IMG/VR virus record: IMGVR_UViG_3300035034_000065
Span: 1-32,275 of that record
Direction: 5' to 3' (one strand)
Origin: a virus
DNA: 32,275 bases
Part shown: positions 1-32,275 of the stretch, piece after piece
Layout: every line of letters begins with the position of its first letter
Numbering within the stretch: the first letter of the stretch is position 1
Program-made: the position numbers and the translations under genes
Notes under the pieces: model-generated
What the model saw: the letters and a program-made list of their open reading frames with translations, nothing else
Database searches by the model: none
Told to the model about the DNA's origin: nothing

Positions 1-344
1 ATAAAGGCGATTGTTTTTTTGCATTTTCAGATGGAGTTGTACGCCAATCTACTTTAACAATCGCTTATGCTTTCGCGCTAAGGCAAGGTAGGACGTTCTA
101 CGACAAAGAAAGCGCTAAACGTTTTAGAGAGCATGAGCGGCTTCAATACGAGCTGTCCTGTGCAACTGAGAGTGGTACATGTTTGTATTTTTTGTCTTGG
201 AGTACAGAAATGGAAGAATTAAGTATAGGTTACTACTCCAGCCTTTACGTCAGGTTCGGTTTTAAAAGTCGCAGCGATGCAGAAAAATTCGCATCAAATT
301 ATACTCCAGATCAGATAAAACTGATGCTAGGGGTGGGGTTATGA
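1..344 (+). CDS. Hypothetical protein, C-terminal part (5' end outside window)
   Basis: An open frame runs from the left edge (first complete codon at base 3) to TGA at 342-344, giving about 113 residues. There is no convincing internal start: the only in-frame ATGs are near base 210 and close to the stop, and neither is obviously preceded by a ribosome binding site. The visible part is mixed polar and aromatic, includes a Tyr/Ser-rich stretch (GYYSSLYVRFGFKSR) and has no membrane segment. I do not recognise the family. The stop overlaps the start of the next gene (ATGA at 341-344), which suggests translational coupling and supports this frame as genuine. It appears to belong to the rightward early operon. 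Confidence 0.65.
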   Translation, partial: KGDCFFAFSDGVVRQSTLTIAYAFALRQGRTFYDKESAKRFREHERLQYELSCATESGTCLYFLSWSTEMEELSIGYYSSLYVRFGFKSRSDAEKFASNYTPDQIKLMLGVGL

Positions 345-436
345 ACAACATCGAACTTTTAATAATACTAGGCATCATCGTGGCTTTTGTTGTGCTAGTG
401 ATGATGTTACTGAGAGAGGATGATGGCGATGAATAA
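341..436 (+). CDS. 31-residue single-pass membrane micro-protein
   Basis: ATG at 341 overlaps the upstream stop (ATGA) and the frame closes with TAA at 434-436. The product has a short N-terminus (MNNIEL), about 18 consecutive hydrophobic residues (LLIILGIIVAFVVLVMML), then a charged tail (LREDDGDE). That is a typical single transmembrane helix with an acidic end. Its 3' end overlaps the next gene. Function is unknown; small phage membrane proteins of this kind include lysis inhibitors, superinfection-exclusion factors and host membrane modulators, but nothing here picks one. Confidence comes from the start/stop coupling and the clean membrane-helix composition. Confidence 0.55.
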   Translation: MNNIELLIILGIIVAFVVLVMMLLREDDGDE

Positions 437-752
437 AAGTTACAGACCAACAGCAGAATTTAAATATTTCTTTTACGATGAGAACGGCTCAGGCTTTACA
501 TACTACAAAACCACACAAGAGCGTGATGAAGCGGCTAACGATGCTATTCAACTATACCTCGATGATGGTTGGAGTAAGGAAGTTGAAAACGTAGTCGTAG
601 GTGAAGTTACAGGCCAAGCCACCCAAGTTGATATTGTGCAGCGACCCGATGACTCAGAGCTAGACGAGGATAGTTGTGACGAAGAAGGGCAATACTGGGA
701 TAGCGAACATGCATTTATGTGCAATTACAAAATCATGTGGTTGGGTAAATGA
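429..752 (+). CDS. Hypothetical acidic protein
   Basis: About 107 residues from the ATG at 429; in-frame ATGs at 420 and 423 are alternatives. I chose 429 because the purine-rich GAGAGG at 414-419 then lies 9 bases upstream, whereas it abuts the other ATGs. The protein starts with an aromatic-rich segment (EFKYFFYDENGSGFTYY) and carries an acidic stretch (DDSELDEDSCDEEGQYWDSE) before ending in MWLGK. No catalytic motif is recognised. It overlaps the preceding micro-protein and, through ATGA, the following gene, so it sits inside a tightly coupled operon. A role in host takeover is conceivable from the position but is only inference. Confidence 0.7.
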   Translation: MNKSYRPTAEFKYFFYDENGSGFTYYKTTQERDEAANDAIQLYLDDGWSKEVENVVVGEVTGQATQVDIVQRPDDSELDEDSCDEEGQYWDSEHAFMCNYKIMWLGK

Positions 753-1009
753 AACAAACAACAGAAGAACTAAAAGCTATCATTGCAGATGCGCCAGAGG
801 GTGCGACTTACTACCTAATTAACCAGTATAATTTTACAGAAGCCTATTTCAAATTAACAAAAGACTTAGATGTACTGGTTAAAGGAATTGATGGGTGGGA
901 AGAAGTTGACTTTAGTATTGAGCTGAATGGAAATTTTGAAGCTAGATATTTAGACGATATACGCGAAATAGTGGAGCTAAGAGAGCAAGTAGCGGAGCTA
1001 GGCAAATGA
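749..1009 (+). CDS. Hypothetical small protein with a C-terminal helical segment
   Basis: 86 residues, starting at an ATGA overlap with the upstream gene and ending in another ATGA overlap (1006-1009). The N-terminus (MKQTTEELKAIIADAPEGAT) looks helical. The middle alternates aromatic and polar residues (YYLINQYNFTEAYFKLTKDL). The end, IREIVELREQVAELGK, has a leucine/valine heptad pattern suggesting a short coiled coil. I do not recognise the family. Both neighbours are similarly small and acidic, which is typical of phage early or accessory genes. The coupled start and stop make the frame call secure even though the function is not. Confidence 0.75.
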   Translation: MKQTTEELKAIIADAPEGATYYLINQYNFTEAYFKLTKDLDVLVKGIDGWEEVDFSIELNGNFEARYLDDIREIVELREQVAELGK

Positions 1010-1347
1010 CTGAAAACGAAAACATAAAATACAAACTTGAAACGTTAGCTAGTTATTGGCCGGAAGATTTAGACTACCCACAATTTGAAGTAGCTTACGA
1101 AATTGAAAGTGGAGAGGAATCTTTTAGGACAGTTTGCTATATAGACTTAGCAGAGCAAGCGCTTAAACGCATCACAGAACTTGAAGCCAACCAAGCCAAG
1201 CTAGACTTAAACAAAATAAAAGCCGATGCTATTCGTGAAGCGGTAAAGCTTTATAAAAATAGAGTGTTTGATGGCTGTGATATCTATAGTGATGGGCTTT
1301 TAGATTATGCAGACAAATTGGAGCAAGACAATGCTACTAACTACTAA
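1006..1347 (+). CDS. Hypothetical coiled-coil protein (resembles ead/Ea22-like small phage proteins)
   Basis: 113 residues beginning at the ATGA overlap with the upstream gene. The N-terminal half is acidic (ESGEESFRTVCYIDLAEQAL). It is followed by a coiled-coil-like heptad segment (LKRITELEANQAKLDLNKI) and then KADAIREAVKLYKNRV. The 'ITELEANQAK...AIREA' pattern recalls the C-terminal region of Ea22-like accessory phage proteins, which have no established biochemical role. This resemblance is from memory of the family style, not an alignment. The 3' end overlaps the next gene by 17 bases. Confidence 0.7.
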   Translation: MTENENIKYKLETLASYWPEDLDYPQFEVAYEIESGEESFRTVCYIDLAEQALKRITELEANQAKLDLNKIKADAIREAVKLYKNRVFDGCDIYSDGLLDYADKLEQDNATNY

Positions 1348-1507
1348 CCAGTTAGCAGATAAAGAAGGTGTGAAGGTGTCAACAGTGCATCAGTCTTACT
1401 GGCTCAAGAAAGAGTTTAGAGGGTATAAACCAGTTGCGTTTCAGAACAAACAGGGTGTAGGCAACAGGGCATATATGTGGAGTAAGACCGATGAACAAAC
1501 GACTTAA
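1331..1507 (+). CDS. Small putative HTH DNA-binding protein
   Basis: 58 residues from the ATG at 1331, which has GGAGC at 1320-1324. An upstream in-frame ATG at 1307 lies deeper inside the previous gene and lacks a binding site. The N-terminus (LLTTNQLADKEGVKVSTVHQ) fits a helix-turn-helix of the excisionase/MerR type: a helix ending in an A-D-K-E-G-V turn, then a recognition-like helix beginning with S-T-V. A basic aromatic segment (SYWLKKEFRGYKPVAF) follows. This is the architecture of small phage regulators or excisionases, but no integrase is visible to make it an excisionase. DNA binding is inferred from the pattern only. Confidence 0.6.
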   Translation: MLLTTNQLADKEGVKVSTVHQSYWLKKEFRGYKPVAFQNKQGVGNRAYMWSKTDEQTT

Positions 1508-1595
1508 AGGGGAACTCTGGGATTTAATAGATACTATACTTGCAGTTGCTTGTATCGTACTACTGTTAGTACTACTCAGTAGAATTTTTTGTTAG
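1491..1595 (+). CDS. 34-residue single-pass membrane micro-protein
   Basis: ATG at 1491 lies 8 bases after GGAG (1479-1482), inside the end of the upstream gene in another frame. The frame closes at TAG 1593-1595. The product has a basic N-terminus (MNKRLKGELWDLIDT) and a strongly hydrophobic segment (ILAVACIVLLLVLL), ending SRIFC. This is a single membrane helix, probably with the basic end in the cytoplasm. The stop codon is part of the AGGAGGT ribosome binding site (1594-1600) of the next gene, so the gene fills an otherwise empty 96-base gap exactly. Function unknown. Confidence 0.55.
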   Translation: MNKRLKGELWDLIDTILAVACIVLLLVLLSRIFC

Positions 1596-1603
1596 GAGGT
1601 GTT

Positions 1604-1810
1604 ATGGCGACACGTAAAGAACAGCGTAAGGCATTAGCTAAGCGTAACTTCCAAGAGCAGGAGAAGCGCCCTAAACCAAGAAGGCCACCCGTACCGCCGG
1701 CAGTGCGAAGCCTTTGTAATAGCAGGGTAAGCAACGAGAGAAAGAGAGACGAACTTGCACTAGAGCGGGAGCTACGCAGGATTGAGGGGTACGATTTTGA
1801 TGACCTATAA
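1604..1810 (+). CDS. Small highly charged, mostly basic protein
   Basis: 68 residues from ATG 1604, which has a strong AGGAGGT at 1594-1600. An earlier in-frame ATG at 1589 lies upstream of that site and is unlikely. The N-terminal two thirds is Arg/Lys-rich (ATRKEQRKALAKRN, then EKRPKPRRPPVPP), with a proline hinge. The C-terminus is a helical charged stretch ending in an acidic EGYDFDDL. This composition suits a nucleic-acid-binding or scaffolding peptide, but no family is recognised. It directly precedes the VRR-NUC nuclease gene, with a 33-base gap. Confidence 0.65.
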   Translation: MATRKEQRKALAKRNFQEQEKRPKPRRPPVPPAVRSLCNSRVSNERKRDELALERELRRIEGYDFDDL

Positions 1811-1843
1811 ACATAGCAACTAAATTCACGCAGGAGAACAGTA

Positions 1844-2176
1844 ATGGCGATGACACCAGAGAAAAAAGTAAAGAACGCAGTAGTCAAGGTTTTAAAAGAA
1901 ATGGGATGCTATTACTTCTATCCCGTTACTGGCGGTTATGGTGGAAGCGGAGTGCCTGACATCGTAGGTTGTTACTACGGTAAATTCTTTGGTATAGAGT
2001 GCAAGGCAGGTAAGAACAAACCCACTGCATTACAGCTTAAGAACTTACAGGAAATTATGGAGTGTGGCGGCACAGCAGTGGTAGTCAACGAAGATAGCGT
2101 TCAGTACGTACGCGATTATCTGTTAGGCAAAAGCCCCAACCCACAACAGTTAGAATTTGATTTTGGAGTAGAGTAA
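1844..2176 (+). CDS. VRR-NUC domain nuclease
   Basis: 110 residues; AGGAGA lies just upstream of the ATG at 1844 (a second ATG at 1850 is possible). The sequence matches the VRR-NUC branch of the PD-(D/E)XK nucleases: an N-terminal helix, a glycine-rich run (GGYGGSGVPDIVG) holding catalytic Asp39, the IECKAG strand with Glu52 and Lys54, and TALQ with Gln64. These are the family's metal-binding and catalytic positions. Family members cut branched or flapped DNA, and in phages VRR-NUC genes commonly accompany SNF2-type helicases, as at 5436-6968 here. A role in processing replication or recombination intermediates is likely. The stop and the next start share a base (TAATG). Confidence 0.88.
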   Translation: MAMTPEKKVKNAVVKVLKEMGCYYFYPVTGGYGGSGVPDIVGCYYGKFFGIECKAGKNKPTALQLKNLQEIMECGGTAVVVNEDSVQYVRDYLLGKSPNPQQLEFDFGVE

Positions 2177-2559
2177 TGGCTATATCGCACAAAGATTACC
2201 ACGATTACCCCAACGCGCACGTGTATGGACGGATAGATAATGAACAGGTAGAAAGAAGAATCACGGACGGGGTATCGGGACAGAGTACCCCCTACGACGA
2301 TACTAAGTTTGTGCTTGATAACATCTCACTGTCTGAGTTTAAAGTACTCTTAGAGATGTGCGATACCGCAACAACAGAGTGTCTACTAGTTGAAGCCGCA
2401 CAAAACGGAAACGACATGCATAGGGGCATAGCGGCAGTGCACAAGCACACGCCCATCTCTTCCGTGGTTATGCTACAGAGCGATACAAACCGTAGGGTAA
2501 GGCAACTCGCCGCAATTAGGTTAAGTACTTACGAGGAAACTAAGAATGGCGCTGACTAA
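2176..2559 (+). CDS. Hypothetical protein with a helical C-terminal repeat-like segment
   Basis: 127 residues starting at a TAATG junction with the VRR-NUC gene and overlapping the polymerase gene by 14 bases. The N-terminus is polar (SHKDYHDYPNAHVYGR). The C-terminal half (LSEFKVLLEMCDTATTECLL, then SSVVMLQSDTNRRVRQLAAI) looks like paired amphipathic helices and is loosely reminiscent of a HEAT-type repeat. No catalytic motif is recognised. Its position between a nuclease and the polymerase suggests a replication-associated role, which is inference from context. Confidence 0.75.
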   Translation: MAISHKDYHDYPNAHVYGRIDNEQVERRITDGVSGQSTPYDDTKFVLDNISLSEFKVLLEMCDTATTECLLVEAAQNGNDMHRGIAAVHKHTPISSVVMLQSDTNRRVRQLAAIRLSTYEETKNGAD

Positions 2560-4447
2560 AATCACGTTAGACTTTGAGACTTTTTACTCCAAAGAGTACT
2601 CACTGTCACGTCTTACCACAGAAGAATACATACGCGACCCACGCTTTGAGGTTATCGGAGTGGGCGTTAAGGTCAATGACGGCGAAACGGAGTGGGCAAG
2701 CGGTGACCACGTAGAACTGCGAGTGTTCTTGCTAGAATTTGATTGGGATAACGCAATACTTGTATGTCAAAACACCGCTTTTGATGGTGCTATACTCTAC
2801 TGGGTATTCGGTATCCGCCCGAAGATTTATGCCGATACTATGTGTATGAGCCGTGCATGGGATGGGGTACATGTGAGCGCATCACTCGCCAAACAAGCAG
2901 AGCGCCGACTAGGTAAGAAGAAAGGCACAGAAGTTATTAGCGCTATAGGGATGCAACGAAAAGACTTCACGGAGTTGGGACTGTCGAATTATGGTGACTA
3001 CTGCATTAACGATGCTGAGCTTACCTATGAACTGTTTATGCAGTACCTCAAAGGAGGCTTTCCTATTAAGGAGTTAAAGGTTATCGACTTAACACTCCGC
3101 ATGTTTATCCAACCAAAGCTAGAGCTTGACCTACTACGCCTCGAATCGCACCTCCACGATGTATCTAAACGCAAAGAAGACTTACTGATAGAAGCCGGTG
3201 TCGATAAGAAAGACCTTATGAGCAACAACAAGTTTGCTGCTTTGCTTAGAGAGTTAGACATAGAGCCGCCGACAAAAATAAGTGTTAAAACAGGGAAAGA
3301 AGCATATGCCTTTGCAAGAACAGACGAAGGGTTTAAAGCACTACTCGAACACGATGACGACCGAGTTCAGACATTGGCAAACGCAAGACTGGGTAACAAG
3401 TCAACGCTTGAGGAATCACGTGCCGAACGCTTTATAAGTATCGCCAAGCGAGGCATATTGCCTGTACCAATCAAATATTACGGCGCTCACACAGGGCGGT
3501 GGTCTGGGCAGGACAAGATCAACTTACAAAACTTACCGAGCCGTGGACCCAATGGTAAGAAGTTAAAGAACACCATCCGTGCACCTAAAGGTTACGTATG
3601 CGTTGAGGCCGACTTAGCGCAAATCGAAGCGCGTATTGTAGCGTGGCTTGCAGGGCAGACAGACCTAGTAGACGCTTTCGCCCGAGGTGAAGATGTTTAT
3701 AAACTGATGGCATCTAAGATATATAACGTTACCGTAGAAGAAGTTACCGAAGCCCAACGATTTATAGGTAAGATGACTATTCTTGGGTGTGGTTATGGTA
3801 TGGGTGCTGAGCGATTTAAAGCACAAATAAAAGCAATGGGTAACGTAGACATACCCTTAGACGAATCTAGAATGATTGTGCAGACCTACCGCTCAAGTAA
3901 CTTCAACATCAAGAAAATGTGGGCCGAAGCTAACCGCACAATAGAATACCTATGCCGTGGTGATGAAGTCTCGTTCGGTAAGATAGGCATACTCGATGTA
4001 GATGCCGACCGCAAGGCACTTATACTTCCTAACCTACTACCAATGTACTATAACGGGTTACACGTTATGTCGCAGGGTGACTACGGGCCGGAGTACGGAG
4101 TCAAAACCCGCAAGGGAGTAGAGAAAATCTACGGCGGTAAAGTAGTAGAGAACGCATGCCAAGCCCTAGCTAAGCTCGTTATAGCAGACCAGATGATACT
4201 GATAGGTAAAAAGTACCACGTAGCGCTAACCGTGCACGATTCTATGGTCGCATTAGTACCCGAAGAAGAAGCAGATGACGGTGCGTATTACGTGTATACT
4301 TGTCTAAGACATGTACCTGCGTGGGCGAAAGGCTTACCGCTTGATTGCGATGTAGGCTATCACAAGTACTACGGTTCGTGTGGCGACAACACGAAAGCAA
4401 TAACTAAACAATGTGCAAAGAGGTGGGCAAGTGAACGAACTAATTAA
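2546..4447 (+). CDS. polA: DNA polymerase I family (family A) with 3'-5' exonuclease domain
   Basis: 633 residues. The N-terminal DnaQ-like proofreading domain keeps its metal ligands: LDFET (Asp9, Glu11), NTAFDG (Asp80) and YCINDAELT (Tyr152, Asp156). The polymerase domain shows TGRWSG...NLQNLPS (about 316-332), motif A ADLAQIEARI (Asp356), motif B R405-xxx-K409-xxx-Leu413-G-xx-Y417, and motif C VHDS (Asp565). There is no 5'-3' nuclease domain, which is normal for phage enzymes. The residue matching E. coli Phe762 is Leu413, a known marine phage variant. It should be the phage replicase, acting with the primase-helicase at 8838-11687. GAGGAAA precedes the start, which overlaps the previous gene by 14 bases. 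Confidence 0.96.
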   Translation: MALTKITLDFETFYSKEYSLSRLTTEEYIRDPRFEVIGVGVKVNDGETEWASGDHVELRVFLLEFDWDNAILVCQNTAFDGAILYWVFGIRPKIYADTMCMSRAWDGVHVSASLAKQAERRLGKKKGTEVISAIGMQRKDFTELGLSNYGDYCINDAELTYELFMQYLKGGFPIKELKVIDLTLRMFIQPKLELDLLRLESHLHDVSKRKEDLLIEAGVDKKDLMSNNKFAALLRELDIEPPTKISVKTGKEAYAFARTDEGFKALLEHDDDRVQTLANARLGNKSTLEESRAERFISIAKRGILPVPIKYYGAHTGRWSGQDKINLQNLPSRGPNGKKLKNTIRAPKGYVCVEADLAQIEARIVAWLAGQTDLVDAFARGEDVYKLMASKIYNVTVEEVTEAQRFIGKMTILGCGYGMGAERFKAQIKAMGNVDIPLDESRMIVQTYRSSNFNIKKMWAEANRTIEYLCRGDEVSFGKIGILDVDADRKALILPNLLPMYYNGLHVMSQGDYGPEYGVKTRKGVEKIYGGKVVENACQALAKLVIADQMILIGKKYHVALTVHDSMVALVPEEEADDGAYYVYTCLRHVPAWAKGLPLDCDVGYHKYYGSCGDNTKAITKQCAKRWASERTN

Positions 4448-5126
4448 TATACGGGCAATATACCCAACATCATACAGTCATATAAAAGCATTCGAGCAGT
4501 GCCCCAAGCAGTTCTACCATGCGAAGCACCTTAACGAGTACCCATTCACTGAGTCGGTAGATACCTTATATGGCAAGGAAGCCCATAAAGTTGCCGAGGA
4601 CTACGTAATCTCTGATGCCCCGATACCTAGTAAGTTCGAGTATATGAGACCAGTTCTTGACGCTCTCAAAAAGAAAGAGGGTAACAAGTTCGCTGAGATT
4701 AAACTTGGCATAACTGAGGACTTAGTACCTTGCACTTTTTTCTCGAAACAAGTTTGGATTCGTGGCATTATCGATTTGTTGGTTGTCAACAAGAGCAAAA
4801 AACTTGCGTGGGTTATAGACTACAAGACTAGCAAAAACGCTAAGTACGCTGACCCTGACCAGTTAGAGCTTATGGCATTACTAGTGTTTGCTAGCTACCC
4901 CGAAGTAGAAGAGATACGTGGCGGGTTAGTATTCGTTAAGTGTAACGAGTTAGTACGTAAGAAATATCAGAAAATAAAACGCTCTGAGCTTTGGTCTAAA
5001 TGGATTGCCAAACACAAGAAGATGCTCGAAGCCCATAAGCTAGACAGGTGGCCCACAAGAGAATCGGGCCTGTGTAGAAACCACTGCCCAGTGCAGGAAT
5101 GTATTCATAATGGAGCGAACAACTGA
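4431..5126 (+). CDS. PD-(D/E)XK nuclease, Cas4/AddB-like, with probable Fe-S cluster
   Basis: 231 residues from GTG 4431, preceded by AGAGGTGGG (4419-4427). An earlier GTG at 4413 has no ribosome binding site. Nuclease motifs in order: GKEAHKVAEDY (His52), RGIIDLLVV (Asp115), WVIDYKTSK (Asp130, Lys132) and a Gln at about 144. One cysteine near the N-terminus (Cys24, FEQCPKQF) and three near the end (Cys215, Cys219, Cys224) reproduce the split 4Fe-4S arrangement of Cas4 and AddB. Such phage enzymes act as exonucleases or end-processing nucleases in recombination. The gene overlaps the polymerase by 17 bases and touches the next gene at TGATG. The Fe-S cluster is inferred from cysteine spacing only. 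Confidence 0.85.
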   Translation: MNELINIRAIYPTSYSHIKAFEQCPKQFYHAKHLNEYPFTESVDTLYGKEAHKVAEDYVISDAPIPSKFEYMRPVLDALKKKEGNKFAEIKLGITEDLVPCTFFSKQVWIRGIIDLLVVNKSKKLAWVIDYKTSKNAKYADPDQLELMALLVFASYPEVEEIRGGLVFVKCNELVRKKYQKIKRSELWSKWIAKHKKMLEAHKLDRWPTRESGLCRNHCPVQECIHNGANN

Positions 5127-5401
5127 TGGCTAGAAAACCTCAACCAAACCCGCCCAAAGGCTCTAAGGAGCATGAACGCAGAATGGAGCGCCAACGTGCT
5201 AGACGCGCTGTGGATAAGAAACATACAGGCAGTATGACGAAAACCGTAAACGGCAAACGTGTTGTTAGTAAATCCCCTAAACGTGACGGCAAAGATGTGT
5301 CGCACAAAAAAGCTTTATCCAAAGGCGGTAGTAATAAAAACGGCACGTTCTTAGAACCACCTAGCAAGAATAGGTCACGTAACTACAAAAATAAAAAATA
5401 A
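5126..5401 (+). CDS. Small basic protein with a degenerate HNH-like core
   Basis: 91 residues, starting at TGATG with the upstream nuclease. The N-terminal half is very basic (SKEHERRMERQRARRAVDKK). The C-terminal half reads DGKDVSHKKALSKGGSN, then TFLEPPSKNRSR. This resembles the HNH nuclease core 'DHxxPLSKGGSNxxxNL...NR': the central His60, the LSKGGSN loop and a terminal Asn are present. The Asp normally just before the His is Ser59, and the zinc-type cysteines are missing. It may therefore be a minimal nuclease or a non-catalytic DNA-binding derivative. The resemblance is by eye. It lies between an exonuclease and a helicase gene, consistent with a DNA-processing role. Confidence 0.7.
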   Translation: MARKPQPNPPKGSKEHERRMERQRARRAVDKKHTGSMTKTVNGKRVVSKSPKRDGKDVSHKKALSKGGSNKNGTFLEPPSKNRSRNYKNKK

Positions 5402-5404
5402 CTG

Positions 5405-5421
5405 TTATGGGATTCCCATAA
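5405..5421. promoter_or_regulatory. Intergenic palindrome TTATGGGATTCCCATAA (copy 1)
   Basis: Perfect 7-base arms (TTATGGG and CCCATAA) flank a 3-base centre (ATT). It occupies most of the 34-base gap between the HNH-like gene and the SNF2 helicase gene. The exact reverse complement occurs at 8788-8804, also intergenic. No T-run follows, so it is not a standard terminator. It could be a repressor operator or an RNA hairpin for processing. It is followed directly by CCAACCGGA. Confidence 0.6.
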
Positions 5422-5430
5422 CCAACCGGA
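5422..5430 (+). repeat. CCAACCGGA motif, copy 1
   Basis: A 9-base word directly after the palindrome and 5 bases before the SNF2 start at 5436. It recurs as CCAACCGGAG at 7000-7009, before another start, and on the opposite strand at 11940-11949. Its CCGGA end may act as a weak ribosome binding site here. Confidence 0.4.
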
Positions 5431-5435
5431 TTTAT

Positions 5436-6968
5436 ATGCAAATACTAAACGACAAAGCTATCTTGTTGGAGGTCGATAACCCCCAACAAGTGGTAAACTT
5501 AATCCCCAAGAGCCGGATAGTGGGCGATAAAGTCGCTGTCCACTGGGGCTTAGAAGAAATAATGGTACTACGTAACCTAGGCTACGACGTACCTAGTCCA
5601 ATCGAAGGCAGATACAAATTCCCCTCTGCCATGACTCCCTACGAACACCAAGTAAAGACCGCGGCGTTTCTCTCTGTTAATCCACGTGCTTACTTGTTAT
5701 CAGAACAAGGGACAGGCAAGACAGCTTCCGCTATATGGGCATCCGACTACTTACTAAAACAAGGTAGGATAAATCGGGTACTCGTAGTGTGCCCTCTATC
5801 TATCATGGAGTCGGCGTGGAAAGATGATATGTTTAAGTTCGCCATGCACCGTACAGTAGAGGTAGCCCACGGCGCTAAAGAGAAACGCAGAAAAGTGCTA
5901 GCCTTAAACACGGACTACGTAGTAATCAACTACGACGGCATCGAAGTTATACGTGACGACATAGCCGCCGGCGGTTTCGACTGCATAATAATCGATGAAG
6001 CTAACCACTATAAAAACTCGCAGACCGAACGGTGGAAAACTCTCAACAGCCTCGTGAAACCAGATACATGGTTGTGGATGATGACAGGTACACCTGCGGC
6101 ACAAAACCCCGTAGATGCGTATGGACTGGCTAAGATGATGGACCCTAGCTCTGTACCAAAATACTTCGGCAAGTTCCGAGATATGGTCATGCAGAAAATC
6201 ACGCAGTTTAAATGGGTCCCTAAACACAACGCTAGGGATACAATACATAACGTGTTACAACCCGCTATCCGGTTCACCAAAGACCAATGCTTAGACCTAC
6301 CGCCGATTACGATTACGTCGCGGGACGTAGAAATGACCCCACAGCAAAACAAATATTATAAGGTGCTCAAAAACAAAATGGTTATGTCTGCAGCAGGGGA
6401 AGCGGTCACCGCGAGGAATGCCGCTATCCAGCTTGCTAAGCTGATGCAAATTAGCCTAGGTGCTGTGTACACCGATGAAGGAGAGGTGTTACAGTTTGAC
6501 GTTACCCCCAGATACAAAGCACTAAAAGAAGTTATGGAAGAGGCAAACAAGAAAGTCATTGTTTTCGTGCCGTTTAAAAACAGTATCAACTTGGTAGTGG
6601 AGAAGCTGAGAAAGGACAAAATATCGTGCGATATTATATCCGGAGAGGTAAGCGCGTCTAAGCGTTCAGAGATTTTTAGAGCTTTCCAAACCTCCGATAC
6701 GCCTCAAGTTTTAGTCATCCAACCACAGGCGGCGGCACACGGTGTTACCCTAACTGCCGCAGACACAATAGTGTGGTGGGGGCCGACACCTAGTTTAGAA
6801 ACGTACTTACAAGCAAACGCTAGGATTCATCGCCCGGGCCAAGATAGCAAATGCACCATAGTTCAACTAAGAGGGTCTTACGTAGAAAGACGTTATTACG
6901 CAATGTTAGATACGAGAATAGACTTCCACACAGGTTTAGTAGACCTTTACAAAGAAATACTTGACTAG
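5436..6968 (+). CDS. SNF2/SF2 DEAD-like helicase
   Basis: 510 residues with the full superfamily 2 motif set: a Q-motif-like YEHQ (Gln72), Walker A SEQGTGKT (90-96), motif Ia VVCPLSIMESAW (118-128), motif II IIDEAN (187-190), motif III TGTP (217-220), motif V (AAAHGVTLTAADTIVWW) and motif VI QANARIHRPGQ. The RIHRPGQ signature is typical of SNF2-type translocases. The Walker B box is DEAN rather than DEAH. Such enzymes translocate on or remodel duplex DNA and in phages are thought to help replication restart or recombination; the VRR-NUC nuclease at 1844 is a common companion. The start has only a weak CCGGA ribosome binding site. Confidence 0.93.
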   Translation: MQILNDKAILLEVDNPQQVVNLIPKSRIVGDKVAVHWGLEEIMVLRNLGYDVPSPIEGRYKFPSAMTPYEHQVKTAAFLSVNPRAYLLSEQGTGKTASAIWASDYLLKQGRINRVLVVCPLSIMESAWKDDMFKFAMHRTVEVAHGAKEKRRKVLALNTDYVVINYDGIEVIRDDIAAGGFDCIIIDEANHYKNSQTERWKTLNSLVKPDTWLWMMTGTPAAQNPVDAYGLAKMMDPSSVPKYFGKFRDMVMQKITQFKWVPKHNARDTIHNVLQPAIRFTKDQCLDLPPITITSRDVEMTPQQNKYYKVLKNKMVMSAAGEAVTARNAAIQLAKLMQISLGAVYTDEGEVLQFDVTPRYKALKEVMEEANKKVIVFVPFKNSINLVVEKLRKDKISCDIISGEVSASKRSEIFRAFQTSDTPQVLVIQPQAAAHGVTLTAADTIVWWGPTPSLETYLQANARIHRPGQDSKCTIVQLRGSYVERRYYAMLDTRIDFHTGLVDLYKEILD

Positions 6969-6989
6969 CGTAAGTTTAGCCATTATATT
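6961..6989 (+). promoter_or_regulatory. Near-consensus sigma70 promoter
   Basis: TTGACT (6961-6966) and TATATT (6984-6989) are separated by exactly 17 bases, one mismatch each from TTGACA and TATAAT. The -35 box overlaps the last codons and stop of the helicase gene. Transcription would start near 6996, about 20 bases before the ATG at 7016. It would drive the genes from 7016 to the terminator at 8793-8825, including the putative SSB. Confidence 0.65.
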
Positions 6990-6999
6990 ACAAGTTCAA

Positions 7000-7009
7000 C
7001 CAACCGGAG
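7000..7009 (+). repeat. CCAACCGGAG motif, copy 2
   Basis: Lies between the predicted transcription start and the ATG at 7016. The CGGAG end serves as the ribosome binding site of that gene. The word matches copies at 5422-5430 and, on the other strand, 11940-11949. Confidence 0.4.
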
Positions 7010-7015
7010 ATTAAC

Positions 7016-7429
7016 ATGACTGACAGTACTGACAGTGGCTTACTGCCCGAAAAACTTACCCGAGTATTCCTCAAGATACGCGACAGACGTAGCGAACTAA
7101 AAGCCGCGTTTTCTGAAGAAGACAAAAAGCTAGAGGCCCAGCAAGATAAAGTTAAGGCCGCGCTTCTAGGTTTCTGCAAAACAAATGGCGTAGATAGCGT
7201 AAAAACAAACGCCGGCACGTTCTTCCGCACAGTTAAAACACGTTACTGGACTAACGATTGGGAGGAGATGAATGCATTTATCAAAGACAATGATGCGCAA
7301 CACTTCTACGAGAAACGCCTAAACCAAACTGCGGTTAAAGAGTTTATAGAGGAGGAGTTAGATGGTAACGCACCTGATTTTATTAACATAACTTCTGAAT
7401 ACCAAGTATCAGTAAGGAAAGGAAAATGA
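7016..7429 (+). CDS. Coiled-coil protein of the replication module (Gp157-like architecture)
   Basis: 137 residues; ATG 7016 is preceded by CGGAG. The N-terminal half is a charged helical, probably coiled-coil region (IRDRRSELKAAFSEEDKKLE, then AQQDKVKAALLGF). A small domain follows with a likely beta-hairpin (VKTNAGTFFRTVKTRYWTND), then helices and a short final strand (EYQVSVRKGK). A helical coil followed by 'K-T-x-x-G-T-F' is the layout of siphovirus Gp157-like proteins found beside phage SSB genes, but the resemblance is architectural, not proven. It is the first gene after the 6961 promoter and overlaps the next by ATGA. Confidence 0.75.
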   Translation: MTDSTDSGLLPEKLTRVFLKIRDRRSELKAAFSEEDKKLEAQQDKVKAALLGFCKTNGVDSVKTNAGTFFRTVKTRYWTNDWEEMNAFIKDNDAQHFYEKRLNQTAVKEFIEEELDGNAPDFINITSEYQVSVRKGK

Positions 7430-7833
7430 GTAACGGTCCATACGTTGGGATAGAAGCACTAGCTAATTACTTCGGTGTTTCTACGTCAACGGTACGCCAG
7501 TGGTTACGCGCCGATAAAATACCTGACAGCACCTACTTACGTGTCGGTTTAACATACCGATTCCATTTACGTGCTGTAGAGGATGCGTTGCTTAACTACA
7601 AATCGCGTGAGGGGATGACCTCCGAAGAACGGGCTAAGTTTGCCGATGCTATCATACAAAGTTTGGATAGTAGTGTAGACGAAACCCAAGCGGGTATATC
7701 TGAGCGCAGACTGCGAGAAGCAAATGCGGAGCTAGATGCAAAATCGCGTGGTGTACCGTACCTGAAAGAAGACCAAAGTTTGGACGAGGAACTTTCCTCT
7801 ATCCTAGAAGACGATGAACTAAAAGACATATAA
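7426..7833 (+). CDS. Excisionase/MerR-type HTH DNA-binding protein with acidic tail
   Basis: 135 residues starting at an ATGA overlap. The first 50 residues form a helix-turn-helix of the excisionase/HTH_17 type: VGIEALANYFGVSTSTVRQW, a linker, then a winged-like segment (LRVGLTYRFHLRAVEDALLN). The rest is charged and helical (ISERRLREANAELDAKSRG) and ends very acidic (DEELSSILEDDELKDI). It may regulate transcription or act as a replication accessory protein, as its neighbours are replication genes. No integrase is visible, so an excisionase role is not supported. Confidence 0.75.
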   Translation: MSNGPYVGIEALANYFGVSTSTVRQWLRADKIPDSTYLRVGLTYRFHLRAVEDALLNYKSREGMTSEERAKFADAIIQSLDSSVDETQAGISERRLREANAELDAKSRGVPYLKEDQSLDEELSSILEDDELKDI

Positions 7834-7842
7834 GGTAAAACA

Positions 7843-8784
7843 ATGAAAGAATTAATGAACATTAGCACAGCTCTAGCAAGCTCTGACTTATTTAAGTCTT
7901 TGCAGGAAACTACGGATAAGTTGGCAGGTAGCGGCGGTGGAGATTACCGTAGAATCAGCCTAAAAGGTAGTAAGTTCCGCCTCAAGCTAGGTGGTGAGCA
8001 AGTAGGTAACGCCCGTACCGATGCGTTACAGATAGTTATCGTAGATGCCGCGGAGTTATCACGTACATATTATGCAGGGGACTACGATTCAGATAACCCT
8101 ACGCCGCCCACTTGTTGGTCAGCGGATAGCAAATCGCCTGACCCGAAAGTACCTGCGTCTCAGAAGCAGTCAGACAACTGTAAGACCTGCCCTATGTCTA
8201 TAAAAGGCTCTGGCCAAGGTCAAAGCGCCGCATGTCGTTTTTCTCAGAAGTTAGCAGTAGTGCTCGATAACGAGTTAGAGGAAGAGAAGATACCTGTGTA
8301 TCAACTAAGCTTACCTGCCAAATCTGTATTCGGCGCGGCAGAAAGCGGTCACATGCCTATGCAAGCGTATGGCAAAATGCTTAAGACCCACAAGGCACCT
8401 GCTATTGCAGTGGTCACGGATATGTATTTTGATGAAGACAGCGATACTCCTAAAGTCTTCTTTAAACCTAACCGCATGCTTACTGAAACTGAACTCGCAC
8501 GAGTTGTTGAGCTACGCGACTCCGAGGAAGTAAAAGACGCTATCACTATGTCCGTAGCAGAAGCCGATGGTGTAGCAGAAGCCGATGGTGTAGCAGAAGC
8601 CGAAAAAGCCCCCGCTAAGAAAGCCCCTGCTAAGAAAGCCCCTGCTAAGACCAAAGTAGTAGAGGAAGAAGATGACGAAGAAGAAGCCATCGAAGAACCT
8701 AAGAAAGTAAGCAAGAAAGCTGAAAAGCCTGAAGTAAAAGTAGACGACGAGCTTGCCGGTCTGATTGACGATTGGGACGAGTAA
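7843..8784 (+). CDS. Putative ssDNA-binding protein with Cys cluster and acidic tail
   Basis: 313 residues from ATG 7843, with AAGG upstream. The core (about 25-240) is beta-rich (GSKFRLKLGGEQV; ALQIVIVDAAEL). It holds a cysteine cluster, CW (about 86), NCKTCP (about 111-114) and ACR (about 130), that could bind zinc. A repetitive hinge of VAEADG and KAPAK units follows. The end is a long acidic tail closing in DDELAGLIDDWDE, which resembles the acidic tails that SSBs use to recruit partners. Similar cysteine-containing proteins are annotated as SSBs in other phages; I infer the function from this layout and the position before the primase-helicase. RecT-like annealing is an alternative. Confidence 0.55.
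   Translation: MKELMNISTALASSDLFKSLQETTDKLAGSGGGDYRRISLKGSKFRLKLGGEQVGNARTDALQIVIVDAAELSRTYYAGDYDSDNPTPPTCWSADSKSPDPKVPASQKQSDNCKTCPMSIKGSGQGQSAACRFSQKLAVVLDNELEEEKIPVYQLSLPAKSVFGAAESGHMPMQAYGKMLKTHKAPAIAVVTDMYFDEDSDTPKVFFKPNRMLTETELARVVELRDSEEVKDAITMSVAEADGVAEADGVAEAEKAPAKKAPAKKAPAKTKVVEEEDDEEEAIEEPKKVSKKAEKPEVKVDDELAGLIDDWDE
8554..8649 (+). repeat. In-gene 18-bp and 15-bp tandem repeats (VAEADG and KAPAK)
   Basis: An 18-base unit, GTAGCAGAAGCCGATGGT, occurs twice in full (8554-8571, 8572-8589) and once in part. It is followed by three 15-base units of the form AAAGCCCCTGCTAAG (8605-8649). They encode VAEADG and KAPAK repeats in the linker before the acidic tail of the putative SSB. The near identity of units suggests recent slippage expansion. 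Confidence 0.85.
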
Positions 8785-8787
8785 GCG

Positions 8788-8804
8788 TTATGGGAATCCC
8801 ATAA
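8788..8804. promoter_or_regulatory. Intergenic palindrome TTATGGGAATCCCATAA (copy 2, mirror of copy 1)
   Basis: The exact reverse complement of the palindrome at 5405-5421, lying 3 bases after the stop of the putative SSB gene. Its arms overlap the left arm of the terminator at 8793-8825, so the two hairpins cannot form together. Confidence 0.6.
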
Positions 8805-8825
8805 TGGGGTTCCTTTCTTTTTCTT
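8793..8825 (+). terminator. Factor-independent terminator after the putative SSB gene
   Basis: The left arm GGAATCCC (8793-8800) pairs with GGGGTTCC (8806-8813) through one T-G wobble, with loop ATAAT. A pyrimidine run of mostly T follows (8814-8825). It should end transcripts from the 6961 promoter at least partly. The primase-helicase gene starts 13 bases further on and would need read-through, as no other clear promoter is seen. Confidence 0.65.
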
Positions 8826-8837
8826 CAGGGGATGGCA

Positions 8838-11687
8838 ATGAACCGTGAAAATTTTATAAGGACGCTACTGCCGACAAACGGGTTATACGCATTATTCGCA
8901 AAACATAAAAACGAAGAATGGCCTAGACAGACTTTCCACGACACTGTGGAGGGACTACTTAAAGCGCTAGACGCTTACGACGGGTATGACTTATATTGTG
9001 GGGTAGCTAGCTTTAAAGACGACAGCGATAGAAAGCAACATAATGTACACGAGATAAAAGCTTTCTTCTTAGACTTGGATGCCAAAGACTTCGGCTCTAA
9101 GAAAGAGGCGTTGACGCAACTACAGGCTTTTTGTAAGGTAACTAAACTACCAAAACCTACTCTTATCGATTCGGGTAGGGGCATACACGTTTACTGGTTA
9201 CTGGATAAAGCTATTGACGGTAGCACTTGGACTAAAGTAGCTACTAAACTAAAAGGTCTATGCGTACAGCATGGGCTTAAAGCTGACCCTGCGGTAACCA
9301 GTGACTCTGCAAGAGTAATGCGGATAGCAGGTACGTTTAACCATAAAGGCGAAGACCCCGTACCTTGCAGGGTGTTACAGTTTGACCCTGAGGCCGACAG
9401 AATTAGCCTAGAAGACTTCTCTGCTAAGATAGGTTACTCGTACGTACCTGAGCCAGAGTTTATAGTCCCTGCGGCGTTTGCGGGGCTAGAAGACCCACTA
9501 TCTGACAAGTTAAGTGGTAATACTGAATCATCCTTTAAAGTCATAATGCAGAAAACACAGAAGGGCAAAGGGTGCGCTCAGCTAAGAAACGCGGTACTTG
9601 ACAGTAAAGACCTAGATGAACCTACATGGCGAGGTGCATTATCTATAGCCGTAAGGTGTGTCGATAGTAGTGTAGCGCTACGCAAAGTATCTGAAAAGCA
9701 TCCTGATTACTCAGAGAAGCTGACAAAGAAGAAGGCTGACGAAACTAAAGGCCCGTATACTTGCGACATGTTTGAAAACCTTAATCCTGATTTATGCAAA
9801 GGTTGCCCCAATAAAGGTAAAGTAAAATCCCCTATAGTACTTGGTAACCAGTTAATAGAACTAGAACAAACCGGTGACGGCGAAAGCCACCAAGAAACGG
9901 TCAAGTTAGTCAAGGACGGCGAAGTATTGCATGAGCTAACTGCTAATGTACCGCGCCCGCCTAGAGGTTACTCGTACGGAAAAGAGGGAGGTGTCTACGG
10001 TGTTGAGGTAGATGAAGATGGCAACAAAGACTTCAAAGTGGTATGCAAGCATACACTTTACGTAGTCGATAGAACATACGACCCTATAGAACATCAGGAG
10101 TCGTTGATAGTCAGAGTACATATGCCGCAAGACGGTGTGCGGACCTTTATATTGTCTAACGCTCAAGTATCGTCTGCGGATAAGTTAAGAGAAGAACTCG
10201 CTAAGAAGGGTATACTATCTCTTAACCAGACAGAACTTAGGAGATACATCATGGCTTGGGTAGACCATTACCAACAATATGCTATGGCTAAAAAACCTAT
10301 ACGCCAGTTTGGGTGGCAAGGTGTTGAGTGCACCCAATTCGTTTTGGGCGAAACTGTTTATACAAAAAACGGACCAGAACTAGCACTGCCTTCGCCCAGA
10401 ACGGCACCTTACAATTCTTACTTCGACCCTAGAGGTACACTAGATAAGTGGGTAGCTAACTTAAAGTTTTGGGACGACCCTAGATTCGTACAGCAACAAT
10501 ACTGTATGGGTGTCGGATTCGGCTCAGTATTAATGGAACGCGATGCTACTAACGCCTCTATACTGCATTTATATAGTAAGGGTTCAGGGATAGGTAAGAC
10601 GGCTATAGTAGAAGCGATAGCTAGTATATGGGGGCAACCTCGCCCACTTGTTATGAATCAAGACGACACGCTAGCATCTAAGATGAACCGCTCTGAGGTG
10701 TGGCACAACATACCGCTTATCCTAGACGAGATAACTAACATAACCCCGCAGGAAGCGTCACAAATCATATATCAGATGTCCAGTGGTCAGCAACGAAGCC
10801 GTATGAACAGCAACGCCAACGAGGAACGTGTTAGGGGGGACAGGTGGTCGTTCTTCTGTATCACCACTGCTAATAATAGCATTCTAGATAAAGTTTGCGG
10901 TAGAGGAGGTAAAGCGTCGCCAGAGGCAGAAGCCCAGCGTGTTATCGAGATGCACGTAAACCGGCAGTACGCCGAGAACGACACAGCCAACAAGAAGATT
11001 GCACTGAAATTTAGAAACGCCTTAGAGACTTCGTGCGGTGTAGCAGGTCCAGTTTTTATACAGTGGGTAATAAACAATCCTACTGAGACCGACTTGATAA
11101 TATCAAAAGTACAAGAGGCTGTTGATACCCGCGCCGAATTATCCGCTACAAATAGGTTTTGGTCGGCACAAGTAACATACGCTATCGCGGCTTTGGTCAT
11201 ATGCAAGAAACTAGGACTTTTAAGTTACGACCCTAAAAACGTTATGAAGTACGCTATTCAGATACTACTAAAAGAAAACAAGGCAAACGTAGTAGACATG
11301 AAGCAAGGATGTGTACAGGTGATAAGTAGTTACGTAGCAGAGAACTTTAGTAACTTCTTGCAGGTAAGAAACGATAGTGACGCTTCAGATTCGGAGAACG
11401 GTACGCCGTTTATCCCACCAGACGAGAAAGCTAGAGTGAAGATACTGGGCAGATACGAGTCAGATAACTGCAGGTTGTTCTTGTTGTGCGGGCCATTTAA
11501 AGAGTGGTGCATAGATAGGCAGATTAACTACCGTGGTCTTCTCACTGACATACGTGAAGCGTACCCGTCAAGCGAGATAAAGACGTGCCGAATTGGTACT
11601 GGCACTAAACTAGACTTGGGTAGTAGCCGCACTTTAGTTATACCGTGGAGCCATAATGACGCAGATTCTCAAAGCCCTGCGTCATAA
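8838..11687 (+). CDS. Primase-polymerase fused to a DUF927-like helicase
   Basis: 949 residues from ATG 8838, chosen because AGGGG (8827-8831) then sits 6 bases upstream; an ATG at 8832 is in frame. The N-terminal archaeo-eukaryotic-type primase domain shows FFLDLD (Asp79, Asp81), DSGRGIHVYW (His117) and DPAVTSDSARVMRIAGTFNH (about 150-168). A Cys-rich segment, LCKGCPNKGK (about 320), may bind zinc. The C-terminal half is a DUF927/SF3-like helicase: LYSKGSGIGKT (Walker A, about 580-590), IPLILDEITNI (Walker B) and FFCITTANNSI (motif C). One protein would therefore prime and unwind for the family A polymerase at 2546. The length suits such fusions. Confidence 0.9.
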   Translation: MNRENFIRTLLPTNGLYALFAKHKNEEWPRQTFHDTVEGLLKALDAYDGYDLYCGVASFKDDSDRKQHNVHEIKAFFLDLDAKDFGSKKEALTQLQAFCKVTKLPKPTLIDSGRGIHVYWLLDKAIDGSTWTKVATKLKGLCVQHGLKADPAVTSDSARVMRIAGTFNHKGEDPVPCRVLQFDPEADRISLEDFSAKIGYSYVPEPEFIVPAAFAGLEDPLSDKLSGNTESSFKVIMQKTQKGKGCAQLRNAVLDSKDLDEPTWRGALSIAVRCVDSSVALRKVSEKHPDYSEKLTKKKADETKGPYTCDMFENLNPDLCKGCPNKGKVKSPIVLGNQLIELEQTGDGESHQETVKLVKDGEVLHELTANVPRPPRGYSYGKEGGVYGVEVDEDGNKDFKVVCKHTLYVVDRTYDPIEHQESLIVRVHMPQDGVRTFILSNAQVSSADKLREELAKKGILSLNQTELRRYIMAWVDHYQQYAMAKKPIRQFGWQGVECTQFVLGETVYTKNGPELALPSPRTAPYNSYFDPRGTLDKWVANLKFWDDPRFVQQQYCMGVGFGSVLMERDATNASILHLYSKGSGIGKTAIVEAIASIWGQPRPLVMNQDDTLASKMNRSEVWHNIPLILDEITNITPQEASQIIYQMSSGQQRSRMNSNANEERVRGDRWSFFCITTANNSILDKVCGRGGKASPEAEAQRVIEMHVNRQYAENDTANKKIALKFRNALETSCGVAGPVFIQWVINNPTETDLIISKVQEAVDTRAELSATNRFWSAQVTYAIAALVICKKLGLLSYDPKNVMKYAIQILLKENKANVVDMKQGCVQVISSYVAENFSNFLQVRNDSDASDSENGTPFIPPDEKARVKILGRYESDNCRLFLLCGPFKEWCIDRQINYRGLLTDIREAYPSSEIKTCRIGTGTKLDLGSSRTLVIPWSHNDADSQSPAS

Positions 11688-11892
11688 CCACTTTATAGAG
11701 GTTGACGGGGTAAAGTTTGCCATCCGATGGAGTGACTTTGGGAAAGGGACTTCCTTTTTTATACCCTGCATTAATGCGTTTATGGTTACCAAGCAGGTAA
11801 AAAGCTACGTTAAGCAAGAGGGTTGGCAGGTTATTTATAGTATACGTGCAGAAGGCGGGTATTTTGGTGTTCGTTTTTGGAGAACAATGTGA
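11656..11892 (+). CDS. Small hypothetical basic protein, last gene of the rightward arm
   Basis: 78 residues; ATG 11656 follows GGAG (11648-11651 region) and overlaps the end of the primase-helicase gene by 32 bases. The protein is beta-rich and basic (FIEVDGVKFAIRWSDFGKGT; IYSIRAEGGYFGVRFWRTM), with a possible alpha/beta fold and no recognisable motif. It is followed by 56 bases and then the convergent terminator. A minus-strand reading frame covers the same span but lacks coupling with its neighbours. Function unknown. Confidence 0.6.
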   Translation: MTQILKALRHNHFIEVDGVKFAIRWSDFGKGTSFFIPCINAFMVTKQVKSYVKQEGWQVIYSIRAEGGYFGVRFWRTM

Positions 11893-11939
11893 TATATTCC
11901 CAATCGATGAACACACCTCCCTAGTAGACGTTTGTTTGT

Positions 11940-11949
11940 CTCCGGTTGG
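11940..11949 (-). repeat. CCAACCGGAG motif, copy 3 (minus strand)
   Basis: CTCCGGTTGG on the plus strand reads CCAACCGGAG on the minus strand, identical to 7000-7009. On that strand it directly follows the terminator hairpin, much as copy 1 follows the palindrome at 5405-5421. Confidence 0.4.
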
Positions 11950-11971
11950 ACCCCCGCAAGGGGGTCTTTTT
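11949..11971 (+). terminator. Strong rightward terminator at the convergence point
   Basis: Perfect 7-base arms GACCCCC (11949-11955) and GGGGGTC (11960-11966) enclose loop GCAA and are followed by TTTTT (11967-11971). The GC-rich stem, tetraloop and T-run are a textbook factor-independent terminator for the plus-strand arm. On the minus strand the same hairpin is not followed by T residues, so it should not act as a normal terminator for the leftward operon. The 80 bases between the two convergent genes hold little else. Confidence 0.9.
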
Positions 11972-11972
11972 A

Positions 11973-14900
11973 CTACCGGTCTTCGAACATCACAGTCCCA
12001 AGAGTATCTTCGTTAAATTGCTTTAAGTACTCCCGCATATTTTTAGAAAGGCTCACGCCGTTATACATCTCGTTTGAAGTCCTTATGTGCCCCTTCATAG
12101 AGGTTTTGATTCTATCTGGCGTTATAGCAAACTGCGGATTACGACGATTAAACTCCACCATCTCTTTAGCGGTTTCTCTAGCCGTTTTCAAATCGCCAAT
12201 GCGGATAGCAACATAATACTTCTTAGTTAGACTAGTAGCCTTCTTGTTTATAGCTTCCTCGACTCGTTTGAACCTACGTGTTTCTTCTTGCTTACGTAAG
12301 TACTCTTCTGGAGCGAACCCTATAACCTGAGATGCTATCTCTCCTGCTGACAAGTCATCGTGTACTAAGTCATAACGACGCGTTCGTATACCACCTTCTC
12401 CAGAGTACCTGAACGGTTTAAGGATATTAGATAATGCGGCAGGTGCTAGTTGCTCGAACCCACGTCGGTAGTTACCTTCTTGCAGGTCGTCTACACCTCT
12501 ATCTATGCGATTGTATATGCTTAGACCAACCCCACCGAAGACACCTGCTATTGTTTCCTCGTTCGTAGGATTCGGGTTAAACTTGTTCCCCTGCAATATT
12601 AAGTCAGTGAGGCGCATACGCACACCGGCATCTATGTCTACCCCGAAGCTTTCTAGCGCGGCGTTAACCCCACCACGGAACCAACCTTGACTTATATGAC
12701 TTTGTACAATCGTATCGAAGTCGTCCTCGTCGTCGTCACCAAACATCGCGTCGTAAATAAGCGCGACGGAGCCATATATCGGCAACCCATACACTCCCGA
12801 GAAGAACAGTGCCGTACCGTGTATACCAACAATCTGCCTAAGGGCTTCTTTGCGTTTTGTAGGGTCGTTTTTATATAGCTCTTTTACTGCATTCCTAGCT
12901 GTCTGGAACATCATGGTATACATGTGGATGCCGTAGTTCTTATACATCAACGCTACGCGCCCGATACCTTGCTGAGATAACCCAGATGCGGCTTCTAGTG
13001 TAGCACCGCCGTTTATGCGTTGGGTGTATTCGATTGCAAATTGCGCGGCTTCTGTCCTAGCACGGTTTATTGCATCGGCATCGCTCATGTCCGCACGATA
13101 CTCTTTGTATAACTTGCTATACTCCAAGTTGTAAGACGCTATCAATGTAGCTTGGCGTCCGAACCTTTCCGCTTGGCTAAACATGCCGGCACTTAAAGCA
13201 ACAAAGGTATTAATAAACCCCGTCTCTACTTCCTTGCCGCCCTCCGTTATGCCTAGAGCTTCGTTTAAGAAAGAGCTAGTTAACTGCCCTTGCTTTTTAG
13301 CCTCTAGTACCATCTGTTCGATACCTTTAAGTTGGTCCATTCTACTTTTAGGTAGTTTCAAATCTTTGCGAAGCTTTATTTTTGTCTCACCAGAAGCCTC
13401 GAAGGTAATGTCGAAGTATTCTTCTATGCCGTGGGCTATTGACCCCTTAGCTAGAGCCTTACCAGTAACAGTGTCCTCCCTAGCTACGCCACGCGCACCA
13501 AACACGATACTGCTAGCCTCGCGTATAGCTTTACTTGCTTCAGGGTATGAGTACTTGCCCCCCAACATAGGGAAAGCAACCATGGGCACTTGTGACAAGT
13601 TAACCAGTGCAGAAGCCATGTTAAAGCCGATAGTAAACACAAACGCAGTTTGGTTGATATTCTTAAATACCGCTTCCATGCCTTTGTTGTCGGCACCGTT
13701 TATAACGAAGTTAACCCGTTTATCCAGTTCTTGTTTAACCTGCATCTGGTACTTGGCTTTTGCTGGTTCGACCTTGTTGTTTACAATCTCAGTCTCTACC
13801 GTCTCCGCTAGTTCAGTTTTTAAATCCGTTAGTTCTTTAACTGCGTCTAGCCTAACCGTCTGCGTACCGTTTTGGTAACCTTTCTTGGCTAGCGCGTACC
13901 CCACGTCTTTAGAATACCCTACAGTATTATCTCTACTGCGGAACGAGTTAAGGATTGACGATTCTGGCAATGTATTTGTGTAGACATCGATAACGTCCGC
14001 TATAACGGTATCAGGTACGCCGCTATCTTTTAGCTCATTCAGCAAATCGTACATAAACGCCGTCGGCGGCACATCACTTATTTTGTTGGACTCGTTAGAA
14101 CGTCTGCGCTCTCTAACAGTGTCAGGAACATATGCGCTATCTTTTTTCAGCACCTCTATAAACTGCTTAGCCTCGGCACGACTGTCAAACTGCCTAACCA
14201 CATTAGTCGGTAAACCGCCGAAGTCACGTATCTCGTACGCCACAACAAAGTCTCCTTCCCTAACTAGCGGGAAGTACACTTCTAGCCTACCTCTTTCTAT
14301 TAGCTTCTTATTAAGTCTGTCCCTAGAGGCTTTGTTACCTGCGGCACCGGCTTTCTCCATTGTCTCTTCGATTCGACGGTTTAAGCTTTTCTCAACGTCT
14401 TTGCGCTGGTTGTCGTAGAACTCCCGCATCTCTCGATATATATTCTTAGTGCTAGGCTCCATTTTATCGAACACTTCTTTGAGCATTTTATAACTTTCGC
14501 GCTGCTCGTCCGTTTTATAATCAGATATGTCTTTCTTGTCTACGTCAACCTGCGAGATAGTGGCACCGAAATCTTCGTCATATATAAACGTGTTAAGGTA
14601 CGTACGTTGTGTTTCAGATAGTGCATTATACTTCTTAAGTAACGGACCAAGAATACCGTTAACCTTTTTCTCCATTAACTCTTGTGCGCCACGGTAGCGG
14701 TTAAAGGCTTTTAGCATGCGATGACCTATGTCACCTAGGCCGGCCCACTGCGCCATATCCGCGACTCCCTGCATCTGCAACACTCTATTAAACACGTTAG
14801 ATACCGCTTCAGGTACAGAAGTCACTAGGTCTGAGGCTTTGTTTACCCACTTCTTACGCTCGGCCACCGTGTTGAAAGTTTTGGTCTGATTGTCCATGTT

Positions 14901-17900
14901 TCTGCCGACCGTTGAAGCTACCCCGTCTGGCGTAGACTCCATTAGTAGCTCACCTGCTGGGCGTGTAGTAGGCGCTGGGTGTATAGCAGACATAATGAGG
15001 TTGTCCATCTCTGTCATTACTGACTGCGGACCCTTTACATCTATCCCTAGCTTAGTACGCATGAAATTAGCAACGGTGTTTAAGAACCTACCCCATGCGC
15101 TCATAGCAGTTCCGTCAGGACGGATACGAGATAGCATCTTCTGGAAGTCTGGATTGCTAAACGCTTCGGCTACAAACTCGTCTAGGTTTTTAGCACCGTA
15201 AGCAGAACCTAATTGGTCTTTTGATTCGGCAAATAGTTTCTCTAGTTGCTTGGTAGTTGGGTTGCTCTTGTTAGCGAGTGTCTGACTTGTTACAGCGTGT
15301 AGCACTTCGTGCAGAATCGTATGTGCGTTCATACCGTCAACGGCATCTAGGTACACTGTGTTGTTAGTAGGGTCGAAATACCCCGCTACGTCAGTACCGT
15401 CGGACGATGTTAGGTTACGCATTACAACTACTTTAGTGTCGCCTACGTTGTTTATTAGCGCGGTGACTATTCTGGTTAGCTTAGGGTCTACGATAGTTTG
15501 TTTTAGCCTAGTTAGCGCTTCGCCTAGTCTAGCGTTGTATAGTGAGGCACGTACACCAAAAGGAACTGCTTTAGCGCTTTCTAGTAAGGCGTCAACTGGT
15601 AAGTTCTTAGAGCGCATGTCCTTACGTAGGTTTTTAATACTTACGCCCAACGCTTTTATCTGGTCTTCTAGCGGTTTAACTGTTTTGGCCAAGTAGTCGC
15701 GTTTAGCTTCTCCTTTCATGCTAGAAGCTTTATCCATAGCGTTGTCATACTTGGCTTCTATTTGCTCTTTTTTGTTCTCTAACCCTGCTATCTCCACGAT
15801 TATGGTGTCGTTAGTGACCGGCACATTACGCTTGCTTAGCTCCGCGTCTTTTTTAAGGCGTGGGTCCGCAAGGTATTTTTCCACTGCCTTCTGTAAGGCA
15901 GACATGGACGGGGTTTTCTTTACAGCGGCGTAGGCTTCTTGCGCTCGCGTGAAACCAGTCCCAGCGAGTTTTTTATCGGTAGTGTTTTTTTGTTCGTTGT
16001 CATCTACCTCGAAAAATCTTTTGCCTTTATCTTTAGCGGTTCTTGGAGCCCCTTTTCTAGGTTGGCGCTCTGGGCTTTCCGACATTAAATCGAACGCGAT
16101 GCTTCTTGCCGCCATATCGACGTCACCATCAGAGGCATCCATATACTTATCAAACGAAGCTTTTTCTTTTGCCGAGGCAGTAGAGTCCTGCGTAGTTACC
16201 TTATTAGCCGCGGTTTTTACATCACTTTCTGTCCTAACCGGTGCTTCCGCCACCGCAGGTTCGTTCTTCTTGCCCGTACGATTAACGCTTACACCCCGTG
16301 AAGCGTTCCGCTCTTTTTTAGTCTGCGACTCCGTTTTCTTAGGGGTAGGAGCTTTCGCCGCCGGCTTAGTAGTCTTAACAGGTTCGGATTTCTTAGCAAC
16401 CGGTGCAGGTTTAGGTGCTTCTTTCTTAGCAACCGGTGCGGGTTTAGGTGCAGGTTTAGGTGCTTCTTTCTTAGCAACCGGTGCAGGTTTAGGTGCTTCT
16501 TTCTTTGCCACAGGCTTAGCAGGTTCGGCTTTCTTAGCAACCGGTGCAGGTTCGGCTTTCTTAGCAACCGGTGCAGGTTTAGCTGGTACTACTTTCCCCG
16601 CGAAAATATTTCTTACTCGTTTACTAACGCGTCTTTGTGACTTCCCTGCTTGAACCACGCGGTCTAAGTAGGCTTTTTGTTTCTGGGAGGTAGTGGCATC
16701 GGGCATTGCCGTTACTACGGCTTCAGCAACGCGGTCTTCGAAGCTGGTCTTTTCCACTAAGGTCATATCCGCCCATGGTTTAGGTTCCACTACACTATCT
16801 ATCATTTTTCGAGCACGAGCGTTCGCGGCTCTCTGCCCAGTAACTTGGCTCTGCCCAGAAGGTGCCTTGCTAGGTGTTTCTGGTGCCTCTATATCAGCGG
16901 CTTGTATCGCTTGTTGTTCTGCTTGGGCGTCGGCATCTTCTTTCTGAAGCGCCTCTACTATGCCTGAAGCACGTTTTAGTTTCTCGAACTCAGGTTCCGT
17001 TAAGGTAGTGTCTTGCAACCCTCCGGCTTTCATACGGTCTACAACCGCCCGTCGTAGCCTATTAACGTTAGTTTCTTCGGGTATGGAGGCCAATGTGTCT
17101 TCTATAATTTTATCGCGTCTTTGTTGTGACTTGTTACGTTGAGAAGTCTCTAATAATTCAGTAGTAACAGGTACAGTCGCTTCAAACTCTTGTGCCGCTT
17201 GTTGTTCTTGTTGTTCTTGTTGCGCTCGTTGTTCTTGTTCCGCGGCATCGTTTTGTTCTTGCTCTAGCAAACCTGCAAATTCGGCTTCCTCAACTACGTC
17301 CAACTGGCGCGTACGTGCATCTTCAGCAAACAACTCATCTACTTGTTCTTGCTCGGTGGGCTGTGCCATCTGCTCTTGGCGTTGCCGCTCTTGCTCTTTA
17401 CGTTGTAAGTTCTGAGCTAGATTTTGACCGCGCTCGGCGGCGAACATGTCTTGTTGTTCGCCGGGCACCAGCGATTCGTTACGCAACTGCGTTTGTCTAT
17501 CTAGTTCAAGTTGTTGTTCTGGACTGATACGTTCCGGCGCTTGTTGTGGCGCAGTAGGTTCGTTTCTACGGTTCTCGATGCGCTGTTCCGCTTGAGCTAA
17601 ACCAGCAATGCCAGTTTTGGGGATTTGAGGTTGTTGGGCACGTAGGCGTTCTAACCTAGATAAGCGTGGGTCTAAGTCCGCTTCTTCCCCAACATCGGGG
17701 GTATCGTCGCCCTCTTCAGCTTTAGCCATCATAGCGCCGACACTATCTTCATCCCACTCGTCAGGTATTTGCGATCCTATTTCTTGCTTTTGTTCGGGAG
17801 TTAACGGTGTCTGCTGCTGGGTTTGTGCAGGCGCAGTAGGGCTTGGTGATGTTGGTGAAGTACCCTCATTCTGCGGGGTTTCAGTGCGTTTTGGAGTGTT

Positions 17901-18755
17901 GGCTGACCTTCTTCCCCCTAACAAGTCAAGGGCACCTTGGAATATAGCACCTGAGATACCTCCGATAGTGCCTTCTTCCGCGACGGCGGCATCGAACAAT
18001 ACACGCTCCGCGTTATACCCCTGTTCAATAAGGTTCTGTCCTACAGCAGCAACGACTTCTTGTGCGCCCTCTGCTAGTGCTGTTTGCCCCATACGCCCGG
18101 GAGCTGTTTCTGCCAACCTTTGGAGTCGGGTCTGCGCTTGTTCGATAACTTCATCGGGCACTTTACCGCGGATACGGTTAATAGACTTAAATATTTTAGC
18201 TAGTGGCGCGGCTTCTAACGCACCTAAAGGCAGTGCTTTAATAATAGAAGTGTTTCGTTCTTCTTCCGTTGAGCCAAAGTCACGGGCGCGTTCACTCGCT
18301 TCCCCCGCTGCGGCGGCGATACCTAGCCCTGCGGCTACCGGCAATGCGGCTTTTCCTGCGAACGCGGCGGGTATAAAAGCACCTATAGAGCCTAAGCCCC
18401 CACCAATCTTCTGCGACCAGCTATCAGGATCACCACGTTGTTCCACCCCAAAGAAATCTTGGATACCTTCACGGTTACGCAGTTCTTGTTCTTCGTCGAA
18501 CAAAGCATTAGCACCTAGAGCGCCTGTCTCTAAAGTGCCCATAAAACCTTGCTTTAGTCCTTGCCCTAGATTACCTATCATCCCGACTTCTTCGGTATTT
18601 GCTAAGGTGGAGTTTATAATACTCAAGGCATCGCTACCCATCATACCGCTCTCTATTAAGCTTACCTCTGCAACTCTAGCTATAGACTCTACCGCCTCGG
18701 TGTTCCCTGCTGATTTAGCTCGTTTTAGGGCTTCTAGATATTGTTCTGGGCTCAT
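11973..18755 (-). CDS. Giant polyvalent/ejection virion protein with zincin and PLxRFG-like domains
   Basis: 2260 residues, the last gene of the leftward operon; GGAG upstream of the ATG lies inside the previous gene's end. In order: a Gly/Ala-rich amphipathic region (about 60-290); a Gln/Glu-rich disordered stretch (about 290-560); Lys-Ala-Pro repeats (about 720-795); a zinc metallopeptidase-like domain with HEVLHAV (His1149, Glu1150, His1153) and LDEFVAEAF, where Glu1193 or Glu1197 would be the third ligand; then a long helical region with hydrophobic segments. Near the end, PAALSNILKPFRYSGEGG (about 2105) resembles the PLxRFG domain of phage polyvalent proteins. Such proteins are packaged and injected with the DNA (compare T7 gp16). 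A peptidoglycan or host-protein target is unproven. Confidence 0.85.
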   Translation of the reverse strand: MSPEQYLEALKRAKSAGNTEAVESIARVAEVSLIESGMMGSDALSIINSTLANTEEVGMIGNLGQGLKQGFMGTLETGALGANALFDEEQELRNREGIQDFFGVEQRGDPDSWSQKIGGGLGSIGAFIPAAFAGKAALPVAAGLGIAAAAGEASERARDFGSTEEERNTSIIKALPLGALEAAPLAKIFKSINRIRGKVPDEVIEQAQTRLQRLAETAPGRMGQTALAEGAQEVVAAVGQNLIEQGYNAERVLFDAAVAEEGTIGGISGAIFQGALDLLGGRRSANTPKRTETPQNEGTSPTSPSPTAPAQTQQQTPLTPEQKQEIGSQIPDEWDEDSVGAMMAKAEEGDDTPDVGEEADLDPRLSRLERLRAQQPQIPKTGIAGLAQAEQRIENRRNEPTAPQQAPERISPEQQLELDRQTQLRNESLVPGEQQDMFAAERGQNLAQNLQRKEQERQRQEQMAQPTEQEQVDELFAEDARTRQLDVVEEAEFAGLLEQEQNDAAEQEQRAQQEQQEQQAAQEFEATVPVTTELLETSQRNKSQQRRDKIIEDTLASIPEETNVNRLRRAVVDRMKAGGLQDTTLTEPEFEKLKRASGIVEALQKEDADAQAEQQAIQAADIEAPETPSKAPSGQSQVTGQRAANARARKMIDSVVEPKPWADMTLVEKTSFEDRVAEAVVTAMPDATTSQKQKAYLDRVVQAGKSQRRVSKRVRNIFAGKVVPAKPAPVAKKAEPAPVAKKAEPAKPVAKKEAPKPAPVAKKEAPKPAPKPAPVAKKEAPKPAPVAKKSEPVKTTKPAAKAPTPKKTESQTKKERNASRGVSVNRTGKKNEPAVAEAPVRTESDVKTAANKVTTQDSTASAKEKASFDKYMDASDGDVDMAARSIAFDLMSESPERQPRKGAPRTAKDKGKRFFEVDDNEQKNTTDKKLAGTGFTRAQEAYAAVKKTPSMSALQKAVEKYLADPRLKKDAELSKRNVPVTNDTIIVEIAGLENKKEQIEAKYDNAMDKASSMKGEAKRDYLAKTVKPLEDQIKALGVSIKNLRKDMRSKNLPVDALLESAKAVPFGVRASLYNARLGEALTRLKQTIVDPKLTRIVTALINNVGDTKVVVMRNLTSSDGTDVAGYFDPTNNTVYLDAVDGMNAHTILHEVLHAVTSQTLANKSNPTTKQLEKLFAESKDQLGSAYGAKNLDEFVAEAFSNPDFQKMLSRIRPDGTAMSAWGRFLNTVANFMRTKLGIDVKGPQSVMTEMDNLIMSAIHPAPTTRPAGELLMESTPDGVASTVGRNMDNQTKTFNTVAERKKWVNKASDLVTSVPEAVSNVFNRVLQMQGVADMAQWAGLGDIGHRMLKAFNRYRGAQELMEKKVNGILGPLLKKYNALSETQRTYLNTFIYDEDFGATISQVDVDKKDISDYKTDEQRESYKMLKEVFDKMEPSTKNIYREMREFYDNQRKDVEKSLNRRIEETMEKAGAAGNKASRDRLNKKLIERGRLEVYFPLVREGDFVVAYEIRDFGGLPTNVVRQFDSRAEAKQFIEVLKKDSAYVPDTVRERRRSNESNKISDVPPTAFMYDLLNELKDSGVPDTVIADVIDVYTNTLPESSILNSFRSRDNTVGYSKDVGYALAKKGYQNGTQTVRLDAVKELTDLKTELAETVETEIVNNKVEPAKAKYQMQVKQELDKRVNFVINGADNKGMEAVFKNINQTAFVFTIGFNMASALVNLSQVPMVAFPMLGGKYSYPEASKAIREASSIVFGARGVAREDTVTGKALAKGSIAHGIEEYFDITFEASGETKIKLRKDLKLPKSRMDQLKGIEQMVLEAKKQGQLTSSFLNEALGITEGGKEVETGFINTFVALSAGMFSQAERFGRQATLIASYNLEYSKLYKEYRADMSDADAINRARTEAAQFAIEYTQRINGGATLEAASGLSQQGIGRVALMYKNYGIHMYTMMFQTARNAVKELYKNDPTKRKEALRQIVGIHGTALFFSGVYGLPIYGSVALIYDAMFGDDDEDDFDTIVQSHISQGWFRGGVNAALESFGVDIDAGVRMRLTDLILQGNKFNPNPTNEETIAGVFGGVGLSIYNRIDRGVDDLQEGNYRRGFEQLAPAALSNILKPFRYSGEGGIRTRRYDLVHDDLSAGEIASQVIGFAPEEYLRKQEETRRFKRVEEAINKKATSLTKKYYVAIRIGDLKTARETAKEMVEFNRRNPQFAITPDRIKTSMKGHIRTSNEMYNGVSLSKNMREYLKQFNEDTLGTVMFEDR
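16378..16584 (-). repeat. Lys-Ala-Pro repeat array in the giant virion protein
   Basis: Roughly 33-base units built on TTAGCAACCGGTGCAGGTTT (plus-strand reading) encode repeated PAPVAKKEAPK-like segments. Units vary by whole-codon insertions and deletions. The resulting basic, proline-spaced tail resembles histone H1-type low-complexity sequence and could bind DNA or serve as a flexible linker. Confidence 0.8.
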
Positions 18756-18760
18756 GTAAT

Positions 18761-20608
18761 CTACTCCATACCTAACATACTTCTAGCGGCTGCATCACCT
18801 TGACTACGTTCTTCCGCAGAAAGCTGAGGTGCGGTCTGCCCAGACTTGTCTACGGTCGCCCCAAACGAAGTACCCATCATTTCCACTAACTGAGCTACTA
18901 GTTGACCTGCCGGACTGTTGTCAAACTCTTCTTGTAGAGCTTGTATTTCTCGCAGCATCGATGTTCTCTCTTCTGGGCTAGCTTCGCTATACTCTGCTTG
19001 CCACATGGGGTCTGCCATTTTAGAGTTACGCAAAGAACCATACCCAGCCTGCACTTTAAGTAGCAACTCTGTTACTTCGGTAATAGAATCCCTATCCATC
19101 ATTGCTCGTTGGAAAGACTCCTTACTAATAATACCCATACGCTGCATTTCGGCCCTTATCTGCTCTGCCAGTGCTTGCCCTTGTACCTGCAACCTGTCGC
19201 GTTGGGCGTTCTGGTCCATCTGATTCTGGATAGTATCCGCTTGCTGTTCAGAGTTTACGCTAGTACTAAGCATCTTAGCCCGCTCACTTTGCTCTGTAGT
19301 AAGCGTTTTATACATCTCTTGACCCAAATTCATAACCTTGTTTTCTAGGTCTGCCATACCACTAAACTTGGTATTCGTTGCGTCGAACAACTCTTTAGCA
19401 GCACGGTTAGCGCTCTCTTGCTGCTGAGACATTTTAGCCAAGCTAGTCTGAGCGCTTTTTGCAAACGCAGCACCGGGACTAGAAGAACCTGCCATAGACG
19501 AGAGCCCCGCTATTATGCGGTCAAACGCCTGCTTGCTAGGGTCGTTCTGAGCATCGTAGTTATCCTGCATACGTTCTAAATTCTTCTGCATAGCGTCACG
19601 GTACTCGTCTACGTATAGACGCTTACGCGCATCTTTTTCCACTGCTTCCACTTCGGTCTGTATATCTGCACCTGAGCGTCTCTGGGCTAGGTCGTCGCCC
19701 ATAGCGGTTTTCACTTCCTCGGTTAGGTCACCACGACTGGTGCGTTGTGGAGCTTTATACTGACCGCCTAACCCTTTAAGCTCATCTACTAATTCGTTAA
19801 CACGCGTCATGTCTACGTTAGGTACACTAGCAGTAGTCGTAGAACTCTTATTAATAAGTGGGTCTATCGTCGGCGAAGTAGGTTTTTTATCGGCGTCTGT
19901 TTTCGGTTGTCCTTCGGCACTCAACGGAGTTTTTTGCTCTGCAGTGGGCGCTAGGGGAGGTCTAGGTTGCCCACTTTCTTCTCCCCATCTCTGTAAGTAA
20001 GCGTCGACTTCAGGTCCGAATTTACTTTCAAAATACTCGTCCCCTACCATAAATTTGCCAACGCCTTCCGCGGCTTTAGCGACACCTCTGCGTTGCATTC
20101 TATTAAGTTCTGCCAGCGCACTTGGAACACTTGCGTATATCCCCAATACCCCACCTAACTCAGCGCGTTTTTCTTCTTCGGTTTTACCGTCCGCTTGTCC
20201 GCCCTCACGGAATTTCTGCACCCTACCTCCACTGCGGTAGGCCATAGCCCCTATACCATTTTGTTGTGGCTGGCTAGCGCTTTGGGCCATCTGTTGGACA
20301 GCCTGTTGCTCTCTAGCCAGCTTCTTCTGGAGCTCCGTACCTACTTGTTGGGCAACTTCTTCTTGTTTGCGCCCGAACACTTCGGATTCTAACTGGGCAC
20401 CTATACTAGATATCCCACCTTGCCCAGCATTTTGCTTTGCGACTTGTTGTTGCATGTCCATAGCAATAGCATCTTGTTCGCGTTTCATTTTACTGAGCGC
20501 GAGTAGTTTTGCTAGGTTCATATCTAACCCATAAGACTTTTTGAGGTCATCTTCTTTACCTTTGTACTGATTAGCGTACTGCGACGCCATGTTGTCGATG
20601 CCAGCCAT
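18761..20608 (-). CDS. Probable internal virion protein, Gln-rich and helical
   Basis: 615 residues. Its ATG shares a base with the stop of the upstream gene (TAATG at 20608). The first 110 residues are helical and Gln-rich (AIAMDMQQQVAKQN; LAREQQAVQQMAQSASQ). A short Gly/Arg patch follows (MAYRSGGRVQKFREGGQ), then a Pro/Thr-rich linker (about 215-260) and a long coiled-coil-like region to about 560. It has no signal peptide or catalytic motif. The composition and the position just before the giant ejection protein are those of podovirus internal core proteins (as T7 gp14 to gp16). This is inference from context, not homology. Confidence 0.65.
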   Translation of the reverse strand: MAGIDNMASQYANQYKGKEDDLKKSYGLDMNLAKLLALSKMKREQDAIAMDMQQQVAKQNAGQGGISSIGAQLESEVFGRKQEEVAQQVGTELQKKLAREQQAVQQMAQSASQPQQNGIGAMAYRSGGRVQKFREGGQADGKTEEEKRAELGGVLGIYASVPSALAELNRMQRRGVAKAAEGVGKFMVGDEYFESKFGPEVDAYLQRWGEESGQPRPPLAPTAEQKTPLSAEGQPKTDADKKPTSPTIDPLINKSSTTTASVPNVDMTRVNELVDELKGLGGQYKAPQRTSRGDLTEEVKTAMGDDLAQRRSGADIQTEVEAVEKDARKRLYVDEYRDAMQKNLERMQDNYDAQNDPSKQAFDRIIAGLSSMAGSSSPGAAFAKSAQTSLAKMSQQQESANRAAKELFDATNTKFSGMADLENKVMNLGQEMYKTLTTEQSERAKMLSTSVNSEQQADTIQNQMDQNAQRDRLQVQGQALAEQIRAEMQRMGIISKESFQRAMMDRDSITEVTELLLKVQAGYGSLRNSKMADPMWQAEYSEASPEERTSMLREIQALQEEFDNSPAGQLVAQLVEMMGTSFGATVDKSGQTAPQLSAEERSQGDAAARSMLGME

Positions 20609-21450
20609 TAGCTACCCCCTCCAAGAATCCCGAAGTCCCTAAGGAGCCCAGCGATACCTCCGGTAGAGGACATAATCTGCCCAAAATCACTAGGCGGCGT
20701 ATATGCATAACTCTGCGCTTGAATTGGCAAGCCCTGTAAAAGGGACTGCATAAACTGTGTTTGTTTGTACGGGTACATCATCTCTTGTTCAAACTGCATA
20801 CGGTCAGCATCTACACCTTGCTGTTCTATATTGCGTTGTAAATCACCCGCGTTTAGCTGAGTGTTTAATCCGGCTAACCCGTACTGCTGGTTCTGCCCAG
20901 CGGCGTTTAGCCCCAACTGTTGTTCAGTATTAAACTGGTCAGCACCTTGATTGTACGCGTTCAAATACCCCGTATTTAATGTTTGGGCCATTTGGTCTTG
21001 TAGGTTACGGTCCATCTCAGCATTCATAACCGCTTGTCTTGAACCACCAAACGCACCTGCCTGTGATAGCTGGCTGTTTTGTTGAGTGCGACTTATGTCT
21101 GATTGTCGTCTTAACTCGTCAAGTTGTGGCTGTAGAGCGCTCTGCAGGTAGGGGTTCATAAACTGTTGTGACGTTCCCGCGTCTGTGAACGAACCCGGTG
21201 AGAAGTTAGTCTGTGAAGAGTCAGGCATAGATAGCCCGGCCAAACCCTGAAACGCTTGGTTTTGTAACCCACTCTGCCCAGCCGTTAGCGGCCCTTGGTA
21301 TGCTTGGTACGGGCTATTAGCTAGTGCTTGCCCTCTCCCTAGCATGTCAGTTACATACGGCCCCGCCCAATTAGATAACGAGGATTCTTGCCCGGTAGCT
21401 GTACCAGCTAATGGGTCTAAAGCATTTGCCGCACCTGTATTTGTAGCCAT
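20608..21450 (-). CDS. Probable internal virion/tail protein, Gln/Ala-rich
   Basis: 280 residues with a GAGGT ribosome binding site upstream. The sequence is Gly/Ala/Gln/Asn-rich: an N-terminal low-complexity part (ALANSPYQAYQGPLTAGQSG), a central helical section (LDELRRQSDISRTQQNSQLS, then GAFGGSRQAVMNAEMDRNL) with repeated aromatic-Asn spacing, and a hydrophobic Gly-rich end (GGIAGLLRDFGILGGGS). Proteins of this style occur beside ejection proteins in marine phages and are usually annotated only as structural. No enzymatic motif is present. It is coupled to the next gene by a one-base overlap. Confidence 0.6.
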   Translation of the reverse strand: MATNTGAANALDPLAGTATGQESSLSNWAGPYVTDMLGRGQALANSPYQAYQGPLTAGQSGLQNQAFQGLAGLSMPDSSQTNFSPGSFTDAGTSQQFMNPYLQSALQPQLDELRRQSDISRTQQNSQLSQAGAFGGSRQAVMNAEMDRNLQDQMAQTLNTGYLNAYNQGADQFNTEQQLGLNAAGQNQQYGLAGLNTQLNAGDLQRNIEQQGVDADRMQFEQEMMYPYKQTQFMQSLLQGLPIQAQSYAYTPPSDFGQIMSSTGGIAGLLRDFGILGGGS

Positions 21451-21461
21451 AGTTTACCTCG

Positions 21462-22214
21462 TTACCCTAACATCTTTCTGGGGTCAATTTGTTTGCCTTG
21501 GTCCGGATTTCCCGTACGCTCTTTCCGTATTTTAGCAAGTACTTGCTCTAAGTACTTTGCGCCAGCTTCTGAGTTACCATTACCTAAGTGACTTACTACA
21601 TCAGCAGGTATAACAAACTCTCCATCGCTAAGTCTAGCAGGTTCGGCATCGTCTATGGTAGCAGGAACTTTGTCAGCCATTCCGTCAGTGCTACCACGTA
21701 GATACTTTTGCTCCCCCGCAAGTGAGGCTAAGCCGCCTTCTGCAAATATTTGTTCTTGTACAGGTGCAGGGTCGCCGGGCTGTGTAGCTGCGCCGGGTCC
21801 CGGTTGAGTTTGTTGTGATGCTAACCCTGCTGCGCCGGATTGTAACGTTCCGTCTTGCGTGAATGCGCCGTCAGTAAAGTATCGACGCCCCGCAGAACCC
21901 GGTCTTCTATCTCCGCTAGGTTGCGGTAATTGTTCGCGGTTATAAGTGTAATTAGGTATCCCGCCTTGGTAACCCACGGGGCGCTGTTCTACATCATTAC
22001 CGCCTAAAAACTGAGTTAACCCTGCGAGCCCTAAACCTGTAGCTAACGAGCCAGTGCCGCCATCGGTAACAGTATCAAAAACATCCCCTGCAGTGCCCGC
22101 TATCCAGTCCCATATACTGGAACCGCCAGAAGTACTAGCGCTCGATGGGGGAGCAACAGGGCTACCTATTAAATTCTGTAATTCCGCAACCTGTTCTGGG
22201 GTTAAATATGCCAT
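21462..22214 (-). CDS. Virion-associated protein with conserved 'LSDGEFVIPADVV' C-terminal domain
   Basis: 250 residues; GAGGG precedes the ATG and overlaps the stop region of the upstream gene. The N-terminal half is Gly/Ser-rich with a short hydrophobic patch (LATGLGLAGLTQFLGG). The middle is Pro/Gln-rich. The C-terminal 80 residues contain STDGMADKVPATID, then ARLSDGEFVIPADVVSHLGN and GAKYLEQVLAKIRKERTG. I recognise this segment as a recurrent module in marine phage virion genes, of unknown function. The order of its neighbours suggests a tail or internal protein. Confidence 0.65.
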   Translation of the reverse strand: MAYLTPEQVAELQNLIGSPVAPPSSASTSGGSSIWDWIAGTAGDVFDTVTDGGTGSLATGLGLAGLTQFLGGNDVEQRPVGYQGGIPNYTYNREQLPQPSGDRRPGSAGRRYFTDGAFTQDGTLQSGAAGLASQQTQPGPGAATQPGDPAPVQEQIFAEGGLASLAGEQKYLRGSTDGMADKVPATIDDAEPARLSDGEFVIPADVVSHLGNGNSEAGAKYLEQVLAKIRKERTGNPDQGKQIDPRKMLG

Positions 22215-22220
22215 AACTAA

Positions 22221-24575
22221 TTACCCTCTAAGTAATCTTATTAAATCTTCTACATTATTATGACTAACTATACCACCTTGGTTATAATTTAGTCGCTTTA
22301 ATTTTTCATCTTCTAGCGCCCCCGATAACGTTAGAGCATCTAAGTCAAACAGTTCCCCTAGCTCTACTAGTGCCGCTTCCTCAGGGGTGTACATGCCGGG
22401 GTTTGCAATGCCAGTAGACGTTGGTCCACCTAGTAACCCTAGCAACCTCGAGAGGTCAACATCTGGCAGGTCAACATCTGGCAGGTCAACATCTGGCAGG
22501 TCAACATCTGGTAAGTCTGGTAAGTTTACGTCAGGTAAGTTTACGTCAGGTAAGTTTACGTCAGGTAAGTTTACGTCAGGTATAGCCTCACGGATGTCTC
22601 TTCCTATCTCGCGTACTGTATCCGCTGTAGCGTCAATAGCCGGCTGTATAACTTCGCGGTTTACGGTACTTGCACCTTCTTCTGCTGCGTCTAACACAGG
22701 GCGGATAACTTCACGGTTTACATCACTAGCTAGCTCTTCAGTAGTATCTAACACAGGGCGGATAACTTCACGGTTTACTGTGCTAGCCCCTTCCTCTACT
22801 GTGTCTAGAATGGGTTGGGTAACATTATCATCAAACTCTCGCCCAGCTTCACGTAACCCATCTTCGATAAACCCTAAGTCAGGGTCTGGTAGGTCAGGCA
22901 CCATGCCTTCTAAAAACTCTTTAACCGGTTGCAATACAGAGTCGTCAAAATCCCTACCTAACTCACGTAACCCATCTTCTATCCACCCTAGGTCTGCACC
23001 GTCGCCTACATCTAAATCAGGCAGGTTAGGTATTAATTCCCCAAGAAACTCTTTTATATCTTCTGCATCGCCGCCTTGGTCTACGTACTCTTTAACCCCG
23101 TTAAACAAAGCATCTGAGGCAACGCCGTTTTCACCGTATTCGGCAACGGCTTCCACTACCCCTAACCCAAAAGCTTGCCCGTTCTGAGTGCCAGAAAATA
23201 GTTGGTCTGCTACGGTAGCACCATACCTTTCAGCTAAAGAATCCCCAAGATTGCGTCCCGCGGCTTGGTCTAATAAGGTAGCAGTGAACGCTCCATCTGC
23301 AGTTAGAGCATTGGCAACGTCGCTGTTGAATATCTCCGTGAGCCCCTGATTTAAAGTGTCGTCGATGTCGATGAACTCCGCAATATCATCGCCGAACAGA
23401 CTTATTGCCGCCTGTATGGGGTTACCACCTTGGTCTACAATGTTTGCGAACTGGGCGACATTATCCACGTTACTTGCTATGTTTACTGCGCTCTGCAAGG
23501 AGCTTATCTGATTCGTTAATTCGGCCACCTGTGCAGTGTTCCCCGCAGTCTGTGCGGCATCTAACGCAGTCTGTGCGCTGCTTAACTCACTAGCCAACCC
23601 ACTAGCGTATCCCGACAAACCACTCAGCGTTGCTGCACGGAGTATATCCCCCACACCGCCACCTTGAAGTCCCGTGACTGTGCCACTTACAACGGCATTG
23701 GATACGCCCGTTGCACCCGCTGTCCCAAACCCTGTTATAGTGCCCGCCAGTGGAGTAAGCGCTGCGGCGAGAGGTAGCATAACCGCCGCCATCCCGATGA
23801 TTTGACCGGGTTTAGGTTTTAGGCTTACTTTAGAATATTTTAACGTCTCAGGGTCTAACGCCCACACTTCCGTGTCGCTTATAGGAATCCTCTGCGGTAT
23901 GTTATACCGCTGTATTACGTCGCTCCCTAGTTCATAACTTTCGTTTGCCCAGAAATCGTCATACCCTTGCTCTTGGTTTGCCGCCGCCGCTTGTATGTCT
24001 TGCAGTTCTTGTCTAGCCGCGATGTCGTCGCCATGGTATCTTCTTATTTCATCGTTAAGTTCAGGAGCTACGTCTGCACTTATGTTACTAGCGTTAGCAA
24101 ATAAGTTGCCCAAGTCGGATGTATCTATCTGTGGGGCGTTGGTAGTACTAATCCTATCCTTCAGAAGGTCTATCTCTGAAATTTCCTGTACAGGCGGTTG
24201 CGTCGGTGGTGTAGTTACAATAGGCTGGGTACGGGAACCATCATCTGGACGTTTCTCGGTGGGTGCAGTAGGCATGGGGTCTACTATGTTACCTGATGCG
24301 GGAGGTGTTGGGCTCTGTACCGGCGGCGACGTCACAATAGGTTGCGTACGGGACCCATCATCCGGACGTTTCTCGACAGGTGCAGGTATAAGCGCAGGTG
24401 TTTGTTGGGCAGCCGCAATACCCTCTGGCATCGGCGCAATGGCATTTAAAGGGTTAAGTGTTTGTTGGGCAGCCGCAATACCCTCTGGCATCGGCGCTAT
24501 GGCACTTGAAGGATTAGGTGGCATATAACTGCCCTCTATACCGAATAAATCCTGTAGTTCTAAATCAGTAAACAT
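22221..24575 (-). CDS. Large repeat-containing probable virion protein with LPDV arrays
   Basis: 784 residues; a GGGGGTG ribosome binding site lies within the upstream gene's end. N-terminal duplications include IAPMPEGIAAAQQT twice and EKRPDDGSRTQPIV twice. A hydrophobic Gly/Ala segment (IIGMAAVMLPLAAALTPLAG, about 255-290) could insert into a membrane. Helical and acidic parts follow (GFIEDGLREAGREFDD repeated), then about four VNREVIxPVLDxxEE units (590-640) and two arrays of LPDVN and LPDVD pentapeptides (about 664-707). No family is recognised. The hydrophobic segment and its place among ejection-type genes suggest an internal or tail-channel protein; a spacer or tape-like role is possible but unproven. 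Confidence 0.65.
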   Translation of the reverse strand: MFTDLELQDLFGIEGSYMPPNPSSAIAPMPEGIAAAQQTLNPLNAIAPMPEGIAAAQQTPALIPAPVEKRPDDGSRTQPIVTSPPVQSPTPPASGNIVDPMPTAPTEKRPDDGSRTQPIVTTPPTQPPVQEISEIDLLKDRISTTNAPQIDTSDLGNLFANASNISADVAPELNDEIRRYHGDDIAARQELQDIQAAAANQEQGYDDFWANESYELGSDVIQRYNIPQRIPISDTEVWALDPETLKYSKVSLKPKPGQIIGMAAVMLPLAAALTPLAGTITGFGTAGATGVSNAVVSGTVTGLQGGGVGDILRAATLSGLSGYASGLASELSSAQTALDAAQTAGNTAQVAELTNQISSLQSAVNIASNVDNVAQFANIVDQGGNPIQAAISLFGDDIAEFIDIDDTLNQGLTEIFNSDVANALTADGAFTATLLDQAAGRNLGDSLAERYGATVADQLFSGTQNGQAFGLGVVEAVAEYGENGVASDALFNGVKEYVDQGGDAEDIKEFLGELIPNLPDLDVGDGADLGWIEDGLRELGRDFDDSVLQPVKEFLEGMVPDLPDPDLGFIEDGLREAGREFDDNVTQPILDTVEEGASTVNREVIRPVLDTTEELASDVNREVIRPVLDAAEEGASTVNREVIQPAIDATADTVREIGRDIREAIPDVNLPDVNLPDVNLPDVNLPDLPDVDLPDVDLPDVDLPDVDLSRLLGLLGGPTSTGIANPGMYTPEEAALVELGELFDLDALTLSGALEDEKLKRLNYNQGGIVSHNNVEDLIRLLRG
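22453..22578 (-). repeat. Two 15-bp tandem arrays encoding LPDVD and LPDVN
   Basis: Array 1 (22453-22512) is four units of AGGTCAACATCTGGC, with one end variant. Array 2 (22519-22578) is four identical units of GGTAAGTTTACGTCA. On the minus strand they encode LPDVD and LPDVN pentapeptides using almost entirely different synonymous codons. Units are contiguous without spacers, so this is not a CRISPR array. Confidence 0.95.
24398..24517 (-). repeat. 60-bp direct duplication near the start of the 784-residue gene
   Basis: Bases 24401-24437 recur identically at 24461-24497, a 60-base period spanning 24398-24517. The repeat encodes IAPMPEGIAAAQQT and its flank twice. A second, more diverged pair (near 24225 and 24340) encodes EKRPDDGSRTQPIV twice. 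Confidence 0.85.
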
Positions 24576-25232
24576 CTACACCCCCAACTGAGCATTGCTA
24601 ACGTGCACTACGTCAAGCGTAGCGGATGGTATCGCGGGGTAGGGTGCAGAAGCCGCACTGCTCTCTAGGCGTAGCCCCGTGTCGGTCACCGCCCAAACTA
24701 GGTTAACTACATCCGACGCTTGGAGCTCTATATTAGTAATAAAAAGCAGTTGTTCATACCCGTTTTTAACTATCGTTTTCGTTTGCGCGGAAAACGGCAC
24801 ATCGATGCCATTCTTGCGGAGCCATACCGTAATACGTTTGGTTGCTACAGTAGTACTAAACAACTGCGCGGATACATTTATAGTATATACCCCGGCATAG
24901 TCAACCAAAATATTAATACCATTAACCCCAGCAACTGCTATACCAGACTGAGTATTGTTGGGCGATAGGGTATTAAATTGCATTATCTGGGCGGTATTAG
25001 TAGCTCCTGCGGTCTGCGTTGCAGTGCCGTATGCAGAGGCATGTGGCTTGAAAAGTGAAGCACCTCCGTCTCGCACCGCTAACAACGAATTTAGTGCGTT
25101 GTTTAAACCGTTAAAATATAACCTCAAGATATTGAGGAAGCGGTCTTGGCTAGTCATACTATATTCAAAATCGGGTTTAGGTAGCGCAGGTGGCACCACT
25201 TGCGCTACTGGTTTTCCAGTTCGTATAGCCAT
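24576..25232 (-). CDS. Jelly-roll-like (C1q/TNF-type) structural protein
   Basis: 218 residues; GGGAGAAG precedes the ATG, which shares a base with the upstream stop. The first 60 residues are helical (SQDRFLNILRLYFNGLNNAL). The rest alternates beta strands: GVYTINVSAQLFSTTVATKR, ITVWLRKNGIDVPFSAQTKT, LLFITNIELQASDVVNLVWA. The pattern 'G-x-Y-x-I-x-x-S...W-L-x-K-N-G' is that of C1q-like jelly-roll domains found in phage decoration, whisker and fibre proteins, with the helical part as a trimerising stalk. The fold call is by pattern. It lies between the hub protein and the large repeat protein, so a tail attachment or decoration role is likely. Confidence 0.6.
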   Translation of the reverse strand: MAIRTGKPVAQVVPPALPKPDFEYSMTSQDRFLNILRLYFNGLNNALNSLLAVRDGGASLFKPHASAYGTATQTAGATNTAQIMQFNTLSPNNTQSGIAVAGVNGINILVDYAGVYTINVSAQLFSTTVATKRITVWLRKNGIDVPFSAQTKTIVKNGYEQLLFITNIELQASDVVNLVWAVTDTGLRLESSAASAPYPAIPSATLDVVHVSNAQLGV

Positions 25233-27100
25233 TATCTTCTCCCGTCTGGGCGCATATCTATTCTAGGGATTCCGAGTTTCCACTGCGTACCCAACGTGTC
25301 TGATTCTACTCTAAATGCCATCTGTCGCCCGCGTACTCGAATATCTAGCTGCGGAGTAAACTGGTCAACCGGTACAACTGCACTTCTTACCACAGGTCCT
25401 TGACTGTTGCCTCCTACCGAACGCGGGTCAATCTGCGGACCGCCAGCACTGTACCTCGGGATAAAAGTCATCATAGCCTCAGGATTCTGTGAAGTAGACC
25501 CAATAAACCCTATATCTGGCAAACACCGCCAAATAAACATAGTTCTATCTCCATCCTCTAAATCGAAATCCCCAGACTGCACGTATGCATTTATCGCTTT
25601 CGGCTCGTCCGTCTCGTTGTCGTCGACCCCATCTTCATGCTGTACAACATTTTTACTGTAAGTAGCAGCTACCGGAAAAGCTAGTACGGAAGACCCGACC
25701 CACGCTGAACGCTTTAAACTACCATAGGACCAAATACCCGCACCGTAATCGTATATAACATATCGGTTAACCTCGGTAGAGTTAGCACTGCAGTAAAAGA
25801 ACCATACTTCGTTAAATTGTTCAACCGCACCGGCAAATACTTGGCGGTATTGTTCTTCATTTATATCCTCAAACACGTACCTAAGTACGTCAGAATCTAA
25901 GTTGCGTATGTTCCCGTCATACTGGTAAAAGTTTTCTCTGCCCATCCAATAACAAACCCCATTGGATACAACTTTAGCATTGGGGCTAACTAGGGTTATG
26001 TTAGACGCTAATATCTGTGCGCCCCACACTGCCGGAGCTCCTAAATACTGCAACGAATATAAGGCAACGTCGGTAAACACTAGAACCTCTTGTCTACTCT
26101 GCACGGCTGTAATTATCTCTGAGCCTCTTGATAGCCGTAAGCTACCCGCTTGGTTAGTTATAGAAGGTGTCCAGTTAGTGATGTCTTCTTGGTCAGACCA
26201 ACGAAGTAGCATGGCGTCAAGTGAGCTCTCGCCTATATTGTTAGTCCCAAAACAAAACGCAAAACGCAAGGTATCTGACACAAATACTGAGTTCTGTATT
26301 ACAGGCACATCTGAGGCTCCGGGAAGAGAACTAACCAGCACCGCACGTGCAGATACGCCGGAAGTAACATCCCAGTAATATAGAGGGCCGCCGCGTGGTC
26401 CTAAGAACAAATCTTCCCCGAACACGTCTTGCGACCATAACTGCAGCTGGATATTAGCAGGTTCACCTATACCCCATGCACCGGTGCCCCACGTACCTGC
26501 GCCCCAACCTTCGGTAGGGATAACTATTTCTGGCCCCGTTGCTATCTGGTATTGCCCTACTGTGAGTGTACCGCCGTTACCGGTGTCCGCGCCGTTCGCT
26601 AAAGTTTTTACGTCGACTGTATATGTGTCGTCGTCCAACACTTCAATTATTTGGTACTCCCTATTTAGGAGTGCGCTGTTTAAGTTACCACCTAAGCTGT
26701 CGGCATCAAAGAAAGTTACAAAGTTTTCCGCTCCTGCCCCATGGTCTATATTAGTTACCGTAACTATAGAACTGCCGTTGGTAGCGGAGAACGTTACCGC
26801 TCCCGCGGCAGTGGTGCTACGTATGGGCGTTATGTCAAAATACGCCCCACCAAACCCAATATAGAATTTAAGATTAGTCCCAAGTCCTAAATACGCAGAG
26901 CCGCCGTTAGAGCTCCACACTCTTAAAGACCTACATATTCCCAGATATGTGTCACGAGATATACGTCTCCAGCCGCCTATCTTTTCAGGTAGCCCTTGAC
27001 GGAAACGAACTTTGTCACAGTCATACCACCCTGACTCGTTGGCATAACGTGTTACTTCGCGGTTAATTCCCGGTTTAAAGTTCAGTTTCTTAAGGGGCAT
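25232..27100 (-). CDS. P22 gp10-like tail hub / packaged-DNA stabilisation protein
   Basis: 622 residues; GGAG lies 7 bases before the ATG. The N-terminus (LNFKPGINREVTRYANESGW, then RFRQGLPEKIGGWRRI) is the characteristic opening of the podovirus stabilisation proteins related to P22 gp10. The rest is beta-rich with many Trp/Gly turns (EGWGAGTWGTGAWGIG at about 198-213) and repeated W- or Y-centred strands, consistent with a beta-propeller. Such proteins close the tail channel below the portal and hold the packaged DNA. T7 gp12 fills the same position. I rest the call on the N-terminal pattern and overall design. Confidence 0.7.
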   Translation of the reverse strand: MPLKKLNFKPGINREVTRYANESGWYDCDKVRFRQGLPEKIGGWRRISRDTYLGICRSLRVWSSNGGSAYLGLGTNLKFYIGFGGAYFDITPIRSTTAAGAVTFSATNGSSIVTVTNIDHGAGAENFVTFFDADSLGGNLNSALLNREYQIIEVLDDDTYTVDVKTLANGADTGNGGTLTVGQYQIATGPEIVIPTEGWGAGTWGTGAWGIGEPANIQLQLWSQDVFGEDLFLGPRGGPLYYWDVTSGVSARAVLVSSLPGASDVPVIQNSVFVSDTLRFAFCFGTNNIGESSLDAMLLRWSDQEDITNWTPSITNQAGSLRLSRGSEIITAVQSRQEVLVFTDVALYSLQYLGAPAVWGAQILASNITLVSPNAKVVSNGVCYWMGRENFYQYDGNIRNLDSDVLRYVFEDINEEQYRQVFAGAVEQFNEVWFFYCSANSTEVNRYVIYDYGAGIWSYGSLKRSAWVGSSVLAFPVAATYSKNVVQHEDGVDDNETDEPKAINAYVQSGDFDLEDGDRTMFIWRCLPDIGFIGSTSQNPEAMMTFIPRYSAGGPQIDPRSVGGNSQGPVVRSAVVPVDQFTPQLDIRVRGRQMAFRVESDTLGTQWKLGIPRIDMRPDGRR

Positions 27101-27113
27101 ACCCTACTCCACG

Positions 27114-27515
27114 TTATTGGCTTTTATAAGCCCTGTATCCCAGACCTGCTACAATAGTAACCCCGAGTAGTTCTTGGTAGTTAGGCACTAAATCCTTAAC
27201 TGCGTTGTTCGCTTCAACGGCGGCCATCATGTATTCAGGGTTACCAAGAAGCGTCCCAAGGAACGCGGCAAAAAACGTAGTTACTAGAGGCAAGGTCATA
27301 ATAACAGTAATGTACTCGTCCTTCCACGTAGCACCTTCGTTGCGTTTGGCAATCATGTCTATTTCTTGCTCATTAAACACGACTTGCTTTTCGCCTGACT
27401 CTTTCGCTTGCGCTATTTTCCCGTCTATAGCCCTAGCTTGCATCTTGCGGGTTTCTCGCTTATTAAAGAAACCTCCAACGACTTCTGCTATGCCGACAAT
27501 AGGGTTCCAGTTCAT
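27114..27515 (-). CDS. Putative holin
   Basis: 133 residues beginning at an ATGA overlap with the DUF5675-like gene and with no separate ribosome binding site, so translation is probably coupled. The N-terminus is amphipathic (NWNPIVGIAEVVGGFFNKRE), followed by a charged helix. Then comes a membrane segment (YITVIMTLPLVTTFFAAFLG, about 68-90) and a second hydrophobic stretch (LLGVTIVAGLGYRAY) near the end. Gene size, the WKDEYITVIMTLPL motif and adjacency to a peptidoglycan-type gene fit phage holins of the GTA/3TM type. It may have two or three membrane segments; the function is inferred. Confidence 0.6.
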   Translation of the reverse strand: MNWNPIVGIAEVVGGFFNKRETRKMQARAIDGKIAQAKESGEKQVVFNEQEIDMIAKRNEGATWKDEYITVIMTLPLVTTFFAAFLGTLLGNPEYMMAAVEANNAVKDLVPNYQELLGVTIVAGLGYRAYKSQ

Positions 27516-27916
27516 AATTTACGACTACTATCTGTTACGATTACCTTGCCTTTCTCGGCGGCAATCTTCATAAGGTGTTTAAACGTTGCGTCACTGTTGC
27601 CAACGTCGGGTATACCATCCTTGTCAATGTCTTTAATCATATCCCCGACCAACACACACCCTTGTATCTGATGCGTGAAGTTCCCTGCGTGTATGTATAT
27701 CCACGTTCGCCCTTCGACATCTTTTATGTGGATAACCCAGCCCAGCGTAGGAGATAGGCGTTTTTCATACTCATACGAACCTGATGGTATACAAGACACG
27801 TTTGATGCGTTTCTAAGCCAAGGCAACTCTAAGGTGAAGCAACGAAAGTCGCCGCACTGTAAAATACCGATGGTGCAATCCCGCGCAATCGCGCTGTTGA
27901 TTATTATCGTACTCAT
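27512..27916 (-). CDS. DUF5675-like protein, possible cell-wall enzyme, with a Ca-binding-like loop
   Basis: 134 residues; GAGGGGGA lies about 10 bases before the ATG, which overlaps the upstream stop (ATGA). Features match DUF5675: CFTLELPWLRNASNVSCIPS (about 26-45), GRTWIYIHAGNF (His76) and QGCVLVGD (Cys87). The His...GC spacing recalls the HGT...SHGC site of L,D-transpeptidases, suggesting peptidoglycan activity, but the family's reaction is not established. An unusual insert, DIDKDGIPD (Asp96, 98, 100, 104), has the DxDxDGxxD spacing of a calcium-binding loop. Placed between holin- and spanin-like genes, it is the best endolysin candidate in the window. Confidence 0.7.
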   Translation of the reverse strand: MSTIIINSAIARDCTIGILQCGDFRCFTLELPWLRNASNVSCIPSGSYEYEKRLSPTLGWVIHIKDVEGRTWIYIHAGNFTHQIQGCVLVGDMIKDIDKDGIPDVGNSDATFKHLMKIAAEKGKVIVTDSSRKL

Positions 27917-28236
27917 AACGGTTTATCCCCCTCAAGCACCCGCAAGCGGTCTTTTATTCGAGCAATATCATTCCTCAAAACTTCAACGTCTTTCTGTTGC
28001 AGTTGCATATTACCCATCACCTCGGCTATTAAAAGTTGATTATTAGTGACTTGAACAAGTGCAGTTTTATTAGCCTCTATGTCTCGCTTCATATACTGGC
28101 CATCTATGGTCAAAGTATTAATGGCAACCGACACCCCTAGATAAGCCGCCGCCCCCGCTAATGCCGACGGAAGTATGTAATTGTGCAGTATTGACATATA
28201 ATCTACGTGTCTCCTATCTGAATTAATTTCAGTCAT
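27913..28236 (-). CDS. Membrane-anchored coiled-coil protein (possible i-spanin)
   Basis: 107 residues; CGAGGT precedes the ATG, and the gene overlaps both neighbours. After a polar N-terminus there is one membrane segment (YILPSALAGAAAYLGVSVAI, about 20-40), then a coiled-coil-like region to the end (VEVLRNDIARIKDRLRVLEG). One N-terminal membrane helix followed by a periplasmic coiled coil is the layout of inner-membrane spanins and of XhlA-type lysis proteins. No outer-membrane lipoprotein partner is seen beside or inside it. The lysis-cluster position supports the guess. Confidence 0.6.
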   Translation of the reverse strand: MTEINSDRRHVDYMSILHNYILPSALAGAAAYLGVSVAINTLTIDGQYMKRDIEANKTALVQVTNNQLLIAEVMGNMQLQQKDVEVLRNDIARIKDRLRVLEGDKPL

Positions 28237-28864
28237 TTAATTTAAACCTCGGTCTTATGCTTGGGATTGAGCGGTCTTTAAACGGTGCGACATCAAAAGT
28301 ATATCCTTCATTACGTACTCGCACGTACCATGGATGTTTTTCATCAAAGAAAGGAAAGTGGAACTCGTACCCGAAATCTATGAGTACGCCAAATACCCTG
28401 CGACGTTTAAAGTACCTGCGCTTACCGTCAATCTTATTAAACCATACGGCAGTTACCTCGTCATCATCACCCCTACTAAAATCAACAAGTCGAATATCGT
28501 TATAGTGAACGCTTGTACCAAACCAATTTGTGAGTCGTAAGTTCCAACACACGTTACGCCATGCACACCAACGATACCCATACCACCAACGTTTTATGAA
28601 GGATAAGTCGCTCCATATCACGCCTAGATAGTCAGGCCACCACCCTTGCACAGTCACCCCATCCACATTACGCCAAAACACCCTTGGGAAATCAGGGTCA
28701 CACCCTGTACCATTCCACCCATCCTCACGACAGCCAAACAAAGGGTCTAAGCCCCAAGGCAACCTGTCAAGACGTTTAAACGTTGCCCAAGCGGTAGGTA
28801 TCGGCAACACAATAAGCGCCAAAGGTAAGAAAATTAATAATCTTGCTAGTGATTTTAACCACAT
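28229..28864 (-). CDS. Trp-rich membrane-anchored protein of unknown function
   Basis: 211 residues, starting at a TAATG junction with the upstream gene. An N-terminal hydrophobic helix (SLARLLIFLPLALIVLPIPT) is followed by a soluble-looking region extraordinarily rich in tryptophan (16 in total) and other aromatics: VFWRNVDGVTVQGWWPDYLG, KRWWYGYRWCAWRNVCWNLR, GYEFHFPFFDEKHPWYVRVR. Phage proteins of similar style, with 'RLPWGLDP' and 'EDGW' phrases, exist in databases as domains of unknown function (I recall DUF7338, not verified). It sits between fibre and lysis genes, so a membrane-linked lysis or exclusion role is possible. Confidence 0.65.
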   Translation of the reverse strand: MWLKSLARLLIFLPLALIVLPIPTAWATFKRLDRLPWGLDPLFGCREDGWNGTGCDPDFPRVFWRNVDGVTVQGWWPDYLGVIWSDLSFIKRWWYGYRWCAWRNVCWNLRLTNWFGTSVHYNDIRLVDFSRGDDDEVTAVWFNKIDGKRRYFKRRRVFGVLIDFGYEFHFPFFDEKHPWYVRVRNEGYTFDVAPFKDRSIPSIRPRFKLND

Positions 28865-29298
28865 TACGTACCGCCCCCACCAAGGTTAGTTGCTGTAAAT
28901 GTAACGACAATACTGTCTGTATTATCAGTGTTTAGTTTCTGCCTGATAGTCACAGTGACACTTGCATTTTTAGTGCCTGCTTCTACAGGCGGCGTAAGCG
29001 ACCATGTCGTGCCTAGCGCACTAATGGCTATCCATGAATTAAGCGTACCCGATACGGCATCACCACTGTTTTGCACCGCGCGTACCTCGTATTTATCCGA
29101 GTCAAGCCCTGCCGCGTCGTCAACCCAAGTACCGTCAGTATTTGCATCGTAAGTACCGTTTTGCCTAATGGTAAAATCCGCAGAACCTAAAGGGTTCGTC
29201 GTAGATGTCGCGGCACTAGCGGGGTCAAAGTTTACCGGTTCACCCGCAACCGCGCTCGATGCGTTTACACCGAGTAACACTTGTGTCATTACCGCCAT
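28864..29298 (-). CDS. Small beta-rich virion or fibre-associated protein
   Basis: 144 residues from the ATG at 29298, which shares a base with the fibre stop (TAATG). A longer frame from 29358 would sit inside the fibre gene. After MAVMTQVLLGVNASSAVAG the sequence is Thr/Ser/Asn-rich with alternating strands (SADFTIRQNGTYDANTDGTW; VSGTLNSWIAISALGTTWSL; NASVTVTIRQKLNTDNTDSI), ending NLGGGGT. It looks like an Ig-like or other beta-sandwich module. Placed directly after the fibre gene, it may be a fibre tip, cap or assembly partner. No named family is recognised. Confidence 0.6.
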   Translation of the reverse strand: MAVMTQVLLGVNASSAVAGEPVNFDPASAATSTTNPLGSADFTIRQNGTYDANTDGTWVDDAAGLDSDKYEVRAVQNSGDAVSGTLNSWIAISALGTTWSLTPPVEAGTKNASVTVTIRQKLNTDNTDSIVVTFTATNLGGGGT

Positions 29299-32275
29299 TA
29301 GCTTAGCCCCGAACCTGTGATGTCGATTAGCGATGCACTGCGACGCACAATCGTACACATGCCGCCCTGTGCTAACGCTCTATTACCCGTGACCACACCC
29401 GCACCGCCAAACCAGTTTAGCGTATCGCCTGATGTTGGGATGATAGTAGCCGCGCCCGTACCAGTGTTAGACAACGTTATAACGCCACCAATGGGTAAAG
29501 ATGAAGCAATAGTCAAGTTAATCGCGCTGTTAGTCGTTTTGGTATAGTAGCCATTACTCGCGCCAAAGTTTGTGTTTGTGGTGTTTTGTGTAGCCACATC
29601 AACTTGGTTATAGCCGACTTCTTTAGTGCCAATTTTAACCGTACCATCAACATCAAATATGACCCCACCGTTATCAGAAACTATACGTAACTCACTATCA
29701 GATGCCGAACCCATGCCGACATAACCTTGTCTTGCGCTTGCTTGGTCGGTAAACTGTATATACCCTGCTGATGATGAACCAGAACTGTTTTCGTCTTGTA
29801 GCGTCAATATAGGTAACGCATCTGCAACGTGTAAGATGGTACTTGGGGAAGTAGTACCAACCCCAACGTTGCCTGATGCATCACTTACAATTCTAGGATT
29901 ACCGTCACCAGCCGATATTACGATGTTGTTGCTAGAAGTGCGTATATCTAAACCACCTTGATTACCGTCAAACGACCCTAGAATGGTATTGTTATCGCCT
30001 GTGGTGATTAGTCTACCTGCCCCATTACCAAATGCGGTGTTTTTGTTTCCTGTGGTGTTTTCGCGTAAAGCACTTACACCGTTAGCTGTGTTAGCGATGC
30101 CTGTGGTGTTACTACGTAAAGCACTTACACCGTTAGCTGTGTTAGTTTGACCTGTGGTGTTAGAGAATAGGGCATCTCTACCAACCGCAGTGTTAAAGTC
30201 ACCTGCGGTGTTATTGCTTAAAACGTTTAAACCAATAGCGGTGTTTCCTGCACTGCTCCCTGCACCTAAACCAACAGTAACTGAGTTTATGATAGCGTCA
30301 CCGTTTACATCTAATTTCGCATTGGGACTAGTCGTACCAATACCAACGTTACCATTAGTGGCAACTCGCAACCTTTCTGTACCGCCAGTATAGAATTTAT
30401 AATTTCCTGAGTTTGACACAAAGAAATTCATATCTGGGCGAATCAAACTACTATTCCTGTTTACGTATTCTAATACACCACCATTGAAAGAGCCTGTTGT
30501 TACGCCGTTTGTAAACTCCCAATTTTCCTCACCCTTAGAAACAACTAATCTTGCTGCTGGTGAATTCGTACCAATACCAACGTTACCTGATTCGTCTATA
30601 CGCATTCTTTCAGTGCCGCCAGTGTCGAATATTTGTTTTTGTACGTTCGCACTAGATCCATAAAAAATACTGCCACCTGCGTAAGTATCTATAGGACCAA
30701 CAAAGAAATCGTTAGTAGGGTTAATCCCTAGTACTCTAGGTGTCGCACCGCCGTTATCTGTTGCGCGTATGTACCGCCCATTGCCAGACATTAGAGCATC
30801 ACCGCTAAAGCGTATCGACCCTGCAACGTCTAGCTTGTCACTAGGACTAGTCGTACCAACCCCAACGTTGCCTGCTGATGTTATCCGCATTTTTTCTGAA
30901 CCACCCGACCTAAACAAATACCCGCCAGCTTGCGAACCTGCTGAGTCGAAAGAAACAAAGTTAAACTGGTTGTCTACTCTAACATCTAAATAATGGTTAT
31001 CTCCTGTGGTGGACTTAGTAAACCTAGCTATTAAATCTTGACCTACCGAGCCTATAACTGTGGTTTCTAGTTTTGCACTAGGGTTGGGAGTGCCAATACC
31101 AACGTCGCCTGTAGAAAGCACACGCATTCTTTCAGACGAACTACCGCCTGTACCCGTTGCCACTACGAAACCACCAAAAGAATTACTCAGTGCTATGCGA
31201 CCTGTGATGTTGCTGTATTCTAGCTTTGCTCTTGCCGAGTCCATAGAAGTAAAATTAATAGCAGTATTTACACTGCCAGTACCGAGCGTAATATCATCAC
31301 ACCCAATCTCACCCACTACATCAAGACGTCTACTTGGCGAACTCGTGCCAATACCAACGTTTCCTGATGCGTTTATACGCATTCTTTCTGAACCGTTAGC
31401 AAGAAAGCGTAATGAGTCGTCAAAATTTGGGTATATAATACCACCTGCAAACGAGTCATCCGCGTCACCAAATGCAATGCCAGCAACGGAATTTGTGGCT
31501 GAGCTTATAGTAATTCCTGCGCTTGCAGAACTCTCAACATGTAAGTCATCGTAATTTGTATCTGGTGTTGCTCCCGATGAACCATTAGCAACATTTAATC
31601 TAGCGTCTGGGTTGGACGTACCAATACCAACGTCACCTGATGCGTCTATACGCATTCTTTCACTTGCGCCAGTAGCAAACGCCACTGTGTCTGACGCAGG
31701 GAAAAACAAGCCTGTGTTAGTATCGCCAGTGTTGGTTAAACTAGGTGCGCTTGCAGTGCCATCGGGGATGCTCACAATGCCCGTGAAAACAGGGTTATTC
31801 ACCGGTGCGTCACCGGCAGTAAGAGCCGCAATATCATTGGTGTTTGTGGTTACGCGGGTATCTAGGTTGCTAATGTCAGTATCGTTGCTGTCCACGCGCC
31901 CGTCGAGGGTGTTTACGGCTGTTTCAACACTGTCTACGCGGTTATTAACGGCGGTTACGCCCGTTGCGTTTGTGTTTATGTTGTTGGTGTTTGTGGTTAC
32001 GCGACCATCAAGGTTGTTAATGTCAGTATCGTTACTGGTCACTCGACCATCTAGTATGTTTACATCGCTGATTACCGCGTCAAGTTCAGTTTCGATGATC
32101 ACGCGGTCGCCAGTTGCCGCACTCCCGATAAACAGCTCACCGCTTAGTACTTGTAAGCCGGTACTATCGAACGTGTAAACGCCCCCTGTGAATGCCAGTT
32201 GTGCGTTTGACAAGAGAGTAAACTTAGTACCTTCTACCATGCGTAAGGCGTCTAAACCTCTAATGCTCAGTCTAA
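29298..32275 (-). CDS. Long trimeric tail fibre (5' end outside window)
   Basis: At least 980 residues. An ATG at 32240 exists, but the frame stays open to the window edge with plausible protein (LSIRGLDALR before the Met) and no ribosome binding site, so the start lies beyond. Modules in order: a coiled-coil stalk with repeated INNLDGRVTTNTNNI units (about 55-145 from that Met); a long array of beta repeats of the form ERMRIDASGNVGIGTSSP; four 17-residue NTAxGxxALxxNTTG units (about 680-750) like trimeric-adhesin heads; more GVGTTSP repeats; and a Gly/Thr-rich end. No C-terminal S74 chaperone domain is seen. It is the probable host-receptor binding fibre. Confidence 0.85.
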   Translation of the reverse strand, partial: RLSIRGLDALRMVEGTKFTLLSNAQLAFTGGVYTFDSTGLQVLSGELFIGSAATGDRVIIETELDAVISDVNILDGRVTSNDTDINNLDGRVTTNTNNINTNATGVTAVNNRVDSVETAVNTLDGRVDSNDTDISNLDTRVTTNTNDIAALTAGDAPVNNPVFTGIVSIPDGTASAPSLTNTGDTNTGLFFPASDTVAFATGASERMRIDASGDVGIGTSNPDARLNVANGSSGATPDTNYDDLHVESSASAGITISSATNSVAGIAFGDADDSFAGGIIYPNFDDSLRFLANGSERMRINASGNVGIGTSSPSRRLDVVGEIGCDDITLGTGSVNTAINFTSMDSARAKLEYSNITGRIALSNSFGGFVVATGTGGSSSERMRVLSTGDVGIGTPNPSAKLETTVIGSVGQDLIARFTKSTTGDNHYLDVRVDNQFNFVSFDSAGSQAGGYLFRSGGSEKMRITSAGNVGVGTTSPSDKLDVAGSIRFSGDALMSGNGRYIRATDNGGATPRVLGINPTNDFFVGPIDTYAGGSIFYGSSANVQKQIFDTGGTERMRIDESGNVGIGTNSPAARLVVSKGEENWEFTNGVTTGSFNGGVLEYVNRNSSLIRPDMNFFVSNSGNYKFYTGGTERLRVATNGNVGIGTTSPNAKLDVNGDAIINSVTVGLGAGSSAGNTAIGLNVLSNNTAGDFNTAVGRDALFSNTTGQTNTANGVSALRSNTTGIANTANGVSALRENTTGNKNTAFGNGAGRLITTGDNNTILGSFDGNQGGLDIRTSSNNIVISAGDGNPRIVSDASGNVGVGTTSPSTILHVADALPILTLQDENSSGSSSAGYIQFTDQASARQGYVGMGSASDSELRIVSDNGGVIFDVDGTVKIGTKEVGYNQVDVATQNTTNTNFGASNGYYTKTTNSAINLTIASSLPIGGVITLSNTGTGAATIIPTSGDTLNWFGGAGVVTGNRALAQGGMCTIVRRSASLIDITGSGLS
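30049..30201 (-). repeat. 51-bp tandem repeats in the fibre gene
   Basis: CCTGTGGTGTT recurs at 30049, 30100 and 30151, a strict 51-base period. It encodes the 17-residue NTANGVSALRxNTTGxx units. Bases 30065-30093 and 30116-30144 are virtually identical, so the array is prone to unit gain or loss. Confidence 0.9.

What the first reader, a model, noticed from the sequence alone, without database searches (positions are those of the whole stretch)
11973..18755. 2260-residue ejection protein carrying an intact-looking zinc peptidase
The HEVLHAV motif and a downstream LDEFVAEAF make a complete gluzincin-type site inside a protein that ends in a PLxRFG-like domain. This fits 'polyvalent' proteins thought to be injected with the DNA. 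An active protease delivered at the moment of entry could cut host defence or cell-wall proteins, or process the virion itself.
Basis: partly seen in the sequence, partly recalled or inferred. Interest (0 to 1): 0.65.

Follow-up and report, generated by a model that had tools for sequence, protein, structure and literature searches.

The report
Zinc protease inside phage ejection protein
This short-tailed phage encodes a 2,260-residue protein, very likely packed in the virus and pushed into the bacterium with the DNA, that carries a complete zinc-protease site; the same site is kept unchanged in distantly related phages, including well-studied ones whose version has been labelled as a cell-wall enzyme.

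Summary
Minus-strand ORF 11973-18755 encodes 2,260 residues with HEVLH at 1149-1153 and a downstream Glu (E1193, in LDEFVAEAF). In an HMM-collected family reaching Autographiviridae, Schitoviridae and Crassvirales, those four residues are the only columns that never vary: 25 of 25 sequences below 40% identity, median pair identity 21%, median column conservation 0.24. A 20-sequence AlphaFold2 model shows the zincin order of secondary structure, core pLDDT about 90. The C-terminus passes NCBI's PLxRFG cut-off (6e-90). The gene follows a '280 aa (DNA-ejection family) - 615 aa - giant' cassette, the T7 gp14-15-16 order. The profile matches solved virion proteins with all ligands kept: phiKMV gp37 (9SFN), PhiM1 tetrameric ejection protein (8VB2), a virion RNA polymerase (11FW) and gp10 (23SG). 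The PhiM1 paper calls this region 'endolysin-like'; here it reads as a gluzincin. Iyer et al. (2017) predicted zincin peptidases in injected 'polyvalent' proteins, so this is a new member of a known kind. The useful addition is the link to solved ejectosomes. Zinc binding, proteolysis and substrate remain untested; I favour action after ejection, most likely on ejected proteins, next on host proteins.

The parts
11973..18755 (-). Giant gene, 2260 aa: gp16-type internal virion/ejection protein with zincin domain and PLxRFG C-terminus
17886..18425 (-). Residues 111-290: Ala/Gly-rich, hydrophobic N-terminal region, conserved in the family; candidate membrane-inserting segment
   Evidence: hydropathy peaks 124-142, 171-189; phmmer hits down to 4.5e-40 in distinct relatives
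15906..17885 (-). Residues 291-950: poorly conserved linker, Ala/Gln/Glu/Pro/Lys-rich; the 33-45 bp repeats at 16389-16582 encode AKKEAPKP-type repeats
14919..15572 (-). Residues 1062-1279: gluzincin (zincin-like metallopeptidase) domain
15297..15311 (-). HEVLH, residues 1149-1153: two zinc-ligand His and general-base E1150
15198..15200 (-). Y1186, seven residues before E1193; Tyr in 60-82% of relatives; possible auxiliary catalytic residue
15177..15179 (-). E1193, third zinc ligand, invariant in the family
14343..14567 (-). LPD39 (large polyvalent protein associated domain 39) match, residues 1397-1471
12036..14282 (-). Residues 1492-2240: PLxRFG (tail-700) domain, mostly long helices in the model
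18761..20608 (-). 615-aa gene upstream, in the position of T7 gp15 (tunnel protein); weakly conserved relatives at the same place in other contigs
20608..21450 (-). 280-aa 'DNA ejection protein' (phrog_4287), in the position of T7 gp14
21462..22214 (-). 250-aa gene of unknown function, conserved with the cassette

Best explanation
The gene encodes the gp16-position internal core (ejection) protein of a podovirus. It is packed in the capsid, leaves through the tail ahead of the DNA, and refolds at the inner membrane with its helical C-terminal hub on the cytoplasmic side. Its central domain is an intact gluzincin: H1149 and H1153 plus E1193 hold zinc, E1150 activates water. The peptidase acts after ejection on protein; the substrate I favour is the ejected complex itself (its own long linker or partner ejection proteins), freeing or remodelling the delivered hub. 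SHOWN here: the ORF, the invariant four-residue site, the zincin order of secondary structure, the PLxRFG C-terminus, the ejection-type gene order, and homology of the domain to solved virion/ejection proteins. INFERRED: presence in this virion, ejection, zinc binding, activity, timing, substrate. My step estimates: intact site 0.97; virion/ejected 0.85; active peptidase 0.8; acts after ejection 0.65; ejected proteins rather than host proteins as substrate about 0.55 of that.
For: HEHE is 100% invariant in 68, 45 and 25 sequences at 90/60/40% identity cut-offs (one truncated row aside) against a median column conservation of 0.39/0.33/0.24. All 51 complete ORFs matching the C-terminal profile also hold the domain, duplicate loci counted. 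dN/dS of the domain is 0.03-0.15 in 11 close pairs and below that of the N-terminal region in all 11. Profile against PDB: 9sfn_G 7e-22, 8vb2_A 1e-14, 23sg_S 7e-9, 11fw_A 2e-5, all with HExxH plus Glu in the alignment. phiKMV gp37 (H423, E424, H427, E496) matches 9SFN_G over its full length. PhiM1 gp48 has H385, E386, H389, E449. phi14:2 g065 is annotated from MS/MS proteomics. Cassette order and its conservation in other contigs. Model core pLDDT about 90 with helix-3 strands-HExxH helix-Glu helix. BFVD fold matches include 'internal core protein' of PAO1_Ab05 (1e-11), phi14:2 structural protein (1e-10) and internal virion protein D of CRP-5 (2e-8). PhiM1 gp48 is modelled in the virion (PMC11440229); N4 virion RNAP is packaged unprocessed (PMC5512222).
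Against: No zinc, activity or virion data for this phage. A folded autoprotease should also cut while the virion is being assembled, yet relatives are full-length in virions, so a trigger or a trans substrate is needed. The solved hubs were not matched by the C-terminal profile, and PDB fold searches gave nothing significant (best gluzincin hit E 0.15), so the gp16 assignment rests on gene order, size and the shared domain. The viral-library matches to named internal core proteins have low TM-scores (0.22-0.38) and may be driven by the zincin domain.
Confidence: 0.5

Rival explanations
1. Injected effector: the gluzincin cuts one or more host proteins (defence, transcription or envelope proteins) in the newly entered cell.
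For: The site is conserved while the rest of the domain diverges to about 21% identity, compatible with changing targets. Relatives sit full-length in virions, so a substrate outside the virion is natural (PMC11440229; PMC5512222). Some relatives carry two copies of the domain. The weak fold/profile similarity to a known effector-type gluzincin is compatible but not significant.
Against: Phages of Bacteroidota (Crassvirales) and of several Pseudomonadota groups share the domain without an obvious shared host target; there is no substrate evidence.
Confidence: 0.3
2. Virion maturation: the peptidase cleaves its own or other head proteins before or during packaging.
For: Phage P1 DdrB, a polyvalent protein with a C-terminal zincin domain, is processed to about 76 kDa before packaging (PMC5512222). 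The long unconserved linker (291-950) could be a cleavage region.
Against: PhiM1 gp48 carries the same domain and is modelled in the virion as a tetramer; N4 virion RNAP is packaged unprocessed (PMC11440229, PMC5512222).
Confidence: 0.1
3. Cell-wall enzyme: the domain opens peptidoglycan (peptide cross-links, or as the 'endolysin-like' domain reported for PhiM1 gp48) so that the ejected channel can pass.
For: T7 gp16 carries a muralytic domain, and the PhiM1 paper names residues 268-528 endolysin/exotransglycosidase-like from BLASTP and DALI. No transglycosylase or lysozyme domain was found in the genes of this window's cassette.
Against: YIMV22061's gp16-position protein has a true SLT transglycosylase (16-118, 9e-17) AND this zincin (H609). 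In phiKMV the lysozyme motif is annotated in the neighbour gp36. No Pfam muralytic family hits PhiM1 gp48 or this domain. By analogy with T7 gp16 the domain would sit on the cytoplasmic side.
Confidence: 0.07
4. Structural domain only: zinc or the fold stabilises the ejection protein and no peptide bond is cut.
For: In N4 the region with the domain is needed for encapsidation (PMC5512222), and no proteolysis by such a domain is reported in the ejectosome papers read. Degenerate first copies exist (L004, L031, L032).
Against: E1150, the general base and not a zinc ligand, is as invariant as the ligands; a purely structural site would tolerate its loss.
Confidence: 0.08

Closest known systems
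phiKMV gp37 (Autographiviridae; PDB 9SFN_G), listed as gp16-like in PMC8954989
   Same: Last gene of a gp35-36-37 ejection cassette; same zincin domain with H423, E424, H427, E496
   Different: 1337 aa against 2260; different C-terminus by sequence; GenBank annotation reads 'endolysin domain'
Pectobacterium phage PhiM1 tetrameric ejection protein gp48 (PDB 8VB2; PMC11440229)
   Same: Same domain with H385, E386, H389, Y442, E449, including the Tyr-to-Glu spacing of seven
   Different: Its authors call the region endolysin/exotransglycosidase-like; 1263 aa; no PLxRFG end
Polyvalent-protein MPTase domains (Iyer et al. 2017, PMC5512222), in particular the N4 virion RNA polymerase type
   Same: HExxH plus Glu on a later helix, three strands before it; members hit phrog_2206 'virion RNA polymerase' in 8 of 9 cases; LPD39 present
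   Different: No RNA polymerase or other recognised catalytic domain here; the zincin is the only one found
Cellulophaga phage phi14:2 g065 (Crassvirales), annotated from MS/MS proteomics in its record
   Same: Same domain (H245, E246, H249, E296), next to the virion RNAP gene
   Different: 1421 aa separate protein beside the polymerase
PLxRFG / DarB-like giant proteins (Serratia phage Parlo; prophages of Acinetobacter, Rhodobacterales, Burkholderiales)
   Same: C-terminal 750-850 residues
   Different: Often 3,000+ aa with methylase/helicase-type annotations; prophage forms mostly carry HExxH motifs outside this zincin clade, or none

Membership tests
Gluzincin metallopeptidases | HExxH helix | tested here: met
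   H1149-E1150-H1153, invariant; helix 100-116 of the model
Gluzincin metallopeptidases | Third ligand Glu on a later helix | tested here: met
   E1193, invariant; helix 147-156 of the model
Gluzincin metallopeptidases | Ligands converge in space and bind zinc | not testable with these tools
   No coordinates are returned; no metal assay
Gluzincin metallopeptidases | Fold match to a solved gluzincin | tested here: inconclusive
   Best gluzincin match E 0.15, probability 0.54; sequence profile hits to solved phage proteins are strong
Polyvalent proteins (Iyer 2017) | Very large protein with MPTase and LPD-type domains, encoded among virion genes | tested here: met
   2260 aa, zincin plus LPD39 over cut-off, late-gene cassette
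Polyvalent proteins (Iyer 2017) | Several catalytic domains of unlike activity | tested here: not met
   Only the zincin is recognised here; of four relatives scanned with Pfam three showed only LPD39 and one nothing
Polyvalent proteins (Iyer 2017) | Delivered into the host with DNA | not testable with these tools
   Relatives are virion proteins
T7 gp16-like ejection proteins | Third and largest gene of a gp14-gp15-gp16-like operon | tested here: met
   280 aa (phrog_4287), 615 aa, 2260 aa in order; conserved in other contigs
T7 gp16-like ejection proteins | Hub fold shared with solved gp16/TEP | tested here: inconclusive
   No PDB hit by profile or fold; BFVD matches to internal core proteins and IVP D at low TM-score
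T7 gp16-like ejection proteins | Putative membrane segments | tested here: inconclusive
   Hydropathy peaks at 124-142, 171-189, 1703-1731 and 1975-2000, modest in height
PLxRFG domain proteins (NF032893) | Score above curated cut-off | tested here: met
   302.6 bits against 100

The most novel reading that the evidence does not exclude
A single clade of zinc peptidase is a shared working part of the genome-ejection machinery of otherwise unrelated short-tailed phages (phiKMV- and PhiM1-type ejectosomes, virion-RNA-polymerase phages, crAss-like phages and PLxRFG podoviruses), so that proteolysis after ejection is a general and overlooked step of DNA entry, and domains labelled 'endolysin' in solved ejectosomes are proteases.
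Probability: 0.3. Interest if true: 0.75.

Novelty: new member of a known kind. Interest (0 to 1): 0.48.

Why it matters
Peptidases in injected phage proteins were predicted in 2017, and I found no experimental test of their role in the papers read. Linking this domain to phiKMV gp37 and PhiM1 gp48, whose structures are solved, and to N4 gp50, which grows on laboratory E. coli K-12, turns the prediction into a direct test: look for zinc in existing maps and change one catalytic residue. It also questions an 'endolysin-like' label in an ejectosome paper and in phage annotations. The 2022 review of ejection proteins (PMC8954989) does not contain the words protease or peptidase.

Tried and rejected
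Plus-strand reading of the interval: full of stops. Chance motif: rejected by invariance. Decayed site: rejected; the family-wide HEHE is intact, and degenerate copies occur only as extra first copies in L004, L031 and L032. Literal PLxRFG motif: not present, though the family model matches. Pfam alone does not find the peptidase in this protein (weak matches only). PDB fold searches of both models gave no significant match. C-terminal and 280-aa profiles gave no PDB match. The statement 'PLxRFG end always goes with this zincin' holds for the 51 complete viral-contig and phage ORFs but not for more distant prophage forms. Rfam and tRNA scans were empty.

Full report
WHAT IS THERE. The window is a 32,275-base virus record. 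The ORF at 11973-18755 lies on the minus strand, 2260 aa, no stop. HEVLH occupies residues 1149-1153 and LDEFVAEAF 1191-1199. From its own composition the protein would be expected to hold 0.005 HExxH motifs. A near-identical copy (L001, 98.9% over 26 kb) differs in the gene by 11 amino-acid and 21 silent codon changes plus short indels; no codon within residues 1062-1279 differs.

THE SITE IS A REAL GLUZINCIN SITE. In a first set of nine sequences, the relatives 18-37% identical to the window domain, the only invariant columns were H1149, E1150, H1153 and E1193. An iterated HMM then collected the domain from PhiM1, phiA41, PG11, phi14:2, cr116_1, FpV4, Parlo, several Autographiviridae and many IMG/VR contigs. 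After removing redundancy at 90, 60 and 40% identity, 68, 45 and 25 sequences remain; the four residues are invariant in all (one row is truncated at the first two), while the median column is only 39, 33 and 24% conserved. E1150 is not a zinc ligand, so its invariance speaks for catalysis. The next best positions are F1204, F1194, G1141 and L1208; Y1186 follows. Y1186 is seven residues before E1193; from my own knowledge that is the spacing of the auxiliary Tyr and third ligand in anthrax lethal factor, the solved gluzincin that profile and fold searches bring up nearest the top, weakly. Y1186 is not invariant (60-82%). In 11 pairs of close relatives dN/dS is 0.03-0.15 in the domain, lower than in the N-terminal region of the same protein every time.

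STRUCTURE. AlphaFold2 with 20 sequences gives helix, three strands, HExxH helix, insert helix, Glu-bearing helix, with pLDDT about 90 across the core. That is the order Iyer et al. describe for the polyvalent MPTase (PMC5512222). I could not measure the geometry of the site, because coordinates are not returned. A 47-sequence model of residues 1050-2240 (mean pLDDT 77, pTM 0.66) shows a mostly helical C-terminal half.

ARCHITECTURE. N-terminal hydrophobic Ala/Gly-rich region (111-290), conserved; poorly conserved, repeat-bearing linker (291-950); zincin (1062-1279); LPD39 (1397-1471); PLxRFG domain (1492-2240; 6e-90). No other catalytic domain was recognised. All 51 complete ORFs in the sampled loci that match the C-terminal profile also carry the zincin (duplicate loci of one contig are included). 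More distant prophage PLxRFG giants carry HExxH motifs outside this clade, or none.

CONTEXT. Upstream on the same strand lie a 280-aa protein of phrog_4287 'DNA ejection protein', then a 615-aa protein, then the giant. The 280-aa protein finds relatives in 44 fetched loci and the 615-aa protein in 20. This is the small-middle-large order of gp14-gp15-gp16 described for podoviruses (PMC8954989). Prophage relatives of the C-terminus lie mainly in Pseudomonadota, so a Gram-negative host is likely; this is inference.

LINK TO SOLVED EJECTOSOMES. The domain profile hits four solved proteins with all four residues kept: 9sfn_G 'internal virion protein', 8vb2_A 'tetrameric ejection protein (gp48)', 23sg_S 'gp10', 11fw_A 'virion DNA-directed RNA polymerase'. 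phiKMV gp37 matches 9sfn_G over 1-1337 at 2931 bits and carries H423, E424, H427, E496. PhiM1 gp48 carries H385, E386, H389, E449. The PhiM1 paper names residues 268-528 an endolysin/exotransglycosidase-like domain (PMC11440229), and phiKMV gp37 is annotated 'internal virion protein with endolysin domain'. Pfam finds no muralytic domain in PhiM1 gp48. YIMV22061, by contrast, has a genuine SLT domain at 16-118 and a separate zincin at 609 in one gp16-position protein. So this domain is not simply a stand-in for the cell-wall enzyme.

HOW IT MOST LIKELY WORKS. The protein is packed, ejected, refolds at the inner membrane, and the peptidase cuts protein after ejection. Against maturation cleavage: PhiM1 gp48 is modelled in the virion and N4 virion RNAP is packaged unprocessed (PMC11440229; PMC5512222). 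In T7 gp16 the region after the first membrane segment is placed in the cytoplasm (PMC8954989); by analogy this zincin would be cytoplasmic, which disfavours peptidoglycan. Between ejected proteins and host proteins as substrate the evidence does not decide. I favour ejected proteins, because the domain is shared by phages of very different hosts; the opposing point is that a folded autoprotease should also act during assembly.

COMPARISON AND NOVELTY. Iyer et al. (2017) reported zincin-like MPTases in about 36% of polyvalent proteins, noted the one in N4 virion RNAP, and listed self-processing and host targeting as options. The N4 structure preprint notes the HExxH motif in the C1 domain without further analysis in the passages found (PMC12633501). 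This window is therefore a new member of a known kind. I found no paper in the held library that names the phiKMV gp37 or PhiM1 gp48 domain a peptidase, but subscription journals and the supplementary lists of the 2017 paper could not be read.

Noticed in passing
L038:2198-5989 (PhiM1 gp48, PDB 8VB2): The domain published as endolysin/exotransglycosidase-like (268-528) carries a complete gluzincin signature H385, E386, H389, Y442, E449.
   Followed up: partly
L139:7567-11580 (phiKMV gp37, PDB 9SFN): Annotated 'internal virion protein with endolysin domain'; carries the same zincin with H423, E424, H427, E496.
   Followed up: partly
L044:4381-9111 (Limnohabitans phage YIMV22061): One 1576-aa protein has both a lytic transglycosylase (16-118) and the zincin (H609).
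   Followed up: partly
L004, L031, L032 (first copy near residues 750-880); L017, L034, L011, L039: Some relatives carry two HExxH domains; in L004, L031 and L032 the first copy has lost the motif (DAQVIH / DGQVIH).
   Followed up: partly
L125-L138: Prophage PLxRFG giants (3,000+ aa) carry other HExxH motifs such as HEWFH and HEIIH, or none: several peptidase clades may share one C-terminus.
   Followed up: no
window 22453-22793 and 24398-24520: Tandem repeats in the 784-aa virion-region gene (15-bp LPDVN/LPDVD-type, 57-bp and 60-bp units).
   Followed up: no
window 27512-27916 (-): 134-aa DUF5675 protein among the genes between virion and tail-fibre genes; function not known.
   Followed up: no
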